Under the pieces are notes generated by a model, which was given only the letters and a program-made list of their open reading frames with translations, was not told the origin of the DNA and did no database searches. Of a stretch of 64,000 bases of DNA, positions 1 to 64,000 are shown piece after piece; positions within the stretch are counted from its first letter, which is position 1; each line of letters begins with the position of its first letter. The stretch is from contig NZ_SLXG01000010.1 of NCBI RefSeq assembly GCF_004345725.1, forward strand, positions 1-64,000. Direction: 5' to 3'. The position numbers were made by a program, and so were the translations under genes. The DNA comes from Crenobacter luteus (lineage in GTDB: Bacteria; Pseudomonadota; Gammaproteobacteria; Burkholderiales; Chromobacteriaceae).

Positions 1-89
1 TCAAGGTGATGAAGCGCATGGCCTATGGCTACCGGGACAGCGAGTACTTCTTCCTGAAGATCAGGGCCGCTTTCCCCGGGAATCCGTGA
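1..89 (+). CDS. Transposase, C-terminal fragment (ISL3 / IS204-IS1001 type)
   Basis: Only the last 28 codons are present; the frame read from base 3 runs to a TGA at 87-89. The tail contains KRMAYGYRDSEYFFLKIRA, the usual C-terminal signature of ISL3-family DDE transposases, which cut and rejoin the element's ends. The catalytic DDE residues lie upstream of the window, so activity cannot be judged. The family call rests on this tail alone. Confidence 0.6.
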   Translation, partial: KVMKRMAYGYRDSEYFFLKIRAAFPGNP

Positions 90-95
90 AGAACC
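1..95 (+). mobile_element. Right end of an ISL3-type insertion sequence (partial)
   Basis: The window opens inside an insertion sequence. The transposase tail ends at 89. The following bases fit a terminal repeat whose outer tip, read inward, is GGTTCTTCACGGATT (reverse complement of 81-95), overlapping the end of the gene, as in many ISL3-family elements. The boundary near 95 is inferred from this look only, since the other end is outside the window. The element abuts the terminator of the neighbouring permease gene. Confidence 0.45.
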
Positions 96-122
96 AAAAA
101 ACACCCCGCCTGGGCGGGGTGT
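96..122 (-). terminator. Rho-independent terminator of the first permease gene
   Basis: An inverted repeat ACACCCCGCC / GGCGGGGTGT (101-110 and 113-122) lies 20 bases past the stop of the leftward permease gene. On the minus strand it is followed by a T run (A run at 96-100), so it terminates leftward transcription. Confidence 0.85.
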
Positions 123-141
123 CGGTCTGGCATGGCTGGGA

Positions 142-1482
142 TCACGCCGTTTCGCGGGCCAGCTGCGGAGCGGCCTCTTCTTCGTGTTCTTCCTCGTCGG
201 CGATTTCGCGGCCCGGCAGCACCAGGTTCAGCACCACGGCGACCAGCGCGCCCATGGTGATGCCCGAATGGAAGACTTCCTGGATGAAGTGCGGCATCTT
301 CGACAGCAGTTCCGGCTTGACGGTCACCGCCAGGCCGCAGCCGACGGCGACGGCGATGATCAGGCTGTTGCGCTTGGTCTGTTCGACGCGGCTCAGCATG
401 CCGATGCCGGCGGAGATGATCATCGAGAACATCATCAGGCCCGCGCCGCCGAGCACCGGTTTCGGGATGGTGACGATCAGCGCGCCGACTTTCGGGAACA
501 GGCCGGCCAGGATCAGCATCACGCCGGTGATCGCGACCACGAAGCGGCTGGCGATGCCGGTCAGCGACACCACGCCGACGTTCTGCGCGAAGGTGGACAC
601 CGGCGGCGCCGACACGACCGAGGCGAGCGCCGAGCCGACGCCGTCGCACAGGATGCCGGCGGACAGGCGCTTGCCGGTGATCTTGGTCTCGGTGGCCGCG
701 CCCAGCGCCATGAAGGAGCCGGTGGTCTCGACGATGGTCACCATGAAGGCGATCGACATCGCGACGATGCCGGCGATCGGGAAGGTCATGCCGAAGTGGA
801 ACGGCTGCGGCAGCGCGAACACGCTGGCCTTCTCGACCTGCTCGAAGCTGATCATGCCGAGCGCCAGGCAGACGATGTAGCCGATCAGGATGCCGAGCAC
901 GACGGCGGACGCCGACACGATGCCCTTGCCGAACTGCACCAGCGCGATCACGGTCACCAGCACGAAGGCGGCGATCGCGAGGTTGCCCGGGTCGTTCGGG
1001 TTCGGGCCGAAGCTGTCGGCGGCCCAATTGAGCGCCACCGGCACCAGCGACAGGCCGATCATGGTCACCACGGTGCCGGTCACCGCGTGCGGGAACAGCT
1101 TGCGGATCTGCGGCATGAAGAAGCTGCCGACGATCATCACCAGCGAGCCGACCAGCGAGGAGCCGAGGATGGCCGGCACGCCGCCCGACAGGCCGACGCT
1201 GATCGCCGCGCCAACGAAGGCGAACGAGGTGCCCATCACGCAGGGCAGGCGGATGCCGATCGGACCGACGCCGCGGCACTGGATGAAGGTGACAATGCCG
1301 GAGCCCAACAGCGCCGCGTTGATCAGCGCGACGACCTGGTCGGCCGGCAGCTTGAGCGCGCCGCCGACCACTAGCGGCACGGCGATGATGCCACCCAGCG
1401 CAGCCAGAAGGTGCTGGGCGGCCAAAACGATGGAAGTGAGGACAGGCGGTTTGTCTTCGACGCCGTAAAGCAGTTTGCTCAT
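142..1482 (-). CDS. NCS2-family nucleobase (xanthine/uric acid type) permease
   Basis: A 446-residue inner-membrane transporter of the nucleobase:cation symporter-2 (NAT) family, which imports purines or uracil with protons. It shows the conserved AAQH in the first membrane helix, an acidic VETTGSF segment, and the NAT signature QNVGVVSLTG, the form typical of xanthine/urate carriers. I start it at ATG 1482, where TGGAGA sits 8 bases upstream; the longer start at 1506 has no ribosome site. It ends in a Glu-rich cytoplasmic tail. The gene at 1820-3166 is a close paralogue on the same strand, with its own terminator and the same double operator, so the two are probably separately transcribed but co-regulated. 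Exact substrate is not determinable here. Confidence 0.9.
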   Translation of the reverse strand: MSKLLYGVEDKPPVLTSIVLAAQHLLAALGGIIAVPLVVGGALKLPADQVVALINAALLGSGIVTFIQCRGVGPIGIRLPCVMGTSFAFVGAAISVGLSGGVPAILGSSLVGSLVMIVGSFFMPQIRKLFPHAVTGTVVTMIGLSLVPVALNWAADSFGPNPNDPGNLAIAAFVLVTVIALVQFGKGIVSASAVVLGILIGYIVCLALGMISFEQVEKASVFALPQPFHFGMTFPIAGIVAMSIAFMVTIVETTGSFMALGAATETKITGKRLSAGILCDGVGSALASVVSAPPVSTFAQNVGVVSLTGIASRFVVAITGVMLILAGLFPKVGALIVTIPKPVLGGAGLMMFSMIISAGIGMLSRVEQTKRNSLIIAVAVGCGLAVTVKPELLSKMPHFIQEVFHSGITMGALVAVVLNLVLPGREIADEEEHEEEAAPQLARETA

Positions 1483-1659
1483 TGCAGTGTTCTCCAGTGT
1501 GCCCATGGTTTTGTTGTCGGGCGTTGCCTTTGTCGCGCAAACGCCTCGGGTACCCGGTCGGCCCGTCGGTCTTCTTGTGGACCTTGGCCGCGTCCGGTCT
1601 GTCGACAGGATGTTTACCGTGGCTGAAAAGGTACTCCCGCCGTCATCGGGGTGAACATT

Positions 1660-1694
1660 CGTAGGAATACGCCGCCTGATCCGTAGTTCTACGG
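1660..1694. promoter_or_regulatory. Double operator CGTA-N4-TACG upstream of the first permease
   Basis: Two 12-base dyads of the form CGTA-N4-TACG occur at 1660-1671 and 1682-1693, 22 bases centre to centre (about two helical turns). The same arrangement with identical spacing stands before the paralogous permease at 3352-3385. The start codon is about 180 bases further left in both cases. This looks like a binding site for two dimers of a purine-responsive regulator. The regulator is not identifiable from this window. Confidence 0.6.
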
Positions 1695-1776
1695 ATGTCC
1701 GCTCGGGTTGCCCCTCGCTTTTCGCGGTGGAATCACGCGTTTTTCTGCAATGTAAAAAACGCCAATGACCGTCATA

Positions 1777-1803
1777 AAAAAAGCGCCCGCCAGGGCGCTT
1801 TTA
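1777..1803 (-). terminator. Terminator of the second permease gene
   Basis: Stem AAAGCGCCC / GGGCGCTTT with loop GCCA, 17 bases past the stop of the leftward gene at 1820. The A run on the left and T run on the right would let it work on either strand. Confidence 0.85.
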
Positions 1804-1819
1804 GGCGGCGGGCGCGGCC

Positions 1820-3166
1820 TCAGGCGCGCTCCCCGGCGGGCGTGTCGAAGTCCTCGGCGGCGTGCGCGTCGTCGAATGCGGTCGGCCGGCCCGGCAGGAT
1901 CAGGTTCAGCGCCAGCGCGACCAGCGAGCCGGCGGTGATGCCCGACGCGAAGACCTCCCTGACGAAGGCTGGCAGCCGGGCGAGCAGTTCCGGGCGTACC
2001 GTCACCGCCATGCCGCAGCCGATCGCGACGGCGATGATCACGCCGTTGCGCTTGTTGTGCTCGACGCGGCCGAGCATCTGCACGCCGGCGGCGACGATGG
2101 TCGCGAACATCATCAGCCCGGCACCGCCGAGCACCGGCAGCGGGATGGTGACGATCAGCGCGCCGAACACCGGAAACAGGCCGGCGAGCACCAGCAGCGC
2201 GCCGGTCAGCGCGACCACGTGGCGGCTGGCGACGCCGGTCAGCGACACCACGCCGATGTTCTGCGCGAACGACGAGAACGGCGTGGTCGACATCAGCGCC
2301 GCCAGCGCCGAGCCGACGCCGTCGCACAGGATGCCGCGCGCCATCCGCTCGCCGCTCATCGGCGTCCGGGTCGCGGCGCCCAGTGCGAGGAAGTTGCCGG
2401 TCGACTCGACGATGGTCACCAGGTAGGCGATGGCCATGCCGACGATGCCCGACACCGGGAAGGCGAGGCCGAAGTGCAGCGGCTGCGGCACCGCGAAGGT
2501 TTGCGCCGCGACGACCGGCGCGAAGTCGACCTTGCCCAGCGCCAGACAAACGAGGTAGCCGGCGATCATGCCGATCACGATCGCGGCGGCCGAAAAGATG
2601 CCGCGGCCCCACTGCACCAGGCCGATCACCAGCGCCAGCACGCCGAAGGCGACGCCGAGGTTGGCCGGGGCAGCGTAGCCCGGGCTGCCGACCTGGCCGC
2701 CGGCGAACCAGTCGACCGCGACCGGGATCAGCGACAGGCCGATCATGGTCACCACGGTGCCGGTGACGACCGGCGGGAACAGCGCGCGGATCTGCGGCAT
2801 GAAGAAGCTGCCGATAATCATCACCATCGAGCCGGCCAGCGCCGAGCCCATGATGCCGGCGACGCCGTGCTCGAAGCCGACCGCGATCGCCGCGGCGACG
2901 AAGGTGAAGCTGGTGCCCATCACGCACGGCAGCTTGATGCCGATCGGGCCGGCGCCGCGGCACTGGACGATGGTGACGACGCCGGACACCAAGAGCGCGG
3001 CGTTCACCAGCGCGACGGTCTGGTCGGTCGGCAGCTTGAGTACGCCGCCGACCACCAGCGGCACCGCGATGATGCCGCCGAGCGCCGCCAAGAGGTGCTG
3101 GGCGGCCAGAAGCCAAGACAGCGCCGCCGGCGGCCGGTCTTCAACCTGGTAGAGCAGAGGGTCCAT
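1820..3166 (-). CDS. NCS2-family nucleobase (xanthine/uric acid type) permease, paralogue
   Basis: A 448-residue multi-helix permease, collinear with its neighbour at 142-1482 over almost its whole length. It has the same AAQH motif, VESTGNF acidic segment and NAT signature QNIGVVSLTG. The start is ATG 3166 with GAGGA 6-7 bases upstream. Tandem paralogues with a shared operator suggest a duplication followed by specialisation, for example xanthine versus urate or guanine, but the substrate cannot be read from the sequence. No purine-degrading enzyme gene lies beside them. Confidence 0.9.
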   Translation of the reverse strand: MDPLLYQVEDRPPAALSWLLAAQHLLAALGGIIAVPLVVGGVLKLPTDQTVALVNAALLVSGVVTIVQCRGAGPIGIKLPCVMGTSFTFVAAAIAVGFEHGVAGIMGSALAGSMVMIIGSFFMPQIRALFPPVVTGTVVTMIGLSLIPVAVDWFAGGQVGSPGYAAPANLGVAFGVLALVIGLVQWGRGIFSAAAIVIGMIAGYLVCLALGKVDFAPVVAAQTFAVPQPLHFGLAFPVSGIVGMAIAYLVTIVESTGNFLALGAATRTPMSGERMARGILCDGVGSALAALMSTTPFSSFAQNIGVVSLTGVASRHVVALTGALLVLAGLFPVFGALIVTIPLPVLGGAGLMMFATIVAAGVQMLGRVEHNKRNGVIIAVAIGCGMAVTVRPELLARLPAFVREVFASGITAGSLVALALNLILPGRPTAFDDAHAAEDFDTPAGERA

Positions 3167-3351
3167 GAAAATCCTCGGGGAAGTGAAAGCGTGGCGTGCG
3201 GCGCGCGCGTCGTCGGCCGGCGGGTTCCGGATGGGGCGGCGCCGGGCGGGCGCAAGCGTCGGGGCAGGGGAAACGGCGGGGCGGACGAGCGCGCGCTCGG
3301 CACTTCGGTATCAGGCGGCCAGCTTAGCCGGCTGGCGCGGCGGCGAAAATT

Positions 3352-3386
3352 CGTAAGGCTACGGTGCGCTGTCCGTAGCCTTACGG
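3352..3386. promoter_or_regulatory. Double operator CGTA-N4-TACG upstream of the second permease
   Basis: Dyads CGTAAGGCTACG (3352-3363) and CGTAGCCTTACG (3374-3385), again 22 bases centre to centre. Outer flanks ATT and GATG are also shared with 1657-1697. The variable inner bases differ between the copies while the CGTA/TACG arms are kept, as expected for a protein-binding site. Confidence 0.6.
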
Positions 3387-3417
3387 ATGGGATGGCGTGG
3401 GATTTTCGGCGGCGCGC

Positions 3418-3657
3418 TCAGATCTTGAGCAGCTTCATCGCGCGCGCGAGCGTGTCGACCGACTCCTGGTGCTTGCCGGCCTTGTGCAGCGCCTCGCCGT
3501 CGGCGCGCAGCTTCTTGACCTCGGCCAACTGCTCGGCGCTCAGCGGCGGGTTCTTCGCGAGCGCGGCGTCGATCTTGGCCATGTCGGCGGGGCAGTGGAA
3601 GGCGAACGCGCTCAAGGGGGCGGCCAGCAGCGCGAGCAGGGACAGGCGGGATTTCAT
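3418..3657 (-). CDS. Small secreted/periplasmic helical protein
   Basis: A 79-residue protein with an N-terminal signal peptide (Lys-Ser-Arg, then a Leu/Ala-rich core ending in a small-residue site near residue 18-20). The mature part has one Cys and is predicted helical with TPR-like spacing (GEALHKAGKHQESVDTLARA near the end). Start ATG 3657 is preceded by GAGGA at good distance; longer in-frame starts lack both a ribosome site and a signal peptide. It carries one copy of the TTGGCCGAG word at 3520. No family recognised; function unknown. Confidence 0.7.
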   Translation of the reverse strand: MKSRLSLLALLAAPLSAFAFHCPADMAKIDAALAKNPPLSAEQLAEVKKLRADGEALHKAGKHQESVDTLARAMKLLKI

Positions 3658-3865
3658 GGCGGTTTCCTCGAATCGACCGGAGGGAGTCCCGGATATAGAC
3701 GATGCGCGCGCCGCCGGCAAGCTCGTCGGCGCGCGCCGCGCCGGGAATGCTGGCCATCCCTGAGCACGGCGCGCGCAATGCGCGCTACAATCGGGTTTTG
3801 TTCGACGGCGCGCCCTCGTCCGGCGGCGTGCCCTGACCTGTTCCAAAAGACCAAAGAGACCCGAA

Positions 3866-5062
3866 ATGACTCTGTTTGCTTCCGTTGAGCTCGCCCCGCG
3901 CGACCCGATCCTCGGCCTGAACGAGGCCTTCAACGCCGACACCCGTGCCACCAAGGTGAACCTGGGCGTGGGCGTGTACTTCACCGACGAAGGCAAAATC
4001 CCGCTGCTGCGCGCCGTGAAAGCCGCCGAGCAGGCTCGCCTGGAAGCGGCCGCGCCGCGCGGCTACCTGCCGATCGAGGGCATCGCCGCCTACGACAAGG
4101 CCGTGCAGGAGCTGCTGTTCGGCAAGGATTCCGCGCTGCTGGCCGACGGCCGCGTGGTCACCGCCCAGGCCCTGGGCGGCACCGGCGCGCTGAAGATCGG
4201 CGCCGACTTCATCAAGCGCCTGGTGCCGGACGCCACCGTCGCCATCAGCGACCCGAGCTGGGAAAACCACCGCGCGCTGTTCGAATCGGCCGGCTTCCCG
4301 GTCGTCAACTACCGCTACTACGACGCCGAGACCCACGGCGTGAACTTCGCCGGCATGCTGGCTGCGCTCGCCGCGCTGCCGGCCAAGTCGGTCGTCGTGC
4401 TGCACGCCTGCTGCCACAACCCGACCGGCGTCGACCTCACCACCGAGCAGTGGCAGCAGGTGGTCGCCGTGTGCAAAGAGAAGGACCTGATCCCCTTCCT
4501 CGACATGGCCTACCAGGGCTTCGCCGACGGCATCGAGGAGGACGGCGCGGCCGTGCGCCTGTTCGCCGACTCGGGCCTGTCCTTCTTCGTGTCCAGCTCG
4601 TTCTCGAAGTCGTTCTCGCTGTACGGCGAGCGCGTCGGCGCGATCTCCATCGTCACCCAGAACAAGGACGAGTCGGCCCGCGTGCTGTCGCAGGTCAAGC
4701 GCGTGATCCGCACCAACTACTCGAACCCGCCGACCCACGGCGGCACCGTCGTCGCCACCGTGCTGAACAGCCCGGAACTGCGCGCGATGTGGGAAGCGGA
4801 ACTGGGCGAGATGCGCGATCGTATTAAATTGATGCGCACCCAGCTGGTCGACAAGCTGGCCGCCCTCGGCGCCGGCGACTTCGGCTTCGTGAAGGCGCAG
4901 CGCGGCATGTTCTCGTACTCGGGGCTGAGCGCAGCCCAGGTCGACGTGCTGCGCGAACAGCACGGCATCTACGCCGTGTCGACCGGCCGCATCTGCGTCG
5001 CCGCGCTGAATAGCCGCAACATCGACGCCGTCGCCAGCGCGGTGGCCGCCGTGCTGAAGTGA
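3866..5062 (+). CDS. tyrB: Aromatic amino acid / aspartate aminotransferase
   Basis: A 398-residue class I PLP aminotransferase that interconverts Tyr, Phe or Asp with their 2-oxo acids using 2-oxoglutarate. The PLP lysine is K248 in SSSFSKSFSLYGERVG, a form typical of TyrB. W132 (SDPSWENH) and HNPTG (about 184-188) line the cofactor. Length matches the family. It stands alone between divergent neighbours and ends at a strong terminator. Substrate preference between aspartate (AspC) and aromatic (TyrB) cannot be settled by reading; the SKSFSLYGERVG segment favours TyrB. Confidence 0.88.
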   Translation: MTLFASVELAPRDPILGLNEAFNADTRATKVNLGVGVYFTDEGKIPLLRAVKAAEQARLEAAAPRGYLPIEGIAAYDKAVQELLFGKDSALLADGRVVTAQALGGTGALKIGADFIKRLVPDATVAISDPSWENHRALFESAGFPVVNYRYYDAETHGVNFAGMLAALAALPAKSVVVLHACCHNPTGVDLTTEQWQQVVAVCKEKDLIPFLDMAYQGFADGIEEDGAAVRLFADSGLSFFVSSSFSKSFSLYGERVGAISIVTQNKDESARVLSQVKRVIRTNYSNPPTHGGTVVATVLNSPELRAMWEAELGEMRDRIKLMRTQLVDKLAALGAGDFGFVKAQRGMFSYSGLSAAQVDVLREQHGIYAVSTGRICVAALNSRNIDAVASAVAAVLK

Positions 5063-5083
5063 GCTCGGCCAACGTCGTCACGC

Positions 5084-5109
5084 AAAAAGCCGCCCTCGGG
5101 CGGCTTTTT
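5084..5109 (+). terminator. Terminator of tyrB
   Basis: Stem AAAAAGCCGCCC / GGGCGGCTTTTT-type hairpin 21 bases past the tyrB stop. One copy of TTGGCCGAG (reverse orientation, 5064-5072) lies between the stop codon and this hairpin. Confidence 0.9.
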
Positions 5110-5167
5110 CCTTGTCGGCGGGGTGTGCGCGACGCTTCGCTGGCCTCGCTCGGTTACGGCCAGACTT

Positions 5168-5674
5168 TCAGCCGAACAGCGTGCGCGCGCCCTCGTAGCG
5201 CGCGGCGAAGTAGGGGTTGGACAGGTACTCGGCGCGGATGGTGCTGTTGCTGCGCGGCGCGTGCACGAACTTGCCGTCGCCGATGAAAAGCCCCATGTGC
5301 GAGAACGGCCGCCCCAGCGTGTTGAAGAACACCAGGTCGCCGACCCGCAGTTCGTCGATGCCGACCGGTCGGCCGAGCCGGGCGATCTGCGCGGCGTTGT
5401 GCGGCAGTTTCACGCCGACCGCGTTCTGGTAGATGTAGGCGACCATGCCGCTGCAGTCGAGCCCCGCCTCGGGGTTGGCGCCGCCGAACTTGTAGTCGAG
5501 GTCGAGCAGGCCCAGCGTATACATCAGGATCTCGCGGCCGGCGCCGTCGGCGCTGAGGTTCGACAGCGCGACCGGCGCGCGCGGCCGCGGTCGCGCCGTC
5601 GGCTTGCGGACCGGGGCCGTGGTGCAGGCGGCCAGCGTCGCCGCCAGCGCGAACAGCGCGGCGCGGCGCTTCAT
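5168..5674 (-). CDS. NlpC/P60-family lipoprotein (peptidoglycan endopeptidase)
   Basis: A 168-residue protein. A lipoprotein signal ends in LAAC (Cys near residue 17), followed by a Thr/Pro/Arg-rich linker and an NlpC/P60 domain that cleaves peptide cross-links in peptidoglycan. The catalytic Cys is in LDCSGMVAYIY, and the catalytic His is in FSHMGLFIGDGKFVHAP. Start ATG 5674 overlaps the stop of the upstream uup gene (ATGA at 5671-5674), so the two are translationally coupled. Close to the Spr/MepS class of outer-membrane-anchored endopeptidases. Confidence 0.88.
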   Translation of the reverse strand: MKRRAALFALAATLAACTTAPVRKPTARPRPRAPVALSNLSADGAGREILMYTLGLLDLDYKFGGANPEAGLDCSGMVAYIYQNAVGVKLPHNAAQIARLGRPVGIDELRVGDLVFFNTLGRPFSHMGLFIGDGKFVHAPRSNSTIRAEYLSNPYFAARYEGARTLFG

Positions 5675-7581
5675 TGCGTCTTGGCCTCGAGTTCCTCCCA
5701 GCGCGCGAGCTTGTCGAGCAGGAGCTCGTCGATCTGGTCGATGCGCGCCTGCCAGCCGCGCGCCTCCTGCGGCGTGTCGCGGTAGGCGTTCGGGTCGATC
5801 AGCTTCTCGGTCAGCTCGGCCTGTTCGGCCTCCAGCGCGGCGATCTCGTCCGGCAGGCGTTCGAGTTCGCGCTTCTCGTTGAACGACAGCTTGTTCGATT
5901 TGGGCTTTTCGCGCGCCGGCTTCTCGACGTTGGCCGAGGGCGCCTCCTTCTTCTTCTCGGCTGGCTTCATCGCCGCCATGCGCGCGCGGGTGTCGACCCA
6001 GTCCTGGTAGCCGCCCGGGTATTCGTTGAGCTGCCCGTCGCCCTCGAAGGCGATCACCTGGGTGACGACGTTGTCGAGGAAGGCGCGGTCGTGGCTGACG
6101 AGGAACACTGTGCCGCTGTACTGGCCGAGCACGTCCTCCAGCAATTCGAGCGTGTCGATGTCCAGGTCGTTGGTCGGCTCGTCGAGCACCAGCACGTTGG
6201 CCGGGCGGGTGAAGAGGCGCGCCAGCAACAGCCGGTTGCGCTCGCCGCCGGACAGGGACTTGACCGGGCTGCGCGCGCGCGCCGGGTCGAACAGGAAGTC
6301 CTCCAGGTAGCTCATCACATGCTTCTTCTGCCCGCCGATCTCGACGAAGTCGTTGCCCTGGCTGATCACGTCGGCGACGCTCATCTCCTCGTCGAGCTGT
6401 TCGCGGAACTGGTCGAAGTAGGCGATCTCGAGCTTGGTGCCGCGCTTGATGCTGCCGCTGTCCGGCTCGAGCTCGCCGAGGATCAGCTTCAACAGCGTGG
6501 TCTTGCCGGCGCCGTTCGGGCCGATCAGGCCGATCTTGTCGCCGCGCAGGATGCGGCTGGTGAAGTCGCGGATCAGCGTGCGGCCCTCGTAGCCCTTGCC
6601 GACGTGTTCGAGTTCGGCGACCAGCTTGCCCGAGCGCTCGCCCGGGTCGAGCTGGAAGTTGACCTGGCCGACGCGCTCGCGGCGCGCGGCGCGTTCGCGC
6701 CGGATCTGCTCGAGGCGGCGCACGCGGCCCTCGTTGCGGGTGCGGCGCGCCTCGATGCCCTTGCGGATCCACACCTCTTCCTGCGCGTGGAACTTGTCGA
6801 ACACGCGGTTCTGCTCTTCCTCGACCGCCAACTCCTCGGCCTTGCGCGTCTGGTAGGCGGAGAAGCTGCCCGGATAGCTCCTGAGCACGCCGCGGTCGAG
6901 TTCGACGATGCGGGTCGCGACGTTGTCGAGGAAGCGCCGGTCGTGGGTGATCAGCAGCACGCTGCCGGAAAACGCCTTGAGCAGCGATTCGAGCCATTCG
7001 ATCGCCGCGACGTCGAGGTGGTTGGTCGGCTCGTCCAAGAGCAGGATGTCCGGCTTGGCGGCCAGCGCGCGCGCCAGCGCGACGCGTTTTTTCCAGCCGC
7101 CGGACAGCTCGCCGACGCGCACGTCGGCGTCAAGGCCCAGGTGGGTGAGGGTGGCGGCGATCAGCGCGTCGAACTGCCAGCCGTTGGCGGCTTCGAGCGC
7201 GTGCTGCAGCCGCTCGATGTCGGCCAGCGCCGCCTCGTGGTCGGCGCCGGGCTCGGCCAACCTTTGCGTCGCCTTGTGGTAGTCGGTGAGCAGCGCCTTC
7301 ACGTCGCCGAGGCCTTCGGCGACCGCCTCGAACACCGTGTGCTCGAGGTCGAACACCGGTTCCTGCGGCACGTAGGCGATCTTGACGTCGTTGCGCGCGA
7401 CCACGCGGCCGTCGTCGAGTTTGACCGCGCCGGCGATCGCCTTCAGGAGCGACGACTTGCCCGCGCCGTTGCGGCCGATCAGGCCGACCACCTCGCCCGG
7501 CTCGAGCGCGAAATCCACATTGTCCAGCAACGGCACATGGCCGAATGCCAGAGCCGCCTTCTCAACCGTCAACAGCGCCAT
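5671..7581 (-). CDS. uup: ABC-F family ATPase Uup
   Basis: A soluble 636-residue protein with two ABC ATPase domains and no membrane segment, so a translation-associated ABC-F ATPase. Domain 1: Walker A GRNGAGKSS (36-44), signature LSGG (159-162), Walker B LLLDEPTNHLD (about 180-190). Domain 2: GPNGAGKTTL, LSGGERNRLLLARL, LVLDEPTNDLD. A charged coiled-coil tail of about 90 residues is the Uup-type C-terminal domain, which binds nucleic acid in E. coli Uup. It lies upstream of, and overlaps, the NlpC/P60 lipoprotein gene. Two copies of TTGGCCGAG fall inside it (5930, 7252), read as Ser-Ala-Asn and Leu-Ala-Glu. Confidence 0.92.
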   Translation of the reverse strand: MALLTVEKAALAFGHVPLLDNVDFALEPGEVVGLIGRNGAGKSSLLKAIAGAVKLDDGRVVARNDVKIAYVPQEPVFDLEHTVFEAVAEGLGDVKALLTDYHKATQRLAEPGADHEAALADIERLQHALEAANGWQFDALIAATLTHLGLDADVRVGELSGGWKKRVALARALAAKPDILLLDEPTNHLDVAAIEWLESLLKAFSGSVLLITHDRRFLDNVATRIVELDRGVLRSYPGSFSAYQTRKAEELAVEEEQNRVFDKFHAQEEVWIRKGIEARRTRNEGRVRRLEQIRRERAARRERVGQVNFQLDPGERSGKLVAELEHVGKGYEGRTLIRDFTSRILRGDKIGLIGPNGAGKTTLLKLILGELEPDSGSIKRGTKLEIAYFDQFREQLDEEMSVADVISQGNDFVEIGGQKKHVMSYLEDFLFDPARARSPVKSLSGGERNRLLLARLFTRPANVLVLDEPTNDLDIDTLELLEDVLGQYSGTVFLVSHDRAFLDNVVTQVIAFEGDGQLNEYPGGYQDWVDTRARMAAMKPAEKKKEAPSANVEKPAREKPKSNKLSFNEKRELERLPDEIAALEAEQAELTEKLIDPNAYRDTPQEARGWQARIDQIDELLLDKLARWEELEAKTQ

Positions 7582-7750
7582 GCCGAAAATTCCGTCGTAC
7601 TAATGCAAAGACCCGCATTCTACCATGAGGGGGTGGGGCGCCCGCCGCCTCGCCCGCCGCCGCCGCCGGCTGTTACAATCCGGTGCCCGACGCGGGCGGC
7701 CCGGCCGCCCCGTTCCGACCCACCGCGTGACCCTATATAAGGATGCCGCC

Positions 7751-8104
7751 ATGTATTTCGTTGACCGTTCCGTCGCCGTCGTCAAGCCCAAGGAGCCGTT
7801 CATGGCCTGGCTGAACGCCGTGCCCGGCAACGACATGGATCTCAGCCTCGAGAGCCTGCGCGCCGACTGCACCGTGATCCTCCTGCCCGAGTTCGCCGAG
7901 CCCGAGGAGGCGGTGTCCTACATCGACGAAATCTACGAGCAATTGTTCAAGATGGAACTGGCCAGCTGGTACGAGGACGAAGCGCTGTGGCCGCAGGACC
8001 GCTCGCTGAAAACCTTCTGGGAGTGGTTCGACGTCGAGATCCACTCGACCGTCATCGACAGCGTCGACGACGACATCATGAACAGCCCGGCCGGCGAGCT
8101 GTAA
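7751..8104 (+). CDS. Conserved hypothetical acidic protein
   Basis: A 117-residue acidic cytoplasmic protein with no signal or membrane segment, with a Trp-rich C-terminal half (ELASWYEDEALWPQDRS, TFWEWFDVEIHS). I do not recognise the family beyond its resemblance to short uncharacterised beta-proteobacterial proteins. Start ATG 7751 has AAGGA 7 bases upstream. A -10-like TACAAT at 7674-7679 may be the promoter of the following run; no clear -35. It is followed 9 bases later by the next gene, so probably the first gene of the folC run. Confidence 0.75.
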   Translation: MYFVDRSVAVVKPKEPFMAWLNAVPGNDMDLSLESLRADCTVILLPEFAEPEEAVSYIDEIYEQLFKMELASWYEDEALWPQDRSLKTFWEWFDVEIHSTVIDSVDDDIMNSPAGEL

Positions 8105-8113
8105 GACCCCGCC

Positions 8114-8575
8114 GTGCGCGCGTCGCGCCGCGTCCCGCCCTTCGCCGTCGTGCCGCGGCCGTCGCGGCGCTGGCTCGCGGCGGCGCTGGCGCTGCACGGT
8201 TTCTGGCTGTTCGCGGTGCTGGCGGTCTGGCCGCAAGGTTGGCCGAGCCTCTTGCCCTTGCCGGCGAGCCTGTACTGGACCTTGCGCGCCGACGGCTGGC
8301 TGCCCGGCGCGCGCCGCGTCGCGCGGCTCGAGGTCGGGCCCCGAGGCGAGCTGACGGTCGTCGTCGCCGGCCGCGCGTTCGCGGCGCGGCTCGCGCCCGA
8401 CACCGTGGTGTGGCCGTGGCTGATCGCGCTGCGCCTCGACAGCGAGGTCGGACCGCTCGGACTGATGCTGCTGCCCGACTCGGCCGATCCCGAGGCGCTG
8501 CGCGCGCTGGCCGTCTACGCGCGCTGGTTCGCCGACCCTCCCGACTCCCTTCCGATTCAGGATACGCATGACTGA
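8114..8575 (+). CDS. YgfX-like small inner-membrane protein
   Basis: A 153-residue protein with a hydrophobic hairpin near residues 20-55 followed by a soluble domain. The layout (His-Gly near the start of the membrane region, a VVWPWLIALRL strand, then LMLLPDSADPEALRALAVYARW) resembles YgfX/CptA proteins, usually partnered with SdhE. No sdhE gene is adjacent, so the assignment is tentative. The start is GTG 8114, 9 bases after the previous stop. The end overlaps folC by 8 bases. A TTGGCCGAG copy at 8239 is read in the third frame, as Trp-Pro-Ser. Confidence 0.6.
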   Translation: MRASRRVPPFAVVPRPSRRWLAAALALHGFWLFAVLAVWPQGWPSLLPLPASLYWTLRADGWLPGARRVARLEVGPRGELTVVVAGRAFAARLAPDTVVWPWLIALRLDSEVGPLGLMLLPDSADPEALRALAVYARWFADPPDSLPIQDTHD

Positions 8576-9839
8576 TACGCTCAAAACGCTGGACGACTGG
8601 CTCTCCCACCTCGAGGCGCTGCACGTCTCGGCCATCGACATGGGCCTGGCGCGCGTCGCGCGCGTGCGCGACGCGATGGCGCTCGCGCCGACCTTCCCCG
8701 TCATTACCGTCGGCGGCACCAACGGCAAGGGCTCGGTGTGCGCGATGCTGTCGACCATGCTGGTGCGCGCCGGCTACAAGGTCGGTACCTACACCTCGCC
8801 GCACATCAGCCGCTACAACGAACGCGTCGCGATCGACCTCGCGCCCGCCAGCGACGAGGCGATCGTCGAGAGTTTCGCCGCGATCGAGGCGGCGCGCGGC
8901 GACACCACGCTGACCTATTTCGAATTCGGCACGCTGGCCGCGATGAAGGCCTTCGTCGACGCCGGCGTCGACGTCGCGATCATGGAGGTCGGCCTCGGCG
9001 GCCGGCTCGACGCGGTCAATGTGTTCGAGCCGGACGTGGCGGTGGTGGTCAGCGTCGACATCGACCACCAGGCCTACCTCGGCGACACGCGCGAGGCGAT
9101 CGGCTTCGAGAAGGCCGGCATCTTCCGCGCCGGCAAGCCGGCGATCTGCGCCGACCCGAACCCGCCGCAAAGCCTGATCGAGCACGCGCGCGCCATCGGC
9201 GCCGAGCTCAAGTGCATCGGCGCCGACTTCGGCTACACCCGGCTCGAGCAGCAGTGGTCGTTCTGGATCGGCGAGCAGCACCGCCATTCGCTGCCGTTCC
9301 CGGCGCTGCGCGGCGCCTACCAGCTTTCCAACGCGTCGGCGGCGCTGGCGGCGCTCGACTGCCTGAAGCTGCGCCTGCCGGTCGGGCAGGGCGCGGTCAA
9401 GCAGGGCTTGCTGGAGGTCGACTGGCCGGGCCGCTTCCAGGTGCTGCCGGGCCGCCCGCAGGTGGTGCTCGACGTCGGCCACAACCCGCACGCGGTACGC
9501 GCGATGGTCGACAGCCTGCGTCGCCTGCCGTTCGCGCAGAACCGCATCGCGGTGTTCTCGATGCTGTCGGACAAGGACGTCGACGCGGTGCTCGAGCTGG
9601 CGAAGGGCGACTTCGACGTCTGGTACGTCGGCGGGCTCGACATGCCGCGCGGCCAGAGCGGCGCGGCGATCGCCGCCAAGTTGGCCGAGCACGGCATCGC
9701 CGACGTCAAGGTGTATGACGATGTCGCAAGCGCATGGCGCGCGGCCTTATCGGTCGCCGGCGAGAATGATAGACTGACCGTATTCGGCTCATTCCATACC
9801 GTGGCCGCCGTGCTCGAAGCACGCGAGGCCGCCCGCTGA
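8568..9839 (+). CDS. folC: Bifunctional dihydrofolate synthase / folylpolyglutamate synthase
   Basis: A 423-residue Mur-ligase-like enzyme that adds glutamate to dihydropteroate and to folates using ATP. The P-loop GGTNGKGS is at about 49-56. The Mur central region includes YFEFGTLAAMKAF and EVGLGGRLDAVN, and the C-terminal domain has DVGHNPHAVRAM. Start ATG 8568 has CAGGA upstream and overlaps the previous gene. It heads the conserved folC-SPOR-cvpA-purF run also found in E. coli. One TTGGCCGAG copy at 9681 codes Leu-Ala-Glu. Confidence 0.95.
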   Translation: MTDTLKTLDDWLSHLEALHVSAIDMGLARVARVRDAMALAPTFPVITVGGTNGKGSVCAMLSTMLVRAGYKVGTYTSPHISRYNERVAIDLAPASDEAIVESFAAIEAARGDTTLTYFEFGTLAAMKAFVDAGVDVAIMEVGLGGRLDAVNVFEPDVAVVVSVDIDHQAYLGDTREAIGFEKAGIFRAGKPAICADPNPPQSLIEHARAIGAELKCIGADFGYTRLEQQWSFWIGEQHRHSLPFPALRGAYQLSNASAALAALDCLKLRLPVGQGAVKQGLLEVDWPGRFQVLPGRPQVVLDVGHNPHAVRAMVDSLRRLPFAQNRIAVFSMLSDKDVDAVLELAKGDFDVWYVGGLDMPRGQSGAAIAAKLAEHGIADVKVYDDVASAWRAALSVAGENDRLTVFGSFHTVAAVLEAREAAR

Positions 9840-9846
9840 GGACAAG

Positions 9847-10725
9847 ATGGCAGGACTGTCCAGTCACGAAGAACTCATCATGCTGCGCAAGCGCGCGCGG
9901 CGCCGTCTGGTCGGCGCGGTCGCGCTGGTGCTGGTGTCGACCGCCGTGCTGTGGAATGTGCTCGGCCACATCCCGAACGCGCCGATGCGGCCCGAGAAGG
10001 TCGAGATCGCCGGCCAGTTGGCGTCCGAGCCGGCCGTCGTGCCGCCGCCGGCCGAGGCGCTCGCCAGCGCGCCGGCCGCCGTCGTCCCCGCACCGGCCAC
10101 CGAGCTCGTCGCCAGCCTGCCGCCGGAACCCGCAGCCGCACCGGCTGCCGTACCGCGGCCGGCGGCGCCGGCGCCCGCCATTGCGTCCAAGCCGGCGCCA
10201 GTGCCGGCTGCGCCGCCTGCCGCCGCACCGCCGGCCGATGCGTCGCCCAGAGCGGTCGCGCCGCCGCCGGCCAAGCCGATGCCCCAGGCGGAAGCCAAGC
10301 CCGCGCCCAAGCCCGAGGCTGCCGCCAAACCCGCTCCGGCCGTGAAGGCGGAACCCAGGGTCGAACCGACGCCGGCGCCGCGCGCCAAGGACCCTGCCGC
10401 CATCCTCGAGGGGCGTGCCGACGTCGCGCCGGCCAAGCCGGCGGCGCCGCGTGCCGAACGTCCCGAGCCCGCCGCTGTCGAACAAGGCAAGGGTGGCAAC
10501 GGTTTCGCGATCCAGTTGGCCGCGCTGTCCGACCCGGCCAAGGCCGAGGCGCTCCGGAGCCGTCTGGCCGCCGCCGGCGTCGCGGCGCATTTCAGCAAGG
10601 TCACCACCAGCAAGGGTGAAGTCACGCGCGTGCGCGTCGGCCCGTTCGCGAGCCGCGCCGAGGCCGACGCGACGCTGAGAAAACTCGCCGGCGCCGGCGT
10701 GACCGGCATCGTCGTGCCGCGTTGA
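9847..10725 (+). CDS. SPOR-domain membrane protein (DedD-like)
   Basis: A 292-residue bitopic inner-membrane protein: short basic cytoplasmic start, one membrane helix at about residues 20-40 (LVGAVALVLVSTAVLW), a long Pro/Ala-rich periplasmic linker, and a C-terminal SPOR domain (FAIQLAALSDPAKAEALRSR to the end). SPOR domains bind denuded septal peptidoglycan, so a role at the division site is likely, as for E. coli DedD at the same gene position. It follows folC by 7 bases and precedes cvpA by 7 bases. Confidence 0.88.
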   Translation: MAGLSSHEELIMLRKRARRRLVGAVALVLVSTAVLWNVLGHIPNAPMRPEKVEIAGQLASEPAVVPPPAEALASAPAAVVPAPATELVASLPPEPAAAPAAVPRPAAPAPAIASKPAPVPAAPPAAAPPADASPRAVAPPPAKPMPQAEAKPAPKPEAAAKPAPAVKAEPRVEPTPAPRAKDPAAILEGRADVAPAKPAAPRAERPEPAAVEQGKGGNGFAIQLAALSDPAKAEALRSRLAAAGVAAHFSKVTTSKGEVTRVRVGPFASRAEADATLRKLAGAGVTGIVVPR

Positions 10726-10732
10726 TATCCGC

Positions 10733-11224
10733 ATGACCGCTTTCGACTATATCGTGATCGCCGTCGTCGCCGGTTCGGTGATCGTCGCGCTGCTGCGCGG
10801 GCTGATCGCCGAGGTGCTGTCGCTGACCTCGTGGCTGTTGGCGCTGTGGTGCGCGAAGGAGTTCGCGCCCGAGGTGTCGCGCTTCCTGCCGGTCGACCTC
10901 GCCGGCGAGGGCCTGCGCCTCGTCGCCGCCTTCGTGCTGCTATTCTTCGTCGTGTGGCTGGCGACCGCGCTGCTGCGGGTGACGCTGACCGGGTTGATGG
11001 ACAGCATGGGGCTCGGCGGCGTGAACCGCCTGCTCGGCGGCGTGTTCGGCCTGGCGCGCGGCCTGGTGCTGGTGACGGCGCTGGTGCTGGTCGGCGGCAT
11101 GTCGGACCTGCCGCAGGCGCCGATGTGGCGGAACGCGCTGCTCGCGCCGCCGTTGCAGGACGCCGCGCTGTCCTTGCGGCCGTGGCTGCCGCCGATGCTG
11201 GCACAAAATGTGCGTTATCCCTGA
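10733..11224 (+). CDS. cvpA: CvpA family membrane protein
   Basis: A 163-residue inner-membrane protein with about four hydrophobic helices (from residues 7-25, 30-45, 65-85 and 105-125). It matches CvpA in length, membrane layout and the conserved start FDYIVIAVV...RGLIAEVLSL. CvpA in enterobacteria is needed for colicin V export and for envelope stress tolerance; its biochemical job is unknown. It lies in the conserved position between the SPOR gene and purF, with a terminator-like hairpin before purF. Confidence 0.9.
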   Translation: MTAFDYIVIAVVAGSVIVALLRGLIAEVLSLTSWLLALWCAKEFAPEVSRFLPVDLAGEGLRLVAAFVLLFFVVWLATALLRVTLTGLMDSMGLGGVNRLLGGVFGLARGLVLVTALVLVGGMSDLPQAPMWRNALLAPPLQDAALSLRPWLPPMLAQNVRYP

Positions 11225-11236
11225 TGGGAGAACAGA

Positions 11237-11269
11237 AGACGGGGTGTTATGGTTCGCTCCGTCTTTTTT
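11237..11269 (+). terminator. Terminator or attenuator between cvpA and purF
   Basis: Stem AGACGGGG / CTCCGTCT with a 12-base loop, followed by five more T. It lies 13 bases after the cvpA stop and 32 bases before purF, so purF may depend on partial read-through or on its own promoter. Confidence 0.7.
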
Positions 11270-11300
11270 GTTATCCAAACTGGTGTAGAGGGCGCAAACC

Positions 11301-12824
11301 ATGTGTGGGATTCTAGGTGTCGTCGGGCGGTCCCCGGTCAACCAATTGCTGTATGACGGGCTGCAACTGCTGCAACACCGTGGCCAGGACGCGGCGGGCA
11401 TCGTCACCGCGAACGGCAAGAGCTTCCACATGCACAAGGGCGCGGGCCTGGTGCGCGACGTGTTCCGCACCCGCAACATGCGTTCGCTGTCCGGTTGCGC
11501 CGGCATCGCGCACGTGCGCTACCCGACAGCCGGCTCGGCCTCCAACCTGGCCGAGGCGCAGCCCTTCTACGTCAACTCGCCGTTCGGCATCGTGCTCGCG
11601 CACAACGGCAATCTGACCAACGCCGACGAGCTGAAGGCCGACATGTACCGCCGCGACCTTCGTCATATCAACACCAACTCCGATTCGGAAGTGCTGCTGA
11701 ACGTGTTCGCGCACGAGATCGCGCAGCGCGTCGACGGCCAGGCGCTGCCGGTCGACGCCGTATTCGGTGCGGTCGAGGCGGTGCACCGTCGCGTGCGCGG
11801 CGCCTACGCGGTGGTCGCGATGATCGCCGGTTTCGGCCTGGTCGCGTTCCGCGACCCGAACGGCATCCGTCCGCTGGTGATCGGCACCAACGAGGTCGAC
11901 GGCAAGCCCGAATACATGTTCGCGTCCGAGTCGGTCGCGCTCGACTGCTCGGGCTTCTCGCTGCTGCGCGACGTCGCGCCCGGCGAGGCGGTCTACGTGA
12001 CCTTCGACGGCGACTTCCACGCGCGCCAGTGCGCCGAGAGCACGCGCCTTGCGCCGTGCCTGTTCGAGTACGTCTACTTCGCGCGCCCGGATTCGGTGAT
12101 CGACGGCGCCTCGGTCTACCAGGCGCGCCTGAACATGGGCGAAACGTTGGCCGAGAAGGTGCGCCGCGTGCTGCCCGAGGTCGATATCGACGTCGTGATG
12201 CCGATTCCGGACACCAGCCGCGCCAGCGCGCTGCAACTGGCCAACGCGCTCGGCCTGCCGTACCGCGAGGGCTTCATCAAGAACCGCTACATCGGCCGCA
12301 CCTTCATCATGCCGGGGCAGGGCGTGCGCAAGAAGTCGGTGCGCCAGAAGCTCAACCCGGTCGCCTTCGAATTCAAGGGCCGCAACGTGCTCCTGGTCGA
12401 CGACTCGATCGTGCGCGGCACCACCAGCCGCGAGATCGTGCAGATGGCGCGCGACGCCGGCGCCAAGAAGGTCTACTTCGCGTCGGCCGCGCCGGCGGTG
12501 CGCTTCCCGAACGTGTACGGCATCGACATGCCGACGCGCGAGGAACTGCTGGCTACCGGCCGCAGCGAGGCCGACGTGACGAAAGAAATCGGCGCCGATC
12601 TGGTGATCTACCAGGAACTGGACGCGCTGGTGTCGGCGGTCAAGGCCGCCAACCCGAAGCTGGCCGAGTTCGAATCGTCGTGCTTCAACGGCCGTTACGT
12701 GACCGGCGACATCGACGAAGCCTACCTCGACGCGCTCGAAGTGGCGCGCAACGCCGCGCGCCAGGAGGCCGGTTCCGGCATGGTCGACCTGAACCTCAAC
12801 GTTGCCGAGCAAAACCTGATGTGA
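11301..12824 (+). CDS. purF: Amidophosphoribosyltransferase
   Basis: A 507-residue first-committed enzyme of purine synthesis: PRPP plus glutamine gives 5-phosphoribosylamine. It begins MCGILGVVG, so Cys2 becomes the N-terminal glutaminase nucleophile after Met removal. The glutaminase domain fills the first ~240 residues. The PRTase domain has the PRPP motif [17 protein letters not shown]. Length matches the E. coli enzyme. RBS GAGGG lies upstream of ATG 11301. One TTGGCCGAG copy (12147) codes Leu-Ala-Glu. Confidence 0.97.
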
Positions 12825-12828
12825 GCAC

Positions 12829-12879
12829 AATAGGGGCTCCGCTCCTATTAGAAGCGCCGCCGGCGCCAAGCCGGCGGCG
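12829..12879 (+). repeat. Two consecutive hairpins between purF and metZ
   Basis: Hairpin 1: AATAGGGGC / GCTCCTATT (12829-12837 and 12841-12849, one G-T pair). Hairpin 2: CGCCGCCGGC / GCCGGCGGCG (12855-12864 and 12870-12879) with loop GCCAA. Neither has a T tract. They fill most of the 68-base gap before metZ and probably stabilise mRNA ends or modulate read-through. Confidence 0.5.
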
Positions 12880-12892
12880 ACGACACATCGCC

Positions 12893-14080
12893 ATGACTCA
12901 GCACACAGACCCTTCGGCCAAGCTTAGGCCCGAAACGCTGGCCATCCGCGCCGGCCGCGAAATTTCCGACTACCGCGAACACAGCCAGGCGCTGTTCCTC
13001 ACCTCCAGCTTCACCTACGACACCGCCGCCGAGGCGGCGGCGATGTTCATCGGCGAGCAGGACGGCTACATCTATTCGCGCTTCACCAATCCGACCGTCG
13101 CGGCCTTCCAGCAGCGTCTGGCGGCGCTCGAGGGCGGCGAGCGCGCGATCGCGACCGCCAGCGGCATGGCGGCGATCCAGGCGACCATGCTGACCTTGCT
13201 CAAGGCCGGCGACCACATCGTGTCGTCGCAGAGCCTGTTCGGCTCGACGATCAATCTGTTCAACGGCATCCTCGCCAAGTTCGGCGTCGAGGTCAGCTAC
13301 GTCGACGCGACCGACCTCGACGCCTGGCGCGCCGCGACCCGCCCGAATACCCGGGTGTTCTTCCTCGAGACGCCGTCCAACCCGCTGACCGAGCTGTCCG
13401 ATATCGCCGCTGTCGCCGACATCGCGCACGCCGCCGGCGCCTTGCTGGTGGTCGACAACTGCTTCTGCACGCCGGTGCTGCAGCAGCCCTTGAAGCTGGG
13501 CGCCGACCTCGTCGTCCATTCGGCGACCAAGTCGCTCGACGGCCACGGCCGCGTGCTCGGCGGCGCGGTGGTCGGTTCCGACAAGCTGATCGAACCGATC
13601 TACCTGCACGTGCGCACCGCCGGACCCAGCCTGTCGGCGTTCAACGCGTGGACGCTGCTGTCCGGGCTGGAGACGCTGTTCGTGCGCGTCGAGCGCCAGT
13701 GCGAAACCGCGCTAGAGATCGCGCGCTGGCTCGAGGCGCAGCCGCAGGTCGAGCGCGTGTTCTACCCGGGGCTCGAGAGCCATCCGCAGCACGCGCTGGC
13801 GCAGCGCCAGCAGAAGGCCGGCGGCACCGTGGTCAGCTTCGTGCTTAAGGGCGGGCGCGACGCGGCGTGGCGCCTGATCGACGGCGTCGAGGTGTTCTCG
13901 CGCACGTCCAACCTCGGCGACGTGAAGTCGACCGTCACCCACCCGGCGTCGACCACCCATGCGCGGATCACGCCGGAGGCGCGCGCGAGGGCCGGCATCG
14001 TCGAGGGACTGGTGCGCCTCGCGATCGGCCTCGAGCATGTCGAAGACCTGAAGGCCGACCTGGCCGCCCGTTTCGCCTGA
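12893..14080 (+). CDS. metZ: O-succinylhomoserine sulfhydrylase
   Basis: A 395-residue Cys/Met-metabolism PLP enzyme. MetZ makes homocysteine directly from O-succinylhomoserine and sulfide in methionine synthesis. The PLP lysine is in VVHSATKSLDGHGRVLGG, the substrate-binding YSRFTNPT is near residue 62, and DNCFCTPVLQQP follows the usual pattern. Start ATG 12893 is chosen because MTQHTDPSAKLRPETLAIRA matches known MetZ N-termini. The purF-metZ order is common in Pseudomonas and beta-proteobacteria, which favours MetZ over MetB or MetC. Confidence 0.9.
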   Translation: MTQHTDPSAKLRPETLAIRAGREISDYREHSQALFLTSSFTYDTAAEAAAMFIGEQDGYIYSRFTNPTVAAFQQRLAALEGGERAIATASGMAAIQATMLTLLKAGDHIVSSQSLFGSTINLFNGILAKFGVEVSYVDATDLDAWRAATRPNTRVFFLETPSNPLTELSDIAAVADIAHAAGALLVVDNCFCTPVLQQPLKLGADLVVHSATKSLDGHGRVLGGAVVGSDKLIEPIYLHVRTAGPSLSAFNAWTLLSGLETLFVRVERQCETALEIARWLEAQPQVERVFYPGLESHPQHALAQRQQKAGGTVVSFVLKGGRDAAWRLIDGVEVFSRTSNLGDVKSTVTHPASTTHARITPEARARAGIVEGLVRLAIGLEHVEDLKADLAARFA

Positions 14081-14155
14081 ACCGCCTGGCGCCAGGTAGT
14101 CATGGCGGACGCAAAAACCCTGGAGTAAAAGCTCGGTTTAGCGTTCGCTTCATTC

Positions 14156-14190
14156 AAACGGCAGTCTAAAATGGGACTGCCGTTTTTTTT
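14156..14190 (+). terminator. Terminator of metZ
   Basis: Perfect 11-base stem AAACGGCAGTC / GACTGCCGTTT with an 8-base loop, followed by a T run to 14190. Confidence 0.95.
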
Positions 14191-14235
14191 GTGCGGTATT
14201 TCGCGGTTTCGACCCCGGTCAGAGGTCAAATTCCC

Positions 14236-14282
14236 TTGACACTCCCGTTGTCAAAACGTAAGTTTAAAACGCTTGTTCGAAG
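14236..14282 (+). promoter_or_regulatory. psrA promoter with AAAC-N4-GTTT operators
   Basis: A -35 box TTGACA stands at 14236-14241; a -10 (TAAGTT around 14259) is weak. A perfect dyad AAACGTAAGTTT covers 14254-14265, overlapping the -10 region, and a second half-conserved site AAACGCTTGTTC covers 14267-14278. The same dyad recurs before fadL (17672). PsrA/FadR-type regulators of fatty-acid oxidation are known to bind AAAC-N4-GTTT-like sites and repress their own gene, so autoregulation is likely. Confidence 0.6.
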
Positions 14283-14288
14283 GTCAGT

Positions 14289-14975
14289 ATGGATCAGGCA
14301 AATCAAACCGAGCAACCCAAGGCAAACCAGAGCATGGAAGCGAATCGCTCCGATACCTCAACCCGCATCCTCGACGTGGCCGAGCGGCTGTTCGTCGAGC
14401 ATGGCTTCGAGGCGACCTCGCTGCGCATGATCACCCAGCAGGCCGGCGTCAACCTCGCCGCGGTGAACTACCACTTCGGCTCCAAGGACGCCTTGTTCGA
14501 GTCGGTGTTCACCCGTCGGCTCGGTCCGCTTCTGGCCGGCTGCATCGCCGAGCTCGACGCCGAAGAAGCCGGCGGCAGGGCGCTGTCGATCGAGGCGCTG
14601 GTGATGACCTTCATTCGTCCGGCGCTCGCGCTGTCGAAGGACCCCAACAAGGGCGGCGCGATGTTCGTGCGGCTGCTGTCGCGCACGCTGGTGGAAAACC
14701 ACCGCCTGCTGCGCGAAACGTTGTCGCAGCAGTACAGCGAGTTCGTACAGCGCTACAGCCGCGCCTTCGAGCGCGCGCTGCCGGCGCTCGGCGGCGAGGA
14801 ACTGGCCTGGCGCATGCATTTCGCCTTCAGCCTGATGTTCAACGCCTTCGCCGGCAACGACGTGCTGAAGATCTTCGTGCGCAGCCAGGTCGTGTCCGCG
14901 CGCGACCCGGACATGATCGTCAAGCATCTGGTCCCCTTCGTGGTGGCGGGCTTGAACACGCCTTCCAGCAGTTAG
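14289..14975 (+). CDS. TetR-family fatty-acid oxidation regulator, PsrA-like
   Basis: A 228-residue TetR regulator. The helix-turn-helix spans about residues 24-70, with the segment GVNLAAVNYHFGSKDALFESVF that is nearly invariant in PsrA-type regulators. PsrA senses long-chain acyl-CoA and represses beta-oxidation genes. Neighbours (fadE directly downstream, then fadL, fadB-like, fadA) and the dyads before it and before fadL support that role. Start ATG 14289 has GAAGG upstream; an alternative ATG at 14337 would remove a polar leader. psrA and fadE are 109 bases apart and may be co-transcribed. Confidence 0.85.
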   Translation: MDQANQTEQPKANQSMEANRSDTSTRILDVAERLFVEHGFEATSLRMITQQAGVNLAAVNYHFGSKDALFESVFTRRLGPLLAGCIAELDAEEAGGRALSIEALVMTFIRPALALSKDPNKGGAMFVRLLSRTLVENHRLLRETLSQQYSEFVQRYSRAFERALPALGGEELAWRMHFAFSLMFNAFAGNDVLKIFVRSQVVSARDPDMIVKHLVPFVVAGLNTPSSS

Positions 14976-15084
14976 GGAACGAAGGAGTCTGCCGGCGAGA
15001 CACGCGCAAAGCGGCCACCAGCGGACTCCGGCGGGATCCATACCCTTTTCGGCTAACAAAGGGTCAACACGAGGAAAACACACA

Positions 15085-17538
15085 ATGCAATCCGCCATCA
15101 TCCTTTTAGTCCTGATCGGCGCGCTGGCCTACTTTCGCGCGCCCGTCGTCGTCTGGACGCTGGGCGTCGCCGCCTGGTTGCTGGGCTTGCAGTTCGGCTT
15201 CGGCGTCGCCGTGCCGGTCGCGGTCTGGGCAGCGTTCGCCGTCGTCGCCGCGGTGCTGAACCTGCCGCCCTTGCGCCGCGCCGTGTTCACCGGCCCGGTG
15301 TTCGGCGTGTTCAGAAAGATCACCCCGCCGATGTCGCAGACCGAGCAGGAGGCGATCAACGCCGGTACCGTCTGGTGGGACCGCGACCTGTTCTCCGGCA
15401 AGCCCGACTGGAACAAGCTCCTGTCCTTCCCCGACCCGAAGCTTAGCGCCGAGGAGCAGGCCTTTCTCGACGGCCCGACCGAGGAGCTGTGTAAGCTCAT
15501 CGACGACTGGAAGATCACCCACGAGGACAAAGACCTGCCGGAAGAGGTGTGGAACTTCATCAAGGACCACGGCTTTCTCGGCATGATCGTCAAGAAGCAG
15601 TACGGTGGTCTCGAATTCTCCAACTACGCGCACGCCAAGGTCGTCACCAAGATCGCCACCCGCGGCGGCTCGGCGGCGGTGACGGTGATGGTGCCCAACT
15701 CGCTCGGCCCGGGCGAGCTGTTGCAGCACTACGGCACCGAAGAACAGAAAAACTACTACCTGCCGCGTCTGGCGAAGGGGCTGGAGATCCCGTGCTTCGC
15801 GCTGACCAGCCCCTACGCCGGTTCCGACGCCGGCGCGATCCCCGACTACGGTTACGTCTGCCGCGGCTCCTATACCGACCCGCGCAGCGGCCAGCGCCAC
15901 GAGGACGTGCTCGGCATCCGCGTCAGCTGGGAAAAGCGCTGGATCACGCTGGCGCCGGTGGCGACCATCCTCGGCCTCGCGTTCAAGCTCTACGACCCGG
16001 AACGCCTTCTGGGCGACAAGGAAGACATCGGCATTACCTGCGCGCTGGTGCCGACCGAGCACGGCGGCGTCGAGATCGGTCGCCGTCATTTTCCGGGCGG
16101 CTCGGCCTTCATGAACGGCCCGACCTGGGGCCGCGACGTGTTCATCCCGATGGAGTGGGTGATCGGCGGCCAGGAGTACGTCGGCCAGGGCTGGCGCATG
16201 CTGGTCGAGTGTCTGTCGGTCGGCCGCTGCATCTCTCTGCCGGCGATGTCGGTCGCCTCGGGCAAGGTCGCCAGCTTCACCACCGGCGCCTACGCGCGCA
16301 TCCGCGACCAGTTCGGCCTGCCGATCGGCAAGTTCGAGGGCGTCGACGAGGCGATGGCGCGCATCGGCGGCTTCACCTACCAGATGGAAGCGTCGCAGGA
16401 CCTCGCGCTGACCGGCCTCGACATGGGCGAAAAGCCGTCGGTGTTGTCGGCGGTGCTCAAGTACCACAACACCGAGCGCATGCGCAAAGCGCTGAACGAC
16501 GCGATGGACGTGCACGGCGGCCGCGCGGTGGTGCTCGGTCCGCGCAACTACCTGGCACGCGCCTACCAGGCGATCCCGATCGCGATCACCGTCGAGGGCG
16601 CCAACATCCTGACCCGTTCGATGATCATCTACGGCCAGGGCGCGATCCGCTGCCATCCGTTCGTGCTGCGCGAGATGAAGGCCGCGATGGCCGGCGACGG
16701 CCGCGAGTTCGACGACGCGATCACCGGCCACATCGGCTTCGTCGTCTCCAACTTCGTCCGCTCGCTGTGGATGGGCCTCACCGGCGCGCGCCTCGTCGGC
16801 GCGCCGCGTGGCGGCGAGACCGCCCGCTACTACAAACAGCTGACGCGTTTTTCCAGCGCCTTCGCGCTGTTGTCCGACATGGCGATGTTCAGCCTCGGCG
16901 GCTCGCTGAAATTCCGCGAGAAGCTGTCGGCGCGCCTGGGCGATATGCTGTCCAACCTCTACATCGCGTCGGCGTGCCTGAAGCGCTTCGAGCGCGAGGG
17001 CGCGCAGAAAGAAGACCTCGCCGTACTCCAGTGGTCGGTCGAGTCGGCGCTGTACGACCTGCAGCAGGCGATGGACGGCTTCCTCGCCAACCTGCCGAAC
17101 CGTCCGCTCGCCTTCCTGTTGCGCCGCGTGATTTTCCCCTGGGGTCTGACGCTCAAGCAGCCGTCCGACCGTACCGGTACCCGCGTCGCCCGTGCGCTGA
17201 TGGAAGAGGGCGGCACCCGCGAACGGCTGACGCGCGGCATGTTCGTCCCCGACGACGAGCGCGACCCGGTCGGCGTGTTGCAGCCGGCGCTCAAGGCCGT
17301 CGTCGCGACCGAGCCGGTCGAGCAGAAGCTGCGCAAACTGACGCGCGACGGCAAGTTCCGGTCGCTGACCAGCCGCGAAAGGTTGGCCGAGGCGCTGGCC
17401 GCCGGCCAGATCAGCCAGGCCGAATTCGACGCGGTGGCGCGCGCGCGCAAGCTCAAGCGCGACGTGATCATGGTCGACGACTTCGACAAGTCGCTGACCC
17501 ACCACGACGACGGTCTGCTGGAAAGGCTGGTGTTCTGA
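15085..17538 (+). CDS. fadE: Acyl-CoA dehydrogenase FadE
   Basis: An 817-residue FAD enzyme catalysing the first step of beta-oxidation (acyl-CoA to trans-2-enoyl-CoA). It has the FadE architecture: two N-terminal membrane helices (about 3-20 and 28-55), a dehydrogenase core at about 80-560 (CFALTSPYAGSDAGAIPD, GGRAVVLGPRNYLARAYQ), and a C-terminal extension of about 230 residues. This matches the ~814-residue E. coli enzyme. RBS GAGGA precedes ATG 15085. One TTGGCCGAG copy (17383) codes Leu-Ala-Glu. No AAAC-N4-GTTT site is visible directly before it, which fits transcription from the psrA promoter. Confidence 0.93.
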   Translation: MQSAIILLVLIGALAYFRAPVVVWTLGVAAWLLGLQFGFGVAVPVAVWAAFAVVAAVLNLPPLRRAVFTGPVFGVFRKITPPMSQTEQEAINAGTVWWDRDLFSGKPDWNKLLSFPDPKLSAEEQAFLDGPTEELCKLIDDWKITHEDKDLPEEVWNFIKDHGFLGMIVKKQYGGLEFSNYAHAKVVTKIATRGGSAAVTVMVPNSLGPGELLQHYGTEEQKNYYLPRLAKGLEIPCFALTSPYAGSDAGAIPDYGYVCRGSYTDPRSGQRHEDVLGIRVSWEKRWITLAPVATILGLAFKLYDPERLLGDKEDIGITCALVPTEHGGVEIGRRHFPGGSAFMNGPTWGRDVFIPMEWVIGGQEYVGQGWRMLVECLSVGRCISLPAMSVASGKVASFTTGAYARIRDQFGLPIGKFEGVDEAMARIGGFTYQMEASQDLALTGLDMGEKPSVLSAVLKYHNTERMRKALNDAMDVHGGRAVVLGPRNYLARAYQAIPIAITVEGANILTRSMIIYGQGAIRCHPFVLREMKAAMAGDGREFDDAITGHIGFVVSNFVRSLWMGLTGARLVGAPRGGETARYYKQLTRFSSAFALLSDMAMFSLGGSLKFREKLSARLGDMLSNLYIASACLKRFEREGAQKEDLAVLQWSVESALYDLQQAMDGFLANLPNRPLAFLLRRVIFPWGLTLKQPSDRTGTRVARALMEEGGTRERLTRGMFVPDDERDPVGVLQPALKAVVATEPVEQKLRKLTRDGKFRSLTSRERLAEALAAGQISQAEFDAVARARKLKRDVIMVDDFDKSLTHHDDGLLERLVF

Positions 17539-17671
17539 CGCGGGCCGCCGTGACCGCAGGCACGGCGTGAGCCGTGCCTGCGCTGTTTCTGCCTTGCTCT
17601 TTAAAACGATTACTGCAGAAGTGGGCGAATTACTGCCGATATTTTCAAGGAAATACTTTCGTGTTGTAATT

Positions 17672-17760
17672 AAACGAATGTTTGGAACAATAGCTTGAAA
17701 ATGCTGGCAAAGGGCCCGGGCTGTCGCTAGTATCGATTGCAGTCGATGACACAATCGACT
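17672..17760 (+). promoter_or_regulatory. fadL promoter region: PsrA-type operator and inverted repeat
   Basis: The 264-base gap before fadL is AT-richer than its surroundings. It holds a perfect dyad AAACGAATGTTT (17672-17683), matching the one before psrA. A TAGTAT at 17728-17733 could be a -10. Just after it is an inverted repeat AGTCGAT-N6-ATCGACT (17741-17747 and 17754-17760). The dyad ties fadL to the PsrA-like regulator; the second repeat is unassigned. Confidence 0.55.
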
Positions 17761-17802
17761 TCGCGAACAACATGCAACGAGCAATGCAGAGAGGGATAAC
17801 AC

Positions 17803-19182
17803 ATGAAGTTGAAGCAGCTCAGCCTGTCGGTCATGTTGCTGGGATCGGCCGCCAGCCTGTTCTCCGCCCAAGCCGTCGCGTCCGGTTACCACTTCGGCAC
17901 CCAGTCGGTCAGCGCGCAAGCCACCGCCAACGCCAGCGCGGCGGAGGCGGCCGACGCCAGCACCATCTTCTACAACGCCGCCGGGATGTCCAAGCTATCC
18001 GGCACGCAAGTCTCGGGTGCGCTGAACCTGGTCGCGCCGAGCGTCAAATACCGTAATGCCCAAGGCTTCTACCCCGGCGCGCCGGGCGCGCAGCAGGCCA
18101 TCCAGGGGCGTGACAGCGGCAAGCTGACCGACGACCTGGTCGCGGTGCCCCATCTTTACCTGACGCACAAGATCGACGAGCGCTTCGCGGTCGGCGTCGG
18201 CGTCTACGTGCCCTACGCGTCCGAGACCGAGTACCAGCGCGATTCGGTGCTGCGCTACAACGTCAACCAGACCGGGCTGAAAACGCTAGACGTCAACCCG
18301 GCGCTGTCGATCAAGCTGAACGAACAGCACGCCTTCGGCGTCGGCCTGCTGGCGCAGTATGCGAAGGCGACGCTGCGCCAGTTCGCGAACTTCGGCGCCT
18401 TCCCGGGAGGCGGCGGCAACGGCGCCAACGACGGCTACGCGGAGGTCGAGGGCGACGACTGGGGCTTCGGCTTCACCGCCGGCTGGCTGTGGGACGTGAG
18501 CGACCGCAGCCGCGTCGGCCTGAGCTACCGCTCGAAGGTCAAGCACACGCTGGACGGCACCGCGAAGTGGAGCAAGAGCGCCGCCTACTCCACGACGCCG
18601 AACGCGTTGGGCTACAAGGACAACGAAGGCGCCAAGGTCGACGTCGTGACCCCCGAGTCGCTGTCGCTGCACGGCATGCACAGGCTCGATCCGCGGTGGA
18701 ACCTGTTCGGCGACGTGACCTGGACCCGCCACTCGCGCTTCGACCGCGTCCAAATCGAGTACGAGAACACCAAGGTCGTCAACGGCAGCACGAGCAACAA
18801 GACCATCCTGGTGCCCGACTGGAAGGACACCTACAAGGTGTCGCTCGGCGCGTCCTACCAGGTCACCGACCCGCTGCAGTTGCGCTTCGGCGTCGCCTAC
18901 GACCAGTCGCCGGTGCCGGACGACGCGCACCGCCTGTCGACGCTGCCGGACAACGACCGCATCTGGCTGTCGCTCGGCGGCAAGTACGAGTTGAGCAAGC
19001 AAAGCTCGGTCAACCTGGCGTACAGCTATATCCATATCAAGGATGCCAAGGCCAACGTCAACGGCTATTGCGGCGGCGCGAACGCGGCGGCGGTCGCTTG
19101 CGTGTCGAGCAAGACCAACGGCTCGGCCGAATACAGGAGCCACGCGCAGATCGTGGGTGTCCAGTACAACCACAGTTTCTGA
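17803..19182 (+). CDS. fadL: Long-chain fatty acid outer-membrane transporter FadL
   Basis: A 459-residue outer-membrane beta-barrel of the OmpP1/FadL/TodX family, importing long-chain fatty acids. Signal peptide at 1-27 (core LSLSVMLLGSAASLF, cleavage after SAQAVA). The mature start SGYHFGTQSVSAQATANA and the hatch region DASTIFYNAAGMSKLSG are classic FadL. The last residue is Phe, as barrel insertion requires. It lies upstream of fadB-like and fadA on the same strand, and carries the PsrA-type dyad in its promoter. Confidence 0.92.
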   Translation: MKLKQLSLSVMLLGSAASLFSAQAVASGYHFGTQSVSAQATANASAAEAADASTIFYNAAGMSKLSGTQVSGALNLVAPSVKYRNAQGFYPGAPGAQQAIQGRDSGKLTDDLVAVPHLYLTHKIDERFAVGVGVYVPYASETEYQRDSVLRYNVNQTGLKTLDVNPALSIKLNEQHAFGVGLLAQYAKATLRQFANFGAFPGGGGNGANDGYAEVEGDDWGFGFTAGWLWDVSDRSRVGLSYRSKVKHTLDGTAKWSKSAAYSTTPNALGYKDNEGAKVDVVTPESLSLHGMHRLDPRWNLFGDVTWTRHSRFDRVQIEYENTKVVNGSTSNKTILVPDWKDTYKVSLGASYQVTDPLQLRFGVAYDQSPVPDDAHRLSTLPDNDRIWLSLGGKYELSKQSSVNLAYSYIHIKDAKANVNGYCGGANAAAVACVSSKTNGSAEYRSHAQIVGVQYNHSF

Positions 19183-19203
19183 ACCGCATAGGCGGTAAGG
19201 CGA

Positions 19204-19226
19204 GGGCGGGGCGTCGCGTCCCGCCC
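19204..19226 (+). terminator. Hairpin after fadL (weak terminator or mRNA stabiliser)
   Basis: Stem GGGCGGG / CCCGCCC at 19204-19210 and 19220-19226 between fadL and the fadB-like gene. There is no T tract, so read-through into fadB and fadA is likely; it may lower downstream expression relative to fadL. Confidence 0.4.
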
Positions 19227-19291
19227 GACAATAACAAGGCAGGCACGAGGGGCGCTGCCGTCTGATGTCCATAGACACCATCGAGGAAACC

Positions 19292-21667
19292 ATGTCTGAA
19301 TCCAAGTTCATCGTACGCAAGGTCGCCGTGCTCGGCGCCGGCGTGATGGGGGCGCAGATCGCCGCCCATCTGGTCAACGCCAAGGTGCCGACGATCCTGT
19401 TCGATCTGCCGGCCCGCGAGGGCGACAAGAACGGCATCGTCAAGAAAGCGATCGACGGTCTGAAGAAACAGAAGCCGTCGCCGCTGGCGGGCAAGGGCCT
19501 CGAGCAGTACATCCAGCCGGCCAACTACGAGGAGCATCTGCATCTTCTGAAGGAGTGCGACCTGGTGATCGAGGCGATCGCCGAGCGCATCGACTGGAAG
19601 GCCGACCTCTACCACAAGGTCGCGCCGCACCTGGGCGAGCGCACCATCTTCGCGACCAACACCTCCGGCCTGTCGATCAACACCTTGGCCGAGGCCTGCC
19701 CGGAGGGCGTGCGTCCGCGCTTCTGCGGCGTGCACTTCTTCAACCCGCCGCGCTACATGCACCTGGTCGAGATCATCCCGTGCGCGAGCTCGGACGCGGC
19801 CATGCTCGACCACCTCGAGCGCTTCCTCGTCTCGACGCTCGGCAAGGGCGTGATCCGCGCCAAGGACACGCCGAACTTCGTCGCCAACCGCATCGGCGTG
19901 TTCTCGATGCTGGCGACCATCGCCAACGCCGAGAAATTCGGCATCCGCTTCGACGTGGTCGACGACCTGACCGGCCCGCGCCTCGGCCGCCCGAAGTCGG
20001 CGACCTTCCGCACCGCCGACGTCGTCGGCCTCGACACCTTCGCCCACGTGGTGAAAACCATGCAGGACACGCTGCCCGACGACCCGTGGCACGGCCTGTT
20101 CAAGTCGCCCGAATGGTTGCAAAAGCTGATCGCCGCCGGCGCCCTGGGCGCCAAGACGAAGGCCGGCATCTACAAGAAGGACGGCAAGCAGATGTTCGTC
20201 GTCGACCCGGCCAAGGGCGACTACGTCGGCGCCGGCGAGAAGGGCGACGACGCGGTCAAGGACATCCTGAAAATCGCCGACCCGGCGGAGAAATTCCGCA
20301 AACTGCGCGAAAGCGAACATCCGCAGGCGCAGTTCCTGTGGGCATGCTTCCGCGACGTGTTTCATTACATCGGCTACCACCTGGCCGACATCGCCAACTC
20401 GGCGCGCGACGTCGACTTCGCGATCCGCTGGGGCTTCGGCTGGAGCGTCGGCCCGTTCGAGACCTGGCAGGCCGCCGGCTGGCAGCAGGTCGCCCGCTGG
20501 GTCGACGAGGATGTGAAGGCCGGCAAGGCGCTGGCCTCGGCCAACCTTCCGGCCTGGGTGCTCGAAGCCGACCGCGTCGGCGTGCATTTCGCCGACGGCT
20601 CCTTTGACGCCGCCAGCGGCAAGCGCGTCGGCCGCTCGACGCTCGACGTCTACGCGCGCCAGCTCGCGCCGGCCAGGGTGCTCGGCGAGGCGAGCGCGCC
20701 CCTGGGCGAGACCGTGTTCGAGAACGACGGCGTGCGCGCCTTCACCACCGGCGACGAGGTGCTGGTGGTGTCGTTCAAGTCCAAGGCGCACGCGATCGGC
20801 CCGGACGTGCTCGACGGCCTGAACACCGCGCTGGACATCGCCGAGGCGCGCTTCAAGGGCCTGGTGATCTGGCAGACCGAGGAGCCGTTCTCGGTCGGCG
20901 CCGACCTCGCGTCGATGATGCCGGCCTTCATGATGGGCGACTGGGACGCGATCGACGCCACCGTGCGCCGCTTCCAGCAGACGTCGATGCGGCTGCGCTA
21001 CAGCCAGGTGCCGACCGTCGCCGCGACGCAGGGCTACGCCTTCGGCGGCGGCTGCGAGTTCGCGATGCACTGCGACAAGGTGGTCGCCGCGCTCGAATCC
21101 TACGTCGGCCTGGTCGAGGTCGGCGTCGGCCTGTTGCCGGGCGGCGGCGGCTGCAAGGAATTCGCGCTGCGCGCCGCACAAGAGGCGCGCGGCGACATCC
21201 TGCCGGCGCTGAAGGACTACTTCATGGCGGTCGCGACCGCCAAGGTCGCCACCAGCGCGGTCGAGGCGCAGGAGATCGGCTACTTCAGGAAGACCGACAC
21301 GGTGGTGTTCAACGCCTACGAGCTTCTGTACGTCGCCAAACAACAGGCGCTCGCGATGGCCGAGGCCGGCTATCGCCCGCCGCTGAAGGTCAAGGGCTTC
21401 CCGGTCGCCGGCCGCGCCGGCGCCGCGTCGATCAAGGGCCAGTTGCTGAACATGTTCGAGGGCCGCTTCATCAGCGAGTACGACTTCACCATCGCCAGCC
21501 TGATCGCCGACGTGATGACCGGCGGCGACGTCGAAGCCGGCACCGAGGTCGACGAGCAGTGGATCCTCGACCTGGAGCGCAAGGGCTTCATGCAGCTGCT
21601 GAAAAACGGCAAGACGCAGGACCGCATCGCCAACATGCTGACCACCGGCAAGCCGCTGCGCAACTAA
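19292..21667 (+). CDS. 3-hydroxyacyl-CoA dehydrogenase / enoyl-CoA hydratase (FadB/FadN type)
   Basis: A 791-residue bifunctional beta-oxidation enzyme in the order dehydrogenase first, hydratase second (the FadN/YusL arrangement, reversed from E. coli FadB). The NAD fold starts at once with VAVLGAGVMGAQIAAHL (GAGVMG at 15-20). The dehydrogenase C-domain includes DTPNFVANRIGVF. The hydratase/crotonase part lies after about residue 500, with FSVGADLASM and TVAATQGYAFGGGCEFAMHC. I start it at ATG 19292 (GAGGA 5 bases upstream) and not at 19265. It precedes fadA by 61 bases. Two TTGGCCGAG copies (19685, 20536). Confidence 0.92.
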   Translation: MSESKFIVRKVAVLGAGVMGAQIAAHLVNAKVPTILFDLPAREGDKNGIVKKAIDGLKKQKPSPLAGKGLEQYIQPANYEEHLHLLKECDLVIEAIAERIDWKADLYHKVAPHLGERTIFATNTSGLSINTLAEACPEGVRPRFCGVHFFNPPRYMHLVEIIPCASSDAAMLDHLERFLVSTLGKGVIRAKDTPNFVANRIGVFSMLATIANAEKFGIRFDVVDDLTGPRLGRPKSATFRTADVVGLDTFAHVVKTMQDTLPDDPWHGLFKSPEWLQKLIAAGALGAKTKAGIYKKDGKQMFVVDPAKGDYVGAGEKGDDAVKDILKIADPAEKFRKLRESEHPQAQFLWACFRDVFHYIGYHLADIANSARDVDFAIRWGFGWSVGPFETWQAAGWQQVARWVDEDVKAGKALASANLPAWVLEADRVGVHFADGSFDAASGKRVGRSTLDVYARQLAPARVLGEASAPLGETVFENDGVRAFTTGDEVLVVSFKSKAHAIGPDVLDGLNTALDIAEARFKGLVIWQTEEPFSVGADLASMMPAFMMGDWDAIDATVRRFQQTSMRLRYSQVPTVAATQGYAFGGGCEFAMHCDKVVAALESYVGLVEVGVGLLPGGGGCKEFALRAAQEARGDILPALKDYFMAVATAKVATSAVEAQEIGYFRKTDTVVFNAYELLYVAKQQALAMAEAGYRPPLKVKGFPVAGRAGAASIKGQLLNMFEGRFISEYDFTIASLIADVMTGGDVEAGTEVDEQWILDLERKGFMQLLKNGKTQDRIANMLTTGKPLRN

Positions 21668-21728
21668 CACCGAGACGATCAGACGCCCGGCCGGCCCCCG
21701 AGCCGACCGGGCCGCAGGAGAACACCAC

Positions 21729-22931
21729 ATGACCCAGCAAGTACAGGAAGCTTACATCGTCGCCGCCACCCGCACGCCGGTCGGCAAGGCGCCGCGCGGC
21801 ATGATGCGCCACGTGCGCCCGGACGACATGCTCGCCCACGTCATCACCGGCGCCCTGGCGCAGGTGCCGGCGCTCGACCCGAAACTGATCGCCGACTGCG
21901 TGGTCGGCTGCGCCTTCCCCGAGGCGGAGCAGGGCCTCAACATGGCGCGCATCGGCGTGCTGCTGGCCGGCCTGCCCGATACCGTCGGCGGCGTGACGAT
22001 CAACCGCTATTGCTCGTCCGGCATCAACGCGGTGCAGATGGCCGCCGACCGCATCCGCCTCGGCGAAGCGGACGTGGTGATCGCGGCCGGTTCCGAGTCG
22101 ATGTCGCTGGTGCCGATGATGGGCAACAAGGTCGCGCTGAACCCGGAAATCTTCGCCCGCGACGAAAACTACGCCATCGCCTACGGCATGGGCCTGACCG
22201 CCGAGAAGGTCGCCCAGCAGTGGGGCGTGTCGCGCGAGGACCAGGACGCCTTCGCGGTCGAATCGCACCGCCGCGCGCTGGCCGCGATCGAGAGCGGCGC
22301 GTTCAAGGCGGAGATCAGCCCGCTCGACGTCACCTACCGCGTGCCCAACCTCGCGACCGGCGAGGTCGAGCATGTGCGAAAGACGCTGACCACCGACGAG
22401 GGCCCGCGCGCCGACACCTCGCTCGAGGGCCTCGCCAGGCTCAAGCCGGTGTTCGACGCCAAGGGCTCGGTGACCGCCGGCAACAGCTCGCAGATGTCCG
22501 ACGGCGCCGGCGCGGTGATCCTGGTGTCGGAAAAGATCCTCAAGCAGTTCAACCTGACGCCGCTGGCGCGCTACGTCACCTTCTCGGTCAAGGGCGTGCC
22601 GCCGGCGATCATGGGCATCGGTCCGAAGGAGGCGATCCCGGCCGCGCTCGGGCAGGCGGGCCTCGCGCTGTCCGACATCAAGTGGATGGAGCTCAACGAG
22701 GCGTTCGCCGCGCAGGCGCTGGCGGTGATCCGCGACCTCGATCTGGACACGAACGTCGTCAACCCGCACGGCGGCGCGATCGCGCTGGGCCACCCGCTGG
22801 GCGCGACCGGTGCGATCCGCGCGGCGACGCTGATCCACGGCATGCGGGGCCGCGGCCAGAGCGGCTACGGCATGGTGACGATGTGCATCGGCACCGGCAT
22901 GGGCGCCGCCGGCATCCTCGAAGTGCTGTAA
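21729..22931 (+). CDS. fadA: Acetyl-CoA acyltransferase (3-ketoacyl-CoA thiolase)
   Basis: A 400-residue thiolase completing beta-oxidation: 3-ketoacyl-CoA plus CoA gives acetyl-CoA and a shortened acyl-CoA. The nucleophile is C95 (RYCSSG), the catalytic His is in GGAIALGHPLGATGA, and the second Cys is C386 (MCIGTGMG). Full length. RBS GGAG stands before ATG 21729. Last gene of the fadL-fadB-fadA run, followed by a terminator. Confidence 0.94.
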   Translation: MTQQVQEAYIVAATRTPVGKAPRGMMRHVRPDDMLAHVITGALAQVPALDPKLIADCVVGCAFPEAEQGLNMARIGVLLAGLPDTVGGVTINRYCSSGINAVQMAADRIRLGEADVVIAAGSESMSLVPMMGNKVALNPEIFARDENYAIAYGMGLTAEKVAQQWGVSREDQDAFAVESHRRALAAIESGAFKAEISPLDVTYRVPNLATGEVEHVRKTLTTDEGPRADTSLEGLARLKPVFDAKGSVTAGNSSQMSDGAGAVILVSEKILKQFNLTPLARYVTFSVKGVPPAIMGIGPKEAIPAALGQAGLALSDIKWMELNEAFAAQALAVIRDLDLDTNVVNPHGGAIALGHPLGATGAIRAATLIHGMRGRGQSGYGMVTMCIGTGMGAAGILEVL

Positions 22932-22993
22932 AACCGGACGATCCGACCGGGACGGGGCGGCCGCACGCGGCAAGCCGGTTCCGGATGCTTGAA

Positions 22994-23020
22994 CCCCGCC
23001 GCGCGTCGGCGGGTTTTTTT
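22994..23020 (+). terminator. Terminator of the fad run
   Basis: Stem CCCGCCG / CGGCGGG with loop CGCGT, followed by seven T. Confidence 0.92.
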
Positions 23021-23040
23021 CGTCCCGGTGCGGCGCCATG

Positions 23041-23064
23041 AAAAACGCCCGGCGGAGCCGGGCG
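23041..23064 (-). terminator. Terminator of the PilZ-like gene
   Basis: Stem CGCCCGGC / GCCGGGCG with loop GGA; the A run at 23041-23045 gives a T run on the minus strand. A TTGGCCGAG copy (23075-23083) lies between this hairpin and the stop codon at 23087. Confidence 0.88.
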
Positions 23065-23086
23065 CGGGGGAGGGTTGGCCGAGGCC

Positions 23087-24607
23087 TTACAGCCGGGCGA
23101 GGGTGTCGAAGTCGCTGTGCGCGCAGTCGCCGAAGGGCGTGAGCGGCGCCTTCAGGCGGATCCGGTAGGACTGGCCCTGCACGGTCAGCACCAGTTCGCG
23201 CTGCGGCTCGGCCAGGCCCCGCGGCAGCAGGAACCAGCGCCGGCCGCCGACCGAGTTCGGCTGGGTGATGTAAAGGCCGTGCTGCGGGTCCATGTCCGGC
23301 AGCGCCGGGTCGGTCAACGACACCGCGATCGGCGAGTGGCCGAGCAGCTCGACGCCGACGCGCGCATTGCCCGAGCTTTCGCGCGCGATGCGGCGGATCA
23401 CGCCCAGTTGCGGCGTCCCGCCGCTCTCGCGCACGCACAGCAGCCGACCCAGCGCGAGCGGCTCGATGTCGCGTCCGTAAAAGTTCAGGCCCATGCCGGT
23501 CTGGCTGACGTCCTGGATGCGCCAGTCCTCGTGGCTGCCGTCGGTCGCGTGCGCCGGCTGCTGCACCTTGGCGAGAAAGGCGATGCGCTCGAAACCGACG
23601 TCGACCTCGGCCTGCTTCAACTGGGGCGAGCGTTCGGACTTGCGCAGCGATACGCCGCCGTCGCGCGCCCAGCGCGTCGCGAGCTTGGCGCACAATTGCT
23701 CCCATTCGTGCTCGGACAGGCGCAGCCGCGTCTGCGTCAGCAGCGGCGGCAGGCCCTTGTCGAGGTCGAGCATGATGTCGGCCAGCCGGTTCGCGAACGG
23801 CTGGCCCGACCAGTAGCGCACGCCTGGGCCGAGCATGCCGCGCCGCATGGTTTGCGGCGGCGCGGCGGCCTCGAGGTCGAGCAGGAAGACCGGCTCGTCG
23901 ACGAGGTTGGCCTGCCGCTCGAAGCGGGTGCAGCCGGCCAGACCGCCGAGCAGCCGCTCGACCGCGACGATCTCGACCGGGCGCAGGTTGTCGGTCTGCG
24001 CCAGCTTGAGCATCGCGCCGCGCAGCAGGATCTGCTCGCAGCTGGTTTCCTCGCGCTCGCTCTCGTAAAGCCGGATCGGCTGGCGTTCGCAGCCCTGTTC
24101 CTCGGCCGACAGGTAGAGCCGGTAGCCCTGCTGCCAGAGCTGGCCGTCGGAGTTCAGGTAATTCAGCGCGTTCCACAGCGTCAGCCGCATCTGGTGGTTG
24201 AGCGCGCGCGCGGTCGCCAGCCGGATGTCGGCCGCCAGCGCCGGCTGCGGGTTGCCCTGCTGCAGCTTCAGGCAGATCAGGTAGGCCTTGGAGAGCTGCT
24301 GCAGGTAGGCGAGGATGCTCGGCTGGAAGGACTTCACGCCGGCCTTGCCGGCGAGGAAGTCGTCGCACAGCTGGGTGTGGATGACGTGGGTACGCTCGTC
24401 GATATAGAGCAGGGTCTTGAGTCTCTCCTTCAGCGAGATCTCGGTGTCGGCGTTGATCTTGGCGATCGACTTGACGATCTCGACCAGCGCGCCGGCGTAC
24501 TCGGCCTCGGGCAGCGCGTTGACCAGCGTCGTCGCGGACTGCGTGAGGCTCGACTGGGGGCCGTTGCGGCTGACCAGCGAGCTGACCAGTTTCTTGAAAT
24601 CGAACAT
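23087..24607 (-). CDS. Hypothetical protein with PilZ-like C-terminal domain
   Basis: A 506-residue cytoplasmic protein without signal or membrane segments. The first ~250 residues are helical and Leu/Gln-rich (LAYLQQLSKAYLICLKLQQG). The last third contains WRIQDVSQTGMGLNF, which fits the second PilZ motif (D/N)xSxxG for cyclic-di-GMP binding, with beta-rich flanks. The first PilZ motif RxxxR is not clear, so nucleotide binding is uncertain. I do not recognise the full-length family. It is transcribed alone, toward the fadA terminator, from a start with no strong RBS; ATG 24607 begins MFDFKKLVSSL. Confidence 0.75.
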   Translation of the reverse strand: MFDFKKLVSSLVSRNGPQSSLTQSATTLVNALPEAEYAGALVEIVKSIAKINADTEISLKERLKTLLYIDERTHVIHTQLCDDFLAGKAGVKSFQPSILAYLQQLSKAYLICLKLQQGNPQPALAADIRLATARALNHQMRLTLWNALNYLNSDGQLWQQGYRLYLSAEEQGCERQPIRLYESEREETSCEQILLRGAMLKLAQTDNLRPVEIVAVERLLGGLAGCTRFERQANLVDEPVFLLDLEAAAPPQTMRRGMLGPGVRYWSGQPFANRLADIMLDLDKGLPPLLTQTRLRLSEHEWEQLCAKLATRWARDGGVSLRKSERSPQLKQAEVDVGFERIAFLAKVQQPAHATDGSHEDWRIQDVSQTGMGLNFYGRDIEPLALGRLLCVRESGGTPQLGVIRRIARESSGNARVGVELLGHSPIAVSLTDPALPDMDPQHGLYITQPNSVGGRRWFLLPRGLAEPQRELVLTVQGQSYRIRLKAPLTPFGDCAHSDFDTLARL

Positions 24608-24634
24608 GAAGGTGCGTGCCTGTCTTGAAGGTTG

Positions 24635-25567
24635 TCATCTTATGACAGCGTCGGGACCGGGTAAATCCTCGTTTTCGATAGGGAGGAGCGCGGCGCGGCA
24701 GGCGTGCTCGAGCGCGGCGGCCAGCGTGCGCATCAGCCGCGATTCGCCGCGCCAGCGGTGCCAGTAGAGCGCCAGGTCGATGGTGTGACCGGGGGCGAGG
24801 TCGAGCAGTTCGCCGGCCGCGAGCGCCGGCTGCGCCATCGACGCCGGCACCATGCTCCAGCCCAGCCCCAGCCGCACCGCCTCGAGGATGCTCTGCGGCG
24901 ACGGCAGCGTCAGCCTGGGGTAGTCGCCGCGGTAGCCGGCGACGCGCGCCAGGTACTCGGTCTGCATGTCGTCCTTCGCGCTGAACACGATGGCCGGCGC
25001 CGCGGCGAAGCGTTCGGCGCGCGGCCCGTCCGGGAAATGGCGGCGCGCGAAGTCGGGCGAGGCCATGCCGTGGTAGCGCATCACGCCCAGCGGCAGGCAG
25101 TCGCCGCCCTGTACCGGCCGCGGCCGGGTGCTGACGCAGGCGAGCACGTGGCCCTGGCGCATCAGCTCGAGCGTGTAGTCCTGGTCGTCGAGCACCACGT
25201 CGATCAGCACCCGCTCGGCGCGGCATACCGGCGCGATCGCGGCGACGAACCAGGTCGCCAGGCTGTCGTTGTTGACGCCGAGCGCCAGCCGCGTCCAGCC
25301 GGCGCCTTGCTGCGGCGTCTCGAGGCTGTCGAACAGCTCGGCCTCGAGCAGGTGGATCTGCCGGTAGTGCTGCAAAAGGCGGCGCCCGAGCGCGGTGGTG
25401 CCGACCGGCAGCGTGCGCGTCAGCACCGGTTGGCCGAGCCGCTCCTCGAGCTGGCGGATGCGCTGCGATACCGCCGACTGGGTGATGAACAGCCGTTCGG
25501 CGGCCTTGTCGAAGCCGCCGCTGTCGACCACGGCGGCGAGCGCTTCGAGGTGTTTGGGGTCGAGCAT
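24635..25567 (-). CDS. argP: LysR-type regulator ArgP (IciA)
   Basis: A 310-residue LysR activator. The N-terminal helix-turn-helix FDKAAERLFITQSAVSQRIRQLE is the ArgP form, followed by the effector domain. ArgP controls the arginine/lysine exporter argO in response to basic amino acids. It stands divergent to argO with 109 bases between, the arrangement found in many proteobacteria. I use ATG 25567 (MLDPKHLEAL), since the longer start is TTG. A TTGGCCGAG copy at 25430 is read in the Leu-Gly-Gln frame. Confidence 0.92.
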   Translation of the reverse strand: MLDPKHLEALAAVVDSGGFDKAAERLFITQSAVSQRIRQLEERLGQPVLTRTLPVGTTALGRRLLQHYRQIHLLEAELFDSLETPQQGAGWTRLALGVNNDSLATWFVAAIAPVCRAERVLIDVVLDDQDYTLELMRQGHVLACVSTRPRPVQGGDCLPLGVMRYHGMASPDFARRHFPDGPRAERFAAAPAIVFSAKDDMQTEYLARVAGYRGDYPRLTLPSPQSILEAVRLGLGWSMVPASMAQPALAAGELLDLAPGHTIDLALYWHRWRGESRLMRTLAAALEHACRAALLPIENEDLPGPDAVIR

Positions 25568-25572
25568 GAGCA

Positions 25573-25591
25573 ATATTAGTTTTGCTGATAT
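25573..25591. promoter_or_regulatory. ArgP binding site candidate in the argP-argO gap
   Basis: An AT-rich dyad ATATTAG-TTTTG-CTGATAT (one mismatch in the arms) lies just upstream of the argP start within the divergent promoter region. LysR sites have the T-N11-A pattern, which this fits. It may serve both autoregulation and argO activation. Confidence 0.5.
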
Positions 25592-25676
25592 CTCATCATA
25601 ACAATGAATTTAACTTAATTCCGGCTTCCGGCTACCTTGTCGGCATCGCTTCTGCCGCCCGCCACAGGATGCCGCC

Positions 25677-26297
25677 ATGGATTTCGCCGTCTACCTTTCC
25701 GCCCTCGGGATCACCGCCAGCCAGATCGTCGGCATCGGCCCGCAAAACGCCTTCGTGATCCGCCAGGGCATAGGCCGCAGCCACGTGCTGCCCATCGTCG
25801 CGATCTGCATCGCTTGCGACATCCTGCTGATCTCGGCCGGCGTGCTCGGCGTCGGCGGCTGGGTCGCCGGCCATCCGGCGCTGATGCGCTGGGTGGTGTG
25901 GGGCGGTGCGGCCTTCATCGCGTGGCTGGGCGTCAAGTCCTTGCGCGCGGCCTTCACGCCCAGGGCGCTCGACGCAGCCGGCGACGTCGAGCGCGGCAAG
26001 CGTAACGCGATCCGCACCATCCTCGTCGTGACCTTGCTCAACCCCTACGTCTGGCTCGATACGGTGGTGCTGATCGGCAGCGTGTCGTCGGTGTACGGCG
26101 CGGCGGCCAAGCTGTCGTTCATCCTCGGCGCCAGCACCGCGTCCTGCCTGTGGTTCCTCGCGATCGGCGTCGGCGCCGGCCGGCTCGCGCCGTGGTTCGA
26201 GTCGCCCCGAAGCTGGCGTGTGCTCGACGGCGTGATCGCGGCGGTGATGTTCTTCACCGCGACGATGCTGGTGACGCAGTTCGGCTTCGGCCGCTGA
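25677..26297 (+). CDS. argO: Arginine/lysine exporter ArgO (LysE family)
   Basis: A 206-residue inner-membrane exporter with six predicted helices. The diagnostic LysE segment GIGPQNAFVIRQGIGR is near the N-terminus and LLNPYVWLDTVVLIGSVS is in the middle. It exports arginine, lysine or the toxic analogue canavanine. It is paired with divergent argP, its expected activator. The start ATG 25677 has a GGATGCC context and is first in frame after the promoter. Confidence 0.92.
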   Translation: MDFAVYLSALGITASQIVGIGPQNAFVIRQGIGRSHVLPIVAICIACDILLISAGVLGVGGWVAGHPALMRWVVWGGAAFIAWLGVKSLRAAFTPRALDAAGDVERGKRNAIRTILVVTLLNPYVWLDTVVLIGSVSSVYGAAAKLSFILGASTASCLWFLAIGVGAGRLAPWFESPRSWRVLDGVIAAVMFFTATMLVTQFGFGR

Positions 26298-26310
26298 TGG
26301 GCGCGTGCTG

Positions 26311-26352
26311 CCAAACAAACAGCCCGGTTTTCATGCCGGGCTGTTTGTTTGG
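26311..26352. terminator. Bidirectional terminator between argO and prmB
   Basis: Perfect 17-base stem (26311-26327 and 26336-26352, arms beginning CCAAACAAACAGCCC) with an 8-base loop. It serves convergent argO and prmB. Confidence 0.88.
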
Positions 26353-26379
26353 TCGCGGCGCCGCAAGGGCCGAGCGGGC

Positions 26380-27324
26380 TTATTCCGCGTCGGCACCGTC
26401 CTCGTCTGCGGGCCAGGGTTGGCCGAGGCCCGCCGCGACCAGGTCCTCGCGCGTCAGGAGGAACACGAAGCCGTCGCCGCCGCTGGTCTCGAGCCACACG
26501 AAGGGCAGCTGCGGGTAGGCCGCCTCGAGCACCTCGCGGTTGTGGCCGATCTCGACCAGCAGCACGCCCTTCGGGTTGAGGCGCGCGGCGGCTTCCGCGA
26601 GGATGGCGCGCGTGTGGTCGAGGCCGTCCTCGCCCGAACCGAGCGCCATTTCCGGCTCGTGGCGGTACTCGTCGGGCAGCTCGTCCATCGCGTCCTCGTC
26701 GACGTAGGGCGGGTTGGAGACGATCAGGTCGTAGCTTTCCTCTAGCCCAGCGAACAGGTCGGTGTGGATCAGCTGCACGCGCTCCTCGAGGCCGTAGTCC
26801 TGCACGTTGACGCTGGCGACCTCGAGCGCGTCGAGCGACAGGTCGACCGCGTCGACCTCGGCGTCCGGGTAGTGGTGCGCGATCTGGATCGCCAGGCAGC
26901 CCGAGCCGGTGCACAGGTCGAGCGCGCGGTGCACCAGTTCCGGGTGTTCGATCCACGGCGCGAGCGGCTCGCCGAGCAGTTCGTAGATGAAGGAGCGCGG
27001 CACCAGCACGCGCTCGTCGACGTAGAAGCTGAAGTCGCCCTGCCACGCCTCGTGCGTCAGGTAGGCGACCGGCACCTTCTCGACCGCGCGGCGCTCGACC
27101 AGCTCGAGCACGTCCTTCACCTCCTGCGGCAGCAGGCGCGCGTCGAGGAAGGGTTCGAGGCGGTCGATCGGCAGGTTCAGCGTCTTGAGGATCAGGTAGG
27201 CGGCCTCGTCGTAGGCGTTGCTGGTGCCGTGGCCGTAGAAGAGGCCGGCCTCGTTGAAGCGCGACACCGCGAAGCGCACGAGGTCGCGCACGGTGAAGAG
27301 GGTTTCGGCGGCTTGGCTGTACAT
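26380..27324 (-). CDS. prmB: Ribosomal protein uL3 glutamine N5-methyltransferase PrmB
   Basis: A 314-residue SAM-dependent methyltransferase that methylates a glutamine of ribosomal protein L3. SAM-binding motif I is LDLCTGSGCLAIQIA (CTGSGC at 138-143), and the N5-Gln methyltransferase motif NPPY is at 204-207 (IVSNPPYVDEDAM). The YxVDERVLVPRSF segment separates PrmB from the release-factor enzyme PrmC. ATG 27324 (MYSQAAETLFTV) is preferred over 27375 because AAGGAAA lies just upstream. A TTGGCCGAG copy near its C-terminus (26419) is read Leu-Gly-Gln. Confidence 0.92.
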   Translation of the reverse strand: MYSQAAETLFTVRDLVRFAVSRFNEAGLFYGHGTSNAYDEAAYLILKTLNLPIDRLEPFLDARLLPQEVKDVLELVERRAVEKVPVAYLTHEAWQGDFSFYVDERVLVPRSFIYELLGEPLAPWIEHPELVHRALDLCTGSGCLAIQIAHHYPDAEVDAVDLSLDALEVASVNVQDYGLEERVQLIHTDLFAGLEESYDLIVSNPPYVDEDAMDELPDEYRHEPEMALGSGEDGLDHTRAILAEAAARLNPKGVLLVEIGHNREVLEAAYPQLPFVWLETSGGDGFVFLLTREDLVAAGLGQPWPADEDGADAE

Positions 27325-27345
27325 GGATGTTTCCTTGAATGACAA

Positions 27346-27378
27346 AGGTTGGCCGAGCCTTGGGGGCTCGGCCAACCT
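27346..27378. repeat. Inverted pair of TTGGCCGAG words forming a hairpin
   Basis: AGGTTGGCCGAGCC (27346-27359) and its exact reverse complement (27365-27378) are separated by 5 bases, giving a 14-base perfect stem between the pgm stop and prmB start. On the minus strand the T run lies before the stem, so it is a poor intrinsic terminator. It resembles the inverted uptake-sequence pairs found at gene ends in Neisseria. Confidence 0.7.
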
Positions 27379-27396
27379 CGATAGAAAAAACCGCGA

Positions 27397-28773
27397 TCAG
27401 AACGGCAGCTTGGCCTTCGTCTCGGCGGCGAGCACGCGGCGGAAGTCGGCCTTGATGCGCTCGAGCGCGTCCTCGGTGTCGGCCTCGAAGCGCAGCACGA
27501 TCACCGGCGTGGTGTTCGACGCGCGCGCCAGGCCGAAGCCGTCCGGGTACTCGACGCGTAGGCCGTCGAGGGTGATCACCTCGGCGGCGCCGTCGAAGCG
27601 CGCGCTCTGTTGCAGGCGGGCGATCAGCGCGTGGTTGTCGCCTTCCTTGGCCATCTTCAGGTTCAGCTCCGGCGTCGAGATCGCGTTCGGCAGCGCGTTC
27701 AGCAGCTCGCTCGGGTCGTCGACGCGCGACAGCACCTCCAGAAGGCGCGCGCCGGCGTACAGGCCGTCGTCGAAGCCGTACCAGCGCTCCTTGAAGAACA
27801 CGTGGCCGCTCATCTCGCCGGCGACCAGCGCGCCGGTTTCCTTGATCGCCGCCTTGATGAAGCTGTGACCGGTGCGCGCCATCACCGGTTCGCCGCCGTT
27901 GTCGCGGATCCACGGCGCCAACAGGCGCGTCGATTTCACGTCGTAGATCACCTTGGCGCCCGGGTTGCGCTCGAGCACGTCGGCGGCGAACAGCATCAGC
28001 TGGCGGTCCGGCCAGATGATGTTGCCTTCCTTGGTGACCACGCCGAGGCGGTCGCCGTCGCCGTCGAAGGCGAGGCCGAGTTCGGCGTCGGTCTTGGCGA
28101 GCGCGTCGATCACGTCGGCGAGGTTCTCGGGCTTGGCCGGGTCCGGGTGGTGGTTCGGGAAGCTGCCGTCGACCTCGCAGAACAGCTCGCGCACGCGGCA
28201 GCCGAGGCGGCGGAACAGCAGCGGCGCGAAGGCGCCCGGCACGCCGTTGCCGCAGTCGATCACGATGTTCATCGGGCGTTCGAGCTTGACGTCGCCGACG
28301 ATGCGCTTCAGGTAGGCCTCGACGATGTCGTGCGTGCGGTAGCCGCCTGCGCCGTCGACGAAATCCTTGTCGCGGATGCGCGCGTAGAGCGCCTGGATCG
28401 CGTCGCCGGCGAGCGTGTCGCCGGCCAGCATCATCTTGAAGCCGTTGTACTCGGGCGGGTTGTGGCTGCCGGTCACCATCACGCCGGACAGCGTGCCCAG
28501 TTCGTGCGCGGCGAAGTAGAGCATCGGCGTCGCGACGCGGCCGACGTCGATCACGTCGACGCCGGTGGCGCGGATCCCTTCGGCGAGCGCCTCGGCGAGG
28601 TCGGGCCCGGACAGCCGGCCGTCGCGGCCGATCACGATCGCCTTGACCGCGCGCGCGCGCGCCTCGCTGCCGATCGCGCGGCCGATCAGCCGTGCGGCGT
28701 CGAGCGTCAGCGTCTTGCCGACGATGCCGCGGATGTCGTAGGCCTTGAAGATGTCTTTGGATAGGGTCGCCAT
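27397..28773 (-). CDS. Phosphomannomutase / phosphoglucomutase
   Basis: A 458-residue alpha-D-phosphohexomutase (AlgC/ManB/PMM-PGM type) interconverting 1- and 6-phosphates of mannose or glucose. Phosphoserine loop TGSHNPPEYNG (S103), metal-binding DGDGDR (about 238), sugar-binding GEMSGHVFF, and a C-terminal phosphate-binding RASNTTP. Length matches Pseudomonas AlgC. It supplies sugar nucleotides for LPS and exopolysaccharide. Start ATG 28773 begins MATLSKDIFKAYDIRG as in orthologues. It lies between trpD and prmB on the same strand. Confidence 0.92.
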   Translation of the reverse strand: MATLSKDIFKAYDIRGIVGKTLTLDAARLIGRAIGSEARARAVKAIVIGRDGRLSGPDLAEALAEGIRATGVDVIDVGRVATPMLYFAAHELGTLSGVMVTGSHNPPEYNGFKMMLAGDTLAGDAIQALYARIRDKDFVDGAGGYRTHDIVEAYLKRIVGDVKLERPMNIVIDCGNGVPGAFAPLLFRRLGCRVRELFCEVDGSFPNHHPDPAKPENLADVIDALAKTDAELGLAFDGDGDRLGVVTKEGNIIWPDRQLMLFAADVLERNPGAKVIYDVKSTRLLAPWIRDNGGEPVMARTGHSFIKAAIKETGALVAGEMSGHVFFKERWYGFDDGLYAGARLLEVLSRVDDPSELLNALPNAISTPELNLKMAKEGDNHALIARLQQSARFDGAAEVITLDGLRVEYPDGFGLARASNTTPVIVLRFEADTEDALERIKADFRRVLAAETKAKLPF

Positions 28774-28811
28774 GTCGGATGGTGTCCTGGGTTTGAGCTG
28801 GATGCGGGGGG

Positions 28812-28833
28812 GCTCGGCCGACGTCGGCCGAGC
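28812..28833. repeat. 22-base perfect palindrome, variant word pair
   Basis: Two half sites GCTCGGCCGAC / GTCGGCCGAGC meet head to head between trpD and pgm. Each half differs from the GTTGGCCGAGC word by a single T-to-C change, so it looks like a drifted inverted pair of the same signal. Confidence 0.45.
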
Positions 28834-28841
28834 GTCGGGGT

Positions 28842-29867
28842 TCACAGCGCCTGGCCGAATGCGACCAGCTCGGCGAGCTTGGCGCGCGCGGCGCCCGAGT
28901 CGATCGCGGCGCGCGCGCGCTCGATGCCCTCGCCGAAGTCGGCGGCGACGTCGGCGGCGTACAGCGCGGCGGCGGCGTTCAAGAGCACGATGTCGCGGTG
29001 CGGGCCCTCGTCGCCGTCGAGCACCGCCAGCACCATCGCGCGCGATTCGTCGGCGCCGGCGACGCGGATCGGCTTGAGGTCGTCGGTCAGCGTGAAGCCG
29101 TAGCGGGTCGGGTCGAGTTCGTATTCCTCGACGCGACCGTCCTTCAGCTCGGCGACCAGCGTCTTGTCGGCGATGGTGATCTCGTCCAGACCGTCGCGGC
29201 CGTGCACCACCAGCACGTGGCGGCTGCCGAGCTGCTTCAACACGCGCGCCTGGATGCCGACGAGGTCGGGGTGGAACACGCCCATCAGCTGGCACTCGGC
29301 GTTGGCCGGGTTGGTCAGCGGCCCGAGGATGTTGAAGATGGTGCGCACGCCGAGCTCTTTTCGGATCGGCGCGACGTGGCGCATCGCGCTGTGGTAGTTG
29401 GGCGCGAACATGAAGCCGGCGCCGACCGCGTCGATCGTCGCGCCGACCTGTTCCGGCGTCAGGTCGAGCCGCACGCCGAGCGATTCGAGCACGTCGGCGC
29501 TGCCGGAGCTCGACGACACCGCGCGGCCGCCGTGCTTGGCGACGCGCGCGCCGGCGGCAGCGGCGACGAACATCGTCGTCGTCGAGATGTTGAAGGTGTG
29601 CGCCTTGTCGCCGCCGGTGCCGACGATGTCCAGCAGGTGGCTACGGTCGGCCACCGGCACCGGGGTGGCGAATTCGCGCATGATGGTCGCCGCGGCGGCG
29701 ATCTCGGATACCGATTCGGTCTTGACGCGCAAGCCGACCAGGATCGCCGCGGTCAGCACCGGCGACACCTCGCCGCTCATGATCTGCCGCATCAGGTCGA
29801 GCATTTCGTCGTAGAAGAGTTCGTTCTGATCGATCAGTCGGTTGAGGGCGGCCTGGGGGGTGATCAT
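28842..29867 (-). CDS. trpD: Anthranilate phosphoribosyltransferase
   Basis: A 341-residue enzyme joining anthranilate and PRPP in tryptophan synthesis. It carries the glycine-rich PRPP loop [17 protein letters not shown] (GTGGD at 83-87) and the [18 protein letters not shown] segment. It lies 75 bases downstream of trpG on the minus strand. trpC is not adjacent and trpE is 19 kb away with gph, so the pathway genes are split into blocks. Confidence 0.95.
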
Positions 29868-29942
29868 CGCAATCCTTGTCGGGTTCGGTTTCGGGGGAGG
29901 GCAGAGGGGCGACGGCCGGAGCCCGGCCGCCCGGCCGGCGCG

Positions 29943-30512
29943 TCAGGCGTGTTCCCTCAGGAAGTTCGACAGCATGTCGTGGCCGTGCTGGGTCAGGATC
30001 GACTCCGGGTGGAACTGCACGCCCTCGACCGGCAGCGTCTTGTGGCGCACGCCCATGATCTCGCCGTCGTCGGTCCACGCGGTGACCTCGAGGCAGTCGG
30101 GCAGGCTCGCGCGCTCGATCACCAGGCTGTGGTAGCGGGTGCAGGTCACCGGGTTGGGCAGGCCGCGGAACACGCCGGCGTCCAGATGGTGCACCGGCGA
30201 GGTCTTGCCGTGCATCAGTTGCTGGGCGTGCACCACCTTGCCGCCGAAGGCCTGGCCGATGCTCTGATGGCCGAGGCAGACGCCGAGGATGGGAATCTCG
30301 CCGGCGAAACGCTCGATCGCGGCGAGCGACACGCCGGCTTCGTTCGGCGTGCACGGGCCGGGCGAGACGACCAGGTACTGCGGCTTGAGCGCGGCGATCT
30401 CGTCGAGGCTGATCTCGTCGTTGCGGAACACCTTCACCTCCTGGCCGAGTTCGGCGAAGTACTGCACCAGGTTGTAGGTGAAGCTGTCGTAGTTGTCGAT
30501 CATCAGAAGCAT
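29943..30512 (-). CDS. trpG: Anthranilate synthase component II (glutamine amidotransferase)
   Basis: A 189-residue class I glutamine amidotransferase that feeds ammonia to TrpE. Catalytic Cys79 in GVCLGHQ; His and Glu in the C-terminal FHPES. The N-terminus [19 protein letters not shown] is typical of TrpG/PabA. It heads trpG-trpD. It could also serve PabB, as one TrpG does in several proteobacteria. Start ATG 30512 has AGG 8 bases upstream. Confidence 0.93.
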
Positions 30513-30753
30513 TTTGTGACCTAAGGCGCTGAATTTGTCATGTTTGCTTGCGTTGGGGCCAGGTCCGTTACTCACAGCCTTACTCACAATCGCATTTGAT
30601 GGGCATGCCCGGAGCGGGTTGCTGCACTGCATTTTCATTCCAAACCCGGCCTGCCGCAACATCGTCTTGCCGGTGGGCGATGCGGGCCGCTTTCCATCGT
30701 GACAAGCGCGTGCATGACGGACGCGCCGTGCAGAGCGGCCCGCCGGCGCCCGG

Positions 30754-32094
30754 CTAGCGAGCTTCCGGCGCGGCGGTCCGGGGCGCCGTCGCCGGCAACC
30801 GGATGGCGATCGCGGCGCCGTCGCGCGACGCGGTCGACGCGACGCGGCCGCCGAGCGGCTCGGCCCGGTCGCGCAGCGCCTGCAGCAGCGCCTCGTCGCT
30901 ACGCCCGCCGCGATTCGCGCCGCCGTGTCCGCGTACCGTGAGGCACAGCGTGCCGCCGTCCTCGTGCAGCTCGACGCTCGCGGCCCGCGTGCCTTCGCGA
31001 ACGGCGACGAGGGCGAGCGCATCGCCGGCGAGGCGGGACAGCGCGAGCGCCTGAGGCGCCTGCGGCGCGAAGCGGCCGAGGCGGTTGTCGACCGTCACGC
31101 GGACGCCGTGGGCGGTCTCGGCGTCGCGGGCGGCGCGCGCGATCGCCTCCGCCAGCGTTTCGGCGTCGAGCGCCGCCGGCTGCAGCGTCTGCGCGAGGCG
31201 GAGGGTGTCGTCGAGCGCGGCGAGCAGGGCGGAGTGGCTGGCGGCCAGCGCGGCGCCGTCGTCGCGGGCGGCGGCGTGTTCGAGCGCGATCCGGGCCGCC
31301 TCCAGACGTTGGCCGAGGCCGTCGCGCAGCGCGGCCGCGATCCGGCTCCGTTCCGCCTCCTGCGCGTCGAGCAGCCGCCGTGCCCGCGCGCCGAGCCGGC
31401 TGGCGGTGCGGCGCCGCTCGGCGACGTTGAGCGCGACAGCGCTGGCCAGCACCAGCAGCAGGGCGCAAAGGCCCAGCGCGGCGACGCCGCCCAGCGTCGC
31501 GTCGATGCGGGCGCGCGTCTTTGCGCGCGAGGCGCTGATCTCGCGCTCGACGTCGTCGAGGTAGACGCCGGTGCCGATCATCCAGTCCCAGCGCGGCAGA
31601 TGCACGACGTAGCCGAGCTTGCCGGTCAGCTTGCCGGTCGACGGCTTTTCCCATTCGTAGCGGGCAAAGCCGTCGCCGCGCCGCGCGGTGTGCAGCAGCG
31701 CCTGGATTACCTGACGGCCGTGCGGGTCGGTCAGCGCCCACAGATTGTGGCCGACCAGCTCGGGCTTGCGCGGGTGGACCAGGCTATTGCCGCCGGTGTC
31801 GTAGGCGAAAAAGTAGCCGTCGTCGCCGTAGTCGAGGCCGGCGAGGAGGGCCTTGGCCTGTTCGCGGGTCGCCGCGTCGTCGCGTCCCGATTCGTACAGC
31901 GGCCTGATCGCGGCCAGCGCGAGCTCGACGTAGTGCTTGAGCTCGGCGCGGTGCGCGGCGTAGAGGCGCTCCTCGAGCAGCGCGACCTGCTGCTCGGCCA
32001 ACTGCCGCGACTGGTGGAGCAGCAGCGCGCCGACGGCGGCCAGCGACAGCAGCGACAACATGACGAGAAGGACGGTTTTCTGCTTGAGCGACAT
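30754..32094 (-). CDS. Cache-domain sensor with degenerate histidine kinase core
   Basis: A 446-residue membrane protein. Helix 1 (about 7-27); periplasmic single Cache (sCache_2) domain to ~185 with [19 protein letters not shown] and [15 protein letters not shown]; helix 2 (about 200-222); then a dimerisation region like NarX-family HisKA_3. Where active kinases have ARELHDGLGQ, this one has [10 protein letters not shown]: the phospho-accepting His is Arg (CGC, not CAC). The ATPase part keeps only traces (LGG near the end), lacking the N-box Asn and a clear DxGxG. So it is probably a pseudokinase sensor. No response regulator is next to it. ATG 32094 is chosen for the membrane helix; its RBS is weak. 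Two TTGGCCGAG copies. Confidence 0.75.
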
Positions 32095-32570
32095 GCGAAC
32101 TGGCGGCGCAAGGGGTAGGAAAGGCGGCAATGTACACCGAATGCCCGCGTCCGTCTCGTGGGCATGCCGGGAGCGGCCGGCGCGCCGTGGCGGCAGAAAC
32201 GCCACCGCAGGGCGTCGTGTGTCGCGTTCCGGAATTTCGCAAAAGCGACAGCGGCCTACACATGTGGTCGCGGCCGCGCACGCCGGGAAGGGGCGGTGCG
32301 CGCGCGGCGAAAAGTTTCAGGGTCTTGATCGGAAAGGGGATTTTGGCTGTCCTGCGCGCGTTTGTTGCGCTGCAGCAGCTACGGGGCGAGGGTCGGACCC
32401 ATGATTGTCCGCACGGGCAATTGCTGAAAACATCCACTCGCCAGCCCCTTGCCGTGCCCGTCGATGCGACCGGCGAGCGGCGCGCAGCACGGCCGCACGA
32501 TAAAGGCCGGCTCGAGACAAGGCGTGCCCGACGCGCCGCCACCGTTACACCCGTCTACGGAGAAGTCCCC
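32095..32570. other. 476-base gene-free region before aotJ
   Basis: No convincing gene. It should hold the promoters of the leftward sensor gene and the rightward aotJ. TGTCGC at 32220-32225 and GCGACA at 32245-32250 form an inverted pair. TGTCGC followed after 8 bases by AT is loosely like Pseudomonas AraC-type ArgR half-sites, and a similar TGTCGT-N8-AT stands before aruC. GGAGAAG at 32560-32566 is the aotJ ribosome site. Nothing else stands out. Confidence 0.4.
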
Positions 32571-33341
32571 ATGAAGAAGCTTGTCATCTCGGTTGCCCTC
32601 GCCCTCGCCTCCACCGGCGTCATGGCCAAGGAGTGGAACGTCGTCCGCTTCGGCGTCGACGCCAACTACGCGCCGTTCGAATCGAAGGCCGCCGACGGCA
32701 AACTGGTCGGTTTCGACATCGACCTGGGCAACGCGATCTGCGAAAAGATCAAGGCCAAGTGCGTGTGGGTCGAGAACGACTTCGACGGCATGATCCCGGC
32801 GCTCAAGGCCAAGAAGTTCGACGCCATCCTGTCGTCGCTGTCGGTGACCGACAAGCGCAAGGAGCAGATCGCCTTCTCCGACAAGCTGTTCAATACCCCG
32901 GTGCGTCTGGTCGCCAGGAAAGGCTCGTCGCTCCAGCCGACCGTCGAATCGCTCAAGGGCAAACGCATCGGCGTGCAGCAGGGTACGGTGATGGAGAGCT
33001 TCGCCAAGGCGCACTGGGGCGGCAAGGGCGTGACCGTCGTGCCGTACCAGAACAACGACCTGGTGCTCGCCGACCTGGTGTCCGGCCGCCTCGACGGCAG
33101 CGTGCAGGAGGTCGTGCTGGCCGATACCGCCTTCCTGAAAACCGCGCAGGGCCGCAACTTCGGCTTCGCCGGCGGCAACCTCAACGACGTGAAGATCCTC
33201 GGCGTCGGCACCGCGGTCGGCCTCAGGAAGGAGGACAACGACCTGCGCCTCCTGATCAACAAGGCGATCGCCGACATGCACAAGGACGGCACCTACCAGC
33301 GCCTCTCGAAGAAATACTTCTCCTTCGACATCTACCACTGA
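32571..33341 (+). CDS. aotJ: Arginine/ornithine ABC transporter, periplasmic binding protein
   Basis: A 256-residue solute-binding protein of the basic amino acid family (HisJ/ArgT/AotJ). Signal peptide 1-19 (LVISVALALASTGVMA). The mature start has FGVDANYAPFESKAADGKLVGFDIDLGNAICEKI and the ligand-site GMIPALKAKKFDAILSSLSVTDKR. It leads aotJ-aotQ-aotM-aotP-argR, feeding the adjacent aruCFGD pathway, so arginine and ornithine are the likely ligands. Start ATG 32571 with GGAGAAG upstream. Confidence 0.92.
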   Translation: MKKLVISVALALASTGVMAKEWNVVRFGVDANYAPFESKAADGKLVGFDIDLGNAICEKIKAKCVWVENDFDGMIPALKAKKFDAILSSLSVTDKRKEQIAFSDKLFNTPVRLVARKGSSLQPTVESLKGKRIGVQQGTVMESFAKAHWGGKGVTVVPYQNNDLVLADLVSGRLDGSVQEVVLADTAFLKTAQGRNFGFAGGNLNDVKILGVGTAVGLRKEDNDLRLLINKAIADMHKDGTYQRLSKKYFSFDIYH

Positions 33342-33349
33342 GCCCCCTC

Positions 33350-33381
33350 GGGCGCCGCCCCTTCATTGGGGCGCGGCGCCC
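33350..33381 (+). repeat. Hairpin between aotJ and aotQ
   Basis: Imperfect inverted repeat (GGGCGCCG-CCCC paired with GGGG-CG-CGGCGCCC) directly after aotJ, with no T run. Such hairpins commonly protect the binding-protein mRNA and keep permease expression lower. Confidence 0.5.
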
Positions 33382-33488
33382 GGCGCCGTCCCGTTCCGTC
33401 CCTGCCGGACGGGGCGCGGCCGCGGGCGTGAGCGGTCCCGAAGCCTCGCACGAGAGGACCGCCGCGTCGTCAACAGAAGGAGAAAGCA

Positions 33489-34178
33489 ATGTTCCTGGAA
33501 GGCTACGGGCCGCTGATCGCCAGCGGCACCTGGGCGACGGTCAAGCTCGCGCTGCTGTCGCTCGCCGCCTCGGTGCTGATCGGCCTGGTCGGCGCCAGCG
33601 CCAAACTGTCGGCCAACCGTGCGCTGCGCGGGCTGGCCACCGGCTATACCACGCTGATCCGCAGCATTCCGGATCTGGTGATCATGCTGCTGTTGTTCTA
33701 CAGCATCCAGATGCTGCTCAACGAGTTCACCGAGTATCTGCAGCTCGAGCAGATCGACATCGACCCCTTCGTCGCCGGCGTCGTCACGCTGGCCTTCATC
33801 TACGGCGCCTACTTCACCGAGACCTTCCGCGGCGCCTTCCAGTCGGTGCCGCGCGGCCAGCTCGAGGCGGCCGTCGCCTACGGCATGGGGCCGTGGAAGG
33901 TGTTCCGCCGCGTGCTGTTCCCGCAGATGATGCGCTTCGCGCTGCCGGGCATCGGCAATAACTGGCAGGTGCTGATCAAGGCGACCGCGCTGGTGTCGAT
34001 CATCGGCCTGTCCGACGTCGTCAAGGCGACGCAGGATGCCGGCAAGGGCTCGATGCAGTTCTTCTATTTCACCGTGGTCGGCGCGCTGATCTATCTGGCG
34101 ATCACCACCGTGTCCAACGTCGCGCTGATGCGGCTGGAGCGCCGCTATTCGGTGGGCGTCAGAAAGGCCGAACTATGA
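33489..34178 (+). CDS. aotQ: Arginine/ornithine ABC transporter permease
   Basis: A 229-residue HisQ-type inner-membrane permease with about five helices. It shows the N-terminal amino-acid-permease start GYGPLIASGTWATVKLALLSL and the EAA loop QLEAAVAYGMGPWKVFRRVLFPQ that contacts the ATPase. RBS AAGGAG precedes ATG 33489. It overlaps aotM by 4 bases (ATGA). Confidence 0.92.
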   Translation: MFLEGYGPLIASGTWATVKLALLSLAASVLIGLVGASAKLSANRALRGLATGYTTLIRSIPDLVIMLLLFYSIQMLLNEFTEYLQLEQIDIDPFVAGVVTLAFIYGAYFTETFRGAFQSVPRGQLEAAVAYGMGPWKVFRRVLFPQMMRFALPGIGNNWQVLIKATALVSIIGLSDVVKATQDAGKGSMQFFYFTVVGALIYLAITTVSNVALMRLERRYSVGVRKAEL

Positions 34179-34888
34179 TCGAAATCGTTCAGGAATACTG
34201 GCAGGCTTACCTGTGGAACGACGGCGGCCAGCTGTCGGGTTTGGCGATGACGCTGTGGCTGCTGGTGATCTCGGTCGCGATCGGCTTCGTGATGTCGGTG
34301 CCGCTCGCCGTCGCGCGCGTGTCGAAAAACCCCTGGGTTCGCGGGCCGGTGTGGTTCTACACCTATGTGTTCCGCGGCACGCCGCTCTACATCCAGCTCT
34401 TGCTGTTCTACACCGGCGTCTACAGCCTGTCGGTGGTGCAGTCGAGCGATTTGTTGAATACCTTCTTCCGCGAGGGCTTCAACTGCGCGGCGCTCGCCTT
34501 CGCGCTCAACACCTGTGCCTATACCACCGAGATCTTCGCCGGCGCGATCCGTTCGACGCCGCACGGCGAGATCGAGGCGGCGCGCGCCTACGGCATGTCG
34601 ACCTTCACGATGTACCGCCGCGTGATCATCCCGTCGATGCTGCGCCGCGCGCTGCCTTTCTACGGCAACGAGGTGATCCTGATGCTGCACGCGACCACCG
34701 TCGCGTTCACCGCGACCGTGCCCGACATCCTCAAGGTCGCGCGCGACGTCAACTCGGCGACCTACGCGTCGTTCGAGGCCTTCGGCATCGCGGCCGCGCT
34801 GTACGCCGTGATCGCCTTCTTCCTCGTCTGGCTGTTCCGCCGCTGCGAAATGCACTGGCTGGCCTTCCTCAAGCCGCAATCGCACTGA
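34175..34888 (+). CDS. aotM: Arginine/ornithine ABC transporter permease
   Basis: A 237-residue HisM-type permease, the second membrane subunit. Helices start at about residue 22. The EAA loop is EIEAARAYGMSTFTMYRRVIIPS. Start ATG 34175 overlaps the aotQ stop, and aotP follows after 18 bases, so one transcript and coupled translation are expected. Confidence 0.92.
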   Translation: MIEIVQEYWQAYLWNDGGQLSGLAMTLWLLVISVAIGFVMSVPLAVARVSKNPWVRGPVWFYTYVFRGTPLYIQLLLFYTGVYSLSVVQSSDLLNTFFREGFNCAALAFALNTCAYTTEIFAGAIRSTPHGEIEAARAYGMSTFTMYRRVIIPSMLRRALPFYGNEVILMLHATTVAFTATVPDILKVARDVNSATYASFEAFGIAAALYAVIAFFLVWLFRRCEMHWLAFLKPQSH

Positions 34889-34906
34889 GCTTACGGAGTC
34901 CTCGAA

Positions 34907-35674
34907 ATGTACAAACTGGTGGTCGACGACCTGCACAAGAAATACGGCGAGCACGAAGTGCTCAAGGGCGTGTCGCTGAAGGCCCGCGCCGGCGACGTGA
35001 TCAGCATCATCGGCTCGTCCGGCTCGGGCAAGAGCACCTTCCTGCGCTGCATCAACTTCCTCGAGCAGCCGTGCGCCGGCAGCATCACCGTCAACGCCGA
35101 GCAGATCCGCACCGTGCGCGACAAGAAGGGCGCGCTGCGCGTCGCCGACGCGCGGCAGCTGCAGGCGATGCGCACCAAGCTGTCGATGGTGTTCCAGCAC
35201 TTCAACCTGTGGGCGCACATGACGGTGCTCGAGAACATCGTCGAGGCGCCGGTCAACGTGCTGGGCGTGCCGCGCGACGAGGCGGTCGCGCGCGCCAGGA
35301 AGTATCTGGCCAAGGTCGGCCTGCCCGAGAGCGTCGAGGGCAAGTACCCGTCGCACCTGTCCGGCGGCATGCAGCAGCGCGTCGCGATCGCGCGGGCGCT
35401 GGCGATGGAGCCGGAGGTGATGCTGTTCGACGAACCGACCTCGGCGCTCGACCCCGAGCTGGTCGGCGAGGTGCTCAAGGTGATGCAATCGTTGGCCGAG
35501 GAGGGGCGGACGATGGTCGTCGTCACGCACGAGATGGGCTTCGCGCGCCACGTGTCCAACCACGTCGTGTTCCTGCACCAGGGCCGCGTCGAGGAGGAGG
35601 GACACCCGGACGTGGTGCTGAACCAGCCCAAGAGCGAGCGCCTCAAGCAGTTCCTGACCGGCAGCCTGAAGTGA
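34907..35674 (+). CDS. aotP: Arginine/ornithine ABC transporter ATP-binding protein
   Basis: A 255-residue HisP/AotP ATPase. Walker [10 protein letters not shown] (about 38-46), Q-loop [11 protein letters not shown], signature LSGGMQQR, Walker [16 protein letters not shown]. The extra loop between Walker A and Q-loop ([18 protein letters not shown]) is typical of basic amino-acid importers. P. aeruginosa has an additional aotO gene in this operon that is absent here. One TTGGCCGAG copy (35492) codes Leu-Ala-Glu. Confidence 0.94.
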
Positions 35675-35708
35675 TGCCGGCGCGATGCAGCCTGCGGCGG
35701 GAGGCGTG

Positions 35709-36680
35709 ATGGAAGACCCCGTCCGCGTCGCCCTCGTGCTCGTGCCGCCGCTGTCGGCGCTCGCCGTCGGCAGCGTCGCCGAGCCGTTCGCGCTGGCCAA
35801 CCGGCTCGCCGGCCGCCGACTCTACGAGGTCGGCTACTACTCGTGGGACGGTCAGCCGGTGGCGCTGGCGCCGGCGCTGGCGTGGCCGGTGCACGGCGCG
35901 CTGCGCGACGGCGTCGCCTGCGACGCGCTGCTGGTCGTCACCGAGGCGGTCGGCGGTTTCGCCGACGCGGTGTTCTTCCAGGCCGCCTTGGTGCGCCACG
36001 CGCAGCGCGCCGCGCTGGTCGGTGGCGTGCACGCCGGCGCGTGGTGGCTGGCGGCGTCCGGCCTGCTCGACGGCTACCGCGCGACGATACACTGGTCCGA
36101 GGGCGCCGCCTTCGCCGAGCGCTTCCGCAAGGTGATCGCCAGTCAGCACGTGTTCGAGATCGACCGCGACCGCTTCAGCTGCGGCGGCGGCCTCGCCGCG
36201 GTCGACGGCATGCTCGCGCTGATCGGCCGCCGCCACGGCGCCGAGTTGGCCGAGCGCGTCGCCGAGGCGCTGTGCGTCGAGCGCATCCGGCCGAGCGGCG
36301 AGCGCCAGCGCGTGCCGCTGGCGAGCCGGCTCGGCGAGCGCCAGCCCAAGCTGACCGAGGCGGTGATGCTGATGGAGGCGAACCTCGAGGAACCGCTGAC
36401 CACCGACGAGATCGCCCGCCTGACCGGCCAGTCGCGCCGCCACCTCGAACGCCTGTTCAAGCAATACCTCGACACCGCGCCGTCGCGCTATTACCTGCAG
36501 TTGCGTCTGGAGAAGGCGCGCGGCCTGTTGCAGCGGACCAATAAATCGGTCGCGCAGATCGGTCTGTGCTGCGGCTTCTCGTCCGGTCCGCATTTTTCCA
36601 CCGTCTATCGCGCCCATTTCGGCATCGCGCCGCGCGAGGAGCGGCTGCAGGCCGAAATGAACGGCATCCGCCCGGAGTGA
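35709..36680 (+). CDS. argR: AraC-family arginine regulator ArgR (Pseudomonas type)
   Basis: A 323-residue regulator: N-terminal glutamine-amidotransferase-like (DJ-1/PfpI) domain to about 190, then an AraC/XylS DNA-binding domain (LTTDEIARLTGQSRRHLERLFKQYL, then IGLCCGFSSGPHFSTVYRAHFG). This architecture and location between aot and aru genes match the P. aeruginosa ArgR that activates arginine succinyltransferase catabolism. It is unrelated to E. coli ArgR. ATG 35709 has GGGAGG upstream; the 35685 start lacks one. A TTGGCCGAG copy at 36246. Confidence 0.9.
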   Translation: MEDPVRVALVLVPPLSALAVGSVAEPFALANRLAGRRLYEVGYYSWDGQPVALAPALAWPVHGALRDGVACDALLVVTEAVGGFADAVFFQAALVRHAQRAALVGGVHAGAWWLAASGLLDGYRATIHWSEGAAFAERFRKVIASQHVFEIDRDRFSCGGGLAAVDGMLALIGRRHGAELAERVAEALCVERIRPSGERQRVPLASRLGERQPKLTEAVMLMEANLEEPLTTDEIARLTGQSRRHLERLFKQYLDTAPSRYYLQLRLEKARGLLQRTNKSVAQIGLCCGFSSGPHFSTVYRAHFGIAPREERLQAEMNGIRPE

Positions 36681-38018
<1,338 letters not shown>

Positions 38019-38122
38019 CCCGTCCGCGCCGGGCGGCCCGCGCCGCCCGGCCGCCGAACCCGACCCGCTCGCGCGCCCTGCGGCGCGCGGCCGGTCACAG
38101 GCCTAGCTCCAGAAAGACCGCC

Positions 38123-39175
38123 ATGCTTTTCGTCAGACCGAGCAAATTGTCCGACCTCGACCAGATCGAGCGCATGGCGCGCTCGACCGGTCCGGTCCTG
38201 CACTCGCTGCCGCCCGACCGGCAGCGCCTGCAGGCGCTGGTCAGCCATTCGATCCATTCGCTGCGCGACGAGGTCGAGTTCCCGGGCGAGGAGGGTTACC
38301 TCTTCGTGCTCGAGGACTCGGACACCGGCCGCCTGCACGGCACCGCCGGCATCGTCGCGATCGCCGGCTACAGCGAACCGTTCTACGCTTTCCGCAACGA
38401 CGTGGTCGTCCACGCGTCGCCCGAGCTGAAGGTCAACCGTCGCGTCCACGTGCTGGCGATGTCGCACGAGCTGACCGGGCGCAGCCGGCTGACCGGCTTC
38501 TACCTCGACAGCGAGGCGTTCACCTTGGCCGAGCATGTGCCCGACCTGTTGTCGCGCGCGCGCCTCTTGTTCGCCGCGCAGCACCGCTCGCGCTTCTCCG
38601 ACGCGATCTTCACCGTGCTGCCCGGCGTCGCCGACGAGGCGGGCCGCTCGCCGTTCTGGGAGGGCGTCGGCCGCAAGTTCTTTGGCCGCGACTTCACGCA
38701 GATGGAGATCGCCTCCGGCGGCCGCGGCCGCACCTTTATCGCCGAGATGATGCCGGCCGACCCGCTCTACGTGCCGCTGTTGTCCGGCGACGCGCAGCGC
38801 GTGATGGGCGAGCCGCACCCGGACGCGCGCGTGCCTTACCGCTGCCACGTCGACGAGGGGCTGGAGCCCGACTGTTTCGTCGACATCTTCGACGCCGGCC
38901 CGGTGCTGACCGCCGCGCTCGACCTGTGCCACTCGGTGCGGCACAGCGCGCTGCACGTCGCGCTGCGCGGCAAGACGCCGGCCGGCGCCGGCGAGACCGT
39001 GCCGTACATGGTCGGCAACACGTCGGCCGAGGACTTCCGCGCCGTCGTCGTCGAACTGCCGTCGCACCTGTATTCCGAAGTCGTGCTGCCGCAGGCGGCC
39101 GCCGACGTGCTCGAGATCGCCGACGGCGACGAGGTGCGCTGCGTCTCGCTTACCGCCGCAAGGAGCCGTCCATGA
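38123..39175 (+). CDS. aruF: Arginine/ornithine succinyltransferase, alpha subunit
   Basis: A 350-residue AstA-family protein transferring succinyl from succinyl-CoA to the alpha-amino group of arginine or ornithine. N-terminal start FVRPSKLSDLDQIERMARSTGPVLHSLP and the GNAT-like EGYLFVLEDSDTGRLHGTAGI are characteristic. It is followed by a paralogous beta subunit, as in Pseudomonas where AruF and AruG form the enzyme. The end overlaps aruG by 4 bases. One TTGGCCGAG copy (38525). Confidence 0.93.
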   Translation: MLFVRPSKLSDLDQIERMARSTGPVLHSLPPDRQRLQALVSHSIHSLRDEVEFPGEEGYLFVLEDSDTGRLHGTAGIVAIAGYSEPFYAFRNDVVVHASPELKVNRRVHVLAMSHELTGRSRLTGFYLDSEAFTLAEHVPDLLSRARLLFAAQHRSRFSDAIFTVLPGVADEAGRSPFWEGVGRKFFGRDFTQMEIASGGRGRTFIAEMMPADPLYVPLLSGDAQRVMGEPHPDARVPYRCHVDEGLEPDCFVDIFDAGPVLTAALDLCHSVRHSALHVALRGKTPAGAGETVPYMVGNTSAEDFRAVVVELPSHLYSEVVLPQAAADVLEIADGDEVRCVSLTAARSRP

Positions 39176-40200
39176 TCGTGATGCGTATGAGCCGGCCCGA
39201 CGACGTCGCCGCGCTGGTCGAACTGGCGCACAAGGCCGGGCCGGGCATGACCACGCTCAAGCCCGACGCCGACGCCTTCGCCGCGCGGCTGGACCGCGTG
39301 CGCCGCAGCGTCGAAGGCACGGCGACCTTGGCCGAGCAGGGTTACCTGTTCGTGATGGAAGAGACCGACAGCGGCCGCGTGGTCGGCGTCTGCGGCCTGG
39401 AGGTCGCGGTCGGCCTCGAGCAGCCGTTCTACACCTACCGCATGGACACCTTCGTGCACGCCAGCCGCGAGCTGGGCACCTGGACGAAGATGGACAAGCT
39501 TTACATGTCGCACGGGCTGACCGGCTACTCGGAACTGTGCACGCTGTTCCTCGACCCGGAGTTCCGCGCAAACGGCAACGGCGCGCTGTTGTCGAAGTCG
39601 CGCTTCATGTTCATCGGCCAGTTCCCCGAGCGCTTCGCCGAACATATCTGCGCCGAGATGCGCGGCCACTTCGACGAGCACGGCGAGTCGCCGTTCTGGA
39701 ACGCGCTGGGCGCGCATTTTTACCAGATCGACTTCCACGAGGCCGACAACCTGGTCGCGCAGGGCAAGAAGTCCTTCCTCGCCGAATTGATGCCGCGCTA
39801 CCCGGTTTACGTCGACTTCCTGCCCGACGAGGCGCGCGCCTGCATCGGCAAGACGCACAAGGACACCGAGCCGGCGCGGCGCCTGCTCGAAGCCGAGGGG
39901 CTGCGCATGGAAGGCCACGTCGACATCTTCGAGGGCGGCCCGGTGCTCGAGGCGCGGATCGATTCCTTGCGCGTCATGCACGACTCGCGTCTTTACCGCG
40001 TCGAGGTCGCCGACGCGGCCGACCCGGCGGCGCTGCGCTGCCTGGTCGCCAACGGCTCGCTCGACGACTTCCGCGTGATCCTGGCCTCGGCCAACCCTGA
40101 CGGCGACACGCTGTGCCTGAGCCCCGAGACGGCGCGCGCCTTGCGCGTGTCCGGCGGCGACACCGTGCGCGCGATGCCGCTCTACCCGAACCAGAGGTAA
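39172..40200 (+). CDS. aruG: Arginine/ornithine succinyltransferase, beta subunit
   Basis: A 342-residue AstA-family paralogue of AruF (EQGYLFVMEETDSGRVVGVCGLE, FARMRGHF-type helix, PVYVDFLPDEARACIGKTH). It provides the second subunit of AOST. ATG 39172 overlaps the aruF stop (ATGA) and has AAGGAG upstream. Two TTGGCCGAG copies (39328, and 40086 in Ser-Ala-Asn frame). Confidence 0.93.
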   Translation: MIVMRMSRPDDVAALVELAHKAGPGMTTLKPDADAFAARLDRVRRSVEGTATLAEQGYLFVMEETDSGRVVGVCGLEVAVGLEQPFYTYRMDTFVHASRELGTWTKMDKLYMSHGLTGYSELCTLFLDPEFRANGNGALLSKSRFMFIGQFPERFAEHICAEMRGHFDEHGESPFWNALGAHFYQIDFHEADNLVAQGKKSFLAELMPRYPVYVDFLPDEARACIGKTHKDTEPARRLLEAEGLRMEGHVDIFEGGPVLEARIDSLRVMHDSRLYRVEVADAADPAALRCLVANGSLDDFRVILASANPDGDTLCLSPETARALRVSGGDTVRAMPLYPNQR

Positions 40201-41670
<1,470 letters not shown>

Positions 41671-41699
41671 TCCTGGTGGATTGAGTGCGAAGGGAGTTT

Positions 41700-41729
41700 C
41701 GGCCCGGCTGCCCGCCGGGCCGTTTTTTT
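41700..41729 (+). terminator. Terminator of the aru operon
   Basis: Perfect stem CGGCCCGG / CCGGGCCG with loop CTGCCCG and seven T. Confidence 0.93.
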
Positions 41730-41821
41730 GCGCGCGGTCCGGCGCCGGGCAGCGCCTATATTTTGAGGGTGCGAGCCGCCGCGCCCGGGGGCGGCGGCTT
41801 TCGGTTTCGAGGAGTGGCAAG

Positions 41822-42166
41822 ATGCGCGCACCAGACCGGGGGATCCTCCACAGGCTCTACCTCTACTACATCCCGTTCCGTCACTTCAGGAACGCCGCCG
41901 AGGGCAACTTCCTCGTGCGCGAGCAGAACTACCGCTACAACCGCGAGCAGCGCCAGTTGCTGCCCGGCTATCTGTTCAAATGGGCGGTGCTCGGCGCCGT
42001 GCTGCTGGCGAGCGCCGAACTCGCGCACGCCTTCGGTCGTGCCTTCCCGTCGGCGCGCCAGCTGCTTTTGATGTGGGAAATGGCCTCCGGCGTCGGCTTC
42101 GCCGTCGCGGTCGCGCTGATGTCGAACATCGCCGCCGGCTGGGCCTACCTGACCTATATGCGCTGA
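41822..42166 (+). CDS. Small inner-membrane protein, two helices
   Basis: A 114-residue protein: basic, Tyr-rich N-terminal segment (HRLYLYYIPFRHFRNAAEGN), then two membrane helices (about 68-87 and 98-112 region, LFKWAVLGAVLLASAELAHA and GFAVAVALMSNIAAGWAYL). ATG 41822 has GAGGAG 8 bases upstream. It sits alone between the aru terminator and the convergent LysR gene. No recognised family. Confidence 0.7.
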   Translation: MRAPDRGILHRLYLYYIPFRHFRNAAEGNFLVREQNYRYNREQRQLLPGYLFKWAVLGAVLLASAELAHAFGRAFPSARQLLLMWEMASGVGFAVAVALMSNIAAGWAYLTYMR

Positions 42167-42229
42167 GCCGCGTCCCTTTTTCGTCCCGCAAGCCGTCCGT
42201 CCCGGCCGCGACCGCGCGCCGCGGTGCGA

Positions 42230-43123
42230 CTACGCGCCGACCTGCGCGAGCAGCCAGTCGCGGAAGGCGCGCACCGGCGCGAGGTCGCTCTTGGTCGCCG
42301 GGTGTACCAGGTAGTAGGCGTGCTGGCTGTGCAGCGGCGCGTCGACCGCGACGGCGAGCCGGCCGTCGGCCAGTTCCTCGTCGACCAGGAAGGTCGGCAG
42401 CACCGCGACGCCGAGCCCGGCGATCGCCGCCTGGATCACCATGTAGATCTGCTCGAAGCGCGGTCCCTTCATGCCGTCGACGCCGGCGACGCCCGCCGCG
42501 TGCAGCCACTCGCTCCACGCCTGCGGCCGCGTCGTGTGCTGCAACAGCGTGAAGTCGGCCAGCGCGCGCGCGTCGGGCAGCGCGCCGCCCGGCAACAGCG
42601 CCGGCGCGCACACCGGCACGATGGTCTCGCCCATCAGCCGGTGGCAGGTCGCGCCCGGCCACAGCGCCGGGCCGAAGTGGATCGCCGCGTCGACCGCCTC
42701 CTTGTCGAAGTCGAACGGCCGCACCTGGGTGACGAGTTCGAGCTCGACTTCCGGGTGGCGGCGCGCGAAGTCGCCCAGGCGCGGGATCAGCCAGCGCGAG
42801 CCGAAGGTCGGCAGCACCGCCAGCCTGAGCACGCCGCCCTGGCCGCCGTGCGCCATCAGCTGCAGCGTCGCCGCCTCGGCGCGGTCGAGCACGTCGCGGA
42901 TCGCCGCCGCGTAGCCCTCGCCGGCGCTGGTCAAGACCAGCCGCTGCTTGACGCGCTCGAACAGCGGCCGGCCGATGAAGTCCTCGAGCGCGCGGATCTG
43001 GCGGCTGACCGCGCTTTGCGTCAGCGCCAGTTCCTCGGCCGCGCGGGTGAAGCTCAGGTGCCTGACGGCGGCGTCGAAGCATTGCAGCGCCATCAGCGAG
43101 GGCAGGGTGCGTCGCATGATCAT
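42230..43123 (-). CDS. LysR-type regulator (GcvA-like)
   Basis: A 297-residue LysR regulator. HTH LSFTRAAEELALTQSAVSRQIRALEDFIG followed by a GcvA-type effector domain. It is divergent from the DUF1338 gene with a 128-base gap, so it probably regulates the 2-aminoadipate/2-hydroxyglutarate cluster; effector unknown. Start is ATG 43123 (MIMRRTLPSLMAL); an in-frame ATG at 43117 is equally possible and no strong RBS decides it. Confidence 0.88.
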   Translation of the reverse strand: MIMRRTLPSLMALQCFDAAVRHLSFTRAAEELALTQSAVSRQIRALEDFIGRPLFERVKQRLVLTSAGEGYAAAIRDVLDRAEAATLQLMAHGGQGGVLRLAVLPTFGSRWLIPRLGDFARRHPEVELELVTQVRPFDFDKEAVDAAIHFGPALWPGATCHRLMGETIVPVCAPALLPGGALPDARALADFTLLQHTTRPQAWSEWLHAAGVAGVDGMKGPRFEQIYMVIQAAIAGLGVAVLPTFLVDEELADGRLAVAVDAPLHSQHAYYLVHPATKSDLAPVRAFRDWLLAQVGA

Positions 43124-43251
43124 GACTTTTCGGAATGAAGTCAGCAGAATACATCGCTTGAGAGCGTGCGCCAAACGGATAAGATTTTCCCGTCAGCAGG
43201 GCGCTGCGGCGGGATGGTCCCGCCGCCGAAAGAGAGAGAGGACATTCCGAT

Positions 43252-44286
43252 ATGGCACACTTCGAGAACACGCAACTGTGGAAACTGCTGGAAGCGGTCG
43301 CCGGCCGCGACCAGACCGCCGCGCTCTTCGCGATGATCCGCGTCGACGCGGCGCTGTTGGCCGAGCCCTCAGCCGACGTGTCGCGCAAGGTGCTCGCGCA
43401 GGCGATGAACATGCTGCTGTTCGCGAAGAACCTCGACGCGGTGCCCGAGGGCCGCGTCTACGTCGAATCCAAGCTCGCCGACGGCGGCCAGGTGGTGTTC
43501 GACCACGGCGCGCTGCGCACCGTCGCCGGCACCGACACCGGCGCCTTGCCGGCCGGCGAACTGGCGTTCAAGCGCATCCTCGAGCCGCTGGGCTTCGAGG
43601 TCGCCGGTGTCTACCCGCTGCCGAAGCTGAAGATGACCGGCCGCGCCTACTGTCACGTCGACGCGCCCGAGACCATCGCGCAGTTCTTCGTGTCCGAGTT
43701 GCACACCACCGAGTTCTCGCCGGCCTTCCAGGCCGCGGCGAAGGAGGTCGTGTCCACGTCGCGCGACCCGCTGAACGACGCCGACAAGGCGCTGCTGGCC
43801 AAGTTGGCCGACGCGCACGCGCTGCCGTTCGCCGACGCGGTCGCGCTGTTGCCGAAGCTGGTCGGCTGCTTCGCCGTGCAGCACGACACGCCGAGCCTCG
43901 CCGCCTACGAAACCTTGCTGGCCGAGTCGGCCGAAATGGCGTGGATCGCGACCGAGGGCAACGCCTTCAACCACGCGACCGACCACGTCGACGACGTGTT
44001 CGCGCTCTCGGACGAGCTGCGCCGTCGCGGCCTGCCGATCAAGGACAAGGTCGAGGTGTCGGCCAACGGCAGCGTGCGCCAGACCGCGTTCAAAGCCAGC
44101 CAGGTGACGCGCGAGTTCATCGCCGCCGACGGCTCGCGCGTGACGAAGATCGTGCCGGGCTCGTTCTACGAATTCATCACCCGCGACGCGGTGATCGACC
44201 CGGCGACCGGCGTCAAGAAGCTCGACCTGCGTTTCGACAGTTCGAACGCGCAGGGCATCTTCAAGATGACCGCCGCCGCGTGCTGA
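43252..44286 (+). CDS. 2-oxoadipate dioxygenase/decarboxylase, DUF1338 (HglS/YdcJ type)
   Basis: A 344-residue DUF1338 protein. The characterised member HglS of Pseudomonas putida is an Fe(II) enzyme turning 2-oxoadipate into D-2-hydroxyglutarate during lysine breakdown. Candidate metal and substrate residues are H85 and R89 (VFDHGALRTV), H241 or H245 (AFNHATDHVDD) and E307 (GSFYEFITRD), with spacing close to the HglS set. Also HTTEFSPAF. The next genes encode an aminotransferase and a YdiJ-type dehydrogenase, the steps before and after. It is followed by the aminotransferase after 10 bases. One TTGGCCGAG copy (43357). Confidence 0.85.
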   Translation: MAHFENTQLWKLLEAVAGRDQTAALFAMIRVDAALLAEPSADVSRKVLAQAMNMLLFAKNLDAVPEGRVYVESKLADGGQVVFDHGALRTVAGTDTGALPAGELAFKRILEPLGFEVAGVYPLPKLKMTGRAYCHVDAPETIAQFFVSELHTTEFSPAFQAAAKEVVSTSRDPLNDADKALLAKLADAHALPFADAVALLPKLVGCFAVQHDTPSLAAYETLLAESAEMAWIATEGNAFNHATDHVDDVFALSDELRRRGLPIKDKVEVSANGSVRQTAFKASQVTREFIAADGSRVTKIVPGSFYEFITRDAVIDPATGVKKLDLRFDSSNAQGIFKMTAAAC

Positions 44287-44296
44287 GGAGCCGGAC

Positions 44297-45577
44297 ATGA
44301 CGACGAACGCGGCCTTGCACGCGCAATACGGCGAAGCGGTCGCCCGCGGCATCAAGGTGCTGCACCCGGTCTACCTTGCGCGCGCCGAGAACGCCGAGGT
44401 GTGGGACACGGACGGCCGCCGCTACATCGACTTCGTCGGCGGCATCGGCGTGCTCAACACCGGCCACCGGCACCCGAAGGTGATGCGCGCGGTCGCCGAA
44501 CAGCTCGAGCGCTACACGCACAGCTGCTTCAACGCGCTGCCGCACGCGCCCTACCTTAAGGTCGCCGAGCAGCTGAACCGCCGCTGTCCCATAGCCGGTG
44601 AGGCGCGCACCATGCTGACCAACAGCGGCGCCGAGGCGATGGAGAACGCGCTGAAACTGGCGCGCGCCCACACCGGCCGCATCGGCGTGATCGCCTTCGA
44701 CGGCGGTTTTCACGGCCGCACGCTGGCGACGCTGGCGCTGACCGCCAAGGTCGCGCCGTACAAGAAGGGCCTCGGCCCCTTGCCCGGCCCGGTGTTCCAC
44801 GCGCCGTACGCCAGCCGCGACAACGGCGTCGCCGCCGACGTGGCGTTGGCGGCGATCGAGCGGCTGTTCCGCGTCGAGGTCGACCCGGCCGACGTCGCGG
44901 CGCTGGTGATCGAGCCGGTGCAGGGCGAGGGCGGCTTCCTCGCCGCCGACGCCGATTTCCTCAAAGGCTTGCGCGCGCTGTGCGATGCGCACGGCATCGT
45001 GCTGGTCGCCGACGAGATCCAGAGCGGCTTCGGCCGCGCCGGCCGCCTGTTCGCGATCGAGCACAGCGGCGTGGCGCCGGACATCGTCGTGATGGGCAAG
45101 AGCCTCGCCGGCGGCTTTCCGCTGGCGGCGCTGACCGGCCGCGCCGAGGTGATGGACGCGCTCGCGCCCGGCGGGCTCGGCGGCACCTACGCCGGCAACC
45201 CGGTCGCCTGCGCGGCGGCGCTGGCGGTGTTCGACGCGATGGACGCCGAACAGCTTCCGGCGCGCGCCGCCGAGCTCGGCGCGCTGATCGAGCGCCACGT
45301 CGAGCGGCTGAAGGCCGGCCCCTGCGGCCGCGCGATCGGCCGCCTCAACGGCGTCGGCGGCATGCGCGCCTTCGAGATCGTCGACGACGACGGCCGCCCG
45401 TCGAGCGCAAGGCTGCAGGCCTTGCTCGCCGCCGCGCGCGAACGCGGGCTGTTGCTGATGGCCGCCGGCGAGCACGGCAACATCGTGCGCCTGCTGCCGC
45501 CCTTGACCATCCCGTTCGAGCAGTTGGCCGAGGGCTTCGCCGTCGTCGAGGCGGCGCTGACCGAGGTGCTCGCCTGA
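44297..45577 (+). CDS. Class III aminotransferase, probably 2-aminoadipate (LysN) or 4-aminobutyrate type
   Basis: A 426-residue PLP aminotransferase of the GabT group. The PLP lysine is in VVMGKSLAGGFPLAAL, the cofactor Asp is in LVADEIQSGFGRAG, and the N-terminal FVGGIGVLNTGHRHPKV is standard. By sequence alone GabT is the nearest name. By context, next to HglS- and YdiJ-like genes, 2-aminoadipate to 2-oxoadipate is more likely; the P. putida enzyme for that step is also GabT-like. It shares a transcript with the DUF1338 gene and ends at a terminator. Confidence 0.8.
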   Translation: MTTNAALHAQYGEAVARGIKVLHPVYLARAENAEVWDTDGRRYIDFVGGIGVLNTGHRHPKVMRAVAEQLERYTHSCFNALPHAPYLKVAEQLNRRCPIAGEARTMLTNSGAEAMENALKLARAHTGRIGVIAFDGGFHGRTLATLALTAKVAPYKKGLGPLPGPVFHAPYASRDNGVAADVALAAIERLFRVEVDPADVAALVIEPVQGEGGFLAADADFLKGLRALCDAHGIVLVADEIQSGFGRAGRLFAIEHSGVAPDIVVMGKSLAGGFPLAALTGRAEVMDALAPGGLGGTYAGNPVACAAALAVFDAMDAEQLPARAAELGALIERHVERLKAGPCGRAIGRLNGVGGMRAFEIVDDDGRPSSARLQALLAAARERGLLLMAAGEHGNIVRLLPPLTIPFEQLAEGFAVVEAALTEVLA

Positions 45578-45611
45578 TGCTGATCCACCCGAGGTTCCCC
45601 AGCCTCGTTTC

Positions 45612-45642
45612 GCCGTCCGCGCGCCGCGCGGGCGGCTTTTTT
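45612..45642 (+). terminator. Terminator after the aminotransferase gene
   Basis: Stem GCCGTCCGCGCG / CGCGCGGGCGGC with one G-T pair, then six T. The YdiJ-type gene starts only 21 bases later, so read-through or a promoter within the stem region must supply it. Confidence 0.85.
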
Positions 45643-45662
45643 GCCTGTTTCAAGGGTGACGC

Positions 45663-48600
45663 ATGATTCCCCGCCTGACCGCCCCCGCTCCCGCCGACGC
45701 GCTCTACCTCGACTTCCTCGCCGAACTGCGGCTGCGCGGCTTCACCGGCGAAACGAGCGCCGCCGGCGCCGACCGCACGGTGCTTGCCACCGACAACTCG
45801 ATCTACCAGCTGCTGCCGCAGGCGGTGGTGTTTCCGCGCCACGCCGACGACCTGGCGCTGGTCGCCAAGCTCGCCGCCGAGCCGCGCTTTCGCGGCCTCA
45901 AGCTCGCGCCGCGCGGCGGCGGCACCGGCACCAACGGCCAGTCGCTGACCGACGGCCTGGTGGTCGACGTGTCGCGCCATATGAACCGCATCCTGGAAAT
46001 CAACGTCGCGGAGCGCTGGGTGCGCGTCGAGGCCGGCGTGGTCAAGGACCAGCTCAACGCGGCGCTCAAGCCTTACGGCTTGTTCTTCGCGCCCGAGCTG
46101 TCGACGTCGAACCGCGCGACGCTGGGCGGCATGATCAACACCGACGCGAGCGGCCAGGGCTCCTGCTTGTACGGCAAGACGCGCGACCACGTGCTGGAAC
46201 TCGACACGGTGTTCCTCGGCGGCGTGCGCTGGCATTCCAGGCCCTTGGCCGAGGCCGAGCTCGAAGTCGTCCAGCGCCGCGACGACGTGGTCGGCGCCGC
46301 GCACCGGCTGCTGGCCGCGATCGCGCGCGACCACGCCGCGCTGATCGCGGAAAAATTCCCCAGGCTCAACCGCTGCCTGACCGGCTACGACCTCGCGCAC
46401 ATCCGCGACGAGGCCGGCCGCTTCAACCTGAACAACATCCTCTGTGGCGCCGAGGGCACGCTCGGCTTCATCGCCGAAGCCAAACTCAACGTGCTGCCGA
46501 TCCCGCGCGCCAGCGCCCTCGTCAACGTGCGCTACGTCAGCTTCGACGCCGCGCTGCGCGACGCGCAAAGGCTGATGGCGCTCAGGGCCGCGTCGATCGA
46601 GACGGTCGACTCCAAGGTGCTGAATCTGGCGCGCCAGGACATCGTCTGGCACGGCGTGCGCGAATTCTTCCCCGACGACGCGACGCCGGCGCAGGGCATC
46701 AACCTGGTCGAATTCCTCGCCGACAGCGACGAAGAACTGGAGCGAACCTTGGCCGAGGTGGTCGGCCGGCTCGATGCCGAAGGCTCGGCCAACGGCCGGC
46801 TCGGCCACACCGTCGCGCGCGGCGCGGCGGTCGGCCGCGTGTGGGGGATGAGGAAGAAATCGGTCGGCCTGCTCGGCAACCAGAAGGGCGGCGCGCGGCC
46901 GATTCCCTTCGTCGAGGACACCGCGGTGCCGCCCGAGAACCTCGCCGATTACATCGCCGAATTCCGCGCGCTGCTCGACGGCCACGGCGTGTCCTACGGC
47001 ATGTTCGGCCACGTCGACGCCGGCGTGCTGCACGTGCGCCCGGCGATCGATATGAAGAACCCGGCCGAGGAAGGGCTGGTGCGCCAGATCACCGACGGCG
47101 TGGTCGCGCTGACGAAGAAATACCACGGCCTGTTGTGGGGCGAGCACGGCAAGGGCGTGCGCTCGGAATACGCGCCGGAGTTCTTCGGCCCGCTGTACCC
47201 GGCGCTGCAGGAAATCAAGGCGGTGTTCGACCCGCACAATCAGCTGAATCCCGGCAAGATCGCCGCGCCGGTCGGGCAGCACCTCTACAAGATCGACGAG
47301 GTGCCGACGCGCGGCCAGCACGACCGGGTGATCCCGATCGCGAGCCGTGCGAAGTTCGACGAGGCGCTGCACTGCAACGGCAACGGCGCCTGCTACAACT
47401 ACGACCCCGACGACGCGATGTGCCCGTCGTACAAGGGCACGCGCGAGCGCCGCCATTCGCCCAAGGGCCGCGCGTCGCTGTTGCGCGAGTGGCTGCGCCA
47501 GCTGTCGCTCTCCGGCGTCGACGTGGTCGCCGAGAGCGAGCGGCTCAAGGCGCGCGGCGCCTTCGCCGGCTTCTTCGCGCGCTGGCGCAACACCCGCGCC
47601 GGCGAGGCCGACTTCTCGCACGAGGTGATGGAGGCGATGCAAGGGTGCCTGGCGTGCAAGTCCTGCGTCGGCCAGTGCCCGATCAAGGTCGACGTGCCGG
47701 AATTCCGCGCCAAGTTCCTCGAGCTCTACTACGGGCGCTATCTGAGGCCGCTGAAGGACCACTTCGTCGGTTCGCTCGAATCGCTGCTGCCGCTGATCGC
47801 GCGCGCGCCGTGGCTGTACAACGCGGCGGTGACGAGCGGCGCCGGTCAGGCGCTGCTGAAGAAGCTGAACCTCGTCGACAGCCCGGCGCTGTCGGGCGTG
47901 AACCTGCAGAAGGAACTCGCGCGGCGCGGCTTTCAGCTTGCGACGCCGGAGGCGATCGGCACGTTGGCCGAGGCCGACAGGGCGCGCGCGGTGGTGGTCG
48001 TGCAGGACGCGTTCACCAGCTACTTCGAGACGCGGCTGGTGCTCGACGTGTTCGAGTTGCTGCGCGCCCTGGGCTTTGTGCCGCTGTTGGCGCCGTTCAT
48101 GCCGAACGGCAAGCCCCTGCACGTGCACGGCTTCCTCGGCCGCTTCCGCCGGGTCGCCTCGGCCAACGTGGCCATGCTGAAAACTTTTGAAGCCGCCGGC
48201 CTGCCGCTGGTCGGCGTCGACCCGTCGATGACGCTGACCTACCGCGCCGAGTACGCCAAGACGCTCGGCGCCGACGCGGTGCCGACCGTGCGCCTGATCC
48301 AGGAATGGTTGGCCGAGCGTCTCGACGCCCTGCCGAAACGGGCCGACATCGCGGCGCAGCGCTTCGCCTTGCTGCCGCACTGCACCGAGAAGACCAACGC
48401 GCCGGCGGCGGTCGCCGACTGGCAGAAGCTGTTCGCGGCGCTCGGGCTGGAGCTGGGGGTGAAACCCGCCGGCTGTTGCGGCATGGCCGGCACCTACGGC
48501 CACGAGGCCGACAAGCGCGACATGTCCGAGAAAATTTACGGCCTCAGCTGGGCCGGCATCGTCGCTTCGCGCGGCGAGACCGAGCTGCTCGCGACCGGCT

Positions 48601-48686
48601 ATTCGTGCCGCTGCCAGACCGAACGGATCGACGGCGTCGCGCTGCGCCACCCGGCGCAGGCGCTCCTGGCGGCGCTCAAGGCTTGA
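45663..48686 (+). CDS. FAD/FeS D-2-hydroxyglutarate dehydrogenase (YdiJ type)
   Basis: A 1007-residue fusion of a glycolate-oxidase-like FAD domain (FAD loop PRGGGTGTNGQSLTDGLVVD, STSNRATLGGMINTDASGQGS), a D-lactate-dehydrogenase-type C-cap, and an iron-sulfur part. Cys motifs CNGNGACYNYDPDDAMCPSY and GCLACKSCVGQCPIKVDVP, then a CCG domain (AGCCGMAGTYGHE). Length and order match E. coli YdiJ (about 1018 residues), an oxidiser of D-2-hydroxyglutarate. This converts the HglS product to 2-oxoglutarate. It holds seven TTGGCCGAG copies (46245, 46749, 46784, 47964, 48158, 48309 in the gene, with 48754 just beyond being intergenic), the densest cluster in the window. Confidence 0.88.
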   Translation: MIPRLTAPAPADALYLDFLAELRLRGFTGETSAAGADRTVLATDNSIYQLLPQAVVFPRHADDLALVAKLAAEPRFRGLKLAPRGGGTGTNGQSLTDGLVVDVSRHMNRILEINVAERWVRVEAGVVKDQLNAALKPYGLFFAPELSTSNRATLGGMINTDASGQGSCLYGKTRDHVLELDTVFLGGVRWHSRPLAEAELEVVQRRDDVVGAAHRLLAAIARDHAALIAEKFPRLNRCLTGYDLAHIRDEAGRFNLNNILCGAEGTLGFIAEAKLNVLPIPRASALVNVRYVSFDAALRDAQRLMALRAASIETVDSKVLNLARQDIVWHGVREFFPDDATPAQGINLVEFLADSDEELERTLAEVVGRLDAEGSANGRLGHTVARGAAVGRVWGMRKKSVGLLGNQKGGARPIPFVEDTAVPPENLADYIAEFRALLDGHGVSYGMFGHVDAGVLHVRPAIDMKNPAEEGLVRQITDGVVALTKKYHGLLWGEHGKGVRSEYAPEFFGPLYPALQEIKAVFDPHNQLNPGKIAAPVGQHLYKIDEVPTRGQHDRVIPIASRAKFDEALHCNGNGACYNYDPDDAMCPSYKGTRERRHSPKGRASLLREWLRQLSLSGVDVVAESERLKARGAFAGFFARWRNTRAGEADFSHEVMEAMQGCLACKSCVGQCPIKVDVPEFRAKFLELYYGRYLRPLKDHFVGSLESLLPLIARAPWLYNAAVTSGAGQALLKKLNLVDSPALSGVNLQKELARRGFQLATPEAIGTLAEADRARAVVVVQDAFTSYFETRLVLDVFELLRALGFVPLLAPFMPNGKPLHVHGFLGRFRRVASANVAMLKTFEAAGLPLVGVDPSMTLTYRAEYAKTLGADAVPTVRLIQEWLAERLDALPKRADIAAQRFALLPHCTEKTNAPAAVADWQKLFAALGLELGVKPAGCCGMAGTYGHEADKRDMSEKIYGLSWAGIVASRGETELLATGYSCRCQTERIDGVALRHPAQALLAALKA

Positions 48687-48715
48687 GCCGTCACGAAACG
48701 CGACGCCCAAAACAC

Positions 48716-48744
48716 AACGCCCCGCATCGAGCGGGGCGTTTTTT
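48716..48744. terminator. Terminator shared by the YdiJ-type gene and trpE
   Basis: Perfect 10-base stem AACGCCCCGC / GCGGGGCGTT with loop ATCGA and following T run. It lies between convergent genes. A TTGGCCGAG copy (48754-48762) sits between it and the trpE stop. Confidence 0.93.
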
Positions 48745-48764
48745 CGTGCAAGCTTGGCCGAGAC

Positions 48765-50228
48765 TCAGGCGTCGAGACCCGCCTGCACCAGCTCGGCGGC
48801 GCGGATCACCGCGCGCGCCTTGTTCTGCGTTTCCTGCCATTCCGACTCGGGCACCGAGTCGGCGACGATGCCGGCGCCCGACTGCACGTAGAGCGTGTCG
48901 TTCTTGATCACCGCGGTGCGGATCGCGATCGCCAGGTCCATGTCGCCCGAGAAGCCGAGGTAGCCGACCGCGCCGCCGTAGACGCCGCGCTTGGTCGGTT
49001 CGAACTCGTCGATGATCTCCATCGCGCGCACCTTGGGCGCGCCCGACAGCGTGCCGGCCGGGAAGGCGGCCTTCAGGATCGCGATGTTCGAGACGTCCGG
49101 GCCGACGCGGCCCTCGACGCTCGACACGATGTGCATCACGTGCGAGTAGCGCTCGATCACCATATTGTCGGTGACCTTGACGCTGCCGGTGTCGGCGACG
49201 CGGCCGACGTCGTTGCGGCCGAGGTCCATCAGCATCACGTGCTCGGCGATTTCCTTCGGGTCGGCCAACAGTTCCTCTGCCAGCGCCTGGTCTTCCTCGC
49301 GCGTCTTGCCGCGCACGCGCGTGCCGGCGATCGGGCGCACGGTGACGGTGTCGTTCTCGCGGCGCACCAGGATCTCGGGCGAGGCGCCGACGACGTGGAA
49401 GTCGTCGAAGTGGTAGAAGAACATGTACGGCGACGGGTTCAGGCTGCGAAGCGCGCGGTAGAGCGCCAGCGGCGACTCGGAAAACGGCATGCTCATGCGC
49501 TGCGCGAGCACCACCTGCATGATGTCGCCGTCGACGATGTAGTTCTTGGCCGCGACGACCGCGTCCTTGAACTCGGCCTCGCCGTATTCGGATTTCGCCT
49601 CGGTCCTGGCGCCCGGCAGCGACAAGGGCAGCGGCACCGGCTGGCGCAGTTGCTGGCGCAGCTGCTTGAGGCGCGCCTCGGCCTTGGCGAGGGCGTTCGG
49701 CACCGCCGGGTCGGCGTAGACGACCAGATACAGCTTGCCCGACAGGTTGTCGACCACCGCCAGCTCCTCGGACAGCATCAGGAGCATGTCCGGCGTGCCG
49801 ACCGGGTCGGGTTTTTCGACGCCGGCCAGACGGGGCTCGATGTGGCGCACGGTGTCGTAGCCGAAGTAGCCGACCAGGCCGCCGGTGAAGCGCGGCAGGC
49901 TGTCGACCGGCGGGGTGCGAAAGCGCGCCTGGAAGGCTTCGATGAAGGCGAGCGGGTCGCCCTCGTGCTGCTCGATGACCTTGTCGCCGTATTCGACCTG
50001 CACCTTCCTGCCGTTGACGCGCACGCGCGTGGTCGCCGGCAGGCCGATGAAGGAGTAGCGGCCGAAGCGTTCGCCGCCGACCACCGATTCGAGCAGGTAG
50101 GAATAGGGCTGGTTCGCCAGTTTCAGGTAGACCGACAGCGGCGTGTCGAGGTCGGCGAACAGTTCGAGCGTGACCGGAATCCGGTTGTAGCCCTGGGCCG
50201 CGAGGTGTTCAAACGTCTGCGGGGTCAT
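48765..50228 (-). CDS. trpE: Anthranilate synthase component I
   Basis: A 487-residue chorismate-using enzyme making anthranilate with TrpG. It has the tryptophan feedback site LLES in [20 protein letters not shown], and the chorismate core [30 protein letters not shown]-type [13 protein letters not shown], and [22 protein letters not shown] 50228 (MTPQTFEHL) has GGGAG just upstream; the longer start is TTG. gph lies directly upstream, the conserved gph-trpE order of beta-proteobacteria and Pseudomonas. A possible leader peptide with two Trp codons precedes it. Confidence 0.95.
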
Positions 50229-50279
50229 GGGGTCTCCCAATAAAGCCAGTGATTGCGTGAAAGGGGCGGTTGGCGTGGC

Positions 50280-50363
50280 TCAGCGTTGCCATCGCCAGCT
50301 GGCGAGATTGGGAAGGAAATGCATGTCGAGATCGCGATCGGTCAGGGTTGAACTGTTTTGCAT
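50280..50363 (-). CDS. Possible trp leader peptide (attenuation)
   Basis: A 27-codon reading frame (or 14 codons from an internal ATG at 50324) lies between gph and trpE and ends NLASWRWQR-stop, with Trp at the fourth and second residues before the last. The RNA around it can form mutually exclusive stems: TCGCC/GGCGA at 50292-50305 (covering one Trp codon) and TGGCG-A-TGGC paired with GCCACGCCA just after. A later AGCCA/TGGCT pairing precedes TTTATT, a weak terminator candidate. No good ribosome site is visible for either start, so this remains tentative. Confidence 0.4.
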   Translation of the reverse strand: MQNSSTLTDRDLDMHFLPNLASWRWQR

Positions 50364-50367
50364 GAGG

Positions 50368-51039
50368 CTATGCGCGATCATTTTTCAACAAATCGTACAG
50401 TTCGACAAGGTTGCCGATCGTCGCGTCGGCGTCGCCGTCGGCCAGGTCGCCGTAGCCGTAGGACACCGCGACCACCGGGCAGCCGGCGGCGCGCGCGGCG
50501 AGCACGTCGTTGATCGAGTCGCCGACCATCGCCAGTTTGGCGGGCGCGACGCCGAGCACCTCGGCGGTGTGCGTCAGCGGCAGCGCCGACGGTTTTTTCT
50601 CCGGCAGCGAGTCGCCGCCGAGGATCAGGCTGAAGTAGCCGGCGAGGCCGAGTTGTTCGAGCAGCGGCATGGCGAAGGCGGCCGGCTTGTTGGTGACCAC
50701 CGCCAAGGGCAGGCGGCGCGCGCGCAGCAGTTCGAGCGCCTCGACCACGCCGGCGTAGGGGCGGGTCAGGTCGGCGAGGTGCTCGCGGTAGTGGCGGGCG
50801 AAGAAGGCAAGGCCGGCTTCCCATCGCGCAGGTTCGGCGACGCCGTCGCGCTCGTCGGTCAGCGTGCGGTGCACCAGTTTCGCGAGGCCGTCGCCGACGT
50901 GGCCGGCGACGCGGGCGTCGGTGAGGCGCGGCAGGCCGAAATGCTCGCGCATCGCGTTGGCGGCGGCGGCCAGGTCGGGCAGGGAGTCGACCAGGGTACC
51001 GTCCAGGTCGAAGGCGAGGGCTTCAATCGATGAGAACAT
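50368..51039 (-). CDS. gph: Phosphoglycolate phosphatase
   Basis: A 223-residue HAD hydrolase removing phosphate from 2-phosphoglycolate. Nucleophile D11 and acid/base D13 in AFDLDGTLVDSLPD; motif II VVTNKPAAF; motifs III/IV with Lys in LPEKKPSALPL and MVGDSINDVLAARAAGC. Upstream of trpE on the same strand with 139 bases between, where the leader candidate lies. Confidence 0.93.
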   Translation of the reverse strand: MFSSIEALAFDLDGTLVDSLPDLAAAANAMREHFGLPRLTDARVAGHVGDGLAKLVHRTLTDERDGVAEPARWEAGLAFFARHYREHLADLTRPYAGVVEALELLRARRLPLAVVTNKPAAFAMPLLEQLGLAGYFSLILGGDSLPEKKPSALPLTHTAEVLGVAPAKLAMVGDSINDVLAARAAGCPVVAVSYGYGDLADGDADATIGNLVELYDLLKNDRA

Positions 51040-51070
51040 GGCGTCGGGCGGCCCGGACCTAGCCCGGGCG

Positions 51071-51739
51071 TCAAATATGATCGAGCGCGCCAGTATATAC
51101 GATAGGGCCGGTCGGCTGGCCGTGCGGCGCGCCGCCTTCCGGTTCGACGCTGACGGCCAGACCGGTCGCGCCGGCCAGCTCGGCCTCGCGCCCGGCCAGC
51201 GGCTGGTCGGCGTCGCCGATCACGCCGAGCGAGCGTGGCGCGCCGCTTTTGGGCAGAGCCCACAGCTCGAGCACCCGGCCGCCCGGCGTGGCGGCGTCGC
51301 GGCGCAGGCGGCCGGCGTAGAGCTTGCCGGTCTGCGCGCTGTGGCTGACCACCAGCATCGGCGTGCCGCCGGCGTTCTCGAGCACCACCAGCGGCGTCGG
51401 CACGACCTCGGGCGCCAGCAGCGGGCTGGCCAGCAGCATCAGCATCAGCGCGCAGGCGAAGCCGCCGGCGGCGAAGCCCCAGCGGCCGAGCAGGGTCGCG
51501 GTCTTGTCGCGCCAGCCCAGCCTCTCCTCGACACCGCGCCAGACGCGGGCGGGCGGCGCTTCGGCCCCCTGCGCGGCGTCGAGCGGATGGAGCGTGCGCT
51601 CGAGCACGGCGACCTCGGCGGCGAGGCTGGGGTGGGCCGGCAGCAGCGCGTCGAAGCGGCGCCGGGCGCGGCCGCGCAGCGTGCCGGCGACGTAGCGCGC
51701 CGCGAGCGCGCGGCGGCGTTGGGGTGTCAGGTAGTTCAT
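51071..51739 (-). CDS. Anti-sigma factor (RskA-like)
   Basis: A 222-residue bitopic protein: cytoplasmic N-terminal sigma-binding region (LAARYVAGTLRGRARRRFDALL), one membrane helix (about 85-108), and a periplasmic RskA-type C-terminal domain with VLENAGGTPMLVVSH and LELWALPKSGAPRSLG. It should hold the upstream ECF sigma factor inactive until a periplasmic signal. Start ATG 51739 overlaps the sigma gene stop by 4 bases, fitting a sigma/anti-sigma pair. Confidence 0.88.
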   Translation of the reverse strand: MNYLTPQRRRALAARYVAGTLRGRARRRFDALLPAHPSLAAEVAVLERTLHPLDAAQGAEAPPARVWRGVEERLGWRDKTATLLGRWGFAAGGFACALMLMLLASPLLAPEVVPTPLVVLENAGGTPMLVVSHSAQTGKLYAGRLRRDAATPGGRVLELWALPKSGAPRSLGVIGDADQPLAGREAELAGATGLAVSVEPEGGAPHGQPTGPIVYTGALDHI

Positions 51740-52287
51740 GCTTCCCCCACGCAGTCCTTGAGGTGATCGAGGGCCCGGCGCAGCCAGCTCTTGACCGTGC
51801 CCAGCGGCGTGGCGAGCGCGCGGGCGATGTCCTGGTGGCTCAGGCCGTGGAAATAGGCGAGCACCACGCTCTGGCGCTGGCCGGCCGACAGGCGGGAGAG
51901 ACAGTCCTGCAGCCGGCCGGCCTCCTCGCGCGAGGCCAGCGACGGCAGCGGCTCGAGCGCCTCCCGTCCGGCGAGCCCGGCCAGGCTCGCGTCGCCGTCC
52001 GCGACGAGCGGCGGTTCGGCGCGCCAGCGGTCGATCACCCGGTTGCGCACCATGCGCGACAGCCACACCGGCACCGGCGCGCGCTCCGGCCGGTAGCTTG
52101 CCGCATGCTGCCAGGCGCTGACGAACACCTCCTGCACGATGTCCTCGGCGACCGCGCGGTTGCGCGTCTGCCGCAACGCCAGCGCGAAGAGGCGCGGGGC
52201 GGTGGCGTCGAAGAGCGCGCGGAAGGCGCGACGGTCGCCCAGCGCGACGCGCGCCATCAGCGCGGCCAGTTCGGAATCGTCAGCCAT
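51736..52287 (-). CDS. ECF RNA polymerase sigma factor (SigK/RpoE-like)
   Basis: A 183-residue ECF sigma factor with sigma2 (FRALFDATAPRLFALALRQTRN, AEDIVQEVFVSAWQHA) and sigma4 (AGQRQSVVLAYFHGLSHQDIARALATPLGTVKSWLRRALDHL). I start at ATG 52287 (MADDSELAAL), the third of three consecutive ATGs, since AAGG lies 6 bases before it. It pairs with the RskA-like anti-sigma downstream and a fasciclin-domain gene upstream, the same trio as mycobacterial SigK-RskA-MPT70. Confidence 0.9.
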   Translation of the reverse strand: MADDSELAALMARVALGDRRAFRALFDATAPRLFALALRQTRNRAVAEDIVQEVFVSAWQHAASYRPERAPVPVWLSRMVRNRVIDRWRAEPPLVADGDASLAGLAGREALEPLPSLASREEAGRLQDCLSRLSAGQRQSVVLAYFHGLSHQDIARALATPLGTVKSWLRRALDHLKDCVGEA

Positions 52288-52358
52288 CATCATCCTTGCC
52301 CGAAGCATTAATTGAACGTCATAGAGATGATGGCAGTTTTTATGTGAAATTCAAAATG

Positions 52359-52378
52359 GCGGGCGTTGCCGCCCGCCT
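52359..52378 (-). terminator. Hairpin after the fasciclin gene
   Basis: Stem GGCGGGCG / CGCCCGCC with loop TTGC, followed on the minus strand by ATTTTG. Likely a weak terminator separating the fasciclin gene from the sigma gene. Confidence 0.65.
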
Positions 52379-52388
52379 TCCGCTCCAT

Positions 52389-52940
52389 TCAGCCCGGCAG
52401 CAGGACCTTGTCGATGACGTTGATCACGCCGTTCTTCTGCATCACGTCGTAGGTGCTGATGCTGGCGACGCCGCCCTTCTCGTCCTTGACGACGATGTTG
52501 CGCGGGCCGTTCATCGTGAACAGCAGCCGACCGCCATTGGCGGTCTTGAGCACGGCGCTTCCGCCGCCGGCCTTGATCGCGCGCGACAGCGCCGTCATGT
52601 CGTAGCGCCCCGGCACCACGTGGTAGGTAAGGATGCCGGCCAGCATTTTCTTGTTCTCGGGCTTGAGCAGCGTGTCGACGGTGCCGGCTGGCAGCGCGGC
52701 GAAGGCGGCGTTGGTCGGCGCGAATACGGTGAACGGCCCCTTGCCCTTGAGCGTGTCGACAAGGCCGGCGGCCTTGACGGCGGCGACCAGCGTGGTGTGG
52801 TCGGCCGAGTTGACCGCGTTGTCGACAATGTCGCGGCTTGGATACATCGCCTGGCCGCCCACCATCACGGCGGATTCCGCTAGCGCGAGGCCGCTGGCGA
52901 CGAGGAAGGTGGCGGCGACAAGACGGGTCGATGTTTTCAT
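52389..52940 (-). CDS. Secreted fasciclin-domain protein
   Basis: A 183-residue exported protein: signal peptide 1-21 (LVAATFLVASGLALA), then one fasciclin (FAS1) domain with the two conserved boxes (TLKGKGPFTVFAPTNAAFAALP and ILTYHVVPGRY) and the closing NGVINVIDKVLLPG. FAS1 domains mediate adhesion or surface binding. It lies upstream of the ECF sigma/anti-sigma pair and is the likely regulatory target. Confidence 0.9.
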   Translation of the reverse strand: MKTSTRLVAATFLVASGLALAESAVMVGGQAMYPSRDIVDNAVNSADHTTLVAAVKAAGLVDTLKGKGPFTVFAPTNAAFAALPAGTVDTLLKPENKKMLAGILTYHVVPGRYDMTALSRAIKAGGGSAVLKTANGGRLLFTMNGPRNIVVKDEKGGVASISTYDVMQKNGVINVIDKVLLPG

Positions 52941-53031
52941 GACGATCTCCGGTGCACTGAATGAAGGAAGCAGCGAGGCTGCACCGGGCTATACGCGGCG
53001 GCGGCGCGAACGGATGCACGCCGCGCGAAAA

Positions 53032-53958
53032 TCAGGCGAGGAAGGGCAGGTTGATCTCGTCGCTGCGCGTCGCCGTGCCGGTCAGCTCCCGGCACAGGTC
53101 CAGCAGCGCGCGCACGCCGGCGCTCGGATACTTCTGGCGGTGGGTCAGGAAGTGGAAGTGGCGCCTCAGGTCGACGCCGGGCATCTCGAGCGGCACGAGG
53201 CTGCCGCGCCGGAAGGCGTCCTTGAGCGCCAGCCGCGATACACAGCCGATGCCGAGGCCCGATTCGACCGCGCGCTTGATCGCCTCGGTGTGCTCGAGCT
53301 CGAGCCGGATGTCGAGGCCGCTCAGCCAGTGGCGCATCGCGTGGTCGAAGGTCTCCCGGGTGCCCGAACCCGGCTCGCGCAGGATCCACGCCTCGCGCGC
53401 GACGTCGGCCGGCTCCAGCGCGCCGCGGTGCGCGAGCGGGTGGCTGGGCGCGGCGAATACCACCAGCTCGTCGGCGATCCACGGCTGCACGTCGAGGTCG
53501 GGGTGCTGGCAGTCGCCCTCGATCAGGCCGAGGTCGAGTTCGAAGTTGGCGACCTGGCGCACGACGGTCGCGGTGTTGTGCACCTCGAGCCGCACGCGGC
53601 ACTCCGGGTGGATTTGCAGGAAGCGGCCGATAATCAGGGTGGCGAGGTAGTTGCCTATCGTCAGCGACGCGCCGACGTTCAGCGGCCCGAAGCCGTGGCG
53701 GCCGGCCAGCAGCGCTTCGAGCTCGCGCGCGCGGTCCAGCAGCTCGCCGGCCTTGGGCAACAGCAGCTCGCCCTGCGCGTTGAGCCTGAGGCGCTTGCCG
53801 ATGCGGTCGAACAGCCGGGTGTCGAACTGGCGTTCCAGCTCGAGGATGGCGGTGCTGGTCGCGGACTGCGACAGCGCGAGCGCCTCGGCGGCGCGGCTGA
53901 CGCTCTCGCCGCGGGCGACCGCGACGAAGACCTCGAGTTGGCGCAGCGTGAATTTCAT
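53032..53958 (-). CDS. finR: LysR-type regulator FinR
   Basis: A 308-residue LysR regulator. HTH ESVSRAAEALALSQSATSTAILELERQFDTRLF and a full effector domain (LNVGASLTIGNYLATLIIGRF). It is divergent from the ferredoxin-NADP reductase gene. In Pseudomonas, FinR at this position activates fpr under superoxide stress and sulfur limitation, so the same role is likely. Start ATG 53958 (MKFTLRQLEVF) is the standard LysR N-terminus. Confidence 0.85.
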   Translation of the reverse strand: MKFTLRQLEVFVAVARGESVSRAAEALALSQSATSTAILELERQFDTRLFDRIGKRLRLNAQGELLLPKAGELLDRARELEALLAGRHGFGPLNVGASLTIGNYLATLIIGRFLQIHPECRVRLEVHNTATVVRQVANFELDLGLIEGDCQHPDLDVQPWIADELVVFAAPSHPLAHRGALEPADVAREAWILREPGSGTRETFDHAMRHWLSGLDIRLELEHTEAIKRAVESGLGIGCVSRLALKDAFRRGSLVPLEMPGVDLRRHFHFLTHRQKYPSAGVRALLDLCRELTGTATRSDEINLPFLA

Positions 53959-54005
53959 ATCCGTTTTCCCGATCGATCGTCCCTGATTGACCCGATTATC
54001 GGATA
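53957..54005. promoter_or_regulatory. finR-fpr divergent promoter region
   Basis: An 11-base dyad CCGAT-T-ATCGG at 53992-54002 and a wider inverted pair ATATCCG (53957-53963) / CGGATAT (53999-54005) lie in the 98-base gap. They are candidates for FinR binding; which one is used cannot be told. Confidence 0.4.
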
Positions 54006-54056
54006 TTTGCCGCCGCGCCGGTATGCAGTCCCACCCCACGAGCATGGAAAAGCGAG

Positions 54057-54833
54057 ATGGCCGACGACACCGCACGCTACACCCTGGAAACGATCACCGA
54101 CTGGCGCGCCTGGACGCCCAAGCTGTTTTCCTTCCGCACCACGCGGCCGGCCGGCTTTTGCTTCAAGGCCGGGCAGTTCGTGCGGCTCGGCGTGACGAAG
54201 GCCGACGGCGGCGAAGTCTGGCGCCCCTACTCGATGGTGTCGGCGCCGCAGCACGACTACCTCGAGTTCTACTCCATCGTGGTGCCCGGCGGCGAGTTCA
54301 CCACCGCGCTGGCGCGGCTGGGCGTCGGCGACGCGGTGCGCGTCAACCGGCTCGCGCTCGGTTTCCTGACGCTGGACCGTTTCGCCGACGGCCGCGAGCT
54401 GTGGCTGCTGTCGACCGGCACCGGGCTCGCGCCCTTCGTGTCGATGCTGTACGAGGCCGATACCTGGCGGCGCTTCGAGAAACTGGTCGTCGTGCACTGC
54501 GTGCGCGAGGCGGCCGAGCTCGCCTACCGCGACCTGATCCCGACGCTGGCGGCCGAGGCCGGCGTGCCGGAGCTGGCCGACCGGCTCGTCTACGTGCCGG
54601 TGGTCACCCGCGAGGCGGTGCCGGGTGTGCTCGGCCAACGCGTGACCACGCTGATCGCGAACGGCGAACTCGAGCGCCGCGTCGGCCTCGCCTTCGACCT
54701 CGAACGCTCGCGCGTGATGATCTGCGGCAATCCCGGCATGGTGGACGACACCCGCGCGGTGCTCGGCGCGCGCGGTTTCGCGCTGTCGCGCCGCGCCGCG
54801 CCGGGCCAGCTGGCGGTCGAGCAGTACTGGTAG
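54057..54833 (+). CDS. fpr: Ferredoxin--NADP(+) reductase
   Basis: A 258-residue FAD flavoenzyme moving electrons between NADPH and ferredoxin or flavodoxin, supporting FeS repair. FAD motif RPYSMVSAPQHDYLEFYSIVV, NADP site LLSTGTGLAPFVSM, and the C-terminal end VEQYW typical of bacterial subclass Fpr. Length matches. Paired with finR. One TTGGCCGAG copy (54630, Leu-Gly-Gln frame). Confidence 0.93.
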   Translation: MADDTARYTLETITDWRAWTPKLFSFRTTRPAGFCFKAGQFVRLGVTKADGGEVWRPYSMVSAPQHDYLEFYSIVVPGGEFTTALARLGVGDAVRVNRLALGFLTLDRFADGRELWLLSTGTGLAPFVSMLYEADTWRRFEKLVVVHCVREAAELAYRDLIPTLAAEAGVPELADRLVYVPVVTREAVPGVLGQRVTTLIANGELERRVGLAFDLERSRVMICGNPGMVDDTRAVLGARGFALSRRAAPGQLAVEQYW

Positions 54834-54849
54834 CGGAACCGGCGTGCCG

Positions 54850-55368
54850 TCAGCTCTGCCCGGCGACGCAGCGCGGAGCGTCGGCCGCGTCGTCGTGCCG
54901 GCGGCGCTGCTGGATCAGTTCGGCGAGGATGGACACCGCGATCTCGGCCGGCGTGCGGCTGCCGATGGCCAGGCCGATCGGCGCGCAGAGGCGATCGAGG
55001 CGCGTCGCGTCGACGCCGCGTGCGGCCAGACGCGCGCGGCGCGCGGCGGCGTTGGCGCGCGAGCCGATCGCGCCGACGTAGAAGGCCCCGGTTTCGAGCG
55101 CCGCGGCCAGCGCCGCGTCGTCGAGCTCGGGTACGTGGGTCAGCGCGAGCACCGCGGTGCGCGCGTCCGGGCGCGCGTTGTGCACGGCCTCGTCGGGCGC
55201 GCCGGCCAGCCAGTCGCTGCCGGCCAGCGGCCAGGCGGCGCGCCGGTCCTCGCGCGGCTCGTTCAGCAGTACGGCGAAGTCGAGCGCCGGCGCGATGCGC
55301 GCGAGGTGTTCGGATACCTGGCCGGCGCCGACGAGGATCAGGCGCCAGGCGGGATCGGATGCGGGCAT
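54850..55368 (-). CDS. XdhC-family protein, C-terminal domain only
   Basis: A 172-residue protein corresponding to the Rossmann-like C-terminal domain of XdhC (LILVGAGQVSEHLARIAPALDFAV, AVLALTHVPELDDAALAAAL, YVGAIGSRANAAARRARL, IGSRTPAEIAVSILAELIQ). Full XdhC helps insert sulfurated molybdenum cofactor into xanthine dehydrogenase. The N-terminal XdhC/CoxI domain is absent, and no xanthine dehydrogenase is nearby. Third gene of an rpe-SDR-xdhC run. Confidence 0.8.
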   Translation of the reverse strand: MPASDPAWRLILVGAGQVSEHLARIAPALDFAVLLNEPREDRRAAWPLAGSDWLAGAPDEAVHNARPDARTAVLALTHVPELDDAALAAALETGAFYVGAIGSRANAAARRARLAARGVDATRLDRLCAPIGLAIGSRTPAEIAVSILAELIQQRRRHDDAADAPRCVAGQS

Positions 55369-55411
55369 GGGAAGCGCTCCGGCAAAGAGTGGAAAACGGG
55401 CGGCGGCGGGC

Positions 55412-56191
55412 TCAGGCCTTGCGTTCGCGCAGGTCGACCACCGCCTCGGCGCCGAAGTCGGCCGAGGCGAGGAAGGCGACGATGGCGCGCGCGGCGTTCT
55501 CGGGCGGGGTCAGCGCGCCGTCGGCCTTGAGCGCGGTAAAGCGTGCGCGGTTCGGGAAGTCGGCCGGATCGGCGGCGCGGATGGTCGCCTGCATGCCGGT
55601 GTCGATCACGCCGGGGTAGAGCGACACCAGGCGCGCGCCATGCGGTCGCGCGGCCTGCTCGAGCGCGACGGTGCGCGTGAACTGGTCGAGCGCCGCCTTG
55701 CTGCTGCCGTACACGCTCCAGCCCGGGTAAGGCTTGACCGCCGCGCCCGACGAGACGTTCAGCACGCGGCGCGTCACGCCTCGGCCAACGTTGGCCGAGG
55801 CCTGCGGCTCGGTTTCGCGCAGGAAGGCGTCGGTCAGCGCGACCGGCGCCAGCAGGTTGACCGCGTAGGCGGCGACCATGTCGTCGACGGCGTAGTGGCC
55901 GGCCGGCGCGATCGGCGTGACGACGCCGGCGTTGTTGACCAGCGTCAGCGCGGTCGGCGCGTGCGCGGCGAGGAGGGCGAGCGCGTCGCGGCAGAGCCCG
56001 GCGAGGCTCGCGGTGTCGGCGAGGTCCGCCTCGACGAAGGCAAAGCGCTCCGGGTAGGCCTCGGCCAACGTTTGTGTCTCGGGCGAGGCATGGCGGGCGA
56101 GGCCGACCACCGCGCCGCCGGATTCGAGCAGCGCGGCGGCGAGCGCGGCGCCGAGGCCGCGCGACGCGCCGGTGACGATGACGCCGTGCAT
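55412..56191 (-). CDS. Short-chain dehydrogenase/reductase
   Basis: A 259-residue SDR oxidoreductase. NAD(P) motif GASRGLGAAL (about 8-17), NNAG (near 90), catalytic Ser in VLNVSSGAA and YxxxK in SVYGSSKAALDQ. Resembles sepiapterin/benzil reductase-like SDRs; substrate unknown. The stretch QASANVGRG is encoded by a head-to-head pair of TTGGCCGAG words (55780-55799) just before the catalytic strand, a position where other SDRs are shorter as far as I recall. It starts 4 bases after rpe. Confidence 0.87.
   Translation of the reverse strand: MHGVIVTGASRGLGAALAAALLESGGAVVGLARHASPETQTLAEAYPERFAFVEADLADTASLAGLCRDALALLAAHAPTALTLVNNAGVVTPIAPAGHYAVDDMVAAYAVNLLAPVALTDAFLRETEPQASANVGRGVTRRVLNVSSGAAVKPYPGWSVYGSSKAALDQFTRTVALEQAARPHGARLVSLYPGVIDTGMQATIRAADPADFPNRARFTALKADGALTPPENAARAIVAFLASADFGAEAVVDLRERKA
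55780..55799. repeat. 20-base palindrome made of two TTGGCCGAG words, inside a gene
   Basis: CTCGGCCAACGTTGGCCGAG, with two inverted copies separated by CG. It lies in frame in the SDR gene, encoding Ser-Ala-Asn-Val-Gly-Arg. A further copy occurs in the same gene at 56060. Confidence 0.7.
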
Positions 56192-56195
56192 CGCC

Positions 56196-56876
56196 TTAGC
56201 CGACGCGGGCTAGCTCGGCGCGCATCGCGTCGATCACCGCCTTGTAGTCGGGCTGGCCGAAGATCGCGCTGCCGGCGACGAAGGTGTCGGCGCCCGCCGC
56301 GGCCACCTCGGCGATGTTGTCGACCTTGATGCCGCCGTCGACCTCGAGCCAGATCTCGCCGCCGTGTTGTGCGGTGTACTCGTCGATGCGGCGGCGCGCC
56401 TCGCGCACCTTGTTCAGCGTCTGCGGGATGAACTTCTGGCCGCCGAAGCCCGGGTTGACCGACATCAGCAGGATCATGTCGACCTTGTCCATCACGTGGT
56501 CGAGGAAGGACAGCGGGGTGGCCGGGTTGAACACCAGACCGGCCTTGCAGCCGGCGTCGCGGATCAGGCCGAGCGTGCGGTCGATGTGGTGCGACGCTTC
56601 CGGGTGGAAGGTGATGATGTCGGCGCCGGCACGGGCGAAGCTGGCGGCGAGCGCGTCGACCGGTGTCACCATCAGGTGCACGTCGATCGGCGCGCTGGTG
56701 TGCGGACGGATCGCCTCGCAGACCAGCGGGCCGATGGTCATGTTCGGCACGTAGTGGTTGTCCATCACGTCGAAGTGGACGATGTCGGCGCCGGCGGCGA
56801 CGACGTTCTTCACTTCTTCGCCGAGGCGGGCGAAGTCGGCGGACAGGATGCTCGGGGCGATGCGGAAGGTGCGCAT
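56196..56876 (-). CDS. rpe: Ribulose-phosphate 3-epimerase
   Basis: A 226-residue TIM-barrel enzyme interconverting ribulose-5-P and xylulose-5-[18 protein letters not shown] at the start, metal site [44 protein letters not shown] and [11 protein letters not shown] near the C-terminus are all present. Upstream of the SDR gene with a 4-base gap. Confidence 0.95.
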
Positions 56877-57032
56877 GGAAATTCCGGTAATGAAGGGGGT
56901 GGACGGGGCGTATTTTAGAGCGTCGGGCGGCGGCGGTCACGGCCGGCCTGGTCGGGTTGGCCCGGCGCACGGGCGCGTGCGCCGGCTTCGGGATAAAATG
57001 ACGGTCCAACCATGCAGGGAGCGGCTCTACCG

Positions 57033-57413
57033 ATGTCCGACAACCAATACCGTATCGAGGTGTCGCCCGCGGCCTACTTCGTCGAGGAGCAGTCCGACGT
57101 GGCGGCCGACCGCTACGTGTTCGCCTACCGCATCCGCATCGTCAACACCGGTCAGCAGCCGGCCAAGCTGCTCAGCCGCCACTGGCTGATCACCGACGCC
57201 AACGGCCACGTGCAGGAGGTGCGCGGCATGGGCGTGGTCGGCGAGCATCCGCACCTGAAGCCGGGCGAGCACTACGAGTACCTGAGCGGCGCGACGCTGA
57301 CGACGCCGTGGGGCACGATGAAGGGCAGCTACCAGATGGAGGCCGACGACGGCACCCGTTTCGACGCGCCGATCGCCGAATTCCTGCTGGCGGTGCCGCG
57401 CGTGCTGCACTGA
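57033..57413 (+). CDS. apaG: ApaG protein (Co2+/Mg2+ homeostasis)
   Basis: A 126-residue ApaG/DUF525 beta-sandwich protein linked to cobalt-magnesium resistance and, by its fold, to protein binding. Family hallmarks FAYRIRIVNTGQQPAKLLSRHWLITDANG, VRGMGVVGEHPHLKPGE, YLSGATLTTPWGTMKG. ATG 57033 (MSDNQYRIEV) gives the usual length; the ATG at 57012 would add seven residues and lacks an RBS. Confidence 0.92.
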   Translation: MSDNQYRIEVSPAAYFVEEQSDVAADRYVFAYRIRIVNTGQQPAKLLSRHWLITDANGHVQEVRGMGVVGEHPHLKPGEHYEYLSGATLTTPWGTMKGSYQMEADDGTRFDAPIAEFLLAVPRVLH

Positions 57414-57421
57414 AGCGCCGC

Positions 57422-57505
57422 TCACTTGCCGCGCGGCCAGGTCCACCACACGATGAAGCCGGCCAGGCCCAGCGCCAGCAAGGCTTCGAGAACGAATATC
57501 CACAT
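57422..57505 (-). CDS. 27-residue single-helix membrane peptide
   Basis: Reading leftward from ATG 57505 gives MWIFVLEALLALGLAGFIVW, then WTWPRGK and a stop: one hydrophobic helix with a positively charged tail. It lies just after convergent apaG in an otherwise empty gap. Clean helix composition and a basic end argue for a real small protein, but the RBS is weak and no homologue can be checked here. Confidence 0.45.
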   Translation of the reverse strand: MWIFVLEALLALGLAGFIVWWTWPRGK

Positions 57506-57591
57506 AGCGTTGCACTCGTCGTCGATTGACCTCTGAAGCATAGTTGGCCGACGGGGCGGGCGCAGCGCGCGACACCCGTCCGGAAGGCTCC

Positions 57592-59379
57592 ATGCGCTTC
57601 ACCCACACCGGCCCCGCGCCGAAAAACCGCAACGACTGGCAGACGCTCAGGACGCTGTTTCCCTATATCTGGACCTTCAAGGGACGGGTGCTGGCCGCGC
57701 TGGCCTGCCTGATCGTCGCCAAGGTCGCCAACGTCTCGGTGCCGCTGTACCTGAAGGACATCGTCGACGCGCTGTCGCTGCCGGCGACGCCCCTGGCGCT
57801 GCCGGTGGCGGCGCTGGCCGGCTACGGCCTGGCGCGGCTGGCGGCCAGCCTGCTCGGCGAGCTGCGCGACGCGATCTTCGCGCGCGTCACGCAGGGCGCG
57901 ATCCACCAGGTCGCGCGCTCGGTGTTCGACCACCTGTTCCGGCTGTCGCTGCGCTTTCACCTCGAGCGCCAGACCGGCGGCATGAGCCGCGACATCGAGC
58001 GCGGCACCAAGGGCATCGGCTTTTTGCTGAACTTCATGGTGTTCAACATCCTGCCGACGCTGGTCGAGATCGGCCTGGTCGCCGGCATCCTCTTGACGCG
58101 CTATAGCGGCTGGTTCGCCGCGGTGACGCTCGGCACCATCGCGCTCTACGTCGCGTTCACGCTGGCGGTCACCGAGTGGCGCATGGTGTTCCGCCGCAGC
58201 ATGAACGAGCTCGACTCCAAGGCCAACTCGAAGGCGATCGACGCGCTGCTGAACTACGAGACGGTCAAGTATTTCGGCAACGAGCGCTACGAGGTCGACC
58301 GCTACGACCGCAACCTCGCCAGCTGGGAGGCGTCGGCGGTCAAGAACCAGGTGTCGCTGTCGATGCTGAACGCCGGCCAGGGCTTCATCATCGCCGCCGG
58401 CGTGACGCTGCTGATGTGGCTGGCGGCGCGCGGCGTGACCGGCGGCACGATGACGGTCGGCGACGTGGTGCTGGTGTCGGCCTACCTGACGCAGTTGTAC
58501 GCGCCGCTGAACTTCCTCGGCTTCGTCTACCGCGAGATCAAGCACTCGCTGGCCGACATGGAGCGCATGTTCAAGCTCCTGGACGCCGGCGCCGAGGTCG
58601 GCGACGCGCCCGGCGCCACGCCGCTGGCCACCCGCGCGGCGACGGTCGAGTTCGACGGCGTCGACTTCGGCTACGACGACAAGCGGCAGATCCTCGCCGG
58701 CGTCAGCTTCGCGATCCCGGCCGGCCAGACGCTGGCGGTGGTCGGCAGCTCGGGCGCCGGCAAGAGCACGCTCTCAAGGCTGCTGTTCCGTTTCTACGAC
58801 GTGAACGGCGGCGCGATCCGCGTCAACGGCACCGACATCCGCGCGCTGACGCAGGACTCCCTGCGCGCGCACATCGGTATCGTCCCGCAGGACACGGTGC
58901 TGTTCAACGACAGCATCTACTACAACATCGCCTACGGCCGGCCGGACGCGAGCCGCGACGAGGTGATCGAGGCGGCGAAGTCGGCGCACATCCACGACTT
59001 CGTGATGAGCCTGCCCGACGGCTACGACACCCAGGTCGGCGAGCGCGGCCTGAAGCTGTCCGGCGGCGAGAAGCAGCGCGTCGCGATCGCGCGCACCATC
59101 CTGAAAAACCCGCCTATCCTGATCTTCGACGAGGCGACCAGCGCGCTCGATTCGCGCACCGAAAAGGCGATCCAGGCTGAGCTGGCGCAGATCTCGGCCG
59201 ACCGCACCACGCTGATCATCGCGCACCGGCTGTCGACCGTCGTCGACGCCGACCGCATCCTGGTGATGGAGGGCGGCCGGGTGGTCGAGTCGGGCAGCCA
59301 CCGCGAGCTGGTCGAGGCGGGCGGCCGCTACGCCGAGATGTGGCGGCTGCAGCAGGAGAGCGAGCCGGAGGCGGTGTAG
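57592..59379 (+). CDS. ATM1-type ABC transporter, fused permease-ATPase
   Basis: A 595-residue half-transporter, expected to work as a homodimer. Six membrane helices in the first ~300 residues with the ATM1/HMT1 segment YFGNERYEVDRYD. Then the ATPase: Walker A GSSGAGKST, signature LSGGEKQRVAIART, Walker B LIFDEATSALDSRT, H-loop IIAHRLSTV. ATM1-type exporters move glutathione-linked metal or sulfur compounds out of the cytoplasm. Start ATG 57592 has GGAAGG upstream. It ends at a terminator built from two TTGGCCGAG words. Confidence 0.9.
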   Translation: MRFTHTGPAPKNRNDWQTLRTLFPYIWTFKGRVLAALACLIVAKVANVSVPLYLKDIVDALSLPATPLALPVAALAGYGLARLAASLLGELRDAIFARVTQGAIHQVARSVFDHLFRLSLRFHLERQTGGMSRDIERGTKGIGFLLNFMVFNILPTLVEIGLVAGILLTRYSGWFAAVTLGTIALYVAFTLAVTEWRMVFRRSMNELDSKANSKAIDALLNYETVKYFGNERYEVDRYDRNLASWEASAVKNQVSLSMLNAGQGFIIAAGVTLLMWLAARGVTGGTMTVGDVVLVSAYLTQLYAPLNFLGFVYREIKHSLADMERMFKLLDAGAEVGDAPGATPLATRAATVEFDGVDFGYDDKRQILAGVSFAIPAGQTLAVVGSSGAGKSTLSRLLFRFYDVNGGAIRVNGTDIRALTQDSLRAHIGIVPQDTVLFNDSIYYNIAYGRPDASRDEVIEAAKSAHIHDFVMSLPDGYDTQVGERGLKLSGGEKQRVAIARTILKNPPILIFDEATSALDSRTEKAIQAELAQISADRTTLIIAHRLSTVVDADRILVMEGGRVVESGSHRELVEAGGRYAEMWRLQQESEPEAV

Positions 59380-59400
59380 GCCCCGGCGGCGCGGACGTGA

Positions 59401-59439
59401 AAAAGCTCGGCCAACCTTCAAGGTTGGCCGAGCTTTTTT
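59401..59439. terminator. Terminator built from an inverted pair of TTGGCCGAG words
   Basis: A 19-base stem (59401-59419 and 59421-59439) begins with AAAAAGCTCGG and ends in a T run; the inner parts are AAGGTTGGCCGAGC and its complement. It lies between the convergent ABC exporter and nudC genes and serves both. Confidence 0.93.
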
Positions 59440-59459
59440 CTGGAACCGGTAGGCGGGTT

Positions 59460-60245
59460 TCAGCGCGCCGCCATGCGCGCCAGCGTCCGCTCGATCAGCC
59501 AGTGCGCGATCGACGGCTTGTTCGGCGTCGCCGGCAGCGCGTCGCGCGCGAACCAGCGCGCGTCCTCGATCTCGCCCTCCTGCGGCGTCAGCTCGCCGCC
59601 GGCGTATTCGGCGGTGAAGGCGAGCATCAGCGAGTGCGGGAAGGGCCACGACTGCGAGCCCAGGTACACCGGCGCGCCGATGTAGACGCCGACTTCCTCG
59701 AAGCACTCGCGGCGCACGCAGTCCTCGAGCGTCTCGCCCGGCTCGACGAAGCCGGCGATCGCGCTGTAGACGCCGGGCTGGAAGTGCGGCGAGCGCGCCA
59801 GCAGGATCTCGTCGCCGCGCGTGACGGTCAGCATCATCGCCGGCGACACGCGCGGGTAGTAGACCTCGCCGCAGCTCGGGCAGCCGCGCCCCTGGTCGTG
59901 CGCGTGCTGCGCAAGCGGCGTGCCGCAGGCGCCGCACAGCCGGTGCGTCTTCTGGAAGCGGCGGATCTGCGCGGCGCGCGCCAGCGCCGGCACGTCGTCG
60001 GCCGGCAACTGCGTCAGCGCCGCGCGCAGCGGCAGCCACACGCCGGCCGGCGCGGCGCCGACCAGTTCGCCGAGGTAGAGGTTGGCGCCGGCGTGCACGC
60101 CGAGAAAGCGCCGTCCGGCCACCGGCCAGCCGGCCGCCTCGGCGCCGGGCAGCGCGCCGTCGATCAGCAGCACCGCGCCGTCGTCGAACAGGCAGAAGCG
60201 GTCGGGCAGGGCGGGGTCGGCGGCGGCGGGGATGACGAAGGGCAT
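59460..60245 (-). CDS. nudC: NADH pyrophosphatase / NAD-cap hydrolase
   Basis: A 261-residue Nudix hydrolase splitting NADH and removing NAD caps from RNA. Zn ribbon CGACGTPL...CPSC, Nudix box GFVEPGETLEDCVRRECFEEVGV. The NudC-specific motif normally SQPWPFPxS reads SQSWPFPHS here (Pro to Ser at the third place), a mild deviation. Transcribed toward the ABC exporter gene. Confidence 0.92.
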   Translation of the reverse strand: MPFVIPAAADPALPDRFCLFDDGAVLLIDGALPGAEAAGWPVAGRRFLGVHAGANLYLGELVGAAPAGVWLPLRAALTQLPADDVPALARAAQIRRFQKTHRLCGACGTPLAQHAHDQGRGCPSCGEVYYPRVSPAMMLTVTRGDEILLARSPHFQPGVYSAIAGFVEPGETLEDCVRRECFEEVGVYIGAPVYLGSQSWPFPHSLMLAFTAEYAGGELTPQEGEIEDARWFARDALPATPNKPSIAHWLIERTLARMAAR

Positions 60246-60317
60246 GGCGGTGGGCGGCGGAGGAATCGGGCCGACAGTGTAACGCGCGCGCCGCGCGGCG
60301 GTACAGCCGGCCTAGGC

Positions 60318-61445
60318 TCAGTTGCGCCCCGGTTCGCCGTACATCCAGCGCTCGCTCGCCTGCTGCACCACGTCGGACAGCGAGCCGCTGTCGGCGTGGA
60401 TGTCGCGCAGCCACTGGCTGTCGATATTGCGCTTGAGCACCCGCTCGCGCAGCTGCGCGTGCTCGGACTCGGCGCCCAGCGCGATCGCGTGCGGCGTCAG
60501 CGCGTTCAGCGTCTCGAGCATGTCCTCCAGCAGGCTGGTCTGGCGCTGGCTGGCCGCGTCGACCAGCACCGCGTCGTAGCCGAAGCGGCAAGCCTGGAAG
60601 CGGTTGTAGCTGTAGGTCAGCTGGCGGTCCGGGTGGATGTCGTTCCAGTCCTCCTCGAAGCAGCGGCGCGCCAGCATCTGCGCGTAGGCGGCCAGCAGCA
60701 CCGGCGTGTCGATCGCCAGTGGCGTGTCGCAGATGCGGATCTCGACCGTGCCGTACTCGGGCTTGGGGCGGATGTCCCAGTAGAAGTCCTTCATCGACTC
60801 GACGATGCCCAGGTGCGCCATGCGCGCGAAGTAGTCGTTGAATTCGTCCCAGTTCTTCACCATCGGCATGCTGCCCGACAACGGGAAGGCGTTGACGCTG
60901 GTCAGCCGCGAGGTCTGGAACAGCGTGTCGACGCCCTGGTGGAACGGCGACGACGCCGACAGCGCGATGAAGTGCGGAATGTAGCGCGCCAGGTAGTGCG
61001 TCAGCCGCACCGCGACGTCGCCGTTAGGGCAGCCGATATGGATGTGCTGGCCGTAGACGGTGAACTGCTTGGCGAGGTAGCCGTACAGCTCGGAGACCAG
61101 CCGGTAGCGCTCCTTCGGGTAGATGCGCTGGTCGCTCCAGTGCTGGAACGGGTGGCTGCCGCCGCCGGAAAGCCCGAGGTTGAGCTTCTCGGCGCTCTTG
61201 ACCAGCAGCGCGCGGATCGCCAAGAGCTCGGCCAACATCGCGCGCGTGTCGCGGTGGACGGCGGTGCCGATCTCGATCATGCCCTGCGTGATCTCGGGCT
61301 TGATGTCGAAGCCGTGTTGTTCGCGGCCGATCAGCGCCAACAGGTCGTCCGAGCCGCGCGTCAGGTTGTAGTGGCGGCGGTTGACGATCATCAGCTCGAG
61401 CTCGACGCCCAGCGTCAGCGGCTCGCTGTTGGAAAATTCGAGCAT
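60318..61445 (-). CDS. ybdK: Carboxylate-amine ligase YbdK (weak glutamate-cysteine ligase)
   Basis: A 375-residue GCS2-family enzyme. N-terminal TLGVELELMIVN, GLSGGGSHPFQHWSDQRIYP, VYGQHIHIGCPN and the substrate-site GTVEIRICDTP are all in place. E. coli YbdK has weak gamma-glutamylcysteine synthetase activity; physiological substrate unknown. It follows the CPA2 antiporter gene by 9 bases on the same strand. One TTGGCCGAG copy (61227). Confidence 0.93.
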   Translation of the reverse strand: MLEFSNSEPLTLGVELELMIVNRRHYNLTRGSDDLLALIGREQHGFDIKPEITQGMIEIGTAVHRDTRAMLAELLAIRALLVKSAEKLNLGLSGGGSHPFQHWSDQRIYPKERYRLVSELYGYLAKQFTVYGQHIHIGCPNGDVAVRLTHYLARYIPHFIALSASSPFHQGVDTLFQTSRLTSVNAFPLSGSMPMVKNWDEFNDYFARMAHLGIVESMKDFYWDIRPKPEYGTVEIRICDTPLAIDTPVLLAAYAQMLARRCFEEDWNDIHPDRQLTYSYNRFQACRFGYDAVLVDAASQRQTSLLEDMLETLNALTPHAIALGAESEHAQLRERVLKRNIDSQWLRDIHADSGSLSDVVQQASERWMYGEPGRN

Positions 61446-61454
61446 GGCGGTCTC

Positions 61455-62642
61455 CTATTCGCGGGTTTCGCCGGACAGCCGCAGCGACAGCCGCGTCATC
61501 ACCGGGCCGATCAGTTCGAGGATGCACAGCGCGGCCAGCAGCGCGCCGGTCGCCACGCCCGCCTCGAGCATCGGGCTGGCGAGCAAGAGCAGCGTGAACG
61601 CGCCGCCGGACAGCGGCATCGCCGCCAGGCCGAGCAGCGCGCCCTGTTTGAGCGACAGGCCGTTGAAGCGCGCCGCCGCCAGCCAGCAGGCGACGCTGAC
61701 GCCCAGCCGCACCAGCACGTAGAGCAGCGCGACCGGCCAGTACATCGATAGCGAGGCCGGCGACAGCAGCGCGCCGGAGGCGACGAAGAAGGCGACGAAG
61801 AAGATGTGGCTGCGGCTGAGCAGGTCGGGCTCGGCGACGGTCTGGCCGCGCCTGAGGTTCTGCGACGCCATGCCGAACACGAGGAGCGCCATCGCCGGCA
61901 GCGTCTCCAGGAGTTCGGCGACGCCGACCACCAGCGCGATCAGCGCGAACAGCAGCACCTGCTGCGCACGCCGTTCGCCGCCGCCGAGCCAGGCGTTGAG
62001 CCGGATCGCCGCCATGCCGGCGACGAGGCCCAGCGCCGCCGAGCCGAGCATCAACCAGGCGGTCGACAGCAGCTTGTCGCCCGGCGCGGCCGAGTCGGCG
62101 ACGCCCGAGTAGGCGAGCGCGAGGCCGAAGGCCATCAGCGCGAACAGCGTGTTCAGCCCGGTCGCGGTCGCCAGCCGCTCGCTGACCTGGCCCTCGGCGC
62201 GCGTTTCGCGGACAATTTCGAGGATCACCGCCGGGCTGGTCGCGACGCCGATCGCCGCCAGCAGTGCCGCGCCGACCGGCTTGAGGCCGAAGGACAGCAA
62301 TAGCGCGTACAGCGCGACAAAGATCAACAGCGAGGTCAGCGCCGAGGTGCTCAGCAGCGCGGTCTCGCGCCTGAGCCAGTGCAGGTCGATGCGCCGGCCG
62401 ATCTCGAACAGCGCCAGGCCCAGCGCCAGTTCGACGAACAGGCTGGCCTGGCTCAATGCCTGGTTGCCGACCAGGCCGAGGCCGGCCGGGCCGATCACCA
62501 GGCCGGCGAGCAGGTAGCCGGTGACGCCGGGCAGGCGGGCGACGCGCGTCGCGACCTGGCCGCCGATCGCGCCGAGCAGCAGCAAGAGGCCGAAGGCCGC
62601 CAAGGGGTTGAAGGACAGGGTGTGCCAGGAAAGGCCGTCCAT
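61455..62642 (-). CDS. Cation:proton antiporter, CPA2 family (KefB-like, no TrkA-N)
   Basis: A 395-residue integral membrane protein with about 11-12 helices, no C-terminal TrkA-N domain. RLPGVTGYLLAGLVIGPAGLG and GIATSPAVILEIVRE-type segments are typical of CPA2 exchangers. ATG 62642 (MDGLSWHTLSF) has GAGGGAGA upstream; the longer start adds a polar tail. It is upstream of ybdK. Ion specificity cannot be read. Confidence 0.87.
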   Translation of the reverse strand: MDGLSWHTLSFNPLAAFGLLLLLGAIGGQVATRVARLPGVTGYLLAGLVIGPAGLGLVGNQALSQASLFVELALGLALFEIGRRIDLHWLRRETALLSTSALTSLLIFVALYALLLSFGLKPVGAALLAAIGVATSPAVILEIVRETRAEGQVSERLATATGLNTLFALMAFGLALAYSGVADSAAPGDKLLSTAWLMLGSAALGLVAGMAAIRLNAWLGGGERRAQQVLLFALIALVVGVAELLETLPAMALLVFGMASQNLRRGQTVAEPDLLSRSHIFFVAFFVASGALLSPASLSMYWPVALLYVLVRLGVSVACWLAAARFNGLSLKQGALLGLAAMPLSGGAFTLLLLASPMLEAGVATGALLAALCILELIGPVMTRLSLRLSGETRE

Positions 62643-62794
62643 GAGCGTTTCTCCCTCTGGGGTCTCCCGTCTTGTTGCGGGGTGACCGGGTGGCAAGGTT
62701 GGCCGAAGGCCGGGGCGTGACCCGTGCCGCGGTGGCGCGGGCTTGCCAATGGAATGACTATCTTAACGGTGACAGGTCGCGCAGGGGGAAGTTC

Positions 62795-63619
62795 ATGGTC
62801 TGGTTCGGATGGGGGCGGCGCAGCAAGGGGCGGCAGGCCGAACGCGCCGCGCGCGACAAACGGCTCGCCGGGCGCACGCGCGGCGTGCCGCTGACGGCGA
62901 CGCTGGCGGACGAGGCGGTCGGCCGACTGGTCGCGCTGGCCGGCGCCATGCTCGACGGCAAGGATTTCGTCGCGGCCGGCGGGCTGGCCTGGGACGACGC
63001 GATCGGCGAGACGATCGCGCTGCAGGCCGCGCTGCCGGCGCTGGAGCTGGGCGCGGCGGCGCTCGAGGGCTGGCGCGAGATCATCGTCTACCCGGACGCC
63101 TTCGTCGCACGCGACCTGTGGGTCGACGACGCCGGGCTGATGCACGAGGGCGAGCAGGTGCTGGTCGGCCAGGCGCGCCACGACGGGCCGGTGGTGCTGT
63201 CGGCGCCCGACGCGCACGACTCGCTCGCGCTCGACGGCTGGAACGTCGTGATCCACGAAATCGCGCACAAGATCGACATGCTGTCCGGCGACGCCAACGG
63301 CTGCCCGCCGTTGCACAAGGGCATGAGTCGCGACGAGTGGGCCGATAGCTGGGGCGAGGGCTACGAGCGCTTTTGCGCCGCGCTCGATGCCGGCGAAGAG
63401 GGCTGGCTCGACCCCTACGCGGCCGAACACCCGGCCGAATTCTTCGCGGTGCTGTCGGAGTACTTCTTCGAGGCGCCGCACTGGGTGCGCGACGATTTTC
63501 CGCAAATCTACCGGCAGTTGTCGCTATTCTACCGGCAGGATCCGGCGGCCCGTCTGGCGCGCCTGCCGCTGTCCGTTCTGCTGTCCGGCCAGGGTGCGAC
63601 CGGCGCGGGCGGCGTCTAG
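62795..63619 (+). CDS. mtfA: Zinc metallopeptidase MtfA (Mlc titration factor)
   Basis: A 274-residue M90-family aminopeptidase-like protein. Catalytic HEIAHKIDMLSGDANG (HExxH) and a downstream Glu in HPAEFFAVLSEYFFE. E. coli MtfA binds the repressor Mlc and so links to glucose uptake. ATG 62795 (MVWFGWGRR) follows a GGGGGAAG site. The MtfA gene is alone except for a small gene 26 bases later. Confidence 0.92.
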   Translation: MVWFGWGRRSKGRQAERAARDKRLAGRTRGVPLTATLADEAVGRLVALAGAMLDGKDFVAAGGLAWDDAIGETIALQAALPALELGAAALEGWREIIVYPDAFVARDLWVDDAGLMHEGEQVLVGQARHDGPVVLSAPDAHDSLALDGWNVVIHEIAHKIDMLSGDANGCPPLHKGMSRDEWADSWGEGYERFCAALDAGEEGWLDPYAAEHPAEFFAVLSEYFFEAPHWVRDDFPQIYRQLSLFYRQDPAARLARLPLSVLLSGQGATGAGGV

Positions 63620-63645
63620 CCGCCGGTTCCGTCGAGGAGACGACG

Positions 63646-63918
63646 ATGATCTATCTGGTGGGGCGCCACCGGGTCAGCGATTACGCGCGCTGGAAGGCGG
63701 CGTTCGACGGGCGGGCCGAGGCGCGCCGGGCGGCCGGCCTCGAACTGCTGCAGTGCTGGCGCGCGCTCGACGACCCCGGCAATGTGTTCTTCGTGTTCGA
63801 GGTCGCCGACCTGGCCCGTGCGCGCGCCTTCGTCGTGCGCTGGGACGACGCGCCCGGGACGTTCGAGTCGGAGTTGCATTTCGTCGAGCGCGCCGCCGGC
63901 TGCCCACCGTGCGGCTGA
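63646..63918 (+). CDS. Small hypothetical protein, ferredoxin-like fold (ABM/DUF type)
   Basis: A 90-residue protein (IYLVGRHRVSDYARWKAAFD, LLQCWRALDDPGNVFFVFEV) with the alternating strand-helix pattern of small alpha/beta 'antibiotic biosynthesis monooxygenase-like' domains. GAGGAG 6 bases upstream of ATG 63646 supports the start. Function unknown. Confidence 0.75.
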   Translation: MIYLVGRHRVSDYARWKAAFDGRAEARRAAGLELLQCWRALDDPGNVFFVFEVADLARARAFVVRWDDAPGTFESELHFVERAAGCPPCG

Positions 63919-64000
63919 GCAGGTGGCGGCCCTGCGGGCGGTGCGCTCCGTTCAGGCTGCCCGGCCGTGAGCCGGCGCGCCTTGGCCGCTGCGGGGCAGG

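Follow-up and report, generated by a model that had tools for sequence, protein, structure and literature searches.

An inverted pair of a short, highly repeated DNA word lies between an ABC exporter gene and a nudC-type gene in the window (the whole stretch of 64,000 nucleotides that was analysed). As judged from the sequence, positions 59400-59438 very probably act as a bidirectional Rho-independent terminator common to these two convergent genes. Pairs of this kind recur throughout the window's genome. The terminator mechanism is ordinary; the unusual part is the word of which it is made, and we lean towards the view that this word marks DNA as self for uptake during natural transformation.

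An inverted word pair between two convergent genes

The features of the site are the following.

59400..59439, unstranded: inverted word pair with A5 and T6 runs, predicted bidirectional intrinsic terminator (19-nt repeat, fold)
59406..59415, minus strand: left copy of the 10-mer GTTGGCCGAG (word search)
59423..59432, plus strand: right copy of the 10-mer GTTGGCCGAG (word search)
57592..59379, plus strand: ABC exporter gene, convergent neighbour (PF00664 and PF00005 above cut-offs)
59460..60245, minus strand: nudC-type NADH pyrophosphatase (NUDIX) gene, convergent neighbour (PF00293 and PF09297 above cut-offs)

The start codon of the ABC exporter gene is uncertain (57544 or 57592, depending on the gene call). 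The stop codons of the two genes end at 59379 (plus strand) and 59460 (minus strand), with 26 nt from the first of these to the left word and 27 nt from the right word to the second. From 59400 to 59439 the order is five A, the reversed word, a short central part, the forward word and a run of six T. The inverted repeat itself occupies 59400-59438, and its arms (59400-59418 and 59420-59438) are 19 nt each, 100% complementary and separated by a 1-nt spacer. Within it the 14-mer AAGGTTGGCCGAGC is found at 59405-59418 (minus) and 59420-59433 (plus), and the A-run (59400-59404) and the T-run (59434-59439) lie outside the two words. The initial annotation had described the stem as two complete 14-base words in opposite orientation with A and T runs outside, which the sequence bears out. 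The site it had placed at 59401-59439 is real, with the borders corrected to a repeat at 59400-59438 plus one more T. The 14-base word is present twice as claimed; what is over-represented, however, is the 10-mer GTTGGCCGAG.

RNA of 59396-59442 folds with -32.0 kcal/mol on the plus and -30.9 kcal/mol on the minus strand, against shuffle means of -10.8 and -10.0, and none of 200 dinucleotide shuffles matched the native fold on either strand. The features of an intrinsic terminator are thus found at 59400-59439: a stable GC-rich hairpin with a T-run after it, just past a stop codon. A generic terminator scan of 55000-64000 did not return this site and found two others, against 3.2 in shuffles; the site was presumably missed because its stem absorbs the T-run, a limit of the scan's rule.

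From whichever side RNA polymerase arrives, its transcript would contain a copy of the word followed by the complement, and would fold into a hairpin of 18-19 bp with a 3-nt loop. An A-U tract with U after it would form the base of this hairpin, and transcription would stop. The reason for which the genome keeps about 1600 copies of the word would be a different one, most likely a function as uptake tag, and such a standing supply on both strands would allow hairpins to be recruited easily at gene ends. Recruitment of uptake-word copies into gene-end hairpins was proposed for Neisseria by Kingsford et al. (PMC1852404).

The word is abundant and selected at the DNA level

The 10-mer GTTGGCCGAG has 34 copies in the window and 1590 in the window's genome (G000), 788 forward and 802 reverse, where the reversed-letter control gave 8 and 15 (23). 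In a sister species of the same genus (G001) 1940 copies were counted, with 21 for the control. The 14-mer AAGGTTGGCCGAGC, a subset of the 10-mer, reaches only 5 copies in the window and 169 in G000. Among the 30 one-mismatch forms of GTTGGCCGAG, 17 do not occur in the window at all. Like a DUS, it is thus short and numbers many hundreds to thousands of copies, distributed over both strands.

The word is selected at the DNA level and bends codon choice. In LAE tripeptides of G000, leucine is encoded by TTG in 285 of 509 cases, compared with 2009 of 28436 over all leucines (about 8-fold), and the corresponding counts in G001 are 109/192 and 1098/11234 (about 6-fold). SAN tripeptides are spelled TCGGCCAAC in 96 of 109 cases in G000 and in 31 of 37 in G001.

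Two other readings of the repeat were rejected. REP and BIME extragenic palindromes are confined to intergenic DNA, whereas words outside complement-first pairs are mostly intragenic (370/422 in the G000 sample and 126/187 in the G001 sample). Chi and KOPS-type sites show strand polarity along the chromosome; strand bias of the word was not significant in 8 of 9 stretches, the sole exception being contig 1 of G000 (84 to 52, p = 0.01). A search for the pair pattern (gap 0-12) in a named genome-contig collection, from which near relatives were possibly excluded, returned 37 stretches with one pair each, from bacteria and archaea of many phyla, and these are taken as chance matches. No publication on such a word in this family was found among open-licence papers; those listed for the bare letter strings bear titles on other topics.

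Inverted pairs are enriched at gene ends genome-wide

We define a complement-first pair as the complement followed by the word within 24 nt, the arrangement of the site at 59400-59438. G000 contains 86 complement-first and 30 word-first pairs, with 5.5 of each expected from random word placement; the reversed-letter control gave no complement-first pair. Genes were called in an 864-kb sample of G000 (the window together with 800 kb from contigs 1-5, of 68.4% G+C) using a home-made codon model, seeded with six window genes and iterated. In this sample, 22 of 24 complement-first pairs are intergenic and 14 of these 22 lie between convergent genes; for random 28-mers (4000 draws) the values are 9.7% intergenic and 1.8% in convergent gaps. 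A facing stop codon within 60 nt was found for 30 of 33 pairs of both arrangements, compared with 24 of 404 other words (Fisher p = 2.9e-28) and 196 of 5000 random places. In a 400-kb sample of G001, 15 of 19 pairs and 39 of 177 other words had a facing stop within this distance (p = 1.3e-6); intergenic calls are less sure in G001 because called genes cover just 78-85% of the sample.

Seen from the genes, 27 of 171 convergent ends in G000 have an exact complement-first pair within the next 90 nt, versus 8 of 613 other ends, and in G001 the numbers are 13 of 105 versus 4 of 212; in these counts one pair between convergent genes can count twice, once per gene. Our terminator finder was crude, crediting 19 convergent ends of G000 with a word-bearing terminator as against 27 with an exact pair, and the pair counts were used alone with the finder's credits set aside. 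Aligned pairs follow a common plan, namely an A-run, a few bases, the complement, the centre, the word, a few bases and a T-run, and in the 16 intergenic gapped pairs of G000 the nearest facing stop is 16-47 nt away. A genome-wide comparison of inverted pairs with stop codons had been put forward as a check; the pairs proved strongly enriched past stop codons, and the claim of a terminator assembled from the word pair is supported both at this site and across the genome.

Pairs fall into different kinds. A T-run was defined as 5 or more T within 10 nt. Of the 17 gapped complement-first pairs (7-23 nt) in the G000 sample, 16 are flanked by such a run on one side or both. Two words can also form a gapless 20-bp palindrome; 6 of 7 of these lie at gene ends and 2 of 7 have T-runs, and word-first pairs have T-runs in 3 of 9. 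Since these two groups mostly lack T-runs, not every pair is a canonical terminator; they may be weaker terminators or something else. The window holds one example of each.

27348..27376, unstranded: word-first inverted pair between two minus-strand genes, with a strong hairpin and no T-run directly after
55780..55799, unstranded: gapless two-word palindrome inside a short-chain dehydrogenase gene

Conservation of the junction

At the orthologous junction after nudC in G001 the pair structure is kept and the centre differs. Two other pair junctions of G000 were found in the G001 sample, one with a pair, in the same arrangement and with a different gap, and one without a pair that still holds a word. 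A third hit, with 59% identity over part of the protein, was discarded because it is not an orthologue. A nudC-type gene was detected in 39 of 41 family genomes (E <= 0.001), a count that includes some weak matches to other NUDIX genes. In other genera (e.g. g3, g5 and several g6 genomes) ordinary terminator-like hairpins follow nudC, and in g4 an inverted repeat of that genus's own word, without a T-run, was read in 5 of 7 genomes.

Dialects of the word across the family

In the family, the word or one of its dialects (GTTGGCCGAA, GTTGGCCGCA) was found with inverted pairs in seven of the ten genera sampled. Dialects were surveyed as the top 10-mer in 100-kb samples per genome (40 kb for G012). 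This was GTTGGCCGAA in g2, g3, g5, g6 (G006) and g10, and GTTGGCCGCA in g4; a comparable top 10-mer was absent from the samples of g7, g8 and g9. Bearers of the word or a dialect within the family are G002-G006, G010-G013, G018, G019 and G033. G006 has a second frequent 10-mer beside GTTGGCCGAA, namely GTTTGCCGAA, with 20 copies in 100 kb versus 1.1 expected.

In whole genomes, GTTGGCCGMR occurs 2164-2348 times in the three g4 genomes drawn and 1442 times in G006, compared with 86-109 in three other g6 genomes and at most 221 in every non-family genome (draw of 300). GTTKGCCGAA was counted in 61 family genomes: copies number 2190 in G003, 1984 in G006, 1888 in G010, 1281 in G005, 1132 in G002, 922 in G011, 604 in G012 and 205 in G018 (84% complete), whereas the count does not exceed 90 in the remaining nine g6 genomes or in any g7, g8 or g9 genome. 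G006 alone of ten g6 genomes is word-rich, and the word is therefore patchy even within g6.

Complement-first and word-first pairs were counted as 30/29 in G002, 64/41 in G003, 151/113 in G004, 22/40 in G005, 14/20 in G006, 28/50 in G010, 21/27 in G011, 18/11 in G012, 155/111 in G013, 162/97 in G019 and 134/94 in G033. Dialect pairs were 0/0 in G015 (g7), 0/0 in G032 (g8) and 1/0 in G017 (g9), and 1/0 in G001, which uses the other dialect. As the counts differ among genera, the strong arrangement bias of the window's genus (86/30) is not universal.

Comparison with DUS, USS and ordinary terminators

Word-pair terminators had been called a known feature of neisserial DUS, and this is confirmed by Kingsford et al. 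2007 (PMC1852404) and Frye et al. 2013 (PMC3630211), both of which report paired DUS at terminators. The likeness to the DUS of Neisseriaceae, as described in the two papers, includes a word of 10-12 bases, about 1000-6000 copies and genus-specific dialects, and extends to inverted pairs at gene ends, chiefly between convergent genes, with A/T tails (PMC3630211, PMC1852404). There are also differences. All eight DUS dialects given by Frye et al. have CTG at +6 to +8 and A at +10 (PMC3630211), whereas the core of the present word is CCG in the best ungapped alignment; at +10 the window's genus has G, while the GTTGGCCGAA and GTTGGCCGCA dialects have A, as in DUS. According to Kingsford et al., paired-DUS terminators of Neisseria are mostly word-first because the A/T-rich 5' end of the extended DUS makes the tails (PMC1852404). 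In contrast, the window's genus favours complement-first pairs (86 to 30), with the T-run after the 3' end of the word. The proposal of the initial annotation that the word has the same kind of evolutionary history as DUS is supported in part only. Selection of the word as DNA and genus-specific dialects agree with it; the CTG core is absent, the receptor matches are not diagnostic, and the favoured arrangement is opposite to that of Neisseria if the word is oriented by the best DUS alignment.

Six DUS 10-mers that were tried have 1-8 copies each in the 864-kb G000 sample. In ungapped comparison, the AGGTTGGCCGAA 12-mer has 9/12 identities with simDUS and AG-mucDUS, which 196 of 20000 shuffles reach. 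AGGTTGGCCGAG, the form of the window's genus, has 8 identities with DUS, equalled by 1144 of 20000 shuffles, and AGGTTGGCCGCA has 8, equalled by 1541. The resemblance to DUS is suggestive for the AA dialect and weak for the others. With regard to terminators the word acts like a DUS, yet it is outside the published DUS description.

Outside the DUS-bearing clade, the genomes of Laribacter, Lutiella, Pseudogulbenkiania and two Chromobacterium were without an obvious DUS in the survey of Frye et al., who inferred that DUS-based transformation arose after the split from Chromobacterium violaceum (PMC3630211). We infer that the family studied here stands close to these DUS-less genomes. One of the words described here may already be in Table S1D of that paper, which lists over-represented 10-mers of five DUS-less genomes.

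The case also resembles Pasteurellaceae USS in that an uptake word is recruited for the stems of inverted-pair terminators (Kingsford et al., PMC1852404); the sequences, however, are unrelated, and the USS 9-mer AAGTGCGGT occurs once in the G000 sample and never in the G001 sample. With ordinary intrinsic terminators the site shares the GC-rich stem, the T-run and the position just past stop codons. Unlike them, it has arms that are two copies of one genome-wide word, and both strands are served.

Uptake machinery

ComEC (PF03772) was found in 12 of 12 family genomes tested, word-bearing or not, and in 10 of 14 controls; since it is present with or without the word, it does not discriminate. 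ComP_DUS (PF16732) has matches in all 61 family genomes searched, in 98 of the 120 searched from the order and in 0 of 14 controls. Matches so widespread single out no receptor, their presence being independent of the word, and with 98 of 120 genomes of the order matching they were dropped as receptor evidence. The best matches in G000 and G001 lie among other minor-pilin genes, as judged from translations.

Possible roles of the word and of the hairpin

An uptake tag is the role that we favour for the word, with some reserve. It is conceivable, and we put it forward tentatively, that this tag belongs to a DUS-type system homologous to that of Neisseriaceae, with a CCG core, in a related family, predating the split. 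At least three dialects in seven genera, with losses elsewhere, would then be its traces, and the site at 59400-59438 would be a by-product. Such self-DNA tags seem not to have been described before in these relatives of Neisseria. If the dialects of one word in seven genera are tags, either the origin of DUS was earlier or uptake words arise repeatedly, and the dialects form a natural series for finding the receptor.

It is somewhat unlikely, though a real possibility, that the word is another kind of repeated DNA site, bound by a nucleoid, replication or modification protein, with the pairs still being terminators. The missing CTG core and the lack of a diagnostic receptor agree with such a site, and proteins could bind the gapless 20-bp palindromes that lie at gene ends and lack T-runs. 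Against it, genus-specific single-base dialects and inverted-pair terminators are both known for DUS, 8 of 9 stretches show no Chi/KOPS-like polarity (the ninth has p = 0.01), and there is no REP-like confinement to intergenic DNA, 370 of 422 words outside complement-first pairs being intragenic in the G000 sample.

We consider it improbable that the main role of the hairpin is to shield mRNA 3' ends or to insulate the two genes, termination being upstream or Rho-dependent: T-runs are mostly missing from gapless and word-first pairs, as this would allow, but the layout at 59400-59439 is canonical, with six T after the stem on the plus strand and five on the minus strand. That the terminator is an ordinary one, its arms agreeing with a frequent word through chance or base composition, would suit a GC-rich genome (69% G+C in the window) and the ordinary terminators after nudC in several other genera (g3, g5, several g6), but is next to impossible given 86 exact pairs against 5.5 expected from word placement, none in the reversed-letter control, and the 17 of 30 one-mismatch forms without a copy in the window.

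Word-poor DNA

Word-poor stretches would fit a word that marks long-resident DNA. The G000 sample contains two word-free stretches of 13.8 kb. One of them has no obvious mobile genes (its genes are not mobile-looking, as judged from translations only), which counts against an uptake role. The other (L096, contig 5, about 22-36 kb) encodes a phage-type integrase, a Toprim protein, and Csy3 and Csy4 of type I-F CRISPR. In G001, a region of about 50 kb (L102-L104, about 26-77 kb) has a single word and 58% G+C; from translations only, it holds type I restriction and recombinase-like genes, and it is probably acquired DNA.
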